Made by a program: the position numbers and the translations under genes
From: an uncultured Porphyromonadaceae bacterium
GTDB lineage: Bacteria > Bacteroidota > Bacteroidia > Bacteroidales > Muribaculaceae
DNA: 64,000 nt
Direction: 5' to 3'
Assembly: GCA_947427285.1 (NCBI GenBank)
Contig: CANEHE010000003.1
Coordinates: 1 to 64,000, forward strand
Notes under the pieces: generated by a model
What the model was told of the DNA's origin: nothing
The model's input: only the letters and a program-made list of their open reading frames with translations
Databases searched by the model: none
Shown: in pieces, positions 1 through 64,000 of the stretch
Layout: the number at the start of each line of letters is the position of its first letter
Position numbering within the stretch: position 1 is the first letter of the stretch

Positions 1-26
1 GATATATTAACTTAAGTTTCAACTAC

Positions 27-45
27 TTCGGTAATTTTTACCGAA
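27..45. repeat. short inverted repeat
   Basis: TTCGGTAA and TTACCGAA flank a three-base loop. It lies in an A/T-rich stretch beyond the stop of the exporter gene at 201. No T-run follows on either strand, so it is only a weak terminator candidate. I see nothing else in bases 1-200. Confidence 0.3.
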
Positions 46-200
46 TCATTGTACTAATATCTCTTCAATAAACCAAAAAAATTTAATAAGACTTTTTAAC
101 CTTTTATTAAAAAATTAAAGGCTGATCGCAAAAAAAGAGACGTGAATCCACACATCCCTTCCAAAATTTATGATCTGAATATCTTTATCAGTTTCCTAAT

Positions 201-1241
201 TCAAAGCCAGATCGGAGCCAGATACTTCGACAATATATATCCACCTCCTATAAGCCATACGTAAAGAGCGAACGCAAGAACAAACGGTTTGGCTCCGGCC
301 TTCTTAAACTTGTCAATGCTGGTCTCAGCACCAAGAGCGGCCATGGCCATTGTGAGCAGAAATGTGTCGAAATAGTTTATGACGTCCACAAAAGCAGAAG
401 GCAGAAGTTGCAACGAATTAAATCCGATCACCACCAAGAAACCTACAGCAAACCAAGGAATACTTACTTTTCCCTTTTGGCCATCAGACGATTTCGATGA
501 CTTCACACGGCGTGCCGCCCAGATCCCAAGCACGATAAGTACCGGAACAAGCATCATCACACGTATCATCTTGACTATGACGGAAACATTGGCTACCTCG
601 GGTCCCATGGCATTGCCGGCACCCACCGCATGTGCCACTTCGTGAAGGGTAGAACCCGCATATATACCCATCTCCTGAGGAGACAGATCCAGAATCCCGG
701 CACGATAAGCCATCGGATAAAGAAACATGGATATTGTTCCGAAAATCACAACCGTAGCCACAGCCACAGCAGTCTTATAGGGCTGAGTGCGGATAGTGGA
801 TTCCGCACCCAACACGGCTGCCGCTCCGCAGATACCGGAGCCGACAGACGTAAGCAACGCCGTTTCCCGGTCCATCTTCAGGAGACGCCCTATCCATACA
901 CCTCCAAGAATTGTGACTGTAACCACAATCGCATCCACGATTATACCGGACAGACCCACTGCCATTATATCGGTAAACGTCAATCGGAAACCATAAAGGA
1001 TAATGCCGAGGCGCAGCAACTTTTTCGAACAGAACTGTATGCCGGGGACCCATGTAGCAGGGAGATGATTGCGCAATGAATTGGCATATATCATACCTAA
1101 AACGATACCGATTATCATCGGGCTGAAGGAAAGATCCTTCATAAACTGTGCCTCTCCTATATAGAAAGCCGCACATGAGAAAAGGGCGATAAGCAGAATT
1201 CCATGCACCATACTTGCCCGTTTGTCTGAAAGTCTTGACAT
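201..1241 (-). CDS. YeiH-family putative sulfate/anion exporter
   Basis: A 346-residue polytopic inner-membrane protein of the YeiH (UPF0324, putative sulfate exporter) family. About ten hydrophobic segments are visible, with the family's conserved glycine/alanine signature GSGICGAAA near residue 134 and a second conserved patch around STLHEVAHAVGAG. Length matches the family. The substrate has not been firmly established for the family, so sulfate export is a family label. It is divergent from the aminotransferase gene, and a TAATTTTG promoter element lies only about 14 bases before the ATG, implying a very short leader. It appears monocistronic. Confidence 0.85.
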   Translation of the reverse strand: MSRLSDKRASMVHGILLIALFSCAAFYIGEAQFMKDLSFSPMIIGIVLGMIYANSLRNHLPATWVPGIQFCSKKLLRLGIILYGFRLTFTDIMAVGLSGIIVDAIVVTVTILGGVWIGRLLKMDRETALLTSVGSGICGAAAVLGAESTIRTQPYKTAVAVATVVIFGTISMFLYPMAYRAGILDLSPQEMGIYAGSTLHEVAHAVGAGNAMGPEVANVSVIVKMIRVMMLVPVLIVLGIWAARRVKSSKSSDGQKGKVSIPWFAVGFLVVIGFNSLQLLPSAFVDVINYFDTFLLTMAMAALGAETSIDKFKKAGAKPFVLAFALYVWLIGGGYILSKYLAPIWL

Positions 1242-1254
1242 TTGTCTAAGGGTT

Positions 1255-1262
1255 CAAAATTA
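1255..1262 (-). promoter_or_regulatory. -7 element for the YeiH-type gene
   Basis: Reads TAATTTTG on the minus strand, an exact match to the Bacteroidetes TAnnTTTG element. No convincing TTTG is seen 19-21 bases upstream. Confidence 0.45.
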
Positions 1263-1388
1263 GATGATAACAGAAGAAATAAGTCCTTCACCTGTATCTA
1301 ACGTATGAACTCTAAAAAAATGACAGAAAAATACACAAAAGATTTCGATGTTTTTATCCGAGGCCGGTCACGATAGGAAAAAAATAGC

Positions 1389-1396
1389 TAACTTTA
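1389..1396 (+). promoter_or_regulatory. -7 element for the aminotransferase gene
   Basis: TAACTTTA followed by CACC, one base off TAnnTTTG. It lies about 90 bases before the ATG at 1490. No clear -33 element is seen. Confidence 0.4.
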
Positions 1397-1489
1397 CACC
1401 CGCAATCAGAGTATGGTAATAGAACATCCTCTTTTTCGATCGACCACAAAAACAATAATATCAACAAATACCTTAAAACGAAGACAGCA

Positions 1490-2689
1490 ATGCCATCGAT
1501 TTCTCTCAGAGGCCAGGACATGCCGGCCTCGCCAATCAGAAAACTCGCACCACTCGCGGCTCAGGCACGCGCGAAAGGCATCAAAGTGTTCGGACTGAAC
1601 ATCGGTCAGCCCGACCTCCCGACTCCGAAGGAGGGTCTTGAAGTGCTAAAACACATCGACCGGAAGGTGCTTGAATATTCACCCAGTGACGGCATACCCT
1701 CGCTGCGCGGCAAACTCGTAGAGTATTATTCACGGTTTGACATCAACGTCGAGGCCAACCAGATCATTGTCACAACCGGCGGATCGGAAGCTGTGCTCCT
1801 CGGATTCCTCTCCACACTCAATCCCGGTGACGAAATCATAATCCCCGAACCTGCATACGCCAACTATGTGGCTTTCGCAAAAATCGCCGGAGCAAAAATC
1901 GTAGGTGTACCCACAAAAATAGAAAACGGTTTCGCTCTTCCTCCGGTAGAGGAATTTGAGAAACGCATCACTCCGGCCACCAAAGCCATTCTCATCTGCA
2001 ATCCCAACAATCCGACTGGCACAGTTTATACTCCCGAAGAACTCAGCCAGATCCGCGACATAGTAAAGAAACATGATCTTTTCCTGTTCTCCGACGAGGT
2101 ATATCGTGAATTCTGCTATTCCGACTCTCCTGTAGTATCGGCTCTACAGCTTGAAGGAATCGAGGATAAAGTAGTAGTAATTGACTCTGTATCCAAACGA
2201 TACAACGAATGCGGCATACGTATCGGATGTCTGGTGACACGAAACGCTGACCTCTATGCAACCGTCATGAAATTCTGCCAGGCCCGTCTCTCTCCCCCGT
2301 TGATCGGACAGATCGTAGCCGAGGCTTCAATCGACGCTCCCGAGAGTTACATCACCGAATCAATCGGGGAATATCGTCGCCGTCGCGATTTCCTTGTGAA
2401 CGGACTCAACAAGATACCGGGAATATTCTCTCCGATGCCTATGGGTGCTTTCTATACTGTGGCAAGCCTGCCGGTGGAGAATGCCGAGGAATTCTGCAAA
2501 TGGTGTCTAAGCGAATTCAGCTACGAAGGCAAAACCGTATTCATGGCACCTGCTGCCGGATTCTACAGCAATCCCGGAATGGGTCTTGATCAGGTACGTA
2601 TGGCTTACGTGCTTAAGATAGAAGACCTTGCCGATGCCCTTGTGGTGCTTGAAAAGGCTCTTGAGGCTTATCCCGGCACAAAGAGATAA
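1490..2689 (+). CDS. PLP-dependent class I/II aminotransferase
   Basis: A 399-residue cytoplasmic aminotransferase of fold type I, class I/II (aspartate aminotransferase-like). Visible signatures are NPNNPTGT at residues 171-178, the PLP-contacting aspartate in FSDEVY near 202, and the Schiff-base lysine K236 in SVSKRYNECG. Length is normal. The exact amino donor cannot be read from sequence; related Bacteroidetes proteins are annotated simply as pyridoxal phosphate-dependent aminotransferases. It is monocistronic, with a hairpin terminator immediately after the stop. Confidence 0.92.
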   Translation: MPSISLRGQDMPASPIRKLAPLAAQARAKGIKVFGLNIGQPDLPTPKEGLEVLKHIDRKVLEYSPSDGIPSLRGKLVEYYSRFDINVEANQIIVTTGGSEAVLLGFLSTLNPGDEIIIPEPAYANYVAFAKIAGAKIVGVPTKIENGFALPPVEEFEKRITPATKAILICNPNNPTGTVYTPEELSQIRDIVKKHDLFLFSDEVYREFCYSDSPVVSALQLEGIEDKVVVIDSVSKRYNECGIRIGCLVTRNADLYATVMKFCQARLSPPLIGQIVAEASIDAPESYITESIGEYRRRRDFLVNGLNKIPGIFSPMPMGAFYTVASLPVENAEEFCKWCLSEFSYEGKTVFMAPAAGFYSNPGMGLDQVRMAYVLKIEDLADALVVLEKALEAYPGTKR

Positions 2690-2711
2690 GAATACCCTCC
2701 ATTTATTACCG

Positions 2712-2753
2712 CCGGCCCTTCGAAATCTTTTCGCAAGGGTCGGTTGTTGTTTC
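2712..2753 (+). terminator. intrinsic terminator after aminotransferase
   Basis: CCGGCCCTT pairs with AAGGGTCGG (one G-T pair), followed by the U-rich TTGTTGTTTCT. Confidence 0.7.
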
Positions 2754-2795
2754 TGATAGCTAAGTTACATTTATCATTTCTTAATCTGAAAAACT

Positions 2796-3092
2796 ATGAA
2801 AACATTCAATGATGTAATCAATTCCTCTCGTGTAGTGCTTGTGGAATTTTATGCCACCTGGTGTCCCCACTGCCGCGCGATGATGCCTGTAGTGGAGGAC
2901 GTAAAGGCTTTGCTTGACGGAAGAGCCGGTGTATTTCAGTTTGACATCGACGAGAACCGGGAACTGGCCGATAGTCTGGGCGTGGACGGCATTCCTTCAT
3001 TTATCCTGTATGACAACGGGAAACCCGTATGGACTGCTAGCGGAGAGATGGACGGAAACGTCATTGTCTCCAAGATTGAGGAATATCTCTGA
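2796..3092 (+). CDS. thioredoxin-like protein (WCPHC)
   Basis: A 98-residue single-domain thioredoxin without a signal peptide, hence probably cytoplasmic. The redox site is WCPHC (C23 and C26) instead of the usual WCGPC; histidine at this position is typical of more oxidising, DsbA-like family members. The cis-proline is P67 in GIPSF. The gene ends 23 bases before the VKOR-like gene on the same strand, which suggests that the two proteins act in one thiol-disulfide relay. The pairing is inferred from context. Confidence 0.9.
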   Translation: MKTFNDVINSSRVVLVEFYATWCPHCRAMMPVVEDVKALLDGRAGVFQFDIDENRELADSLGVDGIPSFILYDNGKPVWTASGEMDGNVIVSKIEEYL

Positions 3093-3115
3093 CACAACCG
3101 TATCCCAACCGTAGA

Positions 3116-4111
3116 ATGGCAATCACAATATTCTCATTGTTTCTCGATGCACTCGGAGTGCCGCATACAAACAATTTCAGCGATGCGGCATTCCGCCAGA
3201 TGACTTTCCAGTCACTGTTCGGTTTCTCCCGTCTGATGAAAAGCTACGGCATAGACAATGAAGGCTACTCCTTCTCCGACAAGTCGCAGATTTCTTCTCT
3301 ACCCCTTCCGTGTCTGGTGCAACGTAACGGGAAATTCGTGGTGCTCAAAGAAGTAAGAGAGGGTAAGGCATATTTCTCGACACCTTCAGGCAACCGTTGT
3401 GAAGATGAAACAGATTTCATTGACTCATGGACCGGCATCGCCCTGGTGGCATATCCGGACCGCAACAGTCATGAACCTGATTTAGGGCAACATCGACTGA
3501 TGGAAACCGCAGTCTGGGCAAAACGGCTTGTGCTGTGGGCCGGCGCGCTGTTCCTCTTCCTTTTTGCCTACATCCATAGCGGATTATACACCAGGTGGTG
3601 GACAACAGCGGTAATTCTGTTTGACATATCCGGCATATACATCTCCTGGCAACTGGTGCTCAAAAGTATGGATATCCATACCAAGGCTGCATCAAGAATC
3701 TGCGGTGTGATCGATCAGGGAGGCTGCGACACTATCCTAAAGCAGAAAGCATCATCTTTCTTCGGCATTTTCGGATGGAGCGAGGTCGGGTTGGCCTATT
3801 TCAGTGTAAGTGCTCTGGCCTTACTTATATTTCCGGACACGTCCGGATGGCTTGCCGCCATCAATGTATGCTGTCTGCCTTTCTCATTCTGGAGTGTATG
3901 GTATCAGAAAACCCGTGCCAAAGCCTGGTGCACGATGTGTCTTACAGTCCAGGCACTTCTCTGGCTGATATTTTTCTGCAATCTCGCAGGGGACGCGTTC
4001 AGAGGTCTTGATTTTGACTCATGGACACCATGGGTGCTGATAGCGGCCTACGCCACGACACTGACCGGAATCAATGCCATCACTCAGGCTGTAAAACAGA
4101 TGAAAAGATGA
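3116..4111 (+). CDS. VKOR-family membrane protein with C39-like N-terminal domain
   Basis: A 331-residue protein. Residues 1-125 resemble the C39-peptidase-like domain found ahead of VKOR domains in Bacteroidetes, but no catalytic cysteine stands at the expected N-terminal position. Residues 135-330 form a four- to five-helix VKOR domain with the loop cysteines C196 and C204 and the active pair WCTMC (C272, C275). VKOR proteins oxidise DsbA/thioredoxin-like partners using quinone. The C-terminal thioredoxin domain found in many fused homologues is absent; a free thioredoxin is encoded just upstream. It is convergent with the GH35-like gene. Confidence 0.85.
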   Translation: MAITIFSLFLDALGVPHTNNFSDAAFRQMTFQSLFGFSRLMKSYGIDNEGYSFSDKSQISSLPLPCLVQRNGKFVVLKEVREGKAYFSTPSGNRCEDETDFIDSWTGIALVAYPDRNSHEPDLGQHRLMETAVWAKRLVLWAGALFLFLFAYIHSGLYTRWWTTAVILFDISGIYISWQLVLKSMDIHTKAASRICGVIDQGGCDTILKQKASSFFGIFGWSEVGLAYFSVSALALLIFPDTSGWLAAINVCCLPFSFWSVWYQKTRAKAWCTMCLTVQALLWLIFFCNLAGDAFRGLDFDSWTPWVLIAAYATTLTGINAITQAVKQMKR

Positions 4112-4158
4112 TTCAGATAAAACATACCGAAATTCCAGGGGCTGTACGGCTATCACCG

Positions 4159-4179
4159 ATGGATATGAACCATATCCAT
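4159..4179. terminator. hairpin between convergent genes
   Basis: ATGGATATG and CATATCCAT form a perfect nine-pair stem with a three-base loop, midway between the VKOR gene (+) and the GH35-like gene (-). No strong T-run is present, so the terminator call is tentative. Confidence 0.4.
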
Positions 4180-4251
4180 TTCGATACAGGTCGTCATACG
4201 CCAATAGCCGGAAATACCGACTCTGTCGTTCCCCCGAAATAAGAAACTGCC

Positions 4252-5505
4252 TTACAGAGCATATATCCTGTAGCGGCACCTCTTTTTCTGTCCAGTCTCT
4301 GAATCGGGCATGAGCATCTGGACTCCAGTCACACCAAAAGAGGAACCCATGTCAATGACTACGGTCTGAGGCATGGATTCCTTTTTCGCAGGCTTCCATC
4401 GGGTGGATTCATCCATATCGAAAATATCCTCCGCATAGCCGTCTTCCGGTGTCTCGCTGCTTGCGTGAGCCACTTTCCATCTTTCCTGAGAAACACGATT
4501 GATGCCGGGTCCTACAATTCTCACCTCCGCCAATGAAGTTACGCCATCAGCCCCATCAATTTCAAAAGCGATATAACGAGTGTTTACCGGAAACGCAAAC
4601 TCCACCTCTTTCCAGCCATCGGCGGTCAACTCCCCCTCAGCCACAATCATATCAGGCGTCAGTTCGCATGGAAGTCCGGCGCGGAGCCTGCCGACCGCTC
4701 CGGGCGATACCACACCCCGTACGTCAGGACGTTCCGGCCCGATCACGTCGAAAACTATTATCTCGTTGTCACCGGCACGCTGTGATGAAGCCGATAATGA
4801 CAAAGTCGGTTCTTTCTTAGAAAACGCTCCCACACGATAACCATTGACATATACTATCCCTTGCCCCCACGTGGAGAGATCAAGATATGTGTCTGCCGGT
4901 GTCGTCACGTTGAAATTACCCCGGTAATATGTCGGTCCTTCCACTGGAGCGTCCGTGGAATAGGTCAGCGAAGCCGCAAACGAATAATCATCGGGCACGG
5001 GAAAGTTTCTCCAGCCGCTCAGTTCCACAGCATCCCCTGCCGAGCCCGTCATCTCCACCTTTCCTATCTCTCCGGTCAAAGAATTTCCTCGGGCAACAAA
5101 TATCTCGACCGTGGTTCCGGCTTCCATTGCCGGAAGTGAAAACGTATGCTTCCCGGCCTCACCGTCAATCACAGCAGTCGGATTACCATCGATAAATACA
5201 AGAGCCAGTCCACCTGTATCGCCGATACACCACTGAGAGGAAGCCGGTATATCGTTACGCACCCTATGGCGATAGACCGCAGCTTCTGCACCAAGCGAAT
5301 CAAGCGGGAGTGGACGTTCCGATTCTATCGCTCCGGACAAAGCATCCCATACCGACGATGTCTCCGACAGCCGGAACTGTGGTATCTGGCCTGTCCGGGA
5401 ATCAGCATGGATATTACCATCTGAAACAAGCATGGCGATGCCCGTAAGGAGCATCACCATGGCATATTTTACAGTCGATCGTGTCATATTCTGTCTTGAA
5501 ATCAA
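4252..5505 (-). CDS. secreted GH35-like non-catalytic protein (jelly rolls plus F5/8C-like domain)
   Basis: A 417-residue protein with a signal peptide (hydrophobic stretch about 14-30, likely cut after residue 34). Residues 75-150 and 190-255 resemble the two beta-jelly-roll domains that follow the barrel in GH35 beta-galactosidases; the second has the hallmark [28 protein letters not shown] and DNEIIVFDV. Residues 340-417 resemble a discoidin/F5-8C carbohydrate-binding domain ([10 protein letters not shown]). The GH35 TIM barrel with its two catalytic glutamates is missing, and no room for it exists upstream. The start at 5505 overlaps the valS stop by four bases (ATGA), so the genes are translationally coupled. 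It may bind glycans. Confidence 0.65.
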
Positions 5506-8129
5506 CTTCTGATAGCCTTTATGGCAGCCTCGATAGCAGCGATCTTCTCCTTTGCATCGCTCTGCTTTTTGCGTTCAAGAGCGACAACCTTTTCAGGAGC
5601 ACCAGACACGAACCGCTCGTTGGCAAGTTTCTTTTCCACCGTGGCCAAGAATCCCTGCTGGTATTTCAGATCAGCCTCAAGTTTGCGCAACTCCTCCTCC
5701 ACGTTGACATTTCCTTCAAGAGGGATGCTGTATTCCACCGCACCCACAATGAATCCGGCCGAAGCTCCGTTCTTGCCTTCAATCTGATCGACGGCACTGA
5801 GATTACCCATCTTTATAAGAATGGCGTCGAGAGTGTCGTCATGCGGACCATTCACCTCCAGAAGCACTTGATTTTTGTTAGGAATCTGTTTCTTCAGTCT
5901 CACGGTGCGCACACCGGCGATAATCTCTTTGAGCACATCGAATCGTCCGATAATCGGATCGTCATACCGACAGCCTTCGGGAAGAATGGCAGTCATGATG
6001 CTCTCTCCTTCGGCGCGTTCAGACAGATGCTGCCACAGTTCTTCGGTTATGAACGGCATGAAGGGATGGAGCAATCGCAGAAGGGTATCGAAATATCCGA
6101 GAGTTGAGTCGTATGTAGCGCGATCAACAGGTGTGCCGTATGCCGGTTTCACCACCTCCAGATACCACGACGAAAATTCATCCCAGAAAAGTTTGTAGAC
6201 TGCCATCAAAGCCTCAGAGATACGGAATTTACCCATCAGGTCGGCCACCTCTGCGAGAGTATTGGAAAGGACGTTTCCGAACCATTCTATCCCAAGTCTG
6301 GAAGCCTCCGGCTGGGCGGCAGTCTCACTCACCTCCCATCCTTTCACAAGACGGAACGCGTTCCATATCTTGTTGCAGAAATTACGGCCCTGTTCACACA
6401 GACTGTCATCATACATGATGTCGTTGCCGGCCGGAGCCGCCAGCATCAGTCCCATACGTACACCATCAGCTCCGAATTTATCAATAAGATCAAGCGGGTC
6501 TGGCGAGTTCCCGAGACTCTTGCTCATCTTGCGTCCGATTTTATCACGGACAATACCTGTGAAATATACATTGCCGAACGGCTTCTCATGCCGGAACTCA
6601 TACCCGGCGATAATCATACGGGCCACCCAGAAGAAGATGATGTCGGGTGCCGTCACAAGATCTGCCGTCGGATAATAGTATTTTATCTCCTCGTTGTCAG
6701 GATCGAGTATACCGTTGAAAAGCGAAATTGGCCACAGCCACGATGAGAACCAGGTGTCAAGACAGTCAGGGTCACGACGCAGATCCGCAAGCGTCAGACT
6801 GGAATCTCCACTCTTCTCGATAGCCTTTATCAAGGCTTCCTCCTCATTCTCAGCCACTACAAATCCTCCGCCAGGCATGAACCAGGCCGGAATCTGATGT
6901 CCCCACCAGAGTTGGCGTGAGATGCACCAGTCCTTGATGTTGGTCATCCAATGGCGATAGATGTTCTTGAACTTTGCAGGGACAAACTTTATCGCATCTA
7001 TCTCCACAGCCTCGATGGCCGGACCGACAAGATCGTTCATTTTCACGAACCACTGCATCGACAGTTTCGGCTCTATAACGGCATCCGTGCGTTCGGAATG
7101 ACCCACCTTGTTGACATAATCCTCAATCTTCTCAACAAGGTCTTCGGCGGCAAGATCCTCCATTATCTTTTTGCGCACGTCGAAACGGTCCATTCCTACA
7201 TACATTCCACCGGCTTCGGAAACAGTGCCGTTGTCGTTGAAGATATCGATCGATTCCAAGCCATACTTGTCACCAAGCATATAGTCGTTCACATCATGGG
7301 CCGGAGTGACTTTCAGACACCCTGTGCCGAACTCCATCTCCACATATTCGTCCATTATGACGGGAACCGAACGGCCTACTTTAGGGACAATCACACGCTT
7401 ACCTTTCAGCCAGCCGTAACGCTCATCATTAGGATTCACACATACAGCAGTGTCGCCGAGAATAGTCTCCGGACGGGTAGTAGCCACTACAATATACCTG
7501 CCATCCTCTCCCTCCACGAAATAACGCAGATAGTAGAGTTTGGAATGCTCCTCCTTATATATCACCTCCTCGTCCGACAACGCGGTCAAGGCCTTCGGAT
7601 CCCAGTTCACCATGCGGACACCACGATATATAAGTCCTTTGTCATAAAGATGATTGAACACTTTTATGACGCTTCGGGAGCGTATATCATCTATGGTAAA
7701 GGCTGTTCTTTCCCAATCGCACGAAGCACCGAGACGTTTCAACTGTTCCAGAATGATACCGCCATATTTATGTGTCCAGTCCCATGCGTGCTCAAGAAAT
7801 TTCTCACGCGAAAGATCAGTCTTCTTTATTCCATCCGCTGCGAGTTTGGCGACAACCTTAGCCTCGGTCGAGATGGCCGCATGGTCTGTGCCAGGCACCC
7901 ATAACGCATTCTTGCCTTCCATGCGTGCGCGACGGATAAGAATATCCTGAATAGTATTATTGAGCATGTGCCCCATGTGAAGTACACCGGTCACGTTCGG
8001 AGGAGGAATTACAATACAATAGGGATCACGGTCGTCAGGTTCAGAATGAAACAGACGGTGTTCCATCCAGTAGGAATACCATTTACCTTCTACCTCTGAG
8101 GGGTTGTATTTAGTAGCTAACTCATTCAT
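5502..8129 (-). CDS. valS: valyl-tRNA synthetase
   Basis: Class Ia aminoacyl-tRNA synthetase that charges tRNA-Val, 875 residues from the chosen start. The HIGH-type motif is HMGH (residues 51-54) after PPPNVTGVL, the second signature is [12 protein letters not shown], and the C-terminal end carries the coiled-coil typical of ValS ([20 protein letters not shown]). The ORF track starts 22 codons earlier, but those codons ([10 protein letters not shown]...) do not resemble ValS and lie close to the promoter. [18 protein letters not shown] is the conserved N-terminus. The stop overlaps the next gene. Confidence 0.99.
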
Positions 8130-8211
8130 GATATGAAGTTTAATAAAACGACAACAATCCGGCGGCATACATTGGCACCGATGCGGGCCATACACCTTCG
8201 GGTCCGAACTG

Positions 8212-8242
8212 CAAAAATAATAAAAATTTTTCTACTCCGCAA
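8212..8242 (-). promoter_or_regulatory. promoter for valS
   Basis: On the minus strand: TTGC, 19 bases, then TATTTTTG, close to the Bacteroidetes consensus TTTG-N19-21-TAnnTTTG. The predicted transcript start near 8205 leaves a leader of about 75 bases. Confidence 0.5.
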
Positions 8243-8280
8243 CTCCTTGCCCTGCTGCATGCAATGACATCATCGCCGGA

Positions 8281-9246
8281 TCAACGCACAAAACTTTCAA
8301 GACATGTGAAGCCTCCAGCAACAGGGGTCAACGTGACTCCGGAAGTACTGGCCGGTATAAGGACACTCGTTCCGCACGCCAGACTTACACTCTCCCCTCC
8401 ACTACTGACGACAGCATTACCTTTCACGGCCGTCAGAATCACAAAACTGTCAAGTTCGGAATAATCCCGCATAAGATCATGGTCAAGATTGACGACATTG
8501 ACAGTAAAGTTAGGCGTATCAGCCAGACATACCGGAATGTCGTTCATCGGACGATAACCCACCGGAGCGCAATCGGTGAAATCAAGACATACGGCTTCCG
8601 TCCCCTTGTCTATGTGAAGTTCGCGTTCATTGCCTGCGGAGTCTTTACGGCGATAGTCATATAACCGATAAGTGATGTCGGAAGTCTGCTGTATCTCTAC
8701 AAGCATCACTCCCTTTCCTATGGCATGCACAGTACCGGGAGGAATAAGGAAGGCATCACACTCCCTAACCGGCAGAAAACGCAACGCCTGCTCTATGTCG
8801 CCGCTACGTGACATCTCCACAAACCGGTCACGGGTAAGACTGCAATTGAAGCCTAAGCCGAGTCTGGAACCGGAAGCCGCATCCACAACATACCACATCT
8901 CGGATTTCCCGTTGGGGAATCCGTAACGGCGTGCCATCTCATCGTCGGGATGCACCTGTACCGACAAGTCCAAGTCCGCATCTATAATCTTCACCAGCAG
9001 AGGGAACCGTTCGCCAAATCTGTTATGGTTGCGCCTGCCTGTCAGATCGGCTCCATAATGCTGTATCAGATCCCGGAGACTTCTTCCTTTGTCCGGTCCG
9101 GAAGCCACCACCGATACATTGCCGTCCAGATCGCTCACTTCCCAGCTCTCGCCAATGCCCGAGGCCTTGCAAGTCAATCCCTTGAAGCGGGCGATACGTG
9201 ATCCGCCCCACAACGTTGTCTTCAATATCGGCTCAAAAGTCCACAT
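8281..9246 (-). CDS. manA: class I mannose-6-phosphate isomerase
   Basis: A 321-residue cupin-fold zinc enzyme interconverting mannose 6-phosphate and fructose 6-phosphate, feeding GDP-mannose synthesis or mannose use. Conserved features include the N-terminal PILKTTLWGGSRI, the zinc-ligand stretch LSVQVHPDDEMA, KSEMWYVVDA, and the active-site segment LIPPGTVHAIGKGVMLVEIQQTSDITYRLYDY. Length is typical of the short Bacteroidetes/Firmicutes form. It is read leftward ahead of valS but valS has its own promoter, and it is divergent from the 85-residue gene. Confidence 0.95.
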   Translation of the reverse strand: MWTFEPILKTTLWGGSRIARFKGLTCKASGIGESWEVSDLDGNVSVVASGPDKGRSLRDLIQHYGADLTGRRNHNRFGERFPLLVKIIDADLDLSVQVHPDDEMARRYGFPNGKSEMWYVVDAASGSRLGLGFNCSLTRDRFVEMSRSGDIEQALRFLPVRECDAFLIPPGTVHAIGKGVMLVEIQQTSDITYRLYDYRRKDSAGNERELHIDKGTEAVCLDFTDCAPVGYRPMNDIPVCLADTPNFTVNVVNLDHDLMRDYSELDSFVILTAVKGNAVVSSGGESVSLACGTSVLIPASTSGVTLTPVAGGFTCLESFVR

Positions 9247-9278
9247 ACATTATTAACATCGTAAAGTAAGCGTTATTA

Positions 9279-9286
9279 TATCTTTG
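9279..9286 (+). promoter_or_regulatory. -7 element for the 85-residue gene
   Basis: TATCTTTG followed by CC, an exact TAnnTTTG match, 50 bases before the ATG at 9336. No clear -33 TTTG is seen. Confidence 0.5.
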
Positions 9287-9335
9287 CCGGTTTTTCAACA
9301 TTACCTTCCTTAGGTTTGTTTTCTATTAGAGTATT

Positions 9336-9593
9336 ATGAATACAACAACATCTATTATGAATGACATTCTAAACACTGAAGAGAGAAACGAGCTTCCCGA
9401 TGATATGTTCGGTCTGCCTGAACGTCGGGAATATCCCATGCCTGACGCGGCCCATGTACGTGCGGCCGAAGCATACTTCCGTTATTGTCCTGAGGATCTG
9501 AAGCCTGTTCTGGCAAAAGCCATAATCCGGTTTGCCCACCGCTATGGAGTCGATGTCAGAAGCAATACTATCCTCTCGTATGCCCATGAATAG
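9336..9593 (+). CDS. small conserved protein of unknown function (PDAAHVRAA motif)
   Basis: An 85-residue soluble protein with no signal or membrane segment. Its core, YPMPDAAHVRAAEAYFRYCPEDLKPVLAKAIIRFAHRYGVDV, resembles a short helical module that I recall at the ends of some phage-capsid-associated and DUF6582-like proteins. Here it stands alone with its own promoter. No function can be assigned. It ends six bases before the convergent MFS gene. A second methionine at residue 8 is an alternative start. Confidence 0.6.
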   Translation: MNTTTSIMNDILNTEERNELPDDMFGLPERREYPMPDAAHVRAAEAYFRYCPEDLKPVLAKAIIRFAHRYGVDVRSNTILSYAHE

Positions 9594-9598
9594 ACCGC

Positions 9599-10819
9599 TC
9601 ACTCAAGACGGCGACGGACAAAGAATCCACGGGTGAACATGAGGAACATCATGGCCCCGGCTATCTGTGTGGCAGCGACGCTCCAGAACGCTGCAGCATA
9701 ATCCACATACTGCACCAGAAAACCTCCGGCAAGAATGCCCAGCCCCATGCCGAAATCCCACGATATCAATATCGAGGAATTGGCTGTGCCCCGCTGGTCA
9801 TGACGTGCCACACTGATGAACATGTTGAGAAAAGCCGGATACATCTGTCCGTTGCCAAGACCGATGAGCAACGCCGACAGATAGTAGCTCCAGTGCCCGA
9901 ACGAACAGGCGAAAAGTGTGTAACCGATACTGGATATCACTACTCCGCGGGCACAGTTTCGGGTAAGTTTTCCGGCCCTCAGTGACCGTGCTCCGAAGAG
10001 TCTCGACACAAAAAGACCGCCGGAAAGTATCATGAAAAAAATACCTGTCCCATCGGTGATACCGAGACGATCGCGCCCATAAAGAGCCACATAATTGCTC
10101 ATAACGCCCCAGCACAGACCGAACAGGAGTATGTTGATTGCCATCAGCCACGCACGCCCGAGAAAGAAATGGTCAAGCGACATCTTTGGTTTGGCTTTCA
10201 CTATATCCCTTTCGCGCAAACGTACGCTTGAGGCACTGAGAAAGCCCAGAAATGCAAGCCCCAGAGATATCCAGAACAGCAAAGGGAAATTGCCTGTGAT
10301 ATGATATACATATATCCCTGCGGACGGAGCTATCGCCATCGCCAGATTATTGCTCAGTCCATAGAAACCGATACCTTCATTGCGACGGGAGGAGGGCAGC
10401 ACATCTATCGCCACAGTGGAGTTGGCCACAGTGGCAGCACCGAACGGAATGCCATGCATCGTGCGGACGATGGCAAACATCAGCAATGTGCCGGCTCCGA
10501 TATATCCGGCAAAGAAGATAAAGAAAAACAGAAAACATAACGACAGCACACGCTTGCGGTCGAAACAATCAACCATAAATCCGCTGAAAGGACGCACAAG
10601 CAACGTGGCCACAACATATCCTGACAGCACTACTCCGATTATATGTTTGTCAGCGGCAAACTGCTCGTCAAGATACAGCGGCAACAGCGGTGTCAGCAGA
10701 TAGAAGGCGAAGAAGAGCAGAAAATTGCTCATCATCACCTTGATATAATTTATGTTCCATAGTCGGTTCTCATGTTTTTCCACAGAACCGGTTTTTCTGG
10801 CGGTTTCTTCAGCTTCCAT
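9599..10819 (-). CDS. MFS transporter
   Basis: About 406 residues with twelve predicted membrane segments. Between helices two and three there is the MFS signature FSGFMVDCFDRKRVL. It resembles the drug:H+ antiporter-like DHA1 group. The substrate cannot be read. The ORF track starts 23 codons earlier (MYCHTGIEV...), but MEAEETARK at 10819 gives a normal cytoplasmic N-terminus and leaves the large hairpin at 10857-10909 untranslated. Confidence 0.88.
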   Translation of the reverse strand: MEAEETARKTGSVEKHENRLWNINYIKVMMSNFLLFFAFYLLTPLLPLYLDEQFAADKHIIGVVLSGYVVATLLVRPFSGFMVDCFDRKRVLSLCFLFFFIFFAGYIGAGTLLMFAIVRTMHGIPFGAATVANSTVAIDVLPSSRRNEGIGFYGLSNNLAMAIAPSAGIYVYHITGNFPLLFWISLGLAFLGFLSASSVRLRERDIVKAKPKMSLDHFFLGRAWLMAINILLFGLCWGVMSNYVALYGRDRLGITDGTGIFFMILSGGLFVSRLFGARSLRAGKLTRNCARGVVISSIGYTLFACSFGHWSYYLSALLIGLGNGQMYPAFLNMFISVARHDQRGTANSSILISWDFGMGLGILAGGFLVQYVDYAAAFWSVAATQIAGAMMFLMFTRGFFVRRRLE

Positions 10820-10856
10820 AGTCAGAGGCAAGAAGTAAATACAGAGGGTGGAACGA

Positions 10857-10909
10857 ACCGGCACCTCAATCCCTGTATGGCAATACATATCATTGGGAGA
10901 GGTGCCGGT
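10857..10909. repeat. long hairpin between DUF1015 and MFS genes
   Basis: ACCGGCACCTC and GAGGTGCCGGT are perfect eleven-base inverted arms around a 31-base loop, which contains further pairing (TCCC/GGGA and GTAT/ATAC). No T-run follows on either strand. It could be a rho-assisted terminator or an RNA-stability hairpin between the two leftward genes. Confidence 0.6.
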
Positions 10910-10926
10910 AGAAGTCAGTGTTTCAA

Positions 10927-12171
10927 TCAGTCGAGTTTGTGGATCACCAGTCCGGAACGGAGCTTAGGCTCGAACCATGTGGTCTTGGGTGGCATGATAT
11001 TGCCAGTGTCAGCAATGTTGATCAGCTGATCCATGGTTACGGGATAAAGAGCAAGAGCCATCTTCATCTCACCGCTGTCAACGCGACGCTTAAGTTCGCC
11101 GAGACCGCGGATGCCGCCTACGAAGTCGATGCGCTTGTCAGAACGGAGATCGGTGATTCCGAGTATGTCGCGGAGGATGAGATCGGAGCTTACAGTCACG
11201 TCAAGCACGCCGATAGGATCCTGATCGTTGTAAGTACCTGCCTTTGCAGTGAGAGAGTACCAGCGGCCGTCGAGATAGAGAGAGAAATTGTGGAGGCCTG
11301 CGGGAGTATAGATTTCAGTGCCCATATCCTTCACGTCGAAGTTCTCGCGCACCTTGTCGAGGAACTGCTCCGGAGTGAGACCGTTGAGATCGCGTACCAC
11401 ACGGTTGTAGTCGATGATCTTAAGGTGGGAAGCAGGGAATGCCACAGCCATGAAATAGTTGTACTCCTCGTCACCGCGATGGTTGGGATTGTTCTTGGCT
11501 TTCTCCGCACCTACGAGAGCGGCGGCAGCACTGCGGTGATGTCCGTCTGCGATATAGAGGTTCGGAATCTTGGCAAATTCCTCAGTGATAGTTTCGATGG
11601 TCTTCGGATCCTCGATGAGCCAGAGCGTGTGACCGAAGTTGTCATCAGTAACGAAGTCGTATTCAGGCTTTCCGGCAGTAACGTCGCGAATGATCTTCTC
11701 AAGTACCTCATTGTCGGGGAAAGCGAAGAACACCGGTTCGATATTGGCGTTGTTGACGCGTACATGCTTCATGCGGTCTTCCTCCTTGTCGCGACGGGTC
11801 AGTTCATGCTTTTTGATGCGGCCTTCCATATAGTCGTCCACCCAGGCTGCAACCACAAAACCGTACTGTGTGCGGCCATCCATGGTCTGTGCATAGATGT
11901 AATACTTCTCCTTGTCATCCTGCACGAGCCAGCCGTTCTCCTGGAACTTGTGGAAATTCTCAACAGCCTTTTCGTAGACTTTGGGATCATGCTCATCAAA
12001 TCCGGGTTCAAAATCGATTTCCGGCTTGATGATATGATAGAGTGATTTGGGGTTGCCTTCAGCCTCTTTGCGGGCCTCTTCGGAATTGAGTACGTCGTAG
12101 GGACGCGATACTACTTCCTCCACCATCTCCTTGGGAGGGCGGACGCCTTTGAAAGGTTTTACTTTTGCCAT
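10927..12171 (-). CDS. DUF1015 family protein
   Basis: A 414-residue cytoplasmic protein of the DUF1015 family. The conserved N-terminus VKPFKGVRPPKEMVEEVVSRPYDVLN and the ADGHHRSAAA motif, which resembles an active-site loop, are both present. The biochemical role is not established; related genes often sit with serine-biosynthesis genes. Here it follows purA by 43 bases on the same strand, so fur, purA and this gene may be one transcript. Length is normal. Confidence 0.9.
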   Translation of the reverse strand: MAKVKPFKGVRPPKEMVEEVVSRPYDVLNSEEARKEAEGNPKSLYHIIKPEIDFEPGFDEHDPKVYEKAVENFHKFQENGWLVQDDKEKYYIYAQTMDGRTQYGFVVAAWVDDYMEGRIKKHELTRRDKEEDRMKHVRVNNANIEPVFFAFPDNEVLEKIIRDVTAGKPEYDFVTDDNFGHTLWLIEDPKTIETITEEFAKIPNLYIADGHHRSAAAALVGAEKAKNNPNHRGDEEYNYFMAVAFPASHLKIIDYNRVVRDLNGLTPEQFLDKVRENFDVKDMGTEIYTPAGLHNFSLYLDGRWYSLTAKAGTYNDQDPIGVLDVTVSSDLILRDILGITDLRSDKRIDFVGGIRGLGELKRRVDSGEMKMALALYPVTMDQLINIADTGNIMPPKTTWFEPKLRSGLVIHKLD

Positions 12172-12214
12172 GGTTTCTTTATGAAATTAAGATTGTTATT
12201 GTTATTATGTCTGT

Positions 12215-13486
12215 TTACAACTCTTTGCGGATTATGGTCTGTTGTCGGTCAGGGCCTACGGAGACTATATAGACCGGTGCGCCGAGTCTCTCCTCCACAA
12301 ATCTGATATAAGCCTTGAATTCCTCAGGAAAATCGGACGCCTCCCTGCATTGTGTAAGATCAGCCTTCCATCCGGGGAGTTCCACGTATACCGGTTCTAT
12401 ATCTTCCACTGCGGCATCAAACGGGAAACGGTCTGTCTCCTTGCCGTTGATCCTATAGGCCACACACGCCTTGATTGTATCGAAACCGTCGAGGACATCG
12501 GCCTTCATCATGATAAGGCGGTTGACACCGTTGATCATGACAGCATAACGCAATGCCACAAGGTCAATCCATCCGCAACGACGTTTCCGTCCCGTCACAG
12601 CCCCGAATTCATGACCCTTCTGCCCGAGTTCATCGCCAATGGCGTCGAAAAGCTCCGTAGGAAATGGCCCGCTGCCGACACGCGTGCAGTACGCCTTGAA
12701 TATTCCATATACATCCCCGATACGGTGCGGCGAAAGTCCGAGACCGGTACACGTCCCGGCGGCTACGGTATTGGAAGATGTGACAAACGGATATGATCCG
12801 AAGTCTACGTCAAGCATCGTGCCTTGTGCTCCCTCGCAAAGAATCTTCCTGTCAGCATCAAGCATCGCGTTCAGCTCATATTCGCTGTCTACAATGTCGA
12901 ATCTGCGCAGATAGTCGAGGGCGTCAAGCCATTCCTGTTCCGCTACGAGCGGATCAGGTTCATAACCTGCCGATTTGAGCATATTCAGGTGCCGTTTCTT
13001 CGCAGCAGCATATTTTGCATCGAAATCATTGAATATATCGCCTACACGCAGACCATTGCGCGAGATCTTGTCCGTATATGTAGGACCTATGCCTTTGCCG
13101 GTAGTACCTATCTTAGCGTTTCCCTTCGCCAGTTCATTGGCTGCGTCGAGATGCCGGTGTGTGGGGAGTATAAGATGGGCTTTTTTGGAGATTTTCAATA
13201 TTTTTGTCAGCTTCACCCCCTCTTTCTCAAGAGTCTCTGCTTCCTGACGGAAAAGCACCGGATCAAGCACGACACCGTTGCCGATATAATTCACATTGTT
13301 CCGAAATATTCCGGAAGGAATCGAACGGAGCACAACCTTTCTGCCGTCGAACTCCAGGGTATGTCCGGCGTTGGGACCTCCCTGAAAGCGCGCTACCGCA
13401 TCGTAGCGCGGAGTCAGCACGTCAACCACTTTCCCTTTACCTTCGTCTCCCCATTGGAGACCAAGTAGCACATCTGCCTTAACCAT
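12215..13486 (-). CDS. purA: adenylosuccinate synthetase
   Basis: A 423-residue enzyme joining IMP and aspartate with GTP, the first committed step to AMP. The P-loop-like GDEGKGKVVD lies at the N-terminus, followed by GPNAGHTLEF, and the family's IGTTGKGIGPTYTDK. The ORF track begins 71 codons upstream inside the fur gene's 3' region. MVKADVLLGLQWGDEGKGK at 13486 is the conserved start. It lies 35 bases after the fur stop, so co-transcription with fur is likely. Confidence 0.99.
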   Translation of the reverse strand: MVKADVLLGLQWGDEGKGKVVDVLTPRYDAVARFQGGPNAGHTLEFDGRKVVLRSIPSGIFRNNVNYIGNGVVLDPVLFRQEAETLEKEGVKLTKILKISKKAHLILPTHRHLDAANELAKGNAKIGTTGKGIGPTYTDKISRNGLRVGDIFNDFDAKYAAAKKRHLNMLKSAGYEPDPLVAEQEWLDALDYLRRFDIVDSEYELNAMLDADRKILCEGAQGTMLDVDFGSYPFVTSSNTVAAGTCTGLGLSPHRIGDVYGIFKAYCTRVGSGPFPTELFDAIGDELGQKGHEFGAVTGRKRRCGWIDLVALRYAVMINGVNRLIMMKADVLDGFDTIKACVAYRINGKETDRFPFDAAVEDIEPVYVELPGWKADLTQCREASDFPEEFKAYIRFVEERLGAPVYIVSVGPDRQQTIIRKEL

Positions 13487-13521
13487 AGTCTGTAGTAGTG
13501 TATGTATTCTCTTAATAGAGG

Positions 13522-13998
13522 TCAGTTTTTCTTCCCTGCGGCTTTCGACTTCCTTCTGGCTCTTCGCGCACAGACGGAACACACGCCGTAGACCGCCGTG
13601 GAAAAATATGCAGGCGTGAATGCCTCGAATTTCCGCCCTTTGAAATGGGCCGTCACCGTCGGATCTTTCTCTTCCCGGATCTTTCCGCACGAAGTGCACA
13701 CAAGATGAAGAAAACCAGGACGTGCCACAGCATACCGTGTCTCCGACGGTTCAAGCGGCAACAGACTCAGCAGTCCGCATCTGCACAGAAGTTCCAGAGT
13801 CTGATACACTGTCGAACGACTGACATGAAAACCTTCCTCCTCAAGACGTCGCATCAAATCGGAAGCAGCAAACTGCCGCTTCATCTTCCATACGGACTCA
13901 AGGATGGCAAATCGTTCCGAAGTCTGACGCATCTCATTGAGAGTCAGAAATTCCGACAACCTTTCATGTGCCTGTTGCAAGGATAATGACGATGCCAT
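13522..13998 (-). CDS. Fur-family metal-responsive repressor
   Basis: A 158-residue Fur-family regulator. The winged-helix region (about 30-95) reads LNEMRQTSERFAILESVWKMKRQFAASDLMRRLEEEGFHVSRSTVYQTLELL. The C-terminal dimerisation part carries the two structural-zinc pairs CTSC and CSVC, and a basic tail RRARRKSKAAGKKN. The longer ORF to 14196 is rejected because a strong promoter lies between it and MASSLSLQQ at 13998. Which metal or peroxide it senses cannot be decided. It is the first gene of the fur-purA unit. Confidence 0.94.
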   Translation of the reverse strand: MASSLSLQQAHERLSEFLTLNEMRQTSERFAILESVWKMKRQFAASDLMRRLEEEGFHVSRSTVYQTLELLCRCGLLSLLPLEPSETRYAVARPGFLHLVCTSCGKIREEKDPTVTAHFKGRKFEAFTPAYFSTAVYGVCSVCARRARRKSKAAGKKN

Positions 13999-14035
13999 TT
14001 CATGCAGCGGAGCGGCCTTGAGGCCAAATCCGTTG

Positions 14036-14067
14036 CAAAGGTACGCACACACGTCCGATTTTCCAAA
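14036..14067 (-). promoter_or_regulatory. promoter of the fur-purA unit
   Basis: On the minus strand TTTG, 20 bases, then TACCTTTG: an exact Bacteroidetes consensus match. It fixes the Fur start at 13998 with a leader of about 30 bases. Confidence 0.8.
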
Positions 14068-14123
14068 TATTTCCCCTATTTCCTTGCAGTCGACTTCCAT
14101 CAAGATGGGGGTACACCAACGAA

Positions 14124-14154
14124 AAAGAGCAGTGGAATTAGTCCACCGCTCTTT
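14124..14154 (-). terminator. intrinsic terminator after BspA-like gene
   Basis: AAAGAGC and GCTCTTT arms with an inner GTGGA/TCCAC stem; on the minus strand the hairpin runs into TTTTTCG. It ends the transcript of the gene stopping at 14186. Confidence 0.75.
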
Positions 14155-14185
14155 GATGTATGTTCCGAATACAGGTACCTGTATT

Positions 14186-15757
14186 TTACCGAACAATCAC
14201 CTTACGCACTTTGTCACCTTTGCGTTCGATGACCAACTGACCCCGGACCGGATCGAATATCTCAATACCCTGAAGATTGAAATAGCGGACCTCGTCATTG
14301 TCTACATCCTCGATTCCTTCTACACCGACAGCCGAACTAACCGTCACGTCGCATGTCGCGGAATATCCGCCACAGGAGGCGGTAATGACCGCAGTGCCCT
14401 CCGCAACAAGCGATACCACACCGTCAACCACCGTAGCCACGGAAGTATTGGAAGAAGTCCATGTCACGGTCTTATCCGTGGCATCATCTGGCTTGACCGT
14501 AGCGACGAGAGTGAAGGATGTTCCGGAGAAACCGGTAAATTCTGTCCGGTCAAGTGTGATTCCTGTGACATCTATTGTCGGAGGATCCATCTCCACATAG
14601 TTCTTGAAACCATTCCAGTTGGTGGTATTTCTATAGGTTTCTGCTGTGCCATAAGGGACATGAAGAGTCGTGTTGGCCTTCACTGCGGCAGGGAAGGTGG
14701 TAGCCGCAATCGTAGCCGGAACAGTTGCAAGCGAGTAAACATCTGTCAGATTCGAACATCCGACGAATGCGTCATACTCGATTGTCTGCAGACCGCTTCC
14801 GAGAGTTATGGTCTTCATACTGTTCTGATAGAATGTTCCATGCTCAATCAAACTGACAGAATTGGGTATCACGTAGTTATCGATGAGTTTCAATTGATAG
14901 TACGATTCCCAGCCTATTTTGGTGATGGTCTCTGGAAGATTGATGGCCGTTGCCTGGCATAGATAGAAGCATTCCGCCTCGATTTCCGTGACAGTATAGT
15001 CTACTCCCTCGGAAGATATCTTCTCCTTTATATTGAGATCTCCGGAATATTTATCCACACTCAGACGATAGGGAGACATGACCATCGCGGTCTTGTCCGT
15101 ATTATTGAGCTGATACCAGATCCCGTCGACATTCACCGGTCCTATGGGAACGTACGCCTTGAAACCACTCCAGTTAGTCGCCGTCTTATAGGCATTGATA
15201 GCCGAGGGGGGCATCCTGAGCGTGATATTAGACTTTATCGCCGCCGGGAACGTGTTGCCGGAGATCAAGGGCGGCGTCGTGTTCAGGCTCACAACCTCGA
15301 TCAGAGTCGTGCAATCCCTGAAAGCGTTGCCGTCGATATTGGTCAGACCTGAGCCAAGGGTTATCTTCCCTATTTTCGCTCCGTCGAAAGCGCAAGAACC
15401 TATGGTAGACACGGAATTGGGAATCACAAGCTCCGGGATGACGATTCCCTCAAAAGAATACTTCCCAAGCGATGTCAGAGTCTCCGGAAGCGTTAGAGAA
15501 GACATGTTTGCCCCAATAAACGCTCCGGAAGCTATAGATGTTACGGTATATCTGTTCGCTGGAAACTGCACGCTGTTCACATACGGAGGAATCACCATAT
15601 TTCCGCTGTACGAAACTTCGTTGATTTTCACTTCGGCGGTCATCGTAGTGTTGTTGTATCCGTATCGGATTCCGTCTACCGTTTCTTCTCCGTCATATGC
15701 AGCAAATGTCATCATCGAGACAGACACTGCAAAAGCTAATAAAATTTGTTTTTTCAT
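14186..15757 (-). CDS. secreted BspA-like leucine-rich-repeat protein with Big_2 domain
   Basis: A 523-residue secreted protein with signal peptide [19 protein letters not shown]. Two blocks of BspA/TpLRR-type repeats follow (about 60-200 and 225-385), each repeat built like [17 protein letters not shown] bacterial Ig-like Big_2 domain lies at about 395-470 ([41 protein letters not shown]). The C-terminal tail ends [13 protein letters not shown]...[15 protein letters not shown], resembling a secretion or anchoring tail shared with its neighbours. It starts 13 bases after the stop of the 939-residue paralogue, so the two form an operon. The role is probably surface adhesion. Confidence 0.88.
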
Positions 15758-15770
15758 TTTTTTTGAATCG

Positions 15771-18590
15771 TTACCTGATTATTATTTTCTCAGTTCTGGA
15801 TCCGGACTTCAATATGTAGAGTCCCGGACGCAATGATTTACATCCGCTACGGAGACCGGCAAATACCTTCACACCGTCAAATGTATAGATTTCAACCTCC
15901 GCGTCTCCATCCATGTCAGCACCGATCTCTTCAACGGAATCATACCGCGAGTCTACAGTCACAGTACATTCCGAGGAGATCAGTCCGCAATATGCGGTAA
16001 ACGTCGTAGTGCCGTCAGTCAGAAGAGTAACCACATTATCCTCTCCTATCGTTGCCACTTCAGGGTTGGAATTGGTGACAATCACTGTCTTGAAATCCGC
16101 ATCAGCAGGGAGGAGGGAAGGAGTGAGAGTAAATTTGTCTCCAGGTTTGCCGATATAACTGTCCGGAGTGAGTTTCACCTCCACAGGCATCTCATCGCCA
16201 TCGTGCCAGTATACCCAGCTTCTGAAATTCTTCCATCCGGCGCATTTCTTGTAGTTGCCGAACATCGAGGCTGGAATCACAAGTTCACACGCAGGCCATA
16301 TTTCAGGCGAGAATGCCTGTCCATAATCTGTCGGATCTCCCGAATAAGTGAAAAACACAGGTGGAGTCATATTGACACAGCGTATGTAGCGGATTTTAGG
16401 AGAATCGTAGAACGCCATCATTCCTATCTGTTCCAGATGGTCGGGAAGGGCCACTGAAATCAGATCAGGACATGACATGAAAGCCTGCGCATCAATTGTC
16501 TTCACACTCTGAGGGACATCAAATACTCGGAGGCCAGTACCCTGAAACATCCCCTGAGGAATACGCCCGATGCCTTCCGGCATAGAAACCTCACGAAGCA
16601 AGGAGCAATCTTTGAATACGGATATCCCAAGCGAATCCACGGAAGCCGGAACGGTAACACTCTCTATCGAAGTTCCTGAAAAAGCCTGTTGCCCTATAAT
16701 CTTCACTCCCGAAGCAATGGTAAGCTTGCGGAGGGCAGAGAGGCCCTGGAACACAAATGGACGTATTTCCTTCACTCTTTCCGAAATATTGACCTCAGTC
16801 ACAGGTTGACCGTTTAGATAAAGAGAACCGGTAATGGCGATTGGATTGGAATTGCGGTTTTTAAACTGGATGTCACACCAATCGTCGAGCGAGCTGATAT
16901 TGATTCTTTCCAGACCTTCACACTGGCGAAAAGCATCATATCCGATCGTATCTACCGATGCAGGGATCGTGACAGATTTCACATTCTTATAGAGTGCGAA
17001 AGCATTTGCCCCGATTCCCTTCACCGTATAGGTGATACCGCCGGGAGTGATTGTCTCTGGAATCACGATATCTCCTTTGTACTCCGCATCACCACGGATC
17101 AGAGTCGCAGTTTTCCTTTCTGTTCCAGTATCCTTTTCAAAGAACAGCTGATATTTCAGACCATCCACCGTAGGGTTCGGCTCTATAGAAATCACACGGC
17201 ACATCGCACTAACCGTAGTATTACCGTTGCAAATCGCCTCTATATTACCCACGCCTGCACCTACAAGTGTTACTGTACCGTCATCATCCACAGTGGCAAC
17301 ATCCGTATTGAGCGATTTCCATTCAACAGTCTTGTCCGTGCTGTCATCCGGCAATACCACGGCCGTAAGTTTATACACACTACCTTTGAAAGCTTTTATT
17401 TCAGAAGAAGACAAAGTTACCGACTCTGGACGCACGGGACTGTCAGCATACTCCTGAATTGTATTGAACTTACTCCATACCGTATTCTTCTTATAAGCCT
17501 CAACACATCCACGGGGAACGAAAAGCGCGCATTCGGTCACATCAAGACCAGCAAATGTGGTGCTTTCCACAGCAGGTGCCTTCGGATTAAGGGAAACAAG
17601 CTCTTTCAGACCCGCACAGTTACGGAAAGCATACATACCTATGGATTTTACTTTCTCCGGCAAAATGAGCTTTGAAACCGAAGTCTCACTAAAAGCATGA
17701 TTCGAAATAGTATTCAATGTCTCAGGAAGTATAATCGCGGTCACTTTTGACTGATAGCAGAATGCACCGTAATTTACCCCAGTGACAACGTATTGCTTAC
17801 CGTCACAAGTAAATTCCGACGGAATCGTGATTTCCCCGGAATACTCCATACCCGAGTTCGGCTCATTGACACCAGCCTCCATGCGATCGGTATCGTATGG
17901 GCGCGTGGTGAGCTTGTAACAGATACCATCGATGACACATATTCCATCGACCGACACCGTGCCGGTTTCGACCTCCTCGTATGCCTTGAAACCGGCCCAG
18001 TTGGCTGCATTCCGATACACTTCGACCGACCCGGCAGGCACTTTGAGCGTAACGTTTTTCTTTACAGTGGCCGGGAAAGTACCGCTCTGGATTTCAAACG
18101 GAGTTTTACCCAGACATTCCACTTCTGTCAACGACGTGCATTCTTTGAAAGCATTGTTGCCCACACTGACCACTCCAGATCCGAAGGTAATTCTTTTCAG
18201 TTTTGAATACTGAAACGCAGAGACACCGATAGTCTTCACTGAATTAGGAATTACCAGATCCGTAAGAAGAGTGGAATCAAACGAATATTCATCAAGAGTC
18301 AGAATCGTTGAGGGGAGAGTCACCGATGTCACCTCATCATAGTCATTGAACGCAAACTGGCCTACAGAAGTGACCGAGTACTCGACACCATTATACGTGA
18401 CCGTAGGAGGCACCACTATATCCCCCTTATAACAGTTCATGTCATTGCCATCGTAATAGGCATTCGCCACCGCCGCAGTCTTATCAGCACTGTTGAACTT
18501 GTAGTAGAGATCACCGGATTTTCCCACCATCTGCGCGTAGACTCCCATCGAAGCACACACCAAAAAAGATAATAGTAAACCTTTTTTCAT
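15771..18590 (-). CDS. large secreted BspA-like leucine-rich-repeat protein
   Basis: A 939-residue protein starting at the ATG of [20 protein letters not shown], a clear signal peptide; the ORF track's extra eleven codons precede it and are rejected. Three BspA-like repeat blocks (roughly 60-200, 225-370 and 495-780) are separated by a Big_2 Ig-like domain (about 385-460) and followed by another (about 815-890). The tail ...[15 protein letters not shown]...[20 protein letters not shown] matches those of the other two. Such proteins are cell-surface or outer-membrane-exported ligand binders in Bacteroidales. It is the first gene of the two-gene unit. Confidence 0.88.
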
Positions 18591-18660
18591 TAGAATAAAT
18601 AATATAGTTACTTCTAAATTCAATTTCTCTGCATAAATACAGAGGAATATTAATTTTAGG

Positions 18661-18668
18661 CAAAATTA
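18661..18668 (-). promoter_or_regulatory. -7 element for the BspA-like operon
   Basis: TAATTTTG then CC on the minus strand, about 70 bases before the ATG at 18590. The -33 region is poor. Confidence 0.5.
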
Positions 18669-18820
18669 CATATTCCCGCCAACTCCCCCCCCAATAAAAT
18701 TACTTAATTTATGTTAAATAGTCATAACCGTGACTGATTTTATATTATTATCTGTCAAACCAACAACGTATCACCAGCGTTCTGATAATGTAAATTGCAC
18801 CTTTCTTAAACATATACACT

Positions 18821-18982
18821 ATGAAAAAATACAGATGTGAAGTATGCGACTGGATCTACGACCCTGAAAAGGGTGATCCGGACAATGGAATCGCTCCCGG
18901 AACAGCTTTCGAAGACCTTCCTTCAGACTGGGTATGTCCCGTCTGTGGCGTAGGAAAAGAGGACTTCGTAGAGGAGCCATAA
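18821..18982 (+). CDS. rubredoxin
   Basis: A 53-residue rubredoxin too short for the ORF track. The two iron-binding pairs are CEVC (residues 6-9) and CPVC (39-42), with the family core [33 protein letters not shown]. It is a cytoplasmic one-electron carrier, typically serving oxygen or peroxide detoxification in anaerobes. It is monocistronic, transcribed against the flanking BspA-like genes, with a -7-like TAAATTGC about 25 bases upstream and a strong terminator downstream. Confidence 0.97.
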
Positions 18983-19022
18983 TTCCAACGGAATTTTCCG
19001 CTTAAAATAATAACGACGATAA

Positions 19023-19053
19023 AAGGAGTGCTTTGAAATTCAAGGCACTCCTT
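19023..19053. terminator. bidirectional hairpin terminator
   Basis: A 31-base near-perfect palindrome, AAGGAGTGC...GCACTCCTT with inner TTTGAA/TTCAAG pairing. It sits between convergent rubredoxin and the third BspA-like gene and has A/T-rich flanks on both sides. Confidence 0.75.
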
Positions 19054-19107
19054 ATCTTATATTATTACAGACCTTTACTTATTGATGGTCATCCCATGTA
19101 AGGCATT

Positions 19108-21294
19108 TCAATTCAAAGGAACCATTATTTTTCTTACGGATCCGTCGCTCATACGTAGAATATTGATTGTGCCCGGAACCGGATCTGAAACACAATTACC
19201 ATTGATGTCATATATCTGCTTGACCGTAAGTTCTGCATTTCCCTCAATCGTGGAGATACCGGAAAGGTCTCCTTGAATTCTAACATATTTCCCCCATTCT
19301 TCGTGAGCCTTATATGCATCAAGAGAGGAGGAGGGTACATGCAGTGTCACACTTGAATAACCATCCCATGCATCTACATTATACATACGACCGTTTGTTG
19401 CCGGAGGATTGACCGGAAGCATATAGAGATCAGTCATCGATGTGTCGAAATTTACCGCCAGAGAGTCGATTGACATCACTGTAGACGGAATCGTCAGAGT
19501 CTTCAGTTTTTGATTTACAGATATTCCATTGGCACCAATTGTCTGGAGGCCTTCATTAAGGATGACATTCTCAAGAGATTCATTCATATGAAGAGCATGA
19601 TGCTCCAAATTTATAAGACCTGTGCCACAAGTGAACGAGGTCATTTTCGCATTCCAGGAAAAGGAAAAATTATCAATTGTCTTAACAGAGTTCGGCAATA
19701 CTACCGGGCCTGTCAGATCCGCGAGTTCAAAAGCCGCATCGCCAATAAATTCGATTCCTTCTTTTAAATCTGCTTTGGTCACAGATGTCTGATACATCGC
19801 TCCACTGTCTATTTTTTTCAATGATGCCGGATAGTTAACTGATATCAGAGCCTTACAATAGGCGAAACACATACTGGGAATCTCAGAGAGACCCTCGCCG
19901 AGAACAGCCTTAGTGAGAGATGTGCAATTATAAAAAATTGAATTGCCAAATGACCTCACCGTTCCTGGTATGGTTATTTCCGGAATAAGTGAACATCCAT
20001 AAAATGCAAGAGGGCCAATCTCCTCAAGACCATCATTCAGTACCACCTTGGTCAATCCCGAACAATAAGTAAACGACTGATAGTCGAGCACACGTACCGA
20101 CGCAGGAAGTGACAATTCCGCAAGCATCCGACAATTTTGGAATGCCTGACGCCCGATTGTTTCCAACCCATCGTTGAACACTGCCTTCCTGAGATTTGCG
20201 CAATTGTAAAATGAATTGTCTCCGATTTTTTTAATCGATGAGGAGAACGTCACACCAGTAAGACCGCTTTGCCCATAGAACGCATACGCGCCGATATTCT
20301 CTATTCCTGCCGGTACTGTGAATTCACCATTCATGACCGTAGTGGCGACAAGGGTCTTTCCATCTTTTGTCATCAGTACACCCCCGATAGCCTTGTAAAA
20401 AGGATTGTCGGACGAGACTGTCAACGACTCAAGATCGTTATTCATAAAAAAGGCTCCCGCGCCGATTGTCTTTACTCCAGAAGATATCTCTATGGATCTA
20501 AGACCACATACTCCCAGTGCCATGTCTCCTATCTCCTCAAGCGAAGACGGGAACGTAACCGATGTCATGACAGCGTTATTACGCATGGAAGCCGCACCGA
20601 TTATCTTGACGCCGGCAGGCACTGCATAAGACACCTTCCCGTTCCCAACCGGATAACTCACAAGAAGGGTCTTCTCCTTGTCAAACAATACTCCGTCAAC
20701 CGAAATATACGAAGGATTCCCATTTTCAACATTGATTGTTTTCAAAGCCGAACAAGATCGGAAAGGGTTAAGACCGATTTTTGTCACAGACTTCGGAACA
20801 GTAAACTCTGTAAGAGCTTTTGCGCCCTGAAAAGTATAATCACCCCATTCGGTAGTGTACTCCAAGCCAGTCACAGTATCAAGGGAAGTACAGTTTCCGA
20901 AAGCCAGCGAGGCGAGTTTACGCACAGCGTCGTTCATCTCAACCTTTACAAGCTTATTGCTTCCGTCAAATGCCGCAGAATCAACTTCTGTAATGTATTT
21001 CCCGAACTTTATCGACTGTAAAAGGCCATTATTGAGGCAGGCTTTCTTCCCGACTTTAGTCACTTTATATGACTTGCCTTCGTAGGTAATCTCATCTGGA
21101 AGCACCAGATCAGGATTTTCAGCAGCTGCCGGAACAAGAGCAGCCACCTCTGCCGTAGTGGCATTAGTGTCGATGTTGAAAATCATTTTGTCTGGCAGTT
21201 GCACCCGGATTATCTCTGAATGAACTGAGGAAAAAGAGCCAAACGCAAGAAGCACTGTGAGCATCCCACCCATTTCTTTGAATGATTTCTGCAT
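19108..21294 (-). CDS. secreted BspA-like leucine-rich-repeat protein
   Basis: A 728-residue protein beginning MQKSFKEMGGMLTVLLAFGSFSSVHS, a signal peptide; the upstream fourteen codons in the ORF track are rejected. Nearly the whole protein is BspA/TpLRR repeats, roughly two dozen of about 23 residues (for example LEEIGPLAFYGCSLIPEITIPGTVRSFGNSIFYNCTSL). No Ig-like domain is seen. The C-terminal tail ELTVKQIYDINGNCVSDPVPGTINILRMSDGSVRKIMV resembles those of its two neighbours. It has its own promoter. Confidence 0.88.
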   Translation of the reverse strand: MQKSFKEMGGMLTVLLAFGSFSSVHSEIIRVQLPDKMIFNIDTNATTAEVAALVPAAAENPDLVLPDEITYEGKSYKVTKVGKKACLNNGLLQSIKFGKYITEVDSAAFDGSNKLVKVEMNDAVRKLASLAFGNCTSLDTVTGLEYTTEWGDYTFQGAKALTEFTVPKSVTKIGLNPFRSCSALKTINVENGNPSYISVDGVLFDKEKTLLVSYPVGNGKVSYAVPAGVKIIGAASMRNNAVMTSVTFPSSLEEIGDMALGVCGLRSIEISSGVKTIGAGAFFMNNDLESLTVSSDNPFYKAIGGVLMTKDGKTLVATTVMNGEFTVPAGIENIGAYAFYGQSGLTGVTFSSSIKKIGDNSFYNCANLRKAVFNDGLETIGRQAFQNCRMLAELSLPASVRVLDYQSFTYCSGLTKVVLNDGLEEIGPLAFYGCSLIPEITIPGTVRSFGNSIFYNCTSLTKAVLGEGLSEIPSMCFAYCKALISVNYPASLKKIDSGAMYQTSVTKADLKEGIEFIGDAAFELADLTGPVVLPNSVKTIDNFSFSWNAKMTSFTCGTGLINLEHHALHMNESLENVILNEGLQTIGANGISVNQKLKTLTIPSTVMSIDSLAVNFDTSMTDLYMLPVNPPATNGRMYNVDAWDGYSSVTLHVPSSSLDAYKAHEEWGKYVRIQGDLSGISTIEGNAELTVKQIYDINGNCVSDPVPGTINILRMSDGSVRKIMVPLN

Positions 21295-21743
21295 ATTGTG
21301 AGAAAATTTTTGTTTCCCGTCCGTATGAACAGACAAGATGAGTTAAACCAACCTCCCATTACCGGTCATGGGAATTCTATCAGCATGCCATTTGTTTGCA
21401 AAGATAGTCATTAATCTATGCAAGATAAAAGAAATCACACGCTTTTAACTTATGTTAATTTAACATTTCAACCCATCTTAACTTCCACAATACACCAATA
21501 TTCATTTCACCTCCCTAATTTCAATTACTTACGATATTTTATAAATAAATATGCAGTACTATCGCTATTTCACACTTACAGCAGCATATTTACAGAAGCC
21601 ATGTCCTTTTGCAAACCGTTTCAGAATCCATCACATTTATTAACCAATCAAACTACCACAAATTTATAGAGCACAACAATCCACACTCCAACCTTTTCAG
21701 TACAAATTGCGACACACATTCACAATTTCTCCGTAATATTCGC
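21295..21743. other. A/T-rich divergent intergenic region
   Basis: About 450 bases between the third BspA-like gene (-) and the acyltransferase (+). A minus-strand -7 element and a plus-strand -7 element lie at its ends. The small ORFs here have low-complexity composition. I see nothing else. Confidence 0.5.
21399..21406 (-). promoter_or_regulatory. -7 element for the third BspA-like gene
   Basis: TATCTTTG then C on the minus strand, an exact TAnnTTTG match, about 105 bases before the ATG at 21294. Confidence 0.55.
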
Positions 21744-21751
21744 TACCTTTG
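21744..21751 (+). promoter_or_regulatory. -7 element for the acyltransferase gene
   Basis: TACCTTTG followed by CACC, an exact match, 24 bases before the ATG at 21775. Confidence 0.55.
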
Positions 21752-21774
21752 CACCGATCAGGTATCCGATACTC

Positions 21775-22911
21775 ATGAACCAACCATCAGCCACCTACTC
21801 TCAGAAACGAAACACAGCCATCTCCATCTGCAAAGGGATTGCGATAATACTCATGGTGATAGGCCATGCAGAAGCCCCCGGCCTTCTGACATGCATCATC
21901 TATACGTTCCACATGCCTCTGTTCTTCATCACTGCCGGTTACTTTTTTTCGGCAAGGCATGCCGAGAATCCGTGGGATTTCTGCACACGTAGATTCAAGG
22001 GTTTGTATCTCCCCTTTCTGAAATGGAGTCTGTTTTTCTTTCTGATCCATAATCTATGCTTTAATGTAGGACTTCTCAGCGAGACATACGGAAACTGGTC
22101 AGGCGGCGTCACACATCCCTATTCCTGGCATGAAGCCGGGTCAAGACTGATGCAGATGATAACCGGAATGGCCGGCTACGACGAGTTTCATGCCGGTGCC
22201 TTCTGGTTCTTCCGGGGACTATTGGTAGCCTCGATACTATTTCTGATCCTCTACCGCGTGCTCACAGGCACCGGCCGCATCAGTCATACTCAGGCAGTAG
22301 CGTTGATATGTTTAGGAGCACTGGCATTCACAGCATTCCGGATAACAGGCAATTATAAGATACACGTGATTCCAAACGGAGGCATGCGCGAGATCTGGGG
22401 ACTGTTCTTTTTCGGAATAGGCGTCCTGTATCGGAAATTCGAACCGTCCATACGGGAAAACCTCTGGCTGTTTCTTCTCTATTTTATCTTTATATGCATT
22501 GCCGGAAAACTCCATTTCAGCGGGATGAACCATCGTGGCACTCTTCAAGACATCTGGACTCTGCCACTCACTGGTACTGCTGGATTTCTGGCCGTTCACT
22601 ACGTGGCGAAACTTCTCGACAGACATGAAGGCCGTCTGCGCGACATGATGATTTTCATCGGAGACAACACACTCTACATACTGGTGTTCCATATTCTGGC
22701 ATTCAAAGCCGTAAGTATACTGAAAGTATGGCACTACGGACTGGAATGGGGCAAAGTCGGATGCCACATGGTAGTACACGATTTTCAGGGCGACGGATAC
22801 TGGATCCTATATTCCATCGTCGGAACCGCTCTCCCTCTTTTAGGTCTTCTTGCTGTAAGATATGTACGTCGTTCCCGTTCAAGCCGGACAAGGATCGCCC
22901 CTCAGTCCTGA
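21775..22911 (+). CDS. acyltransferase family 3 membrane protein
   Basis: A 378-residue inner-membrane protein with about ten helices, of the acyltransferase-3 (OafA/YrhL) family. The N-terminal signature ISICKGIAIILMVIGHAEAPGLLTCIIYTFHMPLFFITAGYFF carries the conserved histidine of the family and the FHMPLFF motif. Members O-acetylate surface glycans or other envelope molecules; the acceptor cannot be read here. It stands alone, and its last ten bases overlap the end of the convergent nitroreductase gene. Confidence 0.87.
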   Translation: MNQPSATYSQKRNTAISICKGIAIILMVIGHAEAPGLLTCIIYTFHMPLFFITAGYFFSARHAENPWDFCTRRFKGLYLPFLKWSLFFFLIHNLCFNVGLLSETYGNWSGGVTHPYSWHEAGSRLMQMITGMAGYDEFHAGAFWFFRGLLVASILFLILYRVLTGTGRISHTQAVALICLGALAFTAFRITGNYKIHVIPNGGMREIWGLFFFGIGVLYRKFEPSIRENLWLFLLYFIFICIAGKLHFSGMNHRGTLQDIWTLPLTGTAGFLAVHYVAKLLDRHEGRLRDMMIFIGDNTLYILVFHILAFKAVSILKVWHYGLEWGKVGCHMVVHDFQGDGYWILYSIVGTALPLLGLLAVRYVRRSRSSRTRIAPQS

Positions 22912-23546
22912 CCGGGATTATACCGCACCTTAGCCGGATCCCATTTCTGTTTCGGTGTCACTTCCGCAGCCGGATATCCGAAAGAGACGATATTAAGTGG
23001 CACCAGATTCTCAGGCAGCCGCATCAGTCCTGACAGCTTGGAAATCCTTTCCGGATTGGGATATACTCCACACCATACCCCTCCGAGTCCGAGGGCATGA
23101 GCGGCAAGGAGCATATTCTCCGTCGCAGCCGAACAGTCGAGTACCCAGTTGCCGACCTCATGAGTGTCATTGTCTCCCCAAAGATCCCTGTTGCCACACA
23201 CCACAACATCAAAAGCCGACTTGCCTACCATCGTGGCATATTCAAAGGAGTCTGAAATGGAATCCTTGAGAGTCTGGTCTGTGATGACGATAAATTCCCA
23301 AGGCTGTCTGTTTCTTGCAGTAGGAGCGGCCATGCCTGCACGGAGGATCTTTTCAATAATAGTGTCTGGAACAGCTTTGTCGAGATAATCACGTACACTC
23401 GCGCGTGTCATGATACATTCAAGAGCAGCTTCCGAGTCAGTTCCATCTGAGGCATTCTCCTTCTCTGAAAGCACATACACAAGCCGGACCGACACTATGA
23501 TCAGAGCGACACTAAGCAAAAGGATCAACCAATGATAAGGTTTCAT
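22902..23546 (-). CDS. membrane-anchored nitroreductase-family protein
   Basis: A 214-residue nitroreductase-fold flavoprotein. Residues 7-27 form a single hydrophobic anchor (WLILLLSVALIIVSVRLVYVL). The flanking charges (K2 before, EKENASDGTDSE after) predict the catalytic domain on the periplasmic side. The domain shows TRASVRDYLDKAVPD, AAPTARNRQPWEFIVITD and GLGGVWCGVYPNPER, typical FMN-binding elements. It begins 12 bases after the FMN/4Fe-4S protein on the same strand. An extracytosolic flavoenzyme fed by its partner is inferred. Confidence 0.88.
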   Translation of the reverse strand: MKPYHWLILLLSVALIIVSVRLVYVLSEKENASDGTDSEAALECIMTRASVRDYLDKAVPDTIIEKILRAGMAAPTARNRQPWEFIVITDQTLKDSISDSFEYATMVGKSAFDVVVCGNRDLWGDNDTHEVGNWVLDCSAATENMLLAAHALGLGGVWCGVYPNPERISKLSGLMRLPENLVPLNIVSFGYPAAEVTPKQKWDPAKVRYNPGQD

Positions 23547-23558
23547 ATCTTTACGAAA

Positions 23559-24653
23559 TTATAATTGTTTAAGAAGAGTACCGGTAGGACACACAAAACG
23601 ACAGAAAGGGCGGTTGATAAAGAGTGAAAGAACAATGAACAGTCCACCGGCAGCCAGCACAATCCACGAAGCACTCTCCACGACAAATCCACTGAAAATC
23701 TCATAATCTATCCATCCGGCACCCCATCCGGCATAGAGCAGAAGCATCAGCACCACCCACAACGCCTGACGAAAACCGTCAAGAAACCGCATCCATTTGC
23801 GTCCTATTCGCATCTTACTGGGAGTCAGACGTCCGGCAAGTTCCTGCAACGATCCGAACGGACATATCCACGCACAGTACCAGTTGCTCTTTCCGAAAAG
23901 AGGGAAGATCAGTCCTACCACAAGGAGAGCCACAGTGATGACGGAAGCAAGAGTAAAAACAGGAGTACTGGAGAAGAATTTCAACATCATCGCGTAGTCG
24001 ATGAAACATCCGGCCCAGAAACCGAGAACACCTACATTCAGTATCTCCTGAACAATACGATATCTCTTGTTGTGCACAAACAGCGGCACGACAGCTCCGC
24101 AAAGAATCACAGTCAGTACAATTGCCAGTTTCCACGCTTTGCCGGGAGCAGTAGCGGTGTCCACACTGTCCGACACATCACTTTCCAAAGCAAGTGCCAC
24201 GCCCGCACGCACATTGCCTATAAACGCATCCGAGGAATATGTCGCTCCACTGACAGCATCCATACGCATCGATGCCGCCTCACGAAGTGTCTTGCCATCC
24301 CATGCCGACACAAGTCCCTCTTCCTCCAGACGGGCAAAAAATCCAGGAGTCTCACTGTTTGGCAGAGGCCGCACCGAATCAATGCGTCCGCCAGTCACAT
24401 ATATCTCCACCGGCACCGGACCGGCATATCCGGTGAAACCCTTTCCTGCATCGGAGGTATTGATGACATACGAATCCCCTTTCCTGACAATACCTGGCGT
24501 TTCTTTCTCAGCTGCGAAAGAATGGCCGAACAGACGGCCCTCGCGCAAGACCGCCAGAGAAGCCATTATGGCGAAAACCGCCACAAAAGCCACTACCTTC
24601 CAAGCAACACCTCTGCCTGCAGACTTTACTGACACTTTCGAATGTGGAATCAT
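23559..24653 (-). CDS. membrane electron-transfer protein: FMN-binding domain plus polyferredoxin-like core
   Basis: A 364-residue membrane protein. It has an N-terminal membrane helix (about 18-36) and an extracytosolic FMN_bind domain (about 65-160) with DAVSGATYSS, the covalent flavinylation motif of NqrC/RnfG type, where T138 is the likely attachment residue. A NapH/NosR-like membrane region follows with two CxxxCP iron-sulfur motifs, CAWICPFGSLQE (C260, C264) and CRFVCPTGTLLK (C351, C355). A C-terminal ferredoxin domain is absent. It is the first gene of a pair with the anchored nitroreductase. ApbE would be required to load the flavin and is not in this window. Confidence 0.85.
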   Translation of the reverse strand: MIPHSKVSVKSAGRGVAWKVVAFVAVFAIMASLAVLREGRLFGHSFAAEKETPGIVRKGDSYVINTSDAGKGFTGYAGPVPVEIYVTGGRIDSVRPLPNSETPGFFARLEEEGLVSAWDGKTLREAASMRMDAVSGATYSSDAFIGNVRAGVALALESDVSDSVDTATAPGKAWKLAIVLTVILCGAVVPLFVHNKRYRIVQEILNVGVLGFWAGCFIDYAMMLKFFSSTPVFTLASVITVALLVVGLIFPLFGKSNWYCAWICPFGSLQELAGRLTPSKMRIGRKWMRFLDGFRQALWVVLMLLLYAGWGAGWIDYEIFSGFVVESASWIVLAAGGLFIVLSLFINRPFCRFVCPTGTLLKQL

Positions 24654-24782
24654 ATCAATTCAGGGTATATCTTTGTTCAACAAGTTAATCCGCCGGATGC
24701 AAACCCGGTCTAATTCTATAACTCAACGTAATCGGTTTTGTTGCCCTCCGGATTTCGGATAATCTTAAAAAGAGATCTCCGA

Positions 24783-24813
24783 TTGGCAATTTCATACTTT
24801 TTTATTACTTTTG
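24783..24813 (+). promoter_or_regulatory. promoter of the EamA operon
   Basis: TTGG, 19 bases, then TACTTTTG: a good match to the Bacteroidetes consensus. The leader of about 85 bases contains the hairpin GAGGCTGT/ACAGCCTC (24829-24836 with 24861-24868). Confidence 0.65.
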
Positions 24814-24905
24814 CACCATCAAACATAAGAGGCTGTCTGAAAATCAACAGTCGTTTTTTAACAGCCTCCAAATCTTCCGACACGAAGAAAAGAGCTAACT
24901 TAACC

Positions 24906-25862
24906 ATGAACGCATCCAGAAGCCTGCGCAACTCAAAATACGTCAAAGCGATAGCCCACATCGGAGCACTTTTGGCCGCCACCGCATGGGGCACCTCCTT
25001 TTTATGCACAAAAGTACTGATGCTTCCTCCCGACCAGGGGGGCGGGGGATTCACACCCGTAGAAATGTTTGTCTACCGTTTTACCGCCGCATATATTATG
25101 CTTCTGCTGTTATCTTTCAAGAAAATATTCGCCAACAACTGGCGTGATGAACTGAATTTCATAATCTGCGGCATCTGTTCCGGTTCACTTTACTTCATCA
25201 CCGAGAACTTTGCCCTCAACTATACCACCGCAGGCAACGTATCGCTTCTGGCGTCTGTCTCTCCAATATTCACCACAATCCTTGTGGCGATAATCTTCCG
25301 GACAAAAATAAAGATCGGAGAGGCAATCGGCTCGTTAGTGGCTCTGGCAGGTGTATTCTGCATCATATTCAGCCATGGTGAGGGATTCGTGATCAAACCG
25401 AAAGGCGATCTGCTGGCATTGACAGCCTCATTGTCGTGGGCCATATATACTATTGTGGTCAAGAATCTCATCCCGCACTATTCCTCTGTATTCATCACAC
25501 GCAAACTTTTCTTCTACGGGGTGCTGACAGCGTTGCCGATACTCGCATTCCAGACCGAGCCATATCATCTCGGACTGCTTTTCGATCTTGCACAACCGAA
25601 ATTCATGCTCAACTTCCTCTTCCTCGTCTTGATATGCTCATGCGCCGCCTTTATGATCTGGAATCAGGTGATCAATGCGCTTGGACCTGTCACCGCCAAC
25701 AACTATCTTTATCTGCAGCCACTTGTCACCATGATCGCCGCCTTCCTTGTAATCGGAGAGGTAATCTACATGATGGGCTACATCGGTTGTGTGCTGATTA
25801 TCGGAGGTCTGGTGCTCAGCGACAAATGGAAACCCTCTTTCCGGCTTAAACGGAAAGAATAA
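24906..25862 (+). CDS. EamA/DMT-family permease
   Basis: About 318 residues with ten membrane helices in two EamA repeats, a drug/metabolite transporter-superfamily permease. The first repeat shows AATAWGTSFLCTKVL and the second ALTASLSWAIYTIVVKNLI. The ORF track starts 56 codons earlier at 24738, but those codons precede the promoter. MNASRSLRNSKY at 24906 follows a credible leader. The substrate is unknown. It is the first gene of a four-gene rightward operon. Confidence 0.9.
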   Translation: MNASRSLRNSKYVKAIAHIGALLAATAWGTSFLCTKVLMLPPDQGGGGFTPVEMFVYRFTAAYIMLLLLSFKKIFANNWRDELNFIICGICSGSLYFITENFALNYTTAGNVSLLASVSPIFTTILVAIIFRTKIKIGEAIGSLVALAGVFCIIFSHGEGFVIKPKGDLLALTASLSWAIYTIVVKNLIPHYSSVFITRKLFFYGVLTALPILAFQTEPYHLGLLFDLAQPKFMLNFLFLVLICSCAAFMIWNQVINALGPVTANNYLYLQPLVTMIAAFLVIGEVIYMMGYIGCVLIIGGLVLSDKWKPSFRLKRKE

Positions 25863-25880
25863 CATCAAAAAAAGAACGAC

Positions 25881-26156
25881 ATGTTACGACTCAACTGCTT
25901 TATAAAGGTCAGCCCCGAAAACCGGGAGAAAGTGATTGAAGAGGCAAAAGCTCTTGTGGAGGCTTCCCGCAAGGAAGAGGGCTGCAAGGCCTACGACCTG
26001 TTTGAAAGTGCCACTATCCCCGAACACCTCATGATCTGCGAGACATGGCGCGATCAGGCCGCTCTTGACGCTCATACCGCATCAGACCATTTCTCCAAAC
26101 ATGTAGGTGCGATGAGATCACTCGCAGAGATGAGTCTCGACAAAATGACACTCTGA
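25881..26156 (+). CDS. ABM-family (YgiN-like) monooxygenase
   Basis: A 91-residue single-domain protein of the antibiotic-biosynthesis-monooxygenase superfamily. The ferredoxin-like fold pattern is visible: LNCFIKVSPENREKVIEEAKALVEASRKEEGCKAYDLFES, then MICETWRDQAALDAHTASDHFSKHV. Family members include quinol monooxygenases and heme-degrading enzymes, so the chemistry is uncertain. It starts 18 bases after the permease stop. Confidence 0.82.
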   Translation: MLRLNCFIKVSPENREKVIEEAKALVEASRKEEGCKAYDLFESATIPEHLMICETWRDQAALDAHTASDHFSKHVGAMRSLAEMSLDKMTL

Positions 26157-26191
26157 GCAGACGTCAGATCCACATAGAAAGTCCACTGAAA

Positions 26192-26986
26192 ATGAATTAT
26201 GTGAAACCGCAAGACATACATGCCATCCTTGAGGCGGCCATAGCCATAGCCCGCGGAGCCGGAGAGATACATCTCCGCCATTTTCGGCATGCCGGTCTGC
26301 GGATTGACAACAAATTGAACGACAGCGATGTTGTCACCACAGCCGATCGGGAAGCGGAAGCATTCATAATATCGGAAATCAACCGCCGCTTTCCGGACCA
26401 CTCAGTGCTTTCAGAAGAATCGGGTGCCTCAGGCAATCCCGACAGCGGACTCCGCTGGATTGTGGATCCACTCGACGGCACCACGAATTTCAGTCAGGGA
26501 CTTCCGCTGTTTTGCGTCTCCATCTGCGTGAATGATGGCACTGATGACCTTGTCGGTGTGGTATATAATCCTTATCTCAATGAATTATTCCACGCCGTAA
26601 GAGGCGGAGGGGCATGGCTCAACGGCAAGTCTATCCAATGCTCTGACAAAACCAGACTGCAGACTGCAGTAGTAGCCACAGGATTTCCTGTAGACAAAGG
26701 CACAAACCCCGACAATAACCTGGAAAATGTGGCACGGATCATGCCAGACGTGCGCGGCCTGCGCCGTCTGGGTTCGGCTGCAATGGATCTGGCGTATGTC
26801 GGAGCCGGATTTCTTGATGCATACTGGGAGATGGACCTGCACGAATGGGATGTGGCGGCCGGAAGGCTGATTGCAAAAGAGGCAGGGGCCCGATATACTA
26901 TCTGGCGTGACAATAACGACCGTGGTATATGTGGCCTGGCTGCTTCTCCCGGAATATACCATCTTCTCCTTCAGAGACTGGTATGA
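26192..26986 (+). CDS. inositol-monophosphatase-family phosphatase
   Basis: A 264-residue enzyme of the lithium-sensitive inositol monophosphatase (SuhB/CysQ) superfamily. Metal-binding signatures are SEESG, WIVDPLDGTTNFSQGLP and, near the C-terminus, EWDVAAGRLIAKEAGA. The substrate could be inositol phosphate or another sugar or nucleotide phosphate. Its stop overlaps the start of the AraC-type regulator by four bases (ATGA). Confidence 0.92.
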   Translation: MNYVKPQDIHAILEAAIAIARGAGEIHLRHFRHAGLRIDNKLNDSDVVTTADREAEAFIISEINRRFPDHSVLSEESGASGNPDSGLRWIVDPLDGTTNFSQGLPLFCVSICVNDGTDDLVGVVYNPYLNELFHAVRGGGAWLNGKSIQCSDKTRLQTAVVATGFPVDKGTNPDNNLENVARIMPDVRGLRRLGSAAMDLAYVGAGFLDAYWEMDLHEWDVAAGRLIAKEAGARYTIWRDNNDRGICGLAASPGIYHLLLQRLV

Positions 26987-28629
26987 GCTTATCTACGCCA
27001 ATGACTACACATGGCCGACTACCCTCCTCCGGCTGGCTATCCGACCGTTGCCTTCTTATCCTCATAGCGGTCATAACGGCCTTTTCCATACACGCTGCCA
27101 CATCATCATCATTGCTTCCTCCTAATGGAGAAGCCATGGAGAACCTTCGACTCGCAAATACCGCCTACGAACGTGGTGACAATATCAGCGCGCTACACTA
27201 CTGCCATGAATTCATACGACTGACGGCTGATCTCAAACCCTCGGCACCACTCGATTCGGCCCAAAGCGCATGTTACCATATACTGGGCAACATCCACTTC
27301 CATTATTTCGACTACGGAAAAGCGATCCGACACTACAACACCGCCATACGGTTCTCCCGCAAACTCAACGACAAGGACCGTGAGGCCCGGATAGTGAACA
27401 ACCTTGCCTTATCGGCATGTTATCTGCACGATCATAAACTGGCCGACAAATATTTCGCACAGGCCGACAGCCTGACCATCGACAACAAGGATCTCGACTT
27501 GTTTGTCAAAACAGTCCGGCGTGCGCTGTATCAGAGAATTTTCGGAGACAAAAAGAAATCCATAACCCTCATGAGGGAGGCATATACGACTGCCACATCA
27601 GGAAAAGTCTCACCCCGCTTCCAGCTCACTCCTATTTCAGAACTGTTCCAGATGTATGAACAGGCGGGACAGACGGATTCGGCTCTGATCTGGCTGAAAA
27701 AATACTCCGAACTGTCAAAAGAGTACAATGTGGTCTCCATGATGGCCGATGTGGAACGTGGATATATGTGTATCTACGCACGCATGCCGGATATGAGGGA
27801 GAAAATGCTTGAACATCTCGACCGCTATTTCGCTTACAAAGATTCCCTGCTCGACAACGAGGCTTTCCTCCGGATTTCTGAACAATATGAAGAGAATCTG
27901 AGCAAACGGAACAACGATAAGATAAAGACCCTTCAGATCAAAGTCACTAAACTTGAAGCCATTCTTTTCGGTCTGATTATTTTTGTATGTATTGCAGTCG
28001 GCATATTTCTATGGGTCAGAAACTCCCGTCGACTCCGCAAAGCATACGGAGTGATTTTTGAGAGTAACAAAGAAATGGCACACGCCGCAAGGAGGTATGA
28101 CATGGATAGTATGCCGGCGGACTCAGGAACCATGACATCCATAAGTGCCGACACAGACACGGATGACAGCAATCTGACAGAAACATTCAAGTCTGAAGAA
28201 ACTGAAAACATCGATACGGACAACCTGACAGACGAACAGGATGAAACCGGACACCATGCCCGGAGAGGCCTTTCCGACCAGGCTTCGGAAGAACTTGCCG
28301 ACAAAATAGCAAAAGTAATGGAAACATCCGAAGAATGGCTTGATCCGGATTTCAGCATATCCTCATTGGCATCCCTTGTCGGAGCGAACGCAAAATATGT
28401 GTCAGCATGCATCAATGACCGATATGGTAAAAATTTCAGAACATTCATCAACGAATACCGCATACTGACGGCTCTACGCAGAATGTCTGACATTCCGGCT
28501 TACGGACAGTTCACAATAGGAGCCATTGCCGAAAGCGTGGGGTTCCGCTCCTCCACTAATTTCATCGCGGCATTCAGAAAAGTGACAGGTGTCACTCCCT
28601 CCAGATACCTCAAGTTGGCCCAGAAATAA
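26983..28629 (+). CDS. TPR-transmembrane-AraC one-protein signalling regulator
   Basis: A 548-residue protein. It has an N-terminal hydrophobic segment (about 20-37), a TPR-rich sensor region (about 50-310), a coiled stretch, one membrane helix LEAILFGLIIFVCIAVGIFLWV (about 330), an acidic low-complexity linker, and a C-terminal AraC DNA-binding domain (about 445-545: ISSLASLVGANAKYVSACINDRYGKNF...IAESVGFRSSTNFIAAFRKVTGVTPSRYL). This architecture puts a periplasmic sensor and a cytoplasmic transcription factor on one chain. The start at 26983 uses ATGA overlap with the phosphatase gene, not the earlier 26929 start. Its ligand is unknown. Confidence 0.85.
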   Translation: MSLSTPMTTHGRLPSSGWLSDRCLLILIAVITAFSIHAATSSSLLPPNGEAMENLRLANTAYERGDNISALHYCHEFIRLTADLKPSAPLDSAQSACYHILGNIHFHYFDYGKAIRHYNTAIRFSRKLNDKDREARIVNNLALSACYLHDHKLADKYFAQADSLTIDNKDLDLFVKTVRRALYQRIFGDKKKSITLMREAYTTATSGKVSPRFQLTPISELFQMYEQAGQTDSALIWLKKYSELSKEYNVVSMMADVERGYMCIYARMPDMREKMLEHLDRYFAYKDSLLDNEAFLRISEQYEENLSKRNNDKIKTLQIKVTKLEAILFGLIIFVCIAVGIFLWVRNSRRLRKAYGVIFESNKEMAHAARRYDMDSMPADSGTMTSISADTDTDDSNLTETFKSEETENIDTDNLTDEQDETGHHARRGLSDQASEELADKIAKVMETSEEWLDPDFSISSLASLVGANAKYVSACINDRYGKNFRTFINEYRILTALRRMSDIPAYGQFTIGAIAESVGFRSSTNFIAAFRKVTGVTPSRYLKLAQK

Positions 28630-28675
28630 TCAAAAGGTCACAAAACCGCTATTTCTCTTTCAAACAGTCTTATAA

Positions 28676-28707
28676 ATATTTTCCGAATTCACGAATTCGG
28701 AAAATAT
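28676..28707. terminator. palindromic hairpin after the AraC-type gene
   Basis: Fifteen-base perfect arms ATATTTTCCGAATTC and GAATTCGGAAAATAT with a two-base spacer. It is 47 bases past the stop. It could act as a terminator or as a protein-binding palindrome. Confidence 0.5.
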
Positions 28708-28778
28708 ATTTACTGATTCCGTCCACAGTATACCGGAATCGGTAAACATTGGCAATACAGATTTCCAAAAGGAATTCC

Positions 28779-28998
28779 TAACTTTGCCAAGCATTAAGGC
28801 AAATGTGATGACGCCGCCGCGTCCTATCCGTTAAGGCGGCGTGTTTTGGTTATTTAGTTAGTGAATAAGAGTAAAGCGGTAATTGAGTGAGACCGCAAGA
28901 AATTGAGTTTGTGCAGCGATGTCTGCGGACATCGTAAAATCCATCCTTGGTGAAACTTTCACTATTGCGGTCGGAATCTTTCGAAAGATGCCGGCCGC
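28779..28998 (+). other. intergenic region rich in inverted repeats
   Basis: A -7-like TAACTTTG (28779-28786) is followed by a chain of hairpins: ACGCCGCC/GGCGGCGT (28811-28842, then GTTTTGG), GCGGT/ACCGC (28877-28895), CGATGTC/GACATCG (28918-28935), GTGAAA/TTTCAC, and GCGGTCGG/CCGGCCGC with inner ATCTTT/AAAGAT (28967-28998). No convincing ORF covers it. It could encode one or more small RNAs, but no known RNA family is recognised. Confidence 0.4.
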
Positions 28999-29334
28999 AA
29001 ACTGTATTATCAGTAAACGCACGTATGACGGATGATATAGAATACAATATTTTCAAAAGCCGATATTGGCGCAAGTTTTCCACAACATAGATTCCCATCG
29101 TGTAGATAAAATCTGTAATAATATACAGTACAAATATTTACCAGTATAAACAAAGAAAACATCATCATCCAATCACAGTAAAAAGTTTTCCAAAACAAAA
29201 TTTTTTACGATATTTGCAGAGCTTTTAAACGCATTGTAACAACTGAGCACATTCGTGACAATCTGCGCCCGTACAAAATAAAACGTGCCGGATCTCGCGA
29301 CAAGCCAGCATGACAAAATGATAGACTCTCTAAC
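28999..29334. other. A/T-rich leader region before the ribonucleotide reductase
   Basis: No credible gene. Because the next gene encodes a B12-dependent enzyme I looked for a cobalamin riboswitch B12 box and its helices; only a fragment AAGCCAG is present without the rest. Confidence 0.4.
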
Positions 29335-31863
29335 ATGAAACCTGAAAAATTCACCTACGAGCAAGCCTACGATGCCTCTCTTAAATATTTCAAAGGGGAT
29401 GAACTGGCAGCCCGTGTATGGGCAAGCAAATACGCCCTCAAGGATTCCTACGGGAATATATACGAACTTACCCCGGACGACATGCACCACCGCATAGCCC
29501 GCGAGATTGCCCGTATCGAATCGAAATATCCCAACCCGATGAGTGAAGAGGAGGCTTTTTCCCTTCTCAAGGATTTCAGATATATAGTGCCTCAGGGCAG
29601 TCCGATGGCTGGAATCGGCAATGATTTCCAAGTAGGATCGCTCTCCAACTGCTTTGTAATCGGAATCGACGGAAAACCCGATTCCTACGGTGGCATAATC
29701 AAGATTGATGAGGAACAGGTGCAACTCATGAAGCGGCGCGGCGGTGTAGGCCACGATCTCTCACATATACGCCCCAAGGGAAGTCCGGTGAAGAATTCCG
29801 CACTCACCTCCACCGGCCTTGTGCCTTTCATGGAGCGTTACAGCAACTCAACAAGAGAAGTGGCACAGGACGGACGACGCGGAGCACTAATGTTGTCGGT
29901 GAGCATCAAACACCCCGATTCGGAAAAATTCATCGATGCTAAAATGACCGAAGGGAAAGTAACCGGAGCGAATGTATCGGTGCGTATCGACGATGAGTTC
30001 ATGCATGCGGCAGAGGCAGGAGAAAAATATATCCACACATATCCCATAGACTCCCCTACCCCCAGTTATACCCATGAGACCGATGCCAGGACACTCTGGG
30101 AAAAGATTGTGCACAACGCATGGAAAAGTGCGGAGCCGGGAGTGCTTTTCTGGGACACCATCATCCGCGAGTCGGTGCCCGACTGCTACGATGATCTCGG
30201 ATTCCAGACCATATCCACAAATCCATGCGGAGAGATACCGCTGTGTCCTTACGACAGCTGCCGTCTTGTGGCTGTCAACCTCTACAGTTATGTGGAGAAT
30301 CCCTTCACACCCGAAGCGCGGTTCAACTTCGATCTATATCGGGAACACGTAGGGAAAGCCCAGAGGTTCATGGATGACATCATCGACCTTGAAATGGAGA
30401 AAATCGACCGCATCATCGAGAAAATCCAAAAGGATCCGGAAACCGACGAGGTGAAGGAGACTGAGTTGAATCTATGGAAGAAAATACGTTCGAAAACTCT
30501 TCAGGGTCGGCGTACCGGCTGCGGCATCACAGGTGAAGGAGATATGCTGGCGGCACTCGGACTGCGCTATGGCACCAAAGAGGCAACAGATTTCTCCGCT
30601 GAAGTACATAAACAGACAGCTCTGGCCTACTACCGTGCCTCTGTGAATATGGCAAAAGAAAGAGGGGCATTTGAAATCTACGACTGGGAAAGGGAGAAGG
30701 ACAACCCCTTTATAAACCGTCTGCGTGAGGCTGACCCAGAACTTTATGAAGAGATGAAGAAGCATGGACGACGCAACATCGCCTGTCTCACCATAGCCCC
30801 CACCGGCACCACATCGCTGATGACTCAGACAACTTCCGGCATCGAACCGGTGTTCATGCCCGTATACAAGCGTCGCCGCAAAGTCAATCCCAACGATGCC
30901 AACGTTACCATTGATTTCATCGACGAGGTGGGCGACGCCTTTGAGGAATATATCGTATATCATCATAAATTCCTTGAGTGGATGCGGATCAACGGCATAG
31001 AGCCGAAAAAGAACATGAGCACCGAGGAGCTTGACGAACTGGTAAAAAAATCACCCTATTACAAGGCGACCTCAAACGATGTGGACTGGCTTGAGAAAGT
31101 CCGCATGCAGGGAGCCGTGCAGAAATGGGTGGACCATTCCATCAGCGTCACCATCAACCTTCCAAACAATGTCAGCGAAGAGCTTGTGGGAAGCCTATAC
31201 ATGGAGGCATGGAAAAACGGATGTAAGGGCTGTACAGTGTATCGCGACGGCTCGCGCAACAATGTGCTTGAAGCGATAAAGAAACCGGCTCCCAAACTGA
31301 TCGCTCAGACGGAACACCTTGTCAAGCGTCCGATCGAACTGGAGGCCGACGTGGTAAGATTCCAGAACAACAAGGAGAAATGGATAGCATTCGTTGGGCT
31401 GGCCGACGGTAAACCATACGAGATATTCACCGGTCTGGCCGATGATGACGACGGCATTTTCTGTCCCAAAAGCGTGAATCACGGAAAAATCATCAAGGCG
31501 GTAGACGAGACCGGTCGCAAACGCTACGATTTCCAGTTCATCAACAAACGTGGCTACAAAACCACTATCGAGGGACTGAGCGAAAAGTTCAATCCGGAAT
31601 TCTGGAACTATGCCAAACTGATTTCCGGAGTGTTACGCTACGGCATGCCTATAGATCAGGTTTTGAAACTCGTAGGAGGTCTTGAACTCGACTCCACAAG
31701 TATCAATACCTGGAAAAACGGCGTGGAACGTGCTCTGAAGAAATATATTCCCAACGGTACCGAAGCATCGGGACAGAAATGTCCACACTGCGGAAACGAG
31801 ACACTTATCTATCAGGAAGGGTGCCTGATATGTACTTCATGCGGCACATCAAAGTGCGGATGA
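29335..31863 (+). CDS. nrdJ: adenosylcobalamin-dependent (class II) ribonucleotide reductase
   Basis: An 842-residue enzyme making deoxyribonucleotides with a B12-generated radical, independent of oxygen. The catalytic core includes the active-site cysteine motif STNPCGEIPLCPYDSCRLVAVNLYSYVENPF, the substrate loop IAPTGTTSLMTQTTSGIEPVF, and a C-terminal cysteine-rich zinc-ribbon tail CPHCGNETLIYQEGCLICTSCGTSKCG, which carries the redox-relay cysteines. Length is typical of the large NrdJ form. It is followed 45 bases later by malQ on the same strand. Confidence 0.93.
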   Translation: MKPEKFTYEQAYDASLKYFKGDELAARVWASKYALKDSYGNIYELTPDDMHHRIAREIARIESKYPNPMSEEEAFSLLKDFRYIVPQGSPMAGIGNDFQVGSLSNCFVIGIDGKPDSYGGIIKIDEEQVQLMKRRGGVGHDLSHIRPKGSPVKNSALTSTGLVPFMERYSNSTREVAQDGRRGALMLSVSIKHPDSEKFIDAKMTEGKVTGANVSVRIDDEFMHAAEAGEKYIHTYPIDSPTPSYTHETDARTLWEKIVHNAWKSAEPGVLFWDTIIRESVPDCYDDLGFQTISTNPCGEIPLCPYDSCRLVAVNLYSYVENPFTPEARFNFDLYREHVGKAQRFMDDIIDLEMEKIDRIIEKIQKDPETDEVKETELNLWKKIRSKTLQGRRTGCGITGEGDMLAALGLRYGTKEATDFSAEVHKQTALAYYRASVNMAKERGAFEIYDWEREKDNPFINRLREADPELYEEMKKHGRRNIACLTIAPTGTTSLMTQTTSGIEPVFMPVYKRRRKVNPNDANVTIDFIDEVGDAFEEYIVYHHKFLEWMRINGIEPKKNMSTEELDELVKKSPYYKATSNDVDWLEKVRMQGAVQKWVDHSISVTINLPNNVSEELVGSLYMEAWKNGCKGCTVYRDGSRNNVLEAIKKPAPKLIAQTEHLVKRPIELEADVVRFQNNKEKWIAFVGLADGKPYEIFTGLADDDDGIFCPKSVNHGKIIKAVDETGRKRYDFQFINKRGYKTTIEGLSEKFNPEFWNYAKLISGVLRYGMPIDQVLKLVGGLELDSTSINTWKNGVERALKKYIPNGTEASGQKCPHCGNETLIYQEGCLICTSCGTSKCG

Positions 31864-31908
31864 CCGACAACCCATAGCTCCTAAATAAATTCTACATTTT
31901 CCAGAACA

Positions 31909-34587
31909 ATGAAAATACGTTTCACCATCAATTACCGCACCCAGTGGGGAGAGTCACTCTTCATCTGCGGGGATATCCCGGCCCTTGGCGGAGGTGATCC
32001 CGACAAAGCGTTTCCCATGAGTCCGGCAAGCCCGGATTCATGGGAGGCCAGCATTGAAGTTCCATCGGTGCCAGCCTCTTTCTCATACCGATATATAATG
32101 AGGCACGACAACGGGCATTGCCGACACGAATGGGGGAAGCCACATTCTTTCAATAAAGGGAAAGGAATCGACCGGTATCAGATCTTCGATTCATGGCAGG
32201 AGATCCCTCCGGAACTTCCTTATCACTCCTCTGCCTTTGTCAACGGCATAATGATGCGTACCGTGCCAGACCAGCCCTTGAAACCGACTGCCGGTACTCT
32301 TAACATCATGGTGGATGCCCCGATGGTGAAACCGGACGAGATTCTTGCCATAACCGGTGGATGCGAGATTCTCGGCAACTGGGATCCGGCACAGGCACTG
32401 CGTCTCAATGATTCGGGATTTCCCATCTGGACAGCCAACATCCCTCTTGACACACTTTCTCTTCCTCTTGAATATAAATTCGTAATAGTCAGGAAAGATC
32501 ACAATGACACAACAGCCGTGTGGGAAGACTGTCCGAACAGGATATTCAACATACCGGCTTCTGTCGATGAGACTGTCATATTGTCGGGACTCCGTTTCGC
32601 CAATCCGCGACATGACTGGAGAGGAGCCGGCACAGCTGTCCCTGTGTTCTCACTCCGGTCCGATGACGATTTCGGATGTGGCGATTTCCTTGACCTTAAG
32701 AAAATGATTCTGTGGTGTGAGAAAACGGGGCAGAACATTCTCCAGACCCTTCCGATAAACGACACTACAAAGACAAAAACCTGGACGGACTCCTATCCTT
32801 ACAGTGCCAACTCATCGTTTGCCCTCCATCCGATGTTCGTGCGTCCTACAGCAGTCGGCACACTTAAAGACAGAAAAAAGCGTAAAGAATTCGAAGAACG
32901 CGGAGCCGCACTCAACCGTCTTCCTCAGATAGACTATGAGTCTGTCACAGCACTCAAAGAGGAATACATGCGTGCCCTCTACGCTCAGATAGGGAACTCT
33001 CAGATGGAATCCGCTGATTTCAAGTCATTTCTGGATAAAAATGCGGAATGGCTGCGCCCGTACGCCGCATGGCGGACTCTCCGCGATCGTTTCGGAACCC
33101 CAGACACGTCATGCTGGAACAGATATGCCGTTTATAGTACGGAAGCCGTTGACCGCCTTTTCAAAGAGAATCCTGACGAAACCGGATTTTTTCTCTTCGA
33201 ACAATACCATCTCGACCGACAACTCCGGGAAGTAAGGGATTTCGCCCATCTGCACGGAGTGGTGCTCAAAGGCGACATTCCGATAGGTGTAGGACGCGAA
33301 AGTGTCGACACATGGAAAAACCCTGAACTGTTCAACATGGATTCTCAGGCAGGTGCTCCACCGGATGATTTCTCTGCTCTAGGTCAGAACTGGGGATTTC
33401 CGACCTACAACTGGGAAGAGATGGGACGCGACGGTTTCAGATGGTGGAAACAGCGTTTCAGCAAAATGGCGGAATATTTCGACGCCTACCGCATCGACCA
33501 TATACTCGGATTTTTCAGAATATGGCAGATTCCTATTGATGCGCTACACGGCATACTCGGATATTTCAATCCTGCACTACCGTATCCTCCCGAGGAGATG
33601 CGCCACAACTATGATTTCTGGATCAATCCTGATGTACAGACCCGTCCGCTTATTCTGGACTGGATGCTCAGTGATTTCTTCGGCGAATACGCCGATGAAG
33701 CCAGAGATCGTTTCCTCATAAAGTGCGGAGAAGACCGGTACAGACTGCGAGAGGAAGTCGACAACCAGAGAAAAGTGTCCGATATATTTGCAGAAGCCGA
33801 AAACACTGACAAGAACATACGTATCGAACAAGGATTACTCGGTCTTCTCGACGATGTGCTCTTCATCGAGGACCCAACGCGCAAAGGGCATTATCATCCA
33901 CGTATCGCGGCACAGTTCACGTATCAATACCGGATTCTGAACGATTATGAACGGCAGTGTTTCGACCGTCTTTATAATGACTTCTTCTATCGGAGACACA
34001 ATGGCTTCTGGGCAGGCAAGGCAATGTGGAAACTTCCACCCATCATATTCTCCACAGGAATGCTTACATGCGCCGAGGACCTCGGTATGATCCCGGATTG
34101 TGTGCCCGGTGTAATGAGACATCTTCAGATCCTTTCTCTTGAGATACAACGTATGCCGAAAGATCCGCATCTCAGATTCGGCGACACCTGGAGATACCCT
34201 TACAATTCAGTATGCACATCCTCCACACACGACATGGCTGGAATACGCGGATGGTGGGAAAGCGACCGCAATACCACCCGGAATTACTACAACAATGTAC
34301 TCGGAGAACCGGGAGAAGCACCTTTCTTCGCCGAGCCATGGATCTGCGATAAAATTCTTGATCTTCTCCTCGCAAGCCCGTCGATGCTCTGTATCAATCC
34401 CATTCAAGACTGGTTGTCTGCCGACAGCAATCTCAGACGCAACGACCCGCGGGAGGAACAGATCAACGACCCCGCGAATCCAAGACACTACTGGCGTTAT
34501 CGGCTACATCTGTCTCTCGACCAACTTCTTGAAGCAGACTCATTCAACGAGGCCCTACGTAAACGAATCTCAAATTCCGGAAGATAA
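31909..34587 (+). CDS. malQ: 4-alpha-glucanotransferase with two CBM20 domains
   Basis: An 892-residue GH77 enzyme of the plant-DPE2-like type used by Bacteroidetes. Two N-terminal CBM20 starch-binding domains lie at about 1-105 and 120-225. The GH77 barrel follows, with the nucleophile region FDAYRIDHILGFFRIWQIP and the acid/base region TCAEDLGMIPDCVPGVM. A large insertion in the barrel is characteristic of the subtype. It transfers glucan chains between malto-oligosaccharides in the cytoplasm and supports glycogen or starch use. Confidence 0.95.
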   Translation: MKIRFTINYRTQWGESLFICGDIPALGGGDPDKAFPMSPASPDSWEASIEVPSVPASFSYRYIMRHDNGHCRHEWGKPHSFNKGKGIDRYQIFDSWQEIPPELPYHSSAFVNGIMMRTVPDQPLKPTAGTLNIMVDAPMVKPDEILAITGGCEILGNWDPAQALRLNDSGFPIWTANIPLDTLSLPLEYKFVIVRKDHNDTTAVWEDCPNRIFNIPASVDETVILSGLRFANPRHDWRGAGTAVPVFSLRSDDDFGCGDFLDLKKMILWCEKTGQNILQTLPINDTTKTKTWTDSYPYSANSSFALHPMFVRPTAVGTLKDRKKRKEFEERGAALNRLPQIDYESVTALKEEYMRALYAQIGNSQMESADFKSFLDKNAEWLRPYAAWRTLRDRFGTPDTSCWNRYAVYSTEAVDRLFKENPDETGFFLFEQYHLDRQLREVRDFAHLHGVVLKGDIPIGVGRESVDTWKNPELFNMDSQAGAPPDDFSALGQNWGFPTYNWEEMGRDGFRWWKQRFSKMAEYFDAYRIDHILGFFRIWQIPIDALHGILGYFNPALPYPPEEMRHNYDFWINPDVQTRPLILDWMLSDFFGEYADEARDRFLIKCGEDRYRLREEVDNQRKVSDIFAEAENTDKNIRIEQGLLGLLDDVLFIEDPTRKGHYHPRIAAQFTYQYRILNDYERQCFDRLYNDFFYRRHNGFWAGKAMWKLPPIIFSTGMLTCAEDLGMIPDCVPGVMRHLQILSLEIQRMPKDPHLRFGDTWRYPYNSVCTSSTHDMAGIRGWWESDRNTTRNYYNNVLGEPGEAPFFAEPWICDKILDLLLASPSMLCINPIQDWLSADSNLRRNDPREEQINDPANPRHYWRYRLHLSLDQLLEADSFNEALRKRISNSGR

Positions 34588-34639
34588 TCTAAACCATTTA
34601 ACCGTACAAATGTACGACCTCTAAGACCTCTTAAGCAAT

Positions 34640-35794
34640 ATGAGCGAACAAGCAGCATCAACGCAAAAAACACGCAGCATCGTCTCCATAGCCGATCTGT
34701 CGAAAGATGAAATCCTTGAACTCATCCGGCTTGCCGCATATTTTGAGGCCCACCCCAACAGCAAACTGCTTGACGGGAAGATCGTCGCCACACTTTTCTT
34801 TGAGCCCTCCACACGCACACGTCTGAGTTTCGAGACCGCTGTAAACCGCCTCGGGGGACGCATAATCGGATTTTCAGACCCGGCGGCGACATCCACCTCA
34901 AAAGGGGAAACCCTCAAGGACACCATAAAGATGGTTGCCAATTACGTGGATCTTATAGTCATGCGTCATTATCTGGAAGGAGCTCCACGGTACGCCTCTG
35001 AAGTTACCGAAATCCCCGTGATCAATGCCGGCGACGGCGCACATCAGCATCCGTCCCAGACGATGCTTGACCTATACTCCATCTACAAGACCCAGGGACG
35101 TCTTGACGACATCACGGTCACGATGGTGGGGGATCTCAAATATGGCCGCACTGTCCACTCTCTGCTTATGGCTCTGAGCCATTTCCGTGTGAAATTCAAC
35201 TTTGTGGCCTGCGAGGAACTGAGAATGCCTGAGGAATTCCGTTCCTTCTGCGAACGCAACGGAATACAATACCGGGAGTCATCGGAATTCTCGCCCGAAA
35301 TAATCGCGGATACCGATATACTCTACATGACACGTGTGCAGCGCGAACGTTTTTCCGACCTTATGGAATATGAGCGTGTAAAGGATCTCTATAATCTGGA
35401 GGCATCCATGCTCGACGTAGCCAAAGACAATCTGCGTGTGCTGCATCCGCTGCCCCGTGTAAATGAGATCGCACAAGATGTGGACGACAGTCCCAAGGCA
35501 TATTACTTCCAACAGGCAAAAAACGGTCTTTTTGCACGGCAAGCCATGATATGCACCGCCATGGGTATCGAGATACCCGACTATGTCCCCTTCCAAGGCA
35601 GCAAAGTGGTGGACAGGCAACCCGTGCGACAGCCTGACGAAATAATCGGACGTGTGACGTGTGACAATCCAAAATGCGTTACCTGCAACCAGCCCATACC
35701 CTCCCGGTTTGAGATTGCGGACCGCAACGATACCACTCTCCGCTGCCACTATTGCGAACATGAACTGCACGTAGACCCGACCGTACTGAAATGA
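34640..35794 (+). CDS. pyrB: aspartate carbamoyltransferase with fused PyrI-type zinc domain
   Basis: A 384-residue protein. Residues 1-315 are a complete aspartate carbamoyltransferase catalytic chain, with the carbamoyl-phosphate loop [12 protein letters not shown] (54-65), [13 protein letters not shown] (132-144) and HPLPRVNEI. Residues 330-384 match only the zinc domain of the regulatory chain PyrI: CDNPKC (C341, C346) and CHYC (C369, C372), the same 4-cysteine spacing within one residue. The nucleotide-binding allosteric domain of PyrI is absent. The enzyme starts pyrimidine synthesis. Its stop overlaps the flavin reductase start (ATGA). Confidence 0.95.
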
Positions 35795-36357
35795 AAGAAA
35801 GTTGGAAACCTGGGACAATGATCTATCCTCTGCCGGCAGTACTTGTCACATGTGGGGACACACCGGAGGAATGGAACATGCTGACCGTGGCATGGACCGG
35901 CACCATCTGCACCGACCCCGCAATGTGTTACATATCCGTACGTCCGGAAAGAGCATCATACCCGCTGATCGAACGGTGTATGGAGTTCACTCTCAACCTG
36001 ACCACAAAAGCAATGGCACGGGCCACCGACTGGGCCGGAGTACGGTCAGGACGCGACTTCGACAAATGGAAAGAGACCGGACTGACTCCGATCCCAGGTG
36101 AGAAAGTGAAATCTCCTACTATTGACGAATCTCCACTCTCGATCGAATGCAGGGTTAAACGCATCGAAAAACTCGGCAGCCACTCCATGTTCATCGCCGA
36201 GGTTCTGGGTATCCGGGCCGACAAACGATATCTTGATCCTGTCACGGGACGTCTGGATCTGGAAAAGGCTGAACTAATCGCCTACAACCATGGCAGCTAC
36301 ATGGAGCTCGGGCCTATCGTCGGCACATTCGGTTTCTCCGTAAGGAAAAAGCCTTGA
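35791..36357 (+). CDS. flavin-reductase-family protein
   Basis: A 188-residue protein of the flavin reductase/NtaB-DIM6 split-barrel FMN-binding family. The N-terminal [47 protein letters not shown] and the [11 protein letters not shown] tail are characteristic. It probably binds FMN, but the physiological electron acceptor is unknown. It is translationally coupled to pyrB by a four-base overlap, although a functional link with pyrimidine synthesis is not obvious. Confidence 0.86.
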
Positions 36358-36399
36358 ATGCTGTTCTCACACCGACAAAGATATTAAATCACTACTAAA

Positions 36400-36426
36400 A
36401 GGTATATTTCACCTCTGATAATACCT
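36400..36426. promoter_or_regulatory. candidate operator upstream of the hemerythrin promoter
   Basis: AGGTAT, 15 bases, ATACCT. The repeat ends just upstream of the -33 element of the hemerythrin-LuxR promoter, a usual position for an activator or repressor. Confidence 0.3.
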
Positions 36427-36437
36427 ACTTTTCGGGA

Positions 36438-36468
36438 TTGCGGGTACTATAGACAAGTAGTAATTTTG
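36438..36468 (+). promoter_or_regulatory. promoter of the hemerythrin-LuxR pair
   Basis: TTGC, 19 bases, TAATTTTG. The -7 element is exact and the -33 element is close to TTTG. Confidence 0.6.
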
Positions 36469-36681
36469 CAGTGAGAGAAGGGACACTGACCCAAAGTCCT
36501 GACTCACCCCCGGAAATCACCGGCACGCCATACATTGGCAGATTCCTCCGACAACGGGACAACATCAGCCAGCTGTGAAGCGCATAGTTATTAGAGTTAG
36601 ATTTAAGTTAGGCATTTATCCCGACAGGTATTAGCCCGGTCGGGAAAATGTCTATCGGAACTTATCTAAAACCTTTCAACC

Positions 36682-37389
36682 ATGGAATCCAAATACCACT
36701 ACTCCCCCGACAGAAAAATGGCATCACTTATTGCCGATGACTACCGTCTTATACAGGTAATGACCCGTTTCGGCATCCATGTCGGATTCGGCGACATGAC
36801 TGTCTCCGAAGTATGTCAGGCACAGGGAGTGGATTGCGGCACCTTCCTGACAGTAGTCAATTTTATAGTCGACGGTTACACACATGCCGATATGGCCGGC
36901 ACAATATCAATAGGTTCCCTTCTTCAATATCTCAAGCAAAGCCATACATATTTTCTTGACTATCTACTACCGTCAATACGCAGAAAGCTCCTTGACGGCA
37001 TAAAGACCGATACAGGAGAGGTATCATTCCTCATTCTGAAATTCTTCGACGAATACGTGACTAAGGTGCGCATACACATGGAATATGAAGACCGGACAGT
37101 ATTCAGATACATCGAGTCTCTTATGGAAAATATTGAATTGCCTAATTTCAATATCCACACGTATTCAGATTATCATGAAGAAGTGTCATCCAGCCTTCAT
37201 GAACTGAAAAGCATCATAATCAAATACGGACCGGTAGACGCCGACGTCAATCTGCTCAATGATGTACTTTATGACATATATCGCTGCGAAGAGGAATTGG
37301 AAAGTCATTGTCTTATAGAGGACGAACTTCTGGTTCCGGCCATAGTGTCCTTGGAGAGAGAAACAGCCGCGAAAGGGGGTGATCGATGA
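36682..37389 (+). CDS. hemerythrin-like (ScdA/RIC-related) protein
   Basis: A 235-residue cytoplasmic protein. Residues 8-65 resemble the small helical N-terminal domain of ScdA/YtfE iron-sulfur repair proteins (LIADDYRLIQVMTRFGI...MTVSEVCQAQGVD). Residues 80-225 form a hemerythrin-like four-helix bundle with the metal-ligand patterns SHTYFLDYLLP, HMEYEDRTVF, YHEEVSSSLHELKSII and SHCLIEDELLVPAI. A di-iron centre sensing or handling oxygen, nitric oxide or iron is likely. It overlaps the LuxR-type gene by four bases, so it probably modulates or is regulated with that protein. Confidence 0.82.
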   Translation: MESKYHYSPDRKMASLIADDYRLIQVMTRFGIHVGFGDMTVSEVCQAQGVDCGTFLTVVNFIVDGYTHADMAGTISIGSLLQYLKQSHTYFLDYLLPSIRRKLLDGIKTDTGEVSFLILKFFDEYVTKVRIHMEYEDRTVFRYIESLMENIELPNFNIHTYSDYHEEVSSSLHELKSIIIKYGPVDADVNLLNDVLYDIYRCEEELESHCLIEDELLVPAIVSLERETAAKGGDR

Positions 37390-37988
37390 GACACACCGAA
37401 AAGATTCATATTGTAGTTGCCGAGACATCGCCTGTCATATCCTCAGGATTCAGCTTCTGTCTGCGAAGATTGCCTGGACTGCAGGCACAGACTATCGAGA
37501 CCCATACATACCCGGACCTTATAAACTGCCTGCGAAACAATCCGGTCGACATAGTAGTGGTCAATCCTAATTTCGGAGGCGCATTTGCTCCCCAGCATCT
37601 TCGCGAGACTTTAGAAACCAGCGATCTAAAGATCGTAGCCATCGAGATCAGTCCAATCGACCGCCCTACACGGTCACTCTATGACGACGTGGTGTCTATC
37701 GTGGAGGACCTCCCATCTATGGCGGAAAAGATGAGAAAACTCGCAATCGGTACCACTGAAAGTGAACCGGATAAAGAACCTCTCAGCACACGTGAGAAAG
37801 AGATAATAACATTGGTTGTGAAAGGGATGACCAACAAGGAAATCGCTGATCGGTTGTTTCTATCAATCCATACTGTCATGACACACCGACGCAACATAGC
37901 CCGTAAACTTGAAATCCACAGTGCCACCGGTCTTACAATCTATGCCATAGTGAACCACCTTGTGGATCTCACCGAAATCAAACTCTGA
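37386..37988 (+). CDS. LuxR-type regulator with degenerate receiver domain
   Basis: A 200-residue protein. Residues 1-120 have the fold pattern of a response-regulator receiver, but the phosphate-accepting aspartate is replaced (DIVVVNPN, N60), and the conserved lysine near the end of the domain is not seen. Residues 132-195 are a standard LuxR/FixJ helix-turn-helix: LSTREKEIITLVVKGMTNKEIADRLFLSIHTVMTHRRNIARKL. It cannot be switched by the usual phosphorylation. Translational coupling to the hemerythrin-like gene suggests that the partner supplies the signal. Confidence 0.86.
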   Translation: MRHTEKIHIVVAETSPVISSGFSFCLRRLPGLQAQTIETHTYPDLINCLRNNPVDIVVVNPNFGGAFAPQHLRETLETSDLKIVAIEISPIDRPTRSLYDDVVSIVEDLPSMAEKMRKLAIGTTESEPDKEPLSTREKEIITLVVKGMTNKEIADRLFLSIHTVMTHRRNIARKLEIHSATGLTIYAIVNHLVDLTEIKL

Positions 37989-38092
37989 ACGCAGCTACAT
38001 AACAATATCGATCCTCTTCTGACCGTTAGGGATACAGATGCCCGTTCGTTTGAAGCACCCGACTTTCACGTATCAAGCTTTCCACACCTTTG

Positions 38093-38116
38093 GGAAATTG
38101 CAGCACTGCAATTTCC
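38093..38116. repeat. perfect inverted repeat after the LuxR-type gene
   Basis: GGAAATTGCAG and CTGCAATTTCC with a two-base spacer, about 105 bases past the stop. It lacks a strong T-run. It may terminate the hemerythrin-LuxR transcript inefficiently or bind protein. Confidence 0.45.
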
Positions 38117-38216
38117 TTGTGCATTTCGTACCATGCCAATTTTATCCGTTTATTTTTTATAAGTCCTCTTTTACATATTTTAACATAAAATTTAGCTAAT
38201 TTTATATAAAAATTAC

Positions 38217-38224
38217 TAATTTTG
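38217..38224 (+). promoter_or_regulatory. -7 element of an intergenic transcript
   Basis: TAATTTTG followed by C, an exact TAnnTTTG match in an A/T-rich context; no exact -33 TTTG. The predicted start is near 38231. Confidence 0.5.
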
Positions 38225-38238
38225 CAACAAAATTTAAT

Positions 38239-38364
38239 TTGGAGGTAAAAATACTCAGACATTCGTCTGATGACGATGTAAAGAAAAGCCTTACCAAATT
38301 GAAGTTATCCAAATTACTGAAGAATAACAGTGAAAAAGTAGTGAATAATATCAGTCGTCGGTAG
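38239..38364 (+). CDS. possible 41-residue basic micro-protein (TTG start)
   Basis: A short frame beginning at TTG near the 5' end of the intergenic transcript: about 41 residues, lysine/leucine-rich, ending ...KLSKLLKNNSEKVVNNISRR. The corresponding place in the guaB-upstream copy reads LKNSENIVN before a stop, so the shared DNA keeps a similar short peptide. No ATG start is present and no family is recognised. It may be chance. Confidence 0.2.
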   Translation: MEVKILRHSSDDDVKKSLTKLKLSKLLKNNSEKVVNNISRR

Positions 38365-38527
38365 TCCTAATTCTACCGTGAAAGTCGGTTGGTGTGTGGT
38401 CGGCAACCGAAGGCTGATAGAAGAATCTCTTGTAGTCTATGATGTGAATCATTATAAAGAGACATATTGGGACTACCCCATAAATTGATTAAGTGTTATC
38501 AGGATGGAAAACGAGACCGCACATCGT

Positions 38528-38560
38528 AACCGGACACCACGAGGGGTCCGGTTTTTTTCT
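38528..38560 (+). terminator. strong intrinsic terminator of the intergenic RNA
   Basis: AACCGGAC and GTCCGGTT arms around an ACCACGAGGG loop, followed by TTTTTTTCT on the plus strand. It is directional: the minus-strand side has no T-run, so it does not serve mutL. Confidence 0.85.
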
Positions 38561-38634
38561 ATTATCAGACACACCGCATCCATTTACAGATCCGTATATG
38601 GAAACGATCACCCAAAATGTACTGATAAGGTGGT

Positions 38635-40518
38635 TTAAAAAAGATGTTCTATCTGGGATACATCAAGAATCTTGTAGACAGGGTTGCCTTCTGGCGTAAG
38701 AGCCGGAGAGGACAGGCTGAACAGTTCGCTGACTATATGCTCCATCTCCGCAACAGAAAGTCTTTGCCCACGACGGATTGCAGCCGAACGAGCCATGACA
38801 AGTGCCATTTTTTCCTGAATATCACGTATAGGTGATCCTTCTCGTCCGTAATCAGTCGAATCATCACATACAGAGCTAAGAATCCGTATAATAACCGAAC
38901 CAGGATCCGCATCATGAAGCGGAGCAGGCACACCGGTGATTTTCCATTTTCCCTCCGCAACCGGCTCCAGTCGGAATCCGAAAGTCTCCAATTCCTCTTT
39001 GACTTCCTCAAGTGCACTGCATTGCACCTCATCAAGGTTTACAACATCCGGAAACAACGACTGCTGTGACGGGGTCTCTCCACTACCACCCGAAGCCATA
39101 AGATGTTCAAAAAGAATCCTGACATGTGCTCTATGCTGGTCTATGATCAGAAGTCCCTCCCGGGAAGGAACAAGTATATATTTTGCAGCCAACTGCATAC
39201 ATACGGCATCTGGGGTCTCAGAAGCATCAACAACAGGTATCGGATCCTCCTTGGGCAATGACACATCATTACCCTCACTCTGATTCATAAACGACTGATA
39301 AAGCGTTTCCCAGTTCTGAGACTGACGTGTAGGACGCCATTGACTTCCGACACCATTCCTTCGACTTTCGTTCTGGGGCTTCTTTTCTCCGATGCCAACA
39401 TCAGAATTGAAATACCGTTCAAACGGATTATAACCTCCCGGCACCTCCATGCTTGGGGCTTTCGGAATCTCCCCGTCACGTAAAGGTTCGATTGGAATGA
39501 TTTCCTCGGTGAAATCAATCGAAGGCACAGCTGCATTCCGACCCAGAGATGCTCTTATCGCAGATGTCAGGATTCTCCATATCTCCTGTTCATTCTCAAA
39601 CTTTATCTCATTCTTGGTAGGATGCACATTGACATCGATTGAGGCAGGATCAACATCAAATTTCAAAAAATAACATGGTTGGGAATCAGATGGGATAAGA
39701 TTTTCAAAACAACTGATTATACCGCGGTGGAAATAAGGATGACGCATGTTCCTCCCATTGACAATAAGATACTGGAGAGCATTGCGTCTTCTCGAATGTT
39801 CGGGACGTGAGACAAATCCGCTTATTTTCACCATGGCAGTGTCTACCTCGACTGGCAGAAGCTGCATGTTGAGATTGTTCTTCCATAGATCACCTATCCT
39901 CTGCTTGAACGATCCGGGGCGCAAGTCAAGCGGACGTCCGCCACGGTCAATCGACATACGGATATTGTTGTTAACCAATGCAAGACGTTCGAACTCCCGC
40001 ATGATGTTGGCCGCCTCGACATTGTCGCTTTTGAGAAATTTACGCCGGGCAGGAATATTGAAAAAAAGATTCTTGACCATTATATTGGTCCCGCGCTCAC
40101 ATACGACCGGCTCCTGCATCTCCACGCGAGACGCATTGATGATCAGATGTGTACCGATGGAATCGGCATCCGTACGCGTTTTCATTTCTATCTGGGCAAC
40201 AGCACAGATGGAAGGCAGTGCCTCGCCTCTGAAACCCATAGTACGAAGAGAAGAAAGATCGGTAGCCTGACTGATCTTGGATGTGGCATGACGCTCAAAC
40301 GCCATACGGGCATCTGTGACAGACATTCCTTTACCATTGTCTATCACCTGAATAAGAGTTCTACCGGCATCCCGGACAAAAATACGTATCTCCGTGGCAC
40401 CGGCATCGACAGCATTTTCCACCAATTCCTTTATCACAGACGCAGGTCGCTGGATTACCTCCCCGGCCGCGATCTGGTTGGCCACTGAGTCCGGCAACAG
40501 TCGTATAATATCACTCAT
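38635..40518 (-). CDS. mutL: DNA mismatch repair protein MutL
   Basis: A 627-residue MutL. The N-terminal GHKL ATPase shows ELVENAVDAGATEI, DNGKGM and GFRGEALPSI. The C-terminal dimerisation region carries IIDQHRAHVRILFEHL, a variant of the DQHA(X)2E(X)4E endonuclease motif in which the first glutamate is valine. It couples MutS recognition to strand cutting in the cytoplasm. Its start overlaps the OstA-like gene's stop by four bases (ATGA), so a DNA-repair gene is translationally coupled to an envelope operon. Confidence 0.98.
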   Translation of the reverse strand: MSDIIRLLPDSVANQIAAGEVIQRPASVIKELVENAVDAGATEIRIFVRDAGRTLIQVIDNGKGMSVTDARMAFERHATSKISQATDLSSLRTMGFRGEALPSICAVAQIEMKTRTDADSIGTHLIINASRVEMQEPVVCERGTNIMVKNLFFNIPARRKFLKSDNVEAANIMREFERLALVNNNIRMSIDRGGRPLDLRPGSFKQRIGDLWKNNLNMQLLPVEVDTAMVKISGFVSRPEHSRRRNALQYLIVNGRNMRHPYFHRGIISCFENLIPSDSQPCYFLKFDVDPASIDVNVHPTKNEIKFENEQEIWRILTSAIRASLGRNAAVPSIDFTEEIIPIEPLRDGEIPKAPSMEVPGGYNPFERYFNSDVGIGEKKPQNESRRNGVGSQWRPTRQSQNWETLYQSFMNQSEGNDVSLPKEDPIPVVDASETPDAVCMQLAAKYILVPSREGLLIIDQHRAHVRILFEHLMASGGSGETPSQQSLFPDVVNLDEVQCSALEEVKEELETFGFRLEPVAEGKWKITGVPAPLHDADPGSVIIRILSSVCDDSTDYGREGSPIRDIQEKMALVMARSAAIRRGQRLSVAEMEHIVSELFSLSSPALTPEGNPVYKILDVSQIEHLF

Positions 40519-42536
40519 TCTGTTTCTTCTGTCTGACTGACAATCTCACCCTCCTCCGTAAAAACAGTTACGGATTCTTCCGACGGTTCTTCTGACGACG
40601 GTATCACTTCTGTCTCAGAAGAATTCTCCGGAACAGGCATAGAGCTGAAACGACGGCCTCCCGGAGTTTCCGACGGGGCAGCAAAATATCGTTCAAGATC
40701 TTCCGACACCTCTCCGAGATCGTCGGCCCAATGCCATCGGTCTCCATACCATTCGCGTTTTGGCCGTATGGACTCATACCATTGGAATCCCGGGAGAAAA
40801 TGCTGATTCTGCTTCACCATAAAGAGAGGCGTCGTAGAGCCTGTTACCTCCGGCCACATCTTTAGACGGTCAAGTTTACGATCCGACACATCCAGAGTCA
40901 AGAAACTGCTCTCCGCGTTTACCAGACGTGAATATGTGGAATCGTTGTCCTGAGGAAGGAATATGGTCTGCACATTTCCGCTGACATCAAGCCTACGAAG
41001 GTCCTTATCCTCAAACCAGGCTTTCATTTCACGTCCGGAAAGCTGATTGAAAAAGTCCTCTTCGACCAATTCCCCCATCATTCCGTAATCGGGCAACAAA
41101 GCCCAGTCGGCCGTGGAGTCATTGAAATGGACCTGAATCTCATTGCCATACACCTGCCGTTCCCCGCTCCATACAATCGGTTTGGTATACATGTAAAGAA
41201 TCGAGTCGTATTCAATCACCACCATCGAATCGGCAACTCCCTGAAGATCCTGATTGAAAAAACGAGCCCGATGAAAAGCTCTCGCCACATGAAATTCTTT
41301 TGGGATCATCGCAGAACTGTCGCGAGTCAATATGGGTCTGACCTCCGGGAGAGAATCAATGGCGACAGAATCTCCCGCTACCGTATCGGGTGGAAGCGGA
41401 GGGAACACCATCCGTGTCTCTATGAATGTCAGAATAGTATCGGCCCTCAGGAAGAGCGTGTCAGGCCTTGAATACTCCATAAGGATCGGATAAGATGATG
41501 CCAATGCCTCACGGGTGGAGTCGTTATACATGGCAAATCCACCTACAAGAGTCGTCTTGTGGGCCGTGTCGGTCAAAACCACCGGGGCCGGGATTTTTCC
41601 GGCATCGCGGTAGCTGTACGCCCGGCTTATCCGCGTGGCCTTGTCATAGATTATAGAATCCCCTTCAAGCGTAGTGACATTATTGTTGCTGTCCCGGTGA
41701 ATGATTGTGGAACGGGAGTTCATCACCGCAATGTCGGAAGCAGTATTATACCATCCTGTTTTTGTAAGTATGGTATCGTTCTCACCTACGATTTTCGTCG
41801 GACTTACAATATTGGCGATATGAGTGGCAGTATTATAGAGAAGCGTGTCGGTAAGCATACGAAAGCCGTCACGGTTATTTACCAATACCACATCATGATA
41901 GAACTCGGCCTCCTTTGTAGAGGGGGAATACTGCCCGTAGAGAGAAGTGAGAGTGTTGACCTTGTCATCGATACGTCCCCCGTAGGCATACCATCCCAAC
42001 TCCATGTTGAGGTCATAGTCGAGAGAATCCGTAGTCAACGTCACATCACGGTTAATCATTCTTACAGTACGCTCTGATGGCCCGCATCTAAGGCGCGCCC
42101 TGCGCTCGTCACCGTTGTAGAAAAGCTTGTCGGCATATACGAAAAGTGTGTCTCCCTGCTGCATCTTCACATGTCCGAAAGCATCAAGGGAATTCAACTG
42201 CGGATAGTAATAGGCAGAATCGCAGAACATCCACATACCACCCTGACGGAATCTCACGTCCCCCTTCACTATCTGGTGTTCCTCTATATCCCCCTCCCGG
42301 CGATACAGCGAATCCGCCTGCTCAAGAAACACCTTGTCCTGACGATACCGGTTTGCCGAAGGTATCTCGGGATGAATGGGACGCGTCGGTTTAGGACGGG
42401 TATATGTCTCCACCGGCGCAGTCTTTCTTTTTTTGGCATTCTGGGCAGTGACAATCGAAGTAAGCATGACTGAAGCCACGGCAACCGTCACAGCCACCGC
42501 CAGCCATCTCATCGGGGAAATCCTCAGACTCCGCAT
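40515..42536 (-). CDS. OstA-like (LptA/LptD N-terminal-type) envelope protein
   Basis: A 673-residue secreted protein with a hydrophobic signal (about 8-31) and a basic low-complexity stretch. It then has repeated beta-strand units of the OstA/LptA jelly-roll type (for example GDVRFRQGGMWMFCDSAYYYPQLNSLDAFGHVKMQQGDTLFVYADKLFY). The Bacteroidetes OstA-like family is thought to take part in lipopolysaccharide transport across the periplasm. The C-terminal 45 residues are rich in glutamate and serine. It lies 33 bases after the parvulin gene on the same strand. Confidence 0.85.
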   Translation of the reverse strand: MRSLRISPMRWLAVAVTVAVASVMLTSIVTAQNAKKRKTAPVETYTRPKPTRPIHPEIPSANRYRQDKVFLEQADSLYRREGDIEEHQIVKGDVRFRQGGMWMFCDSAYYYPQLNSLDAFGHVKMQQGDTLFVYADKLFYNGDERRARLRCGPSERTVRMINRDVTLTTDSLDYDLNMELGWYAYGGRIDDKVNTLTSLYGQYSPSTKEAEFYHDVVLVNNRDGFRMLTDTLLYNTATHIANIVSPTKIVGENDTILTKTGWYNTASDIAVMNSRSTIIHRDSNNNVTTLEGDSIIYDKATRISRAYSYRDAGKIPAPVVLTDTAHKTTLVGGFAMYNDSTREALASSYPILMEYSRPDTLFLRADTILTFIETRMVFPPLPPDTVAGDSVAIDSLPEVRPILTRDSSAMIPKEFHVARAFHRARFFNQDLQGVADSMVVIEYDSILYMYTKPIVWSGERQVYGNEIQVHFNDSTADWALLPDYGMMGELVEEDFFNQLSGREMKAWFEDKDLRRLDVSGNVQTIFLPQDNDSTYSRLVNAESSFLTLDVSDRKLDRLKMWPEVTGSTTPLFMVKQNQHFLPGFQWYESIRPKREWYGDRWHWADDLGEVSEDLERYFAAPSETPGGRRFSSMPVPENSSETEVIPSSEEPSEESVTVFTEEGEIVSQTEETE

Positions 42537-42569
42537 ACCTTCATCTCCTGATCTGAAACGCGGACTACA

Positions 42570-43922
42570 TCACTTGGCAGTCCAACCCTTGTATCGGAAA
42601 TCGCAATTGTCCCAGCCGTCCTCGATCCTCACGTATGTCTCTTTTATTTTCTTCTCTACCCATTCATTGACGATCTCATCTTTCCGATATGTCTCATACA
42701 TCTGTTTGAGAAGATTATAGTCATCGCTCAGATTTGCCCTGTGGCCATCGGTGCGTCGGGCCAGACGCACAATTGCCACCACGTCCTTGTTGCGCTTGGG
42801 ATCCTTCATAATGAAAGCCTCGGAGATATCACCCTCCTTCATAGACTCGATGTGACGGGCTACTTCCTGTGGAAGATCCTGCATCTCAAATCTTGAACTT
42901 CCGGTTTTCTGATTTACCATCAGACCCTTGTTATTGCGCGTATCCTTATCCTGCGATATGTATCGCGCAGCCTCCTCAAAAGGTATTTTTCCGGCCACAA
43001 TCTCCTTGCGGAGTGAATCCAGACGGTTGACAGCGGAAGTCAGTTCCTGTGTGGACACTTTCGGAGTGAGGAGAATATGCCTTACATTCGCCTGATCACC
43101 ACGCTTCTCTATAAGCTGTATTATATGAAAGCCATACTCGGTCTCCACAATACGGCTTACTTTCTTCGGATCGGAAAGATTGAAAGCCACTGCAGAAAAC
43201 TCAGGCACGAAGTCAGCCCGGCTGTGAAATCCAAGTTCGCCACCCTGCATGTTCGAACCATCCTCACTATACATTATGGCAAGAGTGTGAAAATCCGATT
43301 CCCCACGGTTTATACGATCCGAATAGTCGCGTAAACGTGCCTTCACATCCTCTATCTCCTGTTGGGGTATGGTCGGATTGATCGTGATGATCTGGGCCTC
43401 CACCTGCATAGGAACAAACGGGATGCTGTCCGGAGGAAGTTTATCGAAATATTTCCTTACATCGGCCGGGATTGCCTTGACATTCTTTGTCAAGGAATTC
43501 TGAACCTGATCAATAATATACTGGGTTTTCATCACCTCCGTGAGCTGATCGCGCAACTGTGGAAGCGATTTGCGGAAATATTCCTCTACTTTTTCTCTTG
43601 AGCCGAGATTGGCGATAAAGAAATTTATACGCTTCTCCACCGCACTGTTCACCTGTGCCGCAGGTGCCTCGATGGTGTCAAGTTTCGCCTGATGGAGATA
43701 TAGTTTCTCCACTGCCATCTGTTCCGGAATGGCACAGAACGGATTCCCCGGAGGAAGAGCTCCCTCGCTGCGTAACTGTGAATATTGTTCTTCCACATCG
43801 GAGCGGAAAATCGCCTCGTCACCTACCACCCAGGCCACCTCGTCGATGATGTTGGTCTTGGTCTGCGCCACAGCAGCTATCGCAGCAGCCGCAAACACTA
43901 TGCCTATAGTCTTAAGTCTCAC
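42570..43922 (-). CDS. SurA-like periplasmic peptidylprolyl isomerase
   Basis: A 450-residue periplasmic chaperone/isomerase. The signal peptide is MRLKTIGIVFAAAAIAAVAQ. A SurA-type N-terminal helical region follows (DEVAWVVGDEAIFRSDVEEQYSQLRSEG), then two parvulin domains at about 175-270 (GGELGFHSRADFVPEFSAVAFNLSDPKKVSRIVETEYGFHIIQLIEKR) and 280-375. The start codon is GTG: no ATG is available in frame near the signal peptide. It assists outer-membrane protein folding and sits among two related genes. Confidence 0.9.
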   Translation of the reverse strand: MRLKTIGIVFAAAAIAAVAQTKTNIIDEVAWVVGDEAIFRSDVEEQYSQLRSEGALPPGNPFCAIPEQMAVEKLYLHQAKLDTIEAPAAQVNSAVEKRINFFIANLGSREKVEEYFRKSLPQLRDQLTEVMKTQYIIDQVQNSLTKNVKAIPADVRKYFDKLPPDSIPFVPMQVEAQIITINPTIPQQEIEDVKARLRDYSDRINRGESDFHTLAIMYSEDGSNMQGGELGFHSRADFVPEFSAVAFNLSDPKKVSRIVETEYGFHIIQLIEKRGDQANVRHILLTPKVSTQELTSAVNRLDSLRKEIVAGKIPFEEAARYISQDKDTRNNKGLMVNQKTGSSRFEMQDLPQEVARHIESMKEGDISEAFIMKDPKRNKDVVAIVRLARRTDGHRANLSDDYNLLKQMYETYRKDEIVNEWVEKKIKETYVRIEDGWDNCDFRYKGWTAK

Positions 43923-43961
43923 TTTATGTCGGGATTATTTATATTTTCTAAACTTTGTTTT

Positions 43962-44903
43962 TCAATTTCCTGTTTTTGCAACCACAGGGTCAGTGGCCGG
44001 AAGCAACGGACGGAGCATCTTATGTCTTACCGGATCGAAACTCTCTTGTTTCAGACGTCCTGACTTGACGGCATTGTCAAACAACGACTGCATCAGACGT
44101 CGGTCAGAGTCCCGTTTTCCCTGTTGCATAATCATCTCCCGGATCTGTTCCTCCGCAAAAGAATAGGGCATCACGTCTCCGCTTTTCAGATATTCCGATA
44201 TATGGAGAAAATATGTGGATCCGTTATATTCCGTTTCAAAATTGACTGTAGACTCCACAAAAGCATCTGCATCATAAAATCTGTATGGTATCTGGTCAGC
44301 CACCGTTTCCCAGTCCACCCACCGGTCTACGAACCAGTCATACTGCATAGCTCCTTTCAAGCCGTACTTTTCCAGTTTGTCCACACTTTCCCTGGTGGCG
44401 GCATACACCCATTGACGCACATTTTCAATGCGGTCGGCATTCGACGGCACTTTTATATAGATGCCTTTGATCACAGGATGCTCCAGACGCATGTCATCGG
44501 CATGAGCCTCATAATAGCTTTTTATATCGGCATCGCGCACCGCAAACTGCGCGTCATTTTTCATCCTTTTCCTGTACTCCATCATTATAAGCCGATTCCG
44601 GTAGTCCGCCACCATACGATCGATACGTTCCATATCGGGAAGATTTTCCGAGGCTACATCTATAAGAAGCATATCCTGAATCCAGGAATCCACAATCGAA
44701 TTGAACATGGCAACACTGTCTGTCTCTGCCAATCCCTCCGGGATCCGACGTACCACATCGGAAAGCATCAGCGAGGAGTCTCCCACGCTCAGCAACGCGA
44801 CATCTCCGGATACCGGAGTGGATTCACTCTTCTCGCATCCCCCCAGAACCATGGAAAACATCGCTACCGACAATATAACGTATATCTGAGAAAAGCATTT
44901 CAT
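43962..44903 (-). CDS. SurA/PpiC-like lipoprotein without clear isomerase motif
   Basis: A 313-residue lipoprotein with lipobox VLGGC in its N-terminal signal (MKCFSQIYVILSVAMFSMVLGGC). The rest resembles the SurA/PpiC N- and C-terminal helical chaperone region (VADYRNRLIMMEYRKRMKNDA...DIKSYYEAHADDMRLEHPVIKGIYIKV). A full parvulin active-site pattern is not visible. The ORF track start at 44915 is TTG; the ATG at 44903 is chosen. It is the middle gene of three folding factors and probably acts at the membrane face in the periplasm. Confidence 0.82.
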   Translation of the reverse strand: MKCFSQIYVILSVAMFSMVLGGCEKSESTPVSGDVALLSVGDSSLMLSDVVRRIPEGLAETDSVAMFNSIVDSWIQDMLLIDVASENLPDMERIDRMVADYRNRLIMMEYRKRMKNDAQFAVRDADIKSYYEAHADDMRLEHPVIKGIYIKVPSNADRIENVRQWVYAATRESVDKLEKYGLKGAMQYDWFVDRWVDWETVADQIPYRFYDADAFVESTVNFETEYNGSTYFLHISEYLKSGDVMPYSFAEEQIREMIMQQGKRDSDRRLMQSLFDNAVKSGRLKQESFDPVRHKMLRPLLPATDPVVAKTGN

Positions 44904-45070
44904 CTCAATCTGCAAAGGTAATCATTTTTTTTGAATCTGTCCTTATATCAATTCGCCCGCTCTCTGCCATACATATCGCAGGCGGCCAGACCATACAGGT
45001 CGGACCGCCAGGAATATGTTTCATTCAAACGCAAGATCTCGGAATCTGATTCCGGATCTGTAACCGGATA

Positions 45071-47008
45071 TCACTTCACCTTTTTCAAGACCTTCTGGTT
45101 TACCTTTACAGGATATTTCCGTTTCAGTTCCTCCGTCCATTGTTCGGAAAGAAGATTCTGATAGTCGGTGGTGACTTGTCCCCGTACGTCATCCACTTCC
45201 TCGGGCTGATCCACCACACGAGGCTCATACATGAACATTACCGTATATCTCGATGACTTAGGCTGCGCCTCCGGGCCATCGAACACGAGATAGTCCACCA
45301 TGGCATTGGCTCCCTTCGGCACCGACACACGGTCGATCTGTATCTTGCCGGGGAATGCTTTGCGTACCTTATATACCATCGAGTCTACAGGGAGCGTTGC
45401 CATAAGTTCTTTTGCAGCGGAAGCAATGCTGTCATCAGCAGCCTGTACCAACCAGCCTTTGGCATGTGGACGATCCCATTTATAGTCCGCACGGTGGGCA
45501 TTGAAATAAGCCTTGAGACCTTCTGTGTCGCGAGCAGCCTTGTCCCAGACTTTGCGGACACTTGCCTCATAGAGCAGACTGCCGTCGCGATATTCGTTGA
45601 GAAGGTTTCTATAGTCCGGCTCCTCTGCAGCCAGACGTTCCATCTCGGCATCAGCAGCCTTACGGTTTATTGTCCACATACGGAATCTGTCAAACTGACT
45701 AAGAGCAGCCTGCGGGTTCGGGATAACCATACGATTCATTCCGGAGAAGAAATCCCGGCGTGTGATTTTCCTCACGGGTTTCTTACCGAGAGTCATTAGG
45801 GTCACATCGGCCTCCGGGCCATCGGCAAACCGCACATAAAACAGCGAATCGAGTCCGTTCTTCTCAATGTAGGCGGTCATCTCGGCAAAGGGAGCCTCAA
45901 GTACCTGACCGTTATGTCGGGCAAGAAGATTATTTGTCTGCCTTTCCATCACCATATTGAAACGCGGATCCTGAGCATTGTGAATACGGTTGAACACCAA
46001 TGATTTTATCTCATCGCGATCTGGAGCCGGAGCACTTTGGTGCCGCATGATGATATGCCATCCGAACTGAGTCCTTACAGGTTCGGATATCTCACCGTCG
46101 GCAAGCGCGAAAGCGGCCTCATCAAATTCGGGTATCATTTCTCCGGCAGAAAACCATGACAGACGGCCATCCTGACGTGCCGAAGCCTTATCATCGGAAT
46201 TTTCACGAGCCACCATACCAAATTGACCCGGATTAGCCTTTACCACAGCATACAGACTGTCTATCTCCTGTTTTGCCTTGGCCTGCATTTCCGGAGAAGC
46301 ACTCTGGGGCACCATTTTCAGTATATGGGAAGCAAGAACCTTACCACATGCCGGGCGATGTTTGGCTCCCATTATTATATGCATTGTATTAGGGGTCTCC
46401 ACCACCTCGGATATTTTCCCTTCCGGCAGGGTAAACACCTCTTTTTCGAAAGCGTAAGGAAATTTGCCTACAGTAATGTAACTCATCAGACCACCTTTGT
46501 CGGCCGAACCCTTGTCATCGGAATATCTGGCGGCAAGCTCACTCCAGGAGGCACCGGCTGCCACAGCCTGACGTATAGAATCAAGCGAGGCACGGGAACC
46601 ATCATTCGAAGCCCCCATCTTCTTGAATTTCATTATATGTTTCGCCTGGGCCTCCTCCCGACTCCAATCGAAATATTCATCTACAAGCGAATATATATAT
46701 GTAGAATCAGCCATATACGGAGCAGCCAGCTCAGCTCTGTATTGTTCCATCTCCTTTCGGAAAGCCGGAAGGGTGTCCAGACGGTCAGCAAGCGCATCAG
46801 CCACTTTGAGCTTATAGAGCTTGAACATCTCGACATATTCGTCAAGAGGCTGGGCCTCCAGCTGCTGGCGACTGTTCTTGTGGAAAAGATATTCAAATTC
46901 AGATAGTGGCACATCGACGCCGTTGACTGTCATGATCACCGGGTCTTTTGCGGCCCACGCCAACGCTACTGCGGCGACAGCGGATACTGCCAGAAATGGC
47001 TTTTTCAT
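45071..47008 (-). CDS. periplasmic peptidylprolyl isomerase with two parvulin domains
   Basis: A 645-residue exported protein with signal MKKPFLAVSAVAAVALAWA. An N-terminal SurA-like segment (VNGVDVPLSEFEYLFHKNSRQQ) is followed by two rotamase domains at about 120-225 (SDDKGSADKGGLMSYITVGKFPYAFEKEVFTLPEGKISEVVETPNTMHIIM) and 228-330 (GRLSWFSAGEMIPEFDEAAFALADGEISEPVRTQFGWHIIMRHQ). A long C-terminal region of unknown role follows. It is the first gene of the operon leading to mutL. Confidence 0.9.
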   Translation of the reverse strand: MKKPFLAVSAVAAVALAWAAKDPVIMTVNGVDVPLSEFEYLFHKNSRQQLEAQPLDEYVEMFKLYKLKVADALADRLDTLPAFRKEMEQYRAELAAPYMADSTYIYSLVDEYFDWSREEAQAKHIMKFKKMGASNDGSRASLDSIRQAVAAGASWSELAARYSDDKGSADKGGLMSYITVGKFPYAFEKEVFTLPEGKISEVVETPNTMHIIMGAKHRPACGKVLASHILKMVPQSASPEMQAKAKQEIDSLYAVVKANPGQFGMVARENSDDKASARQDGRLSWFSAGEMIPEFDEAAFALADGEISEPVRTQFGWHIIMRHQSAPAPDRDEIKSLVFNRIHNAQDPRFNMVMERQTNNLLARHNGQVLEAPFAEMTAYIEKNGLDSLFYVRFADGPEADVTLMTLGKKPVRKITRRDFFSGMNRMVIPNPQAALSQFDRFRMWTINRKAADAEMERLAAEEPDYRNLLNEYRDGSLLYEASVRKVWDKAARDTEGLKAYFNAHRADYKWDRPHAKGWLVQAADDSIASAAKELMATLPVDSMVYKVRKAFPGKIQIDRVSVPKGANAMVDYLVFDGPEAQPKSSRYTVMFMYEPRVVDQPEEVDDVRGQVTTDYQNLLSEQWTEELKRKYPVKVNQKVLKKVK

Positions 47009-47085
47009 ATTGTATCAGGTTGATTTATACTTTAATATAGGCATAGCAGAAAACCGACGCAGAAATAAATTACAAGCATTCTGAT

Positions 47086-47129
47086 AAAAAGCCGGAATTC
47101 CGTCCCTCTTTCAGTAACGGAATCCCGGC
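47086..47129 (-). terminator. intrinsic terminator after the CMP-sugar synthetase-like gene
   Basis: GCCGGAATTCCGT and ACGGAATCCCGGC form a 13-position stem with one mismatch; on the minus strand it runs into TTTTTATC. Confidence 0.8.
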
Positions 47130-47167
47130 CTATAAATTGTATATGTACTAATTTTTACCAGTATTAC

Positions 47168-47878
47168 TTATAGATTCACTTTCCCGGTATCTATCAGATA
47201 AGCCAGATAGTCATAATCCTCGGGTTCGTCAAGATCGAAACACAAATGCTCCATCACATAGACTAAGGCACGTTCCGAAACTGCCCGCGGATGCTCACAT
47301 TCAAGAGCCGAACGACGATAAACATATATAGATCCGTTGATGTCATAGACTTTCGGACAGGTCTGTCTGGAGTCAAAACATCCGTTGGCCACCTCCCGGA
47401 AATATCCGTTCTCCTTTTGCTCAACCATATTGAAATACGGATTCCTCCGGCATGGACTGACACTGAAAAGAGTCAAAGCATCCGGATTATCACGCATGAT
47501 CGTCAGACAGCGGTCTATGTCTTCCTGTGTGCGGAGAGGAGAAGTGACATCAAGGTCTATCACAAAATCATAACGTTCCCCCCTTTTGCGTTCCATATAT
47601 TCCACAGCGTCACGTATCGCCTCCACTTTCCCGACAGTATCGTTGGCAAGCCAATCTGGACGGATATAGTCATCTGGCAATCCCTCGGCCTTGCCTACTG
47701 CACGAATTGCATCGCTGTCAGTAGACAATATAAGATCCGCCCCACATTTTTCAGCAAATCTCTTCGCTGCATCGGCTGTGTAGGCCAGCAACGGCCTCCC
47801 TCCGACAGGTTTTATGTTTTTACCGGGAATACCTTTCGACCCTCCCCGGGCACAGACTGTGATCAGAATCTTTTCCAT
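47168..47878 (-). CDS. acylneuraminate cytidylyltransferase-like (CMP-sugar synthetase family)
   Basis: A 236-residue nucleotidyltransferase of the NeuA/KdsB-related family. It shows the P-loop-like VCARGGSKGIPGKNIKPVGGRPLLAYT, the STDSDAIRAVG element and DLDVTSPLRTQEDI. The activated sugar may be a nonulosonic acid or another acidic sugar; no sialic- or pseudaminic-acid synthesis genes are in the window. The ORF track start is TTG at 47893; the ATG at 47878 is chosen. It follows guaB on the same strand by 17 bases. Confidence 0.88.
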   Translation of the reverse strand: MEKILITVCARGGSKGIPGKNIKPVGGRPLLAYTADAAKRFAEKCGADLILSTDSDAIRAVGKAEGLPDDYIRPDWLANDTVGKVEAIRDAVEYMERKRGERYDFVIDLDVTSPLRTQEDIDRCLTIMRDNPDALTLFSVSPCRRNPYFNMVEQKENGYFREVANGCFDSRQTCPKVYDINGSIYVYRRSALECEHPRAVSERALVYVMEHLCFDLDEPEDYDYLAYLIDTGKVNL

Positions 47879-47895
47879 ATCGTCTGAACCCAATA

Positions 47896-49434
<1,539 letters not shown>

Positions 49435-49530
49435 TCAAAAACATTCCGGAAACATCGAAGGCGTAGATTTGACCATAAAACCGCAGTTATAATCCGGATT
49501 ATACCATTATCCGGTTTGAAAACATTATTA

Positions 49531-49570
49531 GAAAAAATGCCGGGAAACACGTTTACGTCTTCCCGACATT
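49531..49570 (-). terminator. strong intrinsic terminator of the guaB-upstream RNA
   Basis: On the minus strand AATGTCGGGAA and TTCCCGGCATT arms, running into TTTTTC. It separates the RNA from the guaB promoter. Confidence 0.85.
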
Positions 49571-49809
49571 CTGTGACACTTCTCGCTTCTTCCGGTAATT
49601 GACATTCCAGCACCCCCTATATGCCGGTCACTGCTCCTCGTTCGGTTCGCACCGTGTGATGAAAGAATTCCACGGACTCCGTTGCCGGGAGTCGGGAAAA
49701 CCTAAAGAGTTCTCGCATTGCCCCGGAAAAGCGGTGTCTGGACGTTTCACAAGTCAGAATTAGGACTTTACAGACAATACGGTCAATTCACTATATTTTC
49801 ACTATTTTT
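49531..49809 (-). ncRNA. candidate structured RNA upstream of guaB
   Basis: About 280 bases with a -7 element in front and a strong terminator behind, read leftward. The fold visible by eye has a small hairpin AAGTC-CTAATTCT-GACTT, then a long outer helix in which CGCTT-TTCCGG (49723-49733) pairs with CCGGAA-GAAGCG (49584-49595), extended by GACAC/GTGTC. Inside lie the hairpins GACTCC/GGAGTC, CGGT/ACCG and CCGGCA/TGCTGG. The 5' part is homologous to the RNA near mutL. A 6S-like RNA is possible, but conserved features of 6S, RNase P, tmRNA or SRP RNA were not recognised. Confidence 0.6.
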
Positions 49810-49815
49810 CAAGCG

Positions 49816-49823
49816 CAAAATTA
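49816..49823 (-). promoter_or_regulatory. -7 element of the guaB-upstream RNA
   Basis: TAATTTTG followed by C on the minus strand, an exact match. The predicted start is near 49809. The -33 element is unclear. Confidence 0.55.
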
Positions 49824-49939
49824 CTGCTTTTTCCACCATTATCCCCCTGAAACCGTTAATTACAGTTAACTCATAGTTAAATATATATATAGAAGACACC
49901 GATATAATATATCGGCATCCACAATAACAGTAAGCCGTC

Positions 49940-50764
49940 TTACTGTTCCTCGGGAAGGGTTGTCGGTGAATCAGCCTCCTTTTTTGAAAGAGGTATTGTA
50001 TATATCGCAGAAAAGGTAAATGATAACGGTGAACCCGCACCATATCCCGGAATGAACCAGGGCTGGGAATTGCTTCCAGGACTGGTGTGAAACTTTACAT
50101 GATATCGGCCAGTCCATCCCAATGAGAAGCCCTTCACAATCTTAACCTTAACACCGGCAAGAATCTCACCATAGAAGGCCGACGCCTTCTGACCGGTAAT
50201 CGAGAAGTGATCTGTCTGATCCCAGTAGCCGGATGAAACCGTGATGTCGTTGATGTCGTAGGAAAACGATGAAAACCCGGCTCGCAGACCAAGAAAAACC
50301 TGATAATCCGGTGACGATTTGTAAAGAAAATTATAATTGATCCCCAACTTGGCATAGAAAGCAGGCTTGGCTACGTATGTGAAGTTACCTGTTTCCGGGG
50401 TAGTCTTTCCAAACCCGACACCGGCTTCAATCACAGGAACAAACCAGTTATGAAGAGAAAGTTCTGCAAACGCGTCAAAACTGGCATGCTTCTGGCCTGC
50501 AGCCAGCATCACTGCGTCAAAGAAATTTACACCTACGCTCAACGAAGTGAGCAACGGATATTTCGGACCCGATGAGGGCTTCGCCACTGTGTCAAGATCC
50601 GTAAGGAACTCCACCGGTTCCTTCAGTGGATTGCCATGTTTGTCATAATAATATAGTTTGGGCTTCTCAGGCTTTTTGTCGTCAGTCTCCACAGGTGTCA
50701 CCTTCCTCTGGGCAAAAACAGTCAGTGGAAGTATGGCCATAAGAAGAAGCAGTATCCGTCGCAT
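49940..50764 (-). CDS. DUF6048-like outer-membrane beta-barrel protein
   Basis: A 274-residue exported protein starting MRRILLLLMAILPLTVFAQ (signal peptide); the ORF track's 21 extra codons overlap the previous gene and are rejected. The remainder alternates aromatic and polar residues in the manner of a small outer-membrane barrel (SLSVGVNFFDAVML, FSLGWTGRYHVKFHT, PLSFTFSAIYTIPLS). I assign it to the DUF6048 family from its position after a DUF6452-like lipoprotein. The function is unknown. Confidence 0.75.
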   Translation of the reverse strand: MRRILLLLMAILPLTVFAQRKVTPVETDDKKPEKPKLYYYDKHGNPLKEPVEFLTDLDTVAKPSSGPKYPLLTSLSVGVNFFDAVMLAAGQKHASFDAFAELSLHNWFVPVIEAGVGFGKTTPETGNFTYVAKPAFYAKLGINYNFLYKSSPDYQVFLGLRAGFSSFSYDINDITVSSGYWDQTDHFSITGQKASAFYGEILAGVKVKIVKGFSLGWTGRYHVKFHTSPGSNSQPWFIPGYGAGSPLSFTFSAIYTIPLSKKEADSPTTLPEEQ

Positions 50765-50768
50765 CGGT

Positions 50769-51284
50769 TCAAGGTGCTGTAGTGTCATCGACACGGAAAT
50801 ATATGAATATATTGGTGATATTGGCATTGGTGATCCGACCGTCGGGACAGCTCACGGAATCTATGAAATGAGTGGTATGCGACACACGGACATTATCGTA
50901 GATATAGACAGCTCCACAAGCCGAGCTGACAAACTGCGGCACAATGTCGTATGTAAATGTGAGCGTATCTCTCATATCCTGACTGGCAAGCAACTTCTGA
51001 AGATATTGTATCACGTAGGTAGTAGAACCCTCATCTATACGAAAAGGGAGAAAGGTCTGGGATACATTGACCGCCGAATCAAGAAGTATACTGTCGCCCG
51101 GAGCACCGATACCATAAATTGACAACGAATCAATGCTCACGGACTGCGGCTCCAATGCTGACGACATAAAGGCCGCCAACGGAAGTGAATTCTTATTTCC
51201 CTCGCATTCGTCGGACGCACATCCCTGAATCACCGCAAAAAGCAATGGAAAAGCGAACACAAGATATAGATGCGGTTTTCCCAT
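50769..51284 (-). CDS. DUF6452-like lipoprotein
   Basis: A 171-residue lipoprotein with lipobox VIQGC after a hydrophobic signal. The mature part is a compact beta-rich domain (SIDSLSIYGIGAPGDSILLDSAVNVSQTFLPFRIDEGSTTYVIQY). It pairs with the barrel gene that starts five bases after its stop, as the two families usually do in Bacteroidetes. Its ATG overlaps the glycosyltransferase stop (TGATG). The function is unknown. Confidence 0.75.
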   Translation of the reverse strand: MGKPHLYLVFAFPLLFAVIQGCASDECEGNKNSLPLAAFMSSALEPQSVSIDSLSIYGIGAPGDSILLDSAVNVSQTFLPFRIDEGSTTYVIQYLQKLLASQDMRDTLTFTYDIVPQFVSSACGAVYIYDNVRVSHTTHFIDSVSCPDGRITNANITNIFIYFRVDDTTAP

Positions 51285-52234
51285 CAGAATTCCTCCGCAA
51301 TAAGATAATTGTTACGTTCCGGGCTGTTTCGTGTGATCAGTTCTCCGATAAAACCGGTAAGAAAAAACTGAAGTCCCATCACCATGCAGGCCAGCGAGAG
51401 ATAGAAATACACCGACTTCGTGGCATAGAAATGATACGTGTCGGAAGCCATGCTGACGCATTTCAACACAAGCACTATAAATATGGCGATAAATCCTATC
51501 ATGAACATCAATGATCCAAGAAGGCCGAAAAGATGCATCGGTTTTATACCGAATTTTGTCTGGAACCACAGTGTCCCGAGGTCGAGATAACCATTTACAA
51601 ACCTGTCAAGTCCAAATTTAGTGACACCGTATTTACGCGCCTGATGATGGACTGCCTTCTCTCCGATGCAGGTATAACCGGCGTTCTTTGCCAGATAGGG
51701 AATATATCGGTGCATATCGCCGTATACCTCTATATGCTTCACGACCTCCCTTCTATATGCCTTGAGTCCGCAGTTGAAATCATGAAGGTTACGGATTCCG
51801 CTCACCCGTCTTGCCGTGGCATTGAACAGTTTTGTAGGAATCGTTTTCGACAGCGGGTCGTAACGTTTTTTCTTCCAGCCCGACACAAGGTCATAACCCT
51901 CCTCCTTAACCATACGGTAAAGTTCGGGAATCTCGTCGGGAGAGTCCTGGAGGTCTGCGTCCATTGTGATAACCACATCTCCCTGAGCACGACGGAAACC
52001 GGTGTTGAGTGCCGGCGACTTGCCATAATTGCGGGAAAAAGCCACCCCATGCACATTGGGATCCGAAGCCGAAAGTTGACGGATCACTTCCCAGGAAGCA
52101 TCTGTAGATCCATCATTGATGAACAGAATCTCGTATGTGAAATCATTCTCTTTCATCACACGTTGTATCCAGGACGTGAGTTCAGGGAGTGATTCAGCCT
52201 CGTTAAAAAGAGGGACAACGATTGATATATCCAT
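51284..52234 (-). CDS. GT2 glycosyltransferase (DPM1/GtrB-like)
   Basis: A 316-residue membrane-bound GT2 enzyme. The N-terminal GT-A domain shows VPLFNEAESLPEL, INDGSTDASWEVI, the metal motif TMDADLQDSPDEIPEL and SGWKKKRYDPLSKTIPTKLFN. Two C-terminal membrane helices follow (about 230-255 and 268-290). Such enzymes load a sugar on polyprenyl phosphate for transfer across the inner membrane. It is in a tight unit with DUF4199, DUF6452 and DUF6048 genes. Confidence 0.93.
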   Translation of the reverse strand: MDISIVVPLFNEAESLPELTSWIQRVMKENDFTYEILFINDGSTDASWEVIRQLSASDPNVHGVAFSRNYGKSPALNTGFRRAQGDVVITMDADLQDSPDEIPELYRMVKEEGYDLVSGWKKKRYDPLSKTIPTKLFNATARRVSGIRNLHDFNCGLKAYRREVVKHIEVYGDMHRYIPYLAKNAGYTCIGEKAVHHQARKYGVTKFGLDRFVNGYLDLGTLWFQTKFGIKPMHLFGLLGSLMFMIGFIAIFIVLVLKCVSMASDTYHFYATKSVYFYLSLACMVMGLQFFLTGFIGELITRNSPERNNYLIAEEF

Positions 52235-52262
52235 TTGATTTAAAGAGAGATGTAATTATTAT

Positions 52263-52832
52263 TCATTGGACTTGAGAAGCATATCCTTTATGACGCAACC
52301 TGACAGTCACATAAAGTCGGGCCAATGCCGCCGACAAAACAGCTCCGCCAAAAGCGCAGAGCCAACTCATAGAGGCGACCAGTTCCATCGAAGAGGGAAG
52401 CATGCGCCGGTCTATCGCTGACCTGATAACCTCGGCCTGTGCGGAAAAATCAGGAGAAGCCGATTCTGCCGACAGGGATTCAAGAGCGTCGAGAGCATTG
52501 TGGAAATATGTGGATATGAACGCAGGTTCGACAAAAACAAGATAAACAGCGGCAAGCAACGCACATATAAGTGTAGCGAAAATAAAGCTGTATATGCCGA
52601 AAAGCCAAAGCGGCCAATAGGAACTATATTGCGGATATAGGGAAGACAGCCGCCCCATAAGTCGATACAGAAGAAACGGCACAACAATCAAAGCGGGAAG
52701 CGCGAGAAACGACATACCGGGAAGTTTGTTGACTAAAAGAATCGAAACCGCTACTACAACAAGCGGAAGAGCCAAGACAGGCCCGGCTTCAGCAGCATTA
52801 CGATAGACTGATTTCAGTTGGCTGTTTTCCAT
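52263..52832 (-). CDS. DUF4199-like membrane protein
   Basis: A 189-residue protein with four hydrophobic segments, two of them at the N-terminal side (LALPLVVVAVSILLV, LALPALIVVPFLLYRL), then WLFGIYSFIFATLICALLAAVYLVFV and a C-terminal helix. The size, layout and position directly upstream of a DPM1-like glycosyltransferase fit the DUF4199 family. The function is unknown. It is the first gene of the unit. Confidence 0.75.
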   Translation of the reverse strand: MENSQLKSVYRNAAEAGPVLALPLVVVAVSILLVNKLPGMSFLALPALIVVPFLLYRLMGRLSSLYPQYSSYWPLWLFGIYSFIFATLICALLAAVYLVFVEPAFISTYFHNALDALESLSAESASPDFSAQAEVIRSAIDRRMLPSSMELVASMSWLCAFGGAVLSAALARLYVTVRLRHKGYASQVQ

Positions 52833-52929
52833 ATCGGTGCAAAGATAATACTTTTTGACGTCACATTGATAATACTACTCTGTAAAAGCATCTGAAATGA
52901 AATCTGCAAGCACTCCGATGCTCATACAG

Positions 52930-53949
52930 TCAGTAATCCAGTCCGGCCTCGGCGAATAGTTGCCGGTCATCCTGGATCTGATTGCTGACAGTAGTAAGCA
53001 TGTCGCCCATAAGCACACCATTGACTCCCCCACGAAGCATACGCAACATAGAGGCGTGTGACAGTCGCAGACGTCCACCAGCAAACCGTATGGTTTTGGA
53101 AGGGAGCACGAATCTGAATACAGCACCGGTGCGGACTATCTCATCCTCAGATATAAGCGGTGTGTCGGCCAGAGGCGTTCCAGGGATAGGAATGAGTATG
53201 TTAAGTGGCACTGAATCCACGTCAAGCTCAGCAAGTTCAAAGGCAAACTCCACTCTCTGCTCCATTGTCTCCCCCATACCGATGATACCTCCGGAACACA
53301 CATCGAGACCCGCCTCACGTGCGGCACGTATGGTGGCCCGCTTCTCATCCTGTGTGTGTGTGGAACATAGTGACGGAAAATACGACGATGCAGTCTCCAT
53401 ATTGCAATGATAACGCTTCACACCGGCTTCTGCCAACATCCGCATCTCCTCAGGCCCCACAAGTCCCATCGAGGCACACAGATATAGATCCGTTTCCTCG
53501 CTGAGACGACGAAACATCTCGCAAAACCGGGATATGTCTCTCTTTCCTACAGACTTGCCGGACGTAACAAGTGACAACCTACGTATTCCGGCATTCTCAT
53601 TGCGACGTGCGGCCGCCATCATCTCCTCTTCTGACACAAAATCATATATCTCACATCCAGTATGATGACGCGATGCCTGCGCACACCATTTGCAGTCCTC
53701 CGAACAAAGACCGCTACGGGCATTGATGATGGAACACGAATCCACCGTATATCCGGCGAATTTGACACGAATCTCGTCGGCAGCTTCACAAAGAACATCG
53801 ACATCAGGAAAAGACACCAGAAAAAGAGCCTCTTCCCTGCTGACGGATTTACCATGGACCACATCCTCCTTAATAGTGTTCAGACGGCGATAGTCAGCCT
53901 CAGAGCACTCCATCCTCGTTGTAGTTGAGGCATTCATATTATATTGCAT
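52930..53949 (-). CDS. bioB: biotin synthase
   Basis: A 339-residue radical-SAM enzyme converting dethiobiotin to biotin. The radical 4Fe-4S motif is CSEDCKWC (C82, C86, C89) and the [2Fe-2S] ligands and arginine-containing motifs lie in CNMETASSYFPSLCSTH, CSGGIIGMGE and FAGGRLRLS. Length is typical. No other biotin genes are adjacent. It lies downstream of tRNA-His on the same strand and may share its transcript. Confidence 0.98.
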   Translation of the reverse strand: MQYNMNASTTTRMECSEADYRRLNTIKEDVVHGKSVSREEALFLVSFPDVDVLCEAADEIRVKFAGYTVDSCSIINARSGLCSEDCKWCAQASRHHTGCEIYDFVSEEEMMAAARRNENAGIRRLSLVTSGKSVGKRDISRFCEMFRRLSEETDLYLCASMGLVGPEEMRMLAEAGVKRYHCNMETASSYFPSLCSTHTQDEKRATIRAAREAGLDVCSGGIIGMGETMEQRVEFAFELAELDVDSVPLNILIPIPGTPLADTPLISEDEIVRTGAVFRFVLPSKTIRFAGGRLRLSHASMLRMLRGGVNGVLMGDMLTTVSNQIQDDRQLFAEAGLDY

Positions 53950-54010
53950 GTGAAAAAAACAAAAAGAGCCCCGGCATCAGCCAAGGCCCATGAATATTCT
54001 AAAAAAGGAG
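53950..54010. other. spacer between tRNA-His and bioB
   Basis: Short G/C-rich spacer with no clear hairpin terminator. Confidence 0.3.
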
Positions 54011-54085
54011 GGTGAAAGATGGGTCTCGAACCCACGACCTACGGAACCACAATCCGTCGCTCTAACCAACTGAGCTACATTCACC
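54011..54085 (-). tRNA. tRNA-His (anticodon GTG)
   Basis: A cloverleaf is visible on the minus strand: acceptor GTGAATG/CTTTCAC, D-stem GCTC/GAGC, anticodon stem ACGGA/TCCGT around TTGTGGT (anticodon GTG), T-stem GTGGG/CCCAT with loop TTCGAGA. The extra 5' G (G-1) opposite C73 is the identity element of tRNA-His. CCA is not encoded. One T-T mismatch is in the acceptor stem. Confidence 0.96.
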
Positions 54086-54145
54086 ATTTCGCACTCTTCA
54101 GACAGACAACAGGCCTCAGGGCGGCATCTATCCGGAAATGCGATG

Positions 54146-54177
54146 CAAAGTTAGACAGAATTTCTCAATCCTCCAAA
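54146..54177 (-). promoter_or_regulatory. promoter of tRNA-His
   Basis: On the minus strand TTTG, 20 bases, TAACTTTG, an exact consensus match. The predicted start is near 54139, about 55 bases before the tRNA. Confidence 0.8.
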
Positions 54178-54270
54178 TTTCCCGACAAAAAAACTTTTAT
54201 AAAAATTTGGACATCGAAAAATTCGGAGAAAGATTTAGGAGTACAAGACAGAGGTTATGAAAAAAAGTAT

Positions 54271-54278
54271 TAATTTTG
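54271..54278 (+). promoter_or_regulatory. -7 element of the cvpA-suf operon
   Basis: TAATTTTG followed by TTGCC, an exact match, about 57 bases before the ATG at 54335. Confidence 0.5.
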
Positions 54279-54334
54279 TTGCCGTAAGCGAAGCGGTATT
54301 CCCGCGACGTCACTGGACTTCCATACCATAGATC

Positions 54335-55030
54335 ATGCAGACGGCTGTCTTCCATATCGTAGTGATTGCTGCGGGAACTTTCGCGGCTGTCCGCGGATGG
54401 CATCGTGGCCTCTCCTCTCAAACCTCTTCTATACTTGGAATGGCGTTTGGTCTGACCATGGCACATATAACGGGAGAATGGTCGGAGCAGATTGTGGCCG
54501 GATGGGACATAGTTGCTCCGGAGGATTGCAGAGAAGAGTTTGTCACAGGTAATATCGGACGTAGTGCTGTATTCGCTACCGTATATATCGGTGTGGATTT
54601 CCTCACCGGTATACTCAACCGACTGTTACGTCCACTGGGAGTCGGGTTACTGAACTCTCTGGCCGGAAGCGTATATCGTCTTTTTGTCTGTATGATGTGG
54701 ATGTCTATCGCTTTCAACGTTCTTCTCTGTCTGCGCCCCGGATGCGGACTTGACAACTGCGGCGATCAGGGAGACGGTAATCTTGTGGCGGAAGTAATGC
54801 TTATCGCACCTAATCTGTTGGGAACGGAAGACGTGTGCGATCTATGGCATATTTGCCGTCTTCACGACGCGCGGTTGATATCTTTCTCCTCTTTCGACCC
54901 CAGATGGTCCAGAATTGTTATTATACCGGAAGCGGTTCTGCCGTTATCCGGAAAACATATAGAAAAACCAGACAACCAAATCGCTGTCCGGAAATTATCC
55001 CGACAGCCTCTTGAAAGACCTCATACATAG
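54335..55030 (+). CDS. CvpA-family membrane protein
   Basis: A 231-residue inner-membrane protein of the CvpA (colicin V production) family. Four hydrophobic helices lie in residues 1-135 (for example VFHIVVIAAGTFAAVRGWHRGL and LLNSLAGSVYRLFVCMMWMSIAFNVLLCL). The C-terminal part is a soluble tail. The molecular role is unknown, with links to envelope stress and curli or colicin secretion in other groups. It starts the operon whose next gene, sufC, begins three bases after its stop. Confidence 0.85.
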   Translation: MQTAVFHIVVIAAGTFAAVRGWHRGLSSQTSSILGMAFGLTMAHITGEWSEQIVAGWDIVAPEDCREEFVTGNIGRSAVFATVYIGVDFLTGILNRLLRPLGVGLLNSLAGSVYRLFVCMMWMSIAFNVLLCLRPGCGLDNCGDQGDGNLVAEVMLIAPNLLGTEDVCDLWHICRLHDARLISFSSFDPRWSRIVIIPEAVLPLSGKHIEKPDNQIAVRKLSRQPLERPHT

Positions 55031-55033
55031 ACC

Positions 55034-55795
55034 ATGCTGAAAGTAAAGGATCTGCACGCTGAAATAGGCGGCAAGGAGATATTGAAGGGTATAAATCTGG
55101 AAATCAATCCAGGGGAAGTCCATGCCATAATGGGACCCAATGGAAGCGGCAAATCGACTCTCTCGATGGTGCTTGCCGGCAATCCGGCATATACAGTGAC
55201 CGGTGGAGAAGCGGAATTCTGCGGTAAAAATCTGCTTGATATGGAGCCGGAAGTAAGAAGCCATGAAGGGTTGTTTCTCGGCTTTCAGTATCCGGTGGAG
55301 ATTCCCGGAGTATCAATGATGAACTTCATGCGTGCAGCCGTAAATGCCAAACGTGAATATTTCGGAGAGACACCGATGTCGGCCGCAGCTTTTCTGAAAC
55401 TTATGCGCGAAAAACGCGAGATAGTCGAACTGGACAACAAACTTGCCTCACGTTCCGTCAACGAAGGGTTTTCCGGAGGTGAGAAAAAACGCAACGAGAT
55501 TTTCCAGATGGCCGTCCTGGAGCCGAAACTTTCCATCCTCGACGAGACCGATTCAGGGCTCGACATAGATGCGCTGCGGATAGTGGCCGAGGGCGTCAAC
55601 AAACTGAAGACAGACAACAATGCAACCATAGTCATCACACACTATCAGAGACTGCTCGACTATATCAAACCGGATTTCGTACACATACTCTACAAAGGAC
55701 GTATAGTGATGACCGGAGGCCCCGGACTCGCATTGGAGCTTGAGGAGAGAGGTTACGACTGGATAAAGGAACAGGCCGACAACGGCGCGATATAA
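55034..55795 (+). CDS. sufC: Fe-S cluster assembly ATPase SufC
   Basis: A 253-residue ABC-type ATPase of the SUF system. Walker A is GPNGSGKST (34-42), the ABC signature is [14 protein letters not shown] and Walker B is [14 protein letters not shown]. SufC normally works in a SufB-SufC2-SufD complex that assembles [4Fe-4S] clusters. Here sufC follows the cvpA-like gene directly; no sufB is present in the window. Confidence 0.98.
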
Positions 55796-55810
55796 CAGAC
55801 TCCGGAGAAA

Positions 55811-57175
55811 ATGAACGCACTCAAGCAATATACCGATCTTTACAGTGAGCACGGTCAACTGTTGCGCGACAACAGTTGCGCAGTGCTTGACGCTCACCGG
55901 CAGAAAGCCTACGAATCTCTTCTCGGCACGACACTCCCGGAAAAAGGTAGTGAGAATTACGAACACACCGACCTTCAGGAATTGCTGTCCCCCAACTACG
56001 CGCTGAACATCGCACGCATACCTCTTGACGTAAACCCACATGCATCTTTCCGGTGTGATGTCCCCAACATGTCGACCGCACTCTTCATGCTTCTCAATGA
56101 CAGCTGGGCCGAAACCGACATCTCCAGAAGACAACTTCCAGAAGGCGTCATAGTGGAAAGTCTGGCCAAAGCCGCGGCAACACGACCTGAACTCGTAGGG
56201 AAATACTACAATACAATCGCCGACCCGGCAAATCCGCTTACCGCCCTCAACACAATGCTCGTTCAAGACGGTCTGTTTCTGTATGTCGGGAAAGGTGTGA
56301 AACTGGAGAAACCACTACAGCTCGTAGACATTCTGCAATATAACGAACCGTTGTTGACTGTCCGCAGAATGCTGATTGTGATCGAGGAGGAGGCCGAAGC
56401 CAAACTTCTGGTATGCGACCACACACAGAATCCGGACACGAATCTGATGAATCTGCAGACAATCGAGATTTTCGCCGGTCGTGGTTCACACTTCGATTTC
56501 TACGACATGGAGGAATCAACAGAACAGACCACACGACTGTCAACACTATACTTGCGTCAGGCCTCAGGCAGCAACGTACTCATCGACGGGATAACCCTTT
56601 TCAACGGCACGACACGCAACGAATACTACTGCGTCATGCCGGAGCCTGATGCCGAGTTACGACTGTTTGGTATGGGAATTGAAGACCTTTCCCGACGACT
56701 TGACACATACTCCCGTATAAGCCATGAGGCCATCGGATGCCACACTACAGAACTATTCAAATATGTGGTGGACGACTCCGCGACCGGGGCCTTTTCGGGA
56801 CGGATACACGTGGCTTCCGGTGCCCAGAAGACAGAAGCCTATCAGTCAAACCGCAACATAGTAGGCTCATCTTCGGCCAGAATGTTCTCAAAACCTCAAC
56901 TTGAGATATACGCCGACGACGTCAAATGCTCTCACGGCACTGCAATAGGCCAGCTCGACCAGACACAACTGTTTTACATGCGCACACGCGGTCTGACAGA
57001 GGCCACCGCCCGGATGCTGCTCAAACAGGCGTTCATGTCTGACGTCATCGACGGCGTACGTCTCCCCGCTCTACGCGACCGTCTGCGTCAACTGGTAGAA
57101 ATGAGATTCTCCGGCACTCTGGGAGCATGTTCAAGCTGTCATTCCGACTGCTCACTCTCGCCAGAAACGGACTGA
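55811..57175 (+). CDS. sufD: Fe-S cluster assembly protein SufD
   Basis: A 454-residue SufD. The family core is visible in the beta-helix region (ETIEIFAGRGSHFDFYDMEE..., FSGRIHVASGAQKTEAYQSNRNIV) and the conserved KPQLEIYADDVKCSHGTAIGQLDQTQLFYMRTRGL. A cysteine-rich tail ACSSCHSDC closes the protein and may bind metal. It follows sufC by 15 bases. It is a normal SufD in length, not a SufB. Confidence 0.95.
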   Translation: MNALKQYTDLYSEHGQLLRDNSCAVLDAHRQKAYESLLGTTLPEKGSENYEHTDLQELLSPNYALNIARIPLDVNPHASFRCDVPNMSTALFMLLNDSWAETDISRRQLPEGVIVESLAKAAATRPELVGKYYNTIADPANPLTALNTMLVQDGLFLYVGKGVKLEKPLQLVDILQYNEPLLTVRRMLIVIEEEAEAKLLVCDHTQNPDTNLMNLQTIEIFAGRGSHFDFYDMEESTEQTTRLSTLYLRQASGSNVLIDGITLFNGTTRNEYYCVMPEPDAELRLFGMGIEDLSRRLDTYSRISHEAIGCHTTELFKYVVDDSATGAFSGRIHVASGAQKTEAYQSNRNIVGSSSARMFSKPQLEIYADDVKCSHGTAIGQLDQTQLFYMRTRGLTEATARMLLKQAFMSDVIDGVRLPALRDRLRQLVEMRFSGTLGACSSCHSDCSLSPETD

Positions 57176-57221
57176 AAAATCCTGAACCATCAATGTCATC
57201 AAGAGATTGTATAATAAAACC

Positions 57222-58439
57222 ATGTCGCAAGATATCGAAAAAATACGTTCGAAGTTTCCGATACTTGATTCAAAAATCGGAAACCGCCCGCTTGTCTATC
57301 TCGACAATACCGCCACCTCTCAGACTCCGGACTCCGTAGTGAGCAGTATAACACATCTCTACGAACACACCAAAGCAAATGTGCATCGTGGAGTACATAC
57401 ACTCTCACAGGAGGCCACCGACCTTCAGGAGGCCACCCGGCGACAAGTACGAGACTATCTCAACGCCGCATCCGAAGAAGAGATAATCTTCACCCGAGGA
57501 ACCACAGAAGCCATCAATCTTGTGGCAGCCTCATATGGGGGAGCCTTTTTCCGCGATGGCGATGAAGTGATCCTGACCGTGATGGAGCATCATGCCAACA
57601 TTGTTCCCTGGCAATTGCTCCAGAGCAGACACGACATCAGGCTGCGGATAGTGGACATAGACGACAGCGGCAGACTCGACATGGATCAGTACCGAAGCCT
57701 TTTCAATGATCACACCGCATTCGCCTCCTTCTGCCATGTGAGCAATGTACTCGGCACTGTCAATCCGGTCAAGGAAATGGTGGAAATCGCCCATAGCCAC
57801 GGGGTGCCGGTGCTCATCGACGGCGCACAGGCGTCTCCGCATATCAATATCGATGTACGCGACATAGGAGCTGATTTCTATGCTTTTTCCTCTCACAAGA
57901 TGTATGGTCCGACAGGTGTCGGTATACTTTACGGGCGGAAGGAACTTCTGGAAAGGATGCCTCCCTATCAAGGAGGCGGAGAGATGATCAAACATGTCAG
58001 TTTTGAGCGCACAACTTTTGCCGATCTGCCTTTCAAATTTGAGGCCGGAACTCCAGACTTCATCGACATCGCCGCCTTCGCCAAAGCACTTGAATTTATC
58101 CGAGAGACGGGTATTGACTTCATACACCGCCATGAGACGGAACTACTGCAGGTATGCACATCCGAGATGATGAAAATACCTGGAATGAGAATTTTCGGCA
58201 CGGCTCCTGACAAATCGGCTGTCATCTCGTTTCTCGTAGGCGATATACATCCTTACGACCTCGGGCTTCTGCTCGATAAAATGGGAGTGGCGGTACGCAC
58301 CGGTCATCACTGCGCGCAACCTCTTATGGAACGGTTGGGAATACCCGGCACAATACGCGCATCCTTTGCTGTCTACAACACACTTGAAGAGGTAGAACTC
58401 TTTATCTCCGCTCTGAAACGGGTACTTCAGATGTTCTGA
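57222..58439 (+). CDS. sufS: cysteine desulfurase SufS
   Basis: A 405-residue PLP enzyme that supplies sulfur to the SUF system. The PLP lysine is in FSSHKMYGPTG, and the persulfide-forming cysteine is in RTGHHCAQPLM. N-terminal LVYLDNTATSQTP is typical of group II desulfurases. The ORF track begins at a TTG five codons upstream; the ATG at 57222 is used. No SufE/SufU partner gene is visible nearby. Confidence 0.97.
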   Translation: MSQDIEKIRSKFPILDSKIGNRPLVYLDNTATSQTPDSVVSSITHLYEHTKANVHRGVHTLSQEATDLQEATRRQVRDYLNAASEEEIIFTRGTTEAINLVAASYGGAFFRDGDEVILTVMEHHANIVPWQLLQSRHDIRLRIVDIDDSGRLDMDQYRSLFNDHTAFASFCHVSNVLGTVNPVKEMVEIAHSHGVPVLIDGAQASPHINIDVRDIGADFYAFSSHKMYGPTGVGILYGRKELLERMPPYQGGGEMIKHVSFERTTFADLPFKFEAGTPDFIDIAAFAKALEFIRETGIDFIHRHETELLQVCTSEMMKIPGMRIFGTAPDKSAVISFLVGDIHPYDLGLLLDKMGVAVRTGHHCAQPLMERLGIPGTIRASFAVYNTLEEVELFISALKRVLQMF

Positions 58440-58444
58440 ACGCA

Positions 58445-59254
58445 ATGAAAACCGACATAAAGGGCAGCGACATATCACTCATAGTCTCGACATACAACCG
58501 TCCTGACGCACTTGAAGCCTGCCTGGAAAGCATCCGCCGCCAAAAAGTGCTGCCACTGGAGGTGATAGTGGCTGATGACGGTTCGGGGCCTGAGACGAAA
58601 AAAGTGTTGTCCCGGCTGGAATCCACCTTCCCCATTTCACTCATACATGTGTGGCATGAGGACAAAGGCTTTCGTCTGGCCAAGATACGCAATCGTGCCA
58701 TGGCAAAAGCGAGAGGGACCTACATCGTGCAGACAGACGGAGACATGCTCTTGAATCCATACTTCATCGCAGACCATCTGCGTTTTGCACGAGAGAACCA
58801 TTATGTGAAAGGGGTTAGAGTGCGTATGGATGAAAAGTCAAGCCAATACAGATGCCGTTTCCCCCGCCAGTCCACACCCGGAATCTTCTCTGCCGGACTT
58901 GCAGACAGACTAAAGGCATTCAGATTTCTCCCAGCAGCCGTCTGGTTCGCGTCACATTTCAAAAAGGGGAAAGCATACGGACTGGGATGCAACATGGCAT
59001 TCTTCAAAAAAGATATAATGACCGTAAACGGTTATGACGAATCCTTTGAAGGCTGGGGACGGGAAGACGATGACATCGCACACCGCCTTCACAGAGCTGG
59101 AATCAAGATGCGCGACCTCCGTTTCGCAGCAGTATGTTTCCATCTCTGGCATCCGGAAAACTCCAGAGATGACATGGAGGAAAACATACGGTTATGCCGT
59201 CTGCGGGATGAAGCGGGTACAATCCGTGCTGAAAAGGGAATCGACCGATATTGA
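58445..59254 (+). CDS. GT2 glycosyltransferase
   Basis: A 269-residue cytoplasmic GT2 enzyme. The GT-A fold shows ISLIVSTYNRPDALEACLESIRRQKVLPLEVIVADDGSG, the metal-binding QTDGDM, and the C-terminal galactosyltransferase-like motif GYDESFEGWGREDDDIAHRLHRAGI. It probably adds a hexose or N-acetylhexosamine to a surface glycan. It starts five bases after the sufS stop, an unexpected place that likely reflects read-through from the operon. It converges with the AraC gene. Confidence 0.9.
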   Translation: MKTDIKGSDISLIVSTYNRPDALEACLESIRRQKVLPLEVIVADDGSGPETKKVLSRLESTFPISLIHVWHEDKGFRLAKIRNRAMAKARGTYIVQTDGDMLLNPYFIADHLRFARENHYVKGVRVRMDEKSSQYRCRFPRQSTPGIFSAGLADRLKAFRFLPAAVWFASHFKKGKAYGLGCNMAFFKKDIMTVNGYDESFEGWGREDDDIAHRLHRAGIKMRDLRFAAVCFHLWHPENSRDDMEENIRLCRLRDEAGTIRAEKGIDRY

Positions 59255-59259
59255 TCTCT

Positions 59260-60141
59260 TTAACGGGAATTCCGGAACTCCTTCGGCGACATCCCTGTGG
59301 CTTTCTTGAAATATTTTCCGAAAAAAGACTGCGACTTGAAATTCAACTCGTCCGAAATCTGCTGTATGTTCAGATTAGAGGACTTGAGCATCACCTGAGC
59401 CTCAAGTATCACATGCCGCTCTATCCAGCTGACTGCCGACACACCGGTCTGCGCCTTTATGGTGCGTGACAGATGTTTCGGGGTGATTCCAAGTTCTGAG
59501 GCATAAAAGTCAAGGAAACGCTCTGTGCGGAAATTTTCCTGTACCAGACGCAGAAAACGATCCGCTATCCGACCCTGTGCGGAAGGAGTCTCCCCTTGAA
59601 GAATCTGGAACGGCAGATAGCCATATCGGAAGAAAAACGAAAGTATGGTGTGGACCACACACTCGTACGCATACGGATGACGGGGAGCATTGACTATGTT
59701 GCGCAGATGAATATGAAGGGCATTGAAATGAATTGCAAGATTCGGATCCACAGCCACTACCGGATGACGGTTGATCACACTGTATATCTCTGAGGTATTG
59801 ATATATCTGAACAAGGTGTCTGTCAGTTTGCGCGACAGCACCACAAAAGAGGCGTCGAAGTCGGGACTGACCTCCACAGGCGACATGATCTGTCCTTGAC
59901 GGATTATAACTATCGCCGGAGCAGTCACCTCATACTCTATAAGATTGATATTGACTCTCCCCTTGCCTCTCTTTACAAAAATAGCCGCGGAAGCAGTAAA
60001 CTTCACCGGATTGATTATCGCGTTAAGCATTCCTATAGAAAATTCATCGCTTACCCATATATCATGCATCAGGATATCCGACACACTTTCGGAAAGATGA
60101 ATATCATCATAGTTTATGACGGCAGATGCTTTTCTGTTCAT
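59260..60141 (-). CDS. AraC-family transcriptional regulator
   Basis: A 293-residue regulator. Residues 1-170 form a cupin-like ligand-binding domain (FTASAAIFVKRGKGRVNINLIEYEVTAPAIVIIRQGQIM). Residues 190-293 are a two-helix-turn-helix AraC domain, FYASELGITPKHLSRTIKAQTGVSAVSWIERHVILEAQVMLKSSNLNIQQISDELNFKSQSFFGKYFKKATGMSPKEFRNSR. It lies directly downstream of the efflux operon on the same strand, 115 bases after the MFS gene, and probably controls that operon. Confidence 0.93.
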   Translation of the reverse strand: MNRKASAVINYDDIHLSESVSDILMHDIWVSDEFSIGMLNAIINPVKFTASAAIFVKRGKGRVNINLIEYEVTAPAIVIIRQGQIMSPVEVSPDFDASFVVLSRKLTDTLFRYINTSEIYSVINRHPVVAVDPNLAIHFNALHIHLRNIVNAPRHPYAYECVVHTILSFFFRYGYLPFQILQGETPSAQGRIADRFLRLVQENFRTERFLDFYASELGITPKHLSRTIKAQTGVSAVSWIERHVILEAQVMLKSSNLNIQQISDELNFKSQSFFGKYFKKATGMSPKEFRNSR

Positions 60142-60256
60142 AATAGATCACCCTTTAGAGGCTGTTTAATTTCCGACAAAAATAGTCAAAATATCCCATT
60201 TACCAAAACCGAGAACATTTTTCAGCATATTATTCTGGCAAAAAATCCGCTTATTC

Positions 60257-61849
60257 CTAACCCAATGTTGGATCAGGAGCACTATATGGATGACGAATCC
60301 ATCGTGCAGCAGCACTCATTTTGGGAACAAGACGATTCACGGGAGGAGTAAATCGGGCCAACAGTATCATCAACATCATTAAAATTCCAAACAACGCGAG
60401 ATAACCGAAACATTCCTTGACGGCAAGCATGATATTCTGCTGTGTGAAATATTCTCCAAACCATGATTCTCCGATTCCATTAAAATTATCCATTTCTGAA
60501 GATGTAAGCATCACGTTCTTATTTATAGTCCAGACAAACAATCTTTCTATCAACGCACCAGCAGCAGCCGTTCCTACTCCACACCGGGCAAATCCGATAA
60601 TGGCGATGTTCATGAACATGTGTTGAAAAGGAATTTTACAACATATCATATATGTCACTCCTGACTCCATCATTACTTCTCCGGCTCCGAAAGCGAACAG
60701 CGGTATATAAAACAGCCATGCTTCCGTCGAAAGATCGATAAGAAAATACGATGCTATAATATAGAATGTTGTCAGAAGAAAGCAGATGAAGAAAAATATT
60801 TTCATTCGCCATTTCCATCTGACAAGGGCAATATATGTCAGCACCGCCCCAATAATTATGCCGTAAATCTCAGGATAGTTGAAATTTACTATTGTAAAAT
60901 AGTCGTATCCTGCAACCGCGTTCATAAATACGGGCTGCAATACATGGGCCGAAGCCTGAAGTACAGCAATTCCCAATAGCACGAATGTGACTCGCCATGT
61001 CGTAGAATAACAAAATGCCTTCAGGGAGATATAGGGATCCTTTTTATAATACGATTCAACCAATGTCAGCGCAAACACCACAATGAAGAGCCATGTCGCA
61101 TACCAGATCTTACGGCTGTCCCACCAATCGTAGTGCTCTCCGAAATTGAATATCCATGCGGCTATGCAACAGGTTGCGACCCAAAGGATATGACCGGTCC
61201 AATCAACACCCTTGAGCGGTATGAACGGTGCGCCTCTATGGTCATGGTTCATCATAAAATAGACTATTCCGTCGATCACCAGCATAAGCCCGACAATTAC
61301 GAGATAAACATATTTCCAATTGAAACTATAGGATATATAGGCCGTCATCAATCCCGAGATCTGGATTGACCCGCAGACGAGGATATACACCACAGGAAAA
61401 AAGACACCATAATTGCGTGTCGGGGTTATGTTCAATTGCACTGTACTCATGCAGCCAAACATTCCCATCATTTTGAAATATCCGGCAAAAAGGCATACAA
61501 TCCATAACACCCACGGAATGGTGGAATATGGAGCGGCAACAGCGCAGACAATAGAACCTACACTTGAAACAAACCACATCTGGCGACTGTAAAAATAGAA
61601 TTTCCACCTGAACAGTACCGGAAATATCATATTCAGACCTATAAGCGAGCAATAACTCGCCATGGTCACATCCTCGTTTAGAAACGAAAGTTCACCTACC
61701 ATCTGACTTAAAGCAGCGAGATATACACCACCCGACAATTGGTAGAAGAACGCAAACATTAAAATCAGCCAGAAACGCAACCGGCGTGGCACCCACGGCT
61801 TGTATACCAGAAGACGATTGTTTGAGAAAGGGCTTGGTCCGTGTCCCAT
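60257..61849 (-). CDS. MFS efflux transporter (EmrB-like)
   Basis: About 530 residues, with some fourteen predicted membrane helices of the DHA2/EmrB type. The N-terminus is cytoplasmic and basic (RRLRFW). It would be the inner-membrane pump of a tripartite system with the adaptor and outer-membrane channel encoded upstream. The ORF track's first codon is GTG at 61852; the next ATG at 61849 overlaps the adaptor's stop as TGATG and is preferred. The substrate is unknown. Confidence 0.88.
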   Translation of the reverse strand: MGHGPSPFSNNRLLVYKPWVPRRLRFWLILMFAFFYQLSGGVYLAALSQMVGELSFLNEDVTMASYCSLIGLNMIFPVLFRWKFYFYSRQMWFVSSVGSIVCAVAAPYSTIPWVLWIVCLFAGYFKMMGMFGCMSTVQLNITPTRNYGVFFPVVYILVCGSIQISGLMTAYISYSFNWKYVYLVIVGLMLVIDGIVYFMMNHDHRGAPFIPLKGVDWTGHILWVATCCIAAWIFNFGEHYDWWDSRKIWYATWLFIVVFALTLVESYYKKDPYISLKAFCYSTTWRVTFVLLGIAVLQASAHVLQPVFMNAVAGYDYFTIVNFNYPEIYGIIIGAVLTYIALVRWKWRMKIFFFICFLLTTFYIIASYFLIDLSTEAWLFYIPLFAFGAGEVMMESGVTYMICCKIPFQHMFMNIAIIGFARCGVGTAAAGALIERLFVWTINKNVMLTSSEMDNFNGIGESWFGEYFTQQNIMLAVKECFGYLALFGILMMLMILLARFTPPVNRLVPKMSAAARWIRHPYSAPDPTLG

Positions 61850-62883
61850 CACTTGATAACCTTACATTCCACATTCATACCTGACCGTAACCGGGCCATA
61901 TCCTTTTCCGGAATATCGAAAGCGAATCGGATCTTTACCGGTATGCGCTGCTCCACCTTTACAAAATTTCCCGTAGAATTATCCTGCGGAATATGCGCGT
62001 ATTTTGCTCCTGTGGCGTTTGATATTGCTTCTATCACACCCACGTATTTCACATCCGGAACAGCATCGACATCTATCTTCACACTGTCGCCAACTGCCAT
62101 TCTGGCAGTTTGTGTTTCCTTATAGTTAGCAATCACCCACGTATCTCCGGTATCGACCACCGACACTATCGTCTGTCCCGGCTGGATAAGTTGTCCCGGC
62201 TGGATATTGCGCCTAGAGGTAAATCCATCGCATGGAGCGAGAATAACGGTGTATGACAGATTCAACTCGGCAAGGCTCACCGCTGCCTCTGCCAGTTCTA
62301 TGCCTGCGTCATTCTGGCCAAGACGATGACGCTGCTGTTGAGCCACCAATCCGGTAGAGTTCTTCTGCCTCGCCAATGTGTTTCGCTTGGCTTCAAGAGC
62401 AAGATAATTTGTCTCTACCGCATCATATTGCTGTTGGGTGACAGCATCCTGTCGTAAAAGTACGGAATAACGGTCAAGATCACGTTTTGCGTTGCACAAC
62501 AATGTCTCGACTTCGGTAAGCGCAGATTCAGTGACGGTTATGTCATTCGCTGAAGTGGAAACCACCGAAACAGCAGCATCTTTTCCCGAAAGAGCATTTT
62601 GCAGATTGGCTTTTGCCTGTGCCAATTGCAGACGGAAATCGACATCCTCTATTATCGCAAGAATGTCACCCTTTTTTACAGGAGTGTAATCATCAAACCG
62701 GATTTCCTTTACAAAACCCTGTATCCGGCTGTTGACCGGCACAATGCGTTGATACACTTGAGCGTTGTCAGTGAAGGTTGATGAAGAGAACGATACGAAT
62801 TTGTAGACTATCCATGCGAAACCTGCGAGTATAATAATTATTACCCCGATATTTTGGAGTTTACGACGATTTTTTTGCTTCAT
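61849..62883 (-). CDS. HlyD/EmrA-like membrane fusion adaptor
   Basis: A 344-residue periplasmic adaptor with a single N-terminal membrane helix (about 12-32). A biotinyl-lipoyl-like hairpin follows (FVKEIRFDDYTPVKKGDILAIIEDVDFRLQLAQAKANL), a long coiled coil (about 85-185), and the closing barrel (LSYTVILAPCDGFTSRRNIQPGQLIQPGQTIVSVVDTGDTWVIANYKETQTARMAVGDSVKIDVDAVP). It links the MFS pump to the TolC channel. It overlaps the tolC-like gene (ATGA) and the pump gene (TGATG). Confidence 0.93.
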   Translation of the reverse strand: MKQKNRRKLQNIGVIIIILAGFAWIVYKFVSFSSSTFTDNAQVYQRIVPVNSRIQGFVKEIRFDDYTPVKKGDILAIIEDVDFRLQLAQAKANLQNALSGKDAAVSVVSTSANDITVTESALTEVETLLCNAKRDLDRYSVLLRQDAVTQQQYDAVETNYLALEAKRNTLARQKNSTGLVAQQQRHRLGQNDAGIELAEAAVSLAELNLSYTVILAPCDGFTSRRNIQPGQLIQPGQTIVSVVDTGDTWVIANYKETQTARMAVGDSVKIDVDAVPDVKYVGVIEAISNATGAKYAHIPQDNSTGNFVKVEQRIPVKIRFAFDIPEKDMARLRSGMNVECKVIK

Positions 62884-64000
62884 AATGTTGAGAGTGTTCC
62901 TGCTATATAGTGAAGTTGATAATAATAGAATCTTGTTGAAATCTCAGCATTTACAAGCCTTACACCTGCATCAAGGCGAGCGTTGGATGCATCAAGCATG
63001 TCAGTCAGCAATGCAAGTTGATTGTCGAAACGATTTGACACGACAGCATAATTCTCATCTGCAAGCTGTACATTTTTATGTTCTATCACGAGACGTTCAA
63101 ACGATTGTCGGTATAATGTAATGGCCTCATTGAGACTCCTTTCAATTCCGGCTGTCATCGCATCTCTTTCATTCCGTATTCTTGCCAGCTCAAAATCATG
63201 CTGACGGATGGACTTAGGAGTCGTGAAAAGGGATGAGATATTCCACTTTATATTCACTCCTACAAACCAGGCATTATAGTTCTTATTCAATACGGGAACT
63301 TCAAAAGTAACCGGACCGAGAAAATTATCACCTGCCACAATTCCTATTTTAGGGATGTACTCCGAATGTGCGATTTTACGTCTCAACCGTTCCATCTCGT
63401 TAGAAATACCCAGAGTTTTCAGCGAAGGAGAATGCTCCGAAGCTCTTCCAAGCCATAATCGTATATCTGGATCTGTAGTCAATATTCCATCTGCATCAAT
63501 ATCAGGAATAATATCCACATCTGCATCAAGTCCGAGCAAAGAAACGAGATTGTTGTTGAAGATCCGTATGGCGTTTTCTGTCGCCAGCCTGTCATACGAC
63601 AATAATGAAAGCCTTAACTCGTACCGCGTTATGTCGTTCTTCAAGACTATCCCTTGTGAACGTTTTGCTTTCATCTCGCCTAAAAGTTTCTCGGTAAGGC
63701 GTATGTTTTCATCATACACTTTCAGAAGATTTCGATGTTTGGCAAGTTCAAGATAGTTTGTGGCAATAGACATTCTGACCGAATTAACCGACATTATACG
63801 ATTAGTTTCAGCCATCTCGGTCCCTTTCTCCGCAAGACGCACACCGGAAGATATTGCACCTCCTGTATATACCGGCTGATACAACTCTACTCCGAGAGTG
63901 TTGCTGAAATGTGGGAGTTTATCACGCATGGCGTTGCCGAAATTTCGGTCCAGTATAGTTCCGTCACCAAGATAGTTAAATGCAAGTGATGCATTGATTT
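62880..64000 (-). CDS. TolC-family outer-membrane efflux protein (5' end outside window)
   Basis: An outer-membrane channel of the OEP/TolC family, open at the window edge. The frame continues without a stop past the track's ATG at 63929 to base 64000, reading upstream ...INASLAFNYLGDGTILDRNFGNAMRDK, so the true start lies outside. Typical features are QPVYTGGAISSGVRLAEKG, long helical hairpins with NEAITLYRQSFERLVIEHKNVQLADENYAVVSNRFDNQLALLTDMLDASNARLDAGVRLVNAEISTRFYYYQLHYIAG. It is the first gene of the efflux operon visible here. Confidence 0.93.
   Translation of the reverse strand, partial: INASLAFNYLGDGTILDRNFGNAMRDKLPHFSNTLGVELYQPVYTGGAISSGVRLAEKGTEMAETNRIMSVNSVRMSIATNYLELAKHRNLLKVYDENIRLTEKLLGEMKAKRSQGIVLKNDITRYELRLSLLSYDRLATENAIRIFNNNLVSLLGLDADVDIIPDIDADGILTTDPDIRLWLGRASEHSPSLKTLGISNEMERLRRKIAHSEYIPKIGIVAGDNFLGPVTFEVPVLNKNYNAWFVGVNIKWNISSLFTTPKSIRQHDFELARIRNERDAMTAGIERSLNEAITLYRQSFERLVIEHKNVQLADENYAVVSNRFDNQLALLTDMLDASNARLDAGVRLVNAEISTRFYYYQLHYIAGTLSTL

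Follow-up and report, generated by a model that had tools for sequence, protein, structure and literature searches.

We analyzed a window of 64,000 nucleotides from a Muribaculaceae genome and found in it two intergenic loci, copy 1 and copy 2, that share a core of about 65 bases. In the reading that we consider most likely (probability about 0.42), they are two genes for trans-acting, base-pairing small RNAs (sRNAs), which derive from one ancestral core by an old duplication within the lineage and use a 12-mer of that core as their seed. This reading is favored because the loci combine promoter-like and terminator-like ends with a presented loop. Chance resemblance ranks close behind it; in that case, the two intergenic regions would be unrelated, at least one of them harboring an untranslated region or an orphan sRNA of an ordinary kind, and would share AT-rich words of the GTGAA type plus the 12-mer. 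If real, the pair would be a small new set of regulatory RNA paralogs from a Bacteroidales lineage of the gut type that is not Bacteroides; to our knowledge, few sRNAs have been described in such lineages.

Genomic context and transcription signals

Copy 1 lies in a gap of 646 bp between a gene for a LuxR-type regulator (37386-37988, plus strand) and mutL (38635-40518, minus strand), and copy 2 in a gap of 520 bp between a DUF6048 gene (49940-50827, minus strand) and guaB (47896-49419, minus strand). The gene block that separates the copies is entirely on the minus strand and consists of guaB, a gene of the cytidylyltransferase family, three genes of the PPIase type (one scoring under the Pfam cut-off), an OstA-like gene, and mutL. 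As the first-pass annotation had stated, both loci lie outside genes, without a long open reading frame at either, and each has a -7-like element upstream (Table 1), which is separated from the core by about 10 nt in copy 2 versus about 105 nt in copy 1. In line with the intrinsic terminator that it had assigned to each locus, the computed folds place a hairpin with a T-run downstream of both copies; a generic terminator scan listed neither of these 3' hairpins. It is plausible that the loci represent two intergenic transcription units with a common core, copy 1 being well structured, and judging from the sequence signals both would be transcribed, with lengths of about 330 nt for copy 1 and 280 nt for copy 2. 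A role of copy 2 as the leader of guaB was ruled out because the DNA 5' of guaB is unrelated in relatives and guaB carries a separate TAATTTTG of its own.

Table 1. Features of the two loci, with window coordinates
Feature	Positions	Strand	Basis or remark
-7-like element TAATTTTG (TAnnTTTG), 5' of copy 1	38217-38224	+	Pattern match
Copy 1 candidate transcript, about 330 nt	38228-38560	+	Predicted from signals and fold
Copy 1 shared tail AGTGAAAAAGTAGTGAAT, with a pair of AGTGAA spaced by 11 nt	38329-38346	+	
Copy 1 P1 5' arm TATCAGTC	38349-38356	+	Predicted fold
Copy 1 P2 hairpin CGGTAG-TCCTAATT-CTACCG	38359-38378	+	Pair probability about 0.8
Copy 1 P3 hairpin	38385-38410	+	Predicted; no counterpart in copy 2
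Copy 1 P1 3' arm GGCTGATA	38412-38419	+	Predicted fold
Copy 1 terminator-like hairpin AACCGGACACC/GGGGTCCGGTT, then T-run	38528-38558	+	Predicted fold
-7-like element TAATTTTG, 5' of copy 2	49816-49823	-	Pattern match
Copy 2 candidate transcript, about 280 nt	49530-49811	-	Predicted from signals and fold
Copy 2 shared tail AGTGAAAATATAGTGAAT	49786-49803	-	
Copy 2 P1 5' arm CGTATTGTCT	49772-49781	-	Predicted fold
Copy 2 P2-like hairpin AAGTC-CTAATTCT-GACTT	49751-49768	-	Other register than copy 1
Copy 2 P1 3' arm GGGCAATGCG	49714-49723	-	Predicted fold
Copy 2 terminator-like hairpin (AATGTCGGGAA..TTTCCCGGCATT) with T-run	49531-49570	-	Predicted fold

The shared core and its chance level

The alignment of the two stretches, originally reported over about 60 bases, was recovered at the same places and strands and spans about 65 bases (38327-38390 on the plus strand against 49805-49739 on the minus strand), with 41 invariant columns. 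Common to both copies are AGTGAAAAnnTAGTGAAT, the 12-mer AGTCCTAATTCT, and GTGAAA, and both cores keep the same order: AGTGAAAA-NN-TAGTGAAT, followed by the 12 exact bases of AGTCCTAATTCT and then by GTGAAA. Across the 2.38 Mb of the genome, the 11-mer GTCCTAATTCT is found in the two cores and nowhere else. When either transcript was compared with the window by BLAST, E values of 0.001 to 0.06 were obtained.

As a null model of chance, all intergenic regions of the window were dinucleotide-shuffled in 400 sets, and the best-scoring pair of each set was taken. The observed score was reached in 0, 6, and 9 of these sets under three gapped schemes (about 0 to 2%), and in 99 (25%) under a strict 2/-3 scheme that scores the first 25 bases of the match only. 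At the sequence level, a match beyond chance is therefore best called suggestive rather than firm. These window-wide levels of 0 to 2% and 25% leave room for a chance resemblance and, since the whole genome has some 40 times as much intergenic space as the window, such pairs should arise elsewhere in it; against this stand the two conserved blocks, the exact 12-mer, and a matching helix (P1, below), which agree in order and spacing, as well as the presence of TAATTTTG at both loci.

Predicted structures of the two copies

The first-pass annotation had placed GTCCTAATTCT in a hairpin loop followed by GTGAAA and had taken the differing stems around it (P2), each of which pairs, as the mark of a conserved RNA structure. 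The sequence is present and GTGAAA does follow, but the 12-mer, which lies inside the P2 hairpin in copy 1 (38363-38374) and inside the P2-like hairpin in copy 2 (49767-49756), is partly stem: with CGGTAG/CTACCG paired in copy 1, its AG and CT belong to the stem, and with AAGTC/GACTT paired in copy 2, its AGTC does. In the sequence alignment, the stem of copy 1 joins columns 34-41 with 50-55 and that of copy 2 joins columns 39-43 with 52-56; copy 1 pairs G41 with column 50, and in copy 2 its partner is column 54. No P2 pair in either copy is changed on both sides in the alignment of the two copies, and random flanks around the fixed 12-mer form a stem of at least 5 Watson-Crick pairs in 6% of cases and of at least 6 in 1.6%. 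Because the registers differ and such stems arise in random flanks, the differing P2 stems are no evidence of covariation, and the argument for conserved structure that was built on them fails. The general lesson is that resemblance between the hairpins of two copies does not amount to covariation unless the pairs share alignment columns.

The two copies also differ in how well they fold relative to shuffles. Copy 1 folded better than 100 of 100 shuffles (z of -3.92); the fold of copy 2 is not significant (z of -1.54 for the full transcript and -0.22 without the terminator), and its P2-like hairpin has a pair probability of about 0.86 in the full transcript and 0.13 without the terminator. This weak folding of copy 2, together with the different P2 registers, is in line with chance resemblance. 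A long-range alternative to P2 in copy 1, pairing GGTAGTCCTAAT (38360-38371) with ATTGGGACTACC (38466-38477), was discarded at a computed probability of about 0.02.

In the predicted folds, an enclosing helix, P1, appears to suit the two copies better than the loop-closing stems. Its arms (TATCAGTC/GGCTGATA in copy 1 and GTATTGTC/GGCAATGC in copy 2) occupy an equivalent place and show compensating differences. When the window was searched with R2, a structure model that was built on copy 1 only and includes the three helices of that copy, copy 2 was the top match after copy 1 itself (16.8 bits, E of 0.1, end-to-end alignment), a ranking also seen with filters off over 20000-64000. All 8 P1 pairs are standard in copy 2 in this alignment, three of them with both sides changed, in an alignment that is fitted to the structure and whose P1 result was equalled in 28 of 500 shuffles. 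P1 of copy 2 can reach 10 bp, a length expected at that placement in 0.8 to 1% of shuffles. It is the best structure when the first 112 nt of copy 2 are folded alone; the best fold of the full transcript is without P1, which there has a probability of 0 and costs 5.4 kcal/mol. Since the E value for copy 2 was weaker with the structure model than with a sequence-only model (0.1 versus 0.0034), structure did not sharpen the match. P1 can be taken as partial support for a related structure in both copies, as modeled from two sequences only.

Search for further copies and homologues

A profile of the shared core (R1) found nothing convincing in the genome beyond these two copies, and a candidate third copy (G000:C7:3670-3720, E of 0.38) was attributed to chance. 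No homologues were found in 111 genomes of the same genus, with either R1 or R2, or in 397 genomes of the family, where R1 gave chance-level matches only; the two sets overlap in part, both contain the window's own genome, and together they comprise more than 450 genomes. The best match in the genus (G276, R1 E of 0.045, 1 of 111 genomes) sits immediately 5' of a gene, at a promoter sequence of the TAATTTTGC type, and the best in the family (G434, R1 E of 0.006, 1 of 397 genomes) is AT-rich and repeat-like; we regard both as chance. In whole-transcript BLAST, copy 1 had no homologue among 41 relatives, where one 31-nt match fell at the terminator, and copy 2 had none among 61 genomes of the genus. 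Synteny was not conserved either: the DNA beside guaB and mutL is unrelated in the nearest relatives. Pattern scans gave 19 matches in GTDB, about the number expected by estimate and none in Bacteroidales, the best of which (L064, a Bacilli genome) reached only 16.6 bits with R1, and 11 matches in viral_contigs, none passing R1 at an E of 0.1. BLAST against plasmids and phages yielded nothing relevant, and Rfam contributed no family at its gathering threshold except a tRNA in the window and nothing credible at E values up to 5.

The homologue search and Rfam comparison proposed with the first-pass annotation were thus negative, an outcome that it had itself named as speaking against a paralogous sRNA family, of which we see these two copies only. 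The copies do not behave as members of a conserved structured RNA family, with representatives in several genomes and covarying stems, as no homologues were found in the 111 genus and 397 family genomes and the P2 registers differ. The lack of homologues in the genus and family sets and of a third copy in the genome also fits chance resemblance. However, the closest relatives are distant (93% amino acid identity for guaB and 66 to 69% for mutL), and absence from them is for this reason weak evidence against a species-level pair; the two candidate sRNA genes perhaps originated as an old lineage-specific duplicate pair.

Possible mechanism and targets

If the two loci do encode base-pairing sRNAs, P1 would close off the shared 12-mer behind the tail with its two AGTGAA, and AGUCCUAAUUCU, presented by the loop together with part of the stem, could act in trans as a seed on mRNA leaders, by analogy with other Bacteroidales sRNAs. 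The GUGAA repeats of the tail might in turn provide a site for a protein or for additional pairing. The searches supported no target. Genome-wide, the 12-mer's complement showed no enrichment, with 9 sites (both copies counted) versus 17 for the reversed control. One complement with a single mismatch (L142, G000:C65:2341-2352) lies some 40 nt 5' of where a catalase-like gene (MDKKRLTAENGRPIADNQ...) starts, a target that we did not accept because 4 of 45 window leaders pair equally well with either copy. Among the tested window leaders, the best duplex of the copy 1 loop region is at 42575-42590 on the minus strand (-19.4 kcal/mol), 39-54 nt 5' of the OstA-like gene and inside the end of the preceding gene. 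Separately, the junction of copy 1 (38377-38391, CGTGAAAGTCGG) has a reverse complement matching at 14 of 15 positions at 38056-38070, about 300 nt upstream and past the LuxR-type gene, which may possibly reflect antisense pairing, or else chance. That the copies form a two-member, lineage-specific sRNA family of new architecture (tandem-AGUGAA tail, P1, and presented AGUCCUAAUUCU) flanking the guaB-to-mutL block, with its genes for envelope proteins of the PPIase and OstA-like types, seems to us less likely than not.

Alternatively, the RNAs might be protein-binding sponges or scaffolds, in which an RNA-binding protein would be titrated by repeated unpaired GUGAA, with the 12-mer forming part of its site. 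GUGAA is the most shared 5-mer, with four occurrences in copy 1 and three in copy 2 versus 0.9 and 0.7 in shuffles, the GUGAAA junction of copy 1 is mostly unpaired by computed pair probabilities, and a precedent exists in RbpB of Bacteroides thetaiotaomicron, which binds single-stranded parts of paralogous sRNAs (PMC11697453). However, GUGAA was picked after looking, and an equally shared top 5-mer occurs in 6% of shuffles (p of 0.06). Known sponges also carry more repeats than these copies, which counts further against a role that we consider improbable. Less probable still is that the tandem AGTGAA, 11 bp apart, acts as a DNA element, such as an operator or recombination site: although the direct repeat is spaced by about one helical turn in both copies and in copy 2 sits just past the likely start site, its position relative to the -7 element differs between the copies, other sites, with as many as 2 mismatches allowed, are no commoner than those of the reversed control (49 versus 53), and a third exact tandem site (C20) was rejected, as it falls at the end of a coding gene.

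Comparison with known RNAs of Bacteroidetes

Bacteroidales-1, Bacteroides-1, 6S-flavo, and Flavo-1 are intergenic structured RNA candidates of Bacteroidetes (PMC2864571). The loci described here are likewise intergenic and from Bacteroidetes, but they have no Rfam match to these even at E values up to 5, and neither copy reaches the gathering threshold of known Rfam families, including Bacteroidales-1, 6S, SRP, and tmRNA. The GUCCY-hairpin motif, for which no Rfam accession is given (PMC2864571, Table 1), would, to judge by its name, be a Bacteroidetes hairpin with GUCC(C/U), which recalls AGUCCUAAUUCU.

For the preferred reading of a base-pairing sRNA pair, the comparison is with FopS/GibS of B. 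thetaiotaomicron, paralogous and mostly intergenic sRNAs with a sigma-ABfr promoter, a terminator, and a seed, common to the paralogs, for base pairing with mRNA leaders; FopS is about 65 to 70 nt long, has a 5' single-stranded seed (GTGTTTTTCATAGTATTAG...) and 12 to 15 copies per genome, and is stated to be deposited in Rfam (PMC11697453). In contrast, the candidates described here are about 280 to 330 nt long, number two in the genome rather than 12 to 15, differ in sequence, with the R1/R1' seed of FopS/GibS (GTGTTTTTCATAGTATTAGATTTAAGG, as printed in PMC11697453) absent from both copies on inspection, and have no Rfam sRNA match in the window. What they share with FopS/GibS, as read here from sequence alone, is that they are multicopy and intergenic, with a common segment between promoter-like and terminator-like ends.
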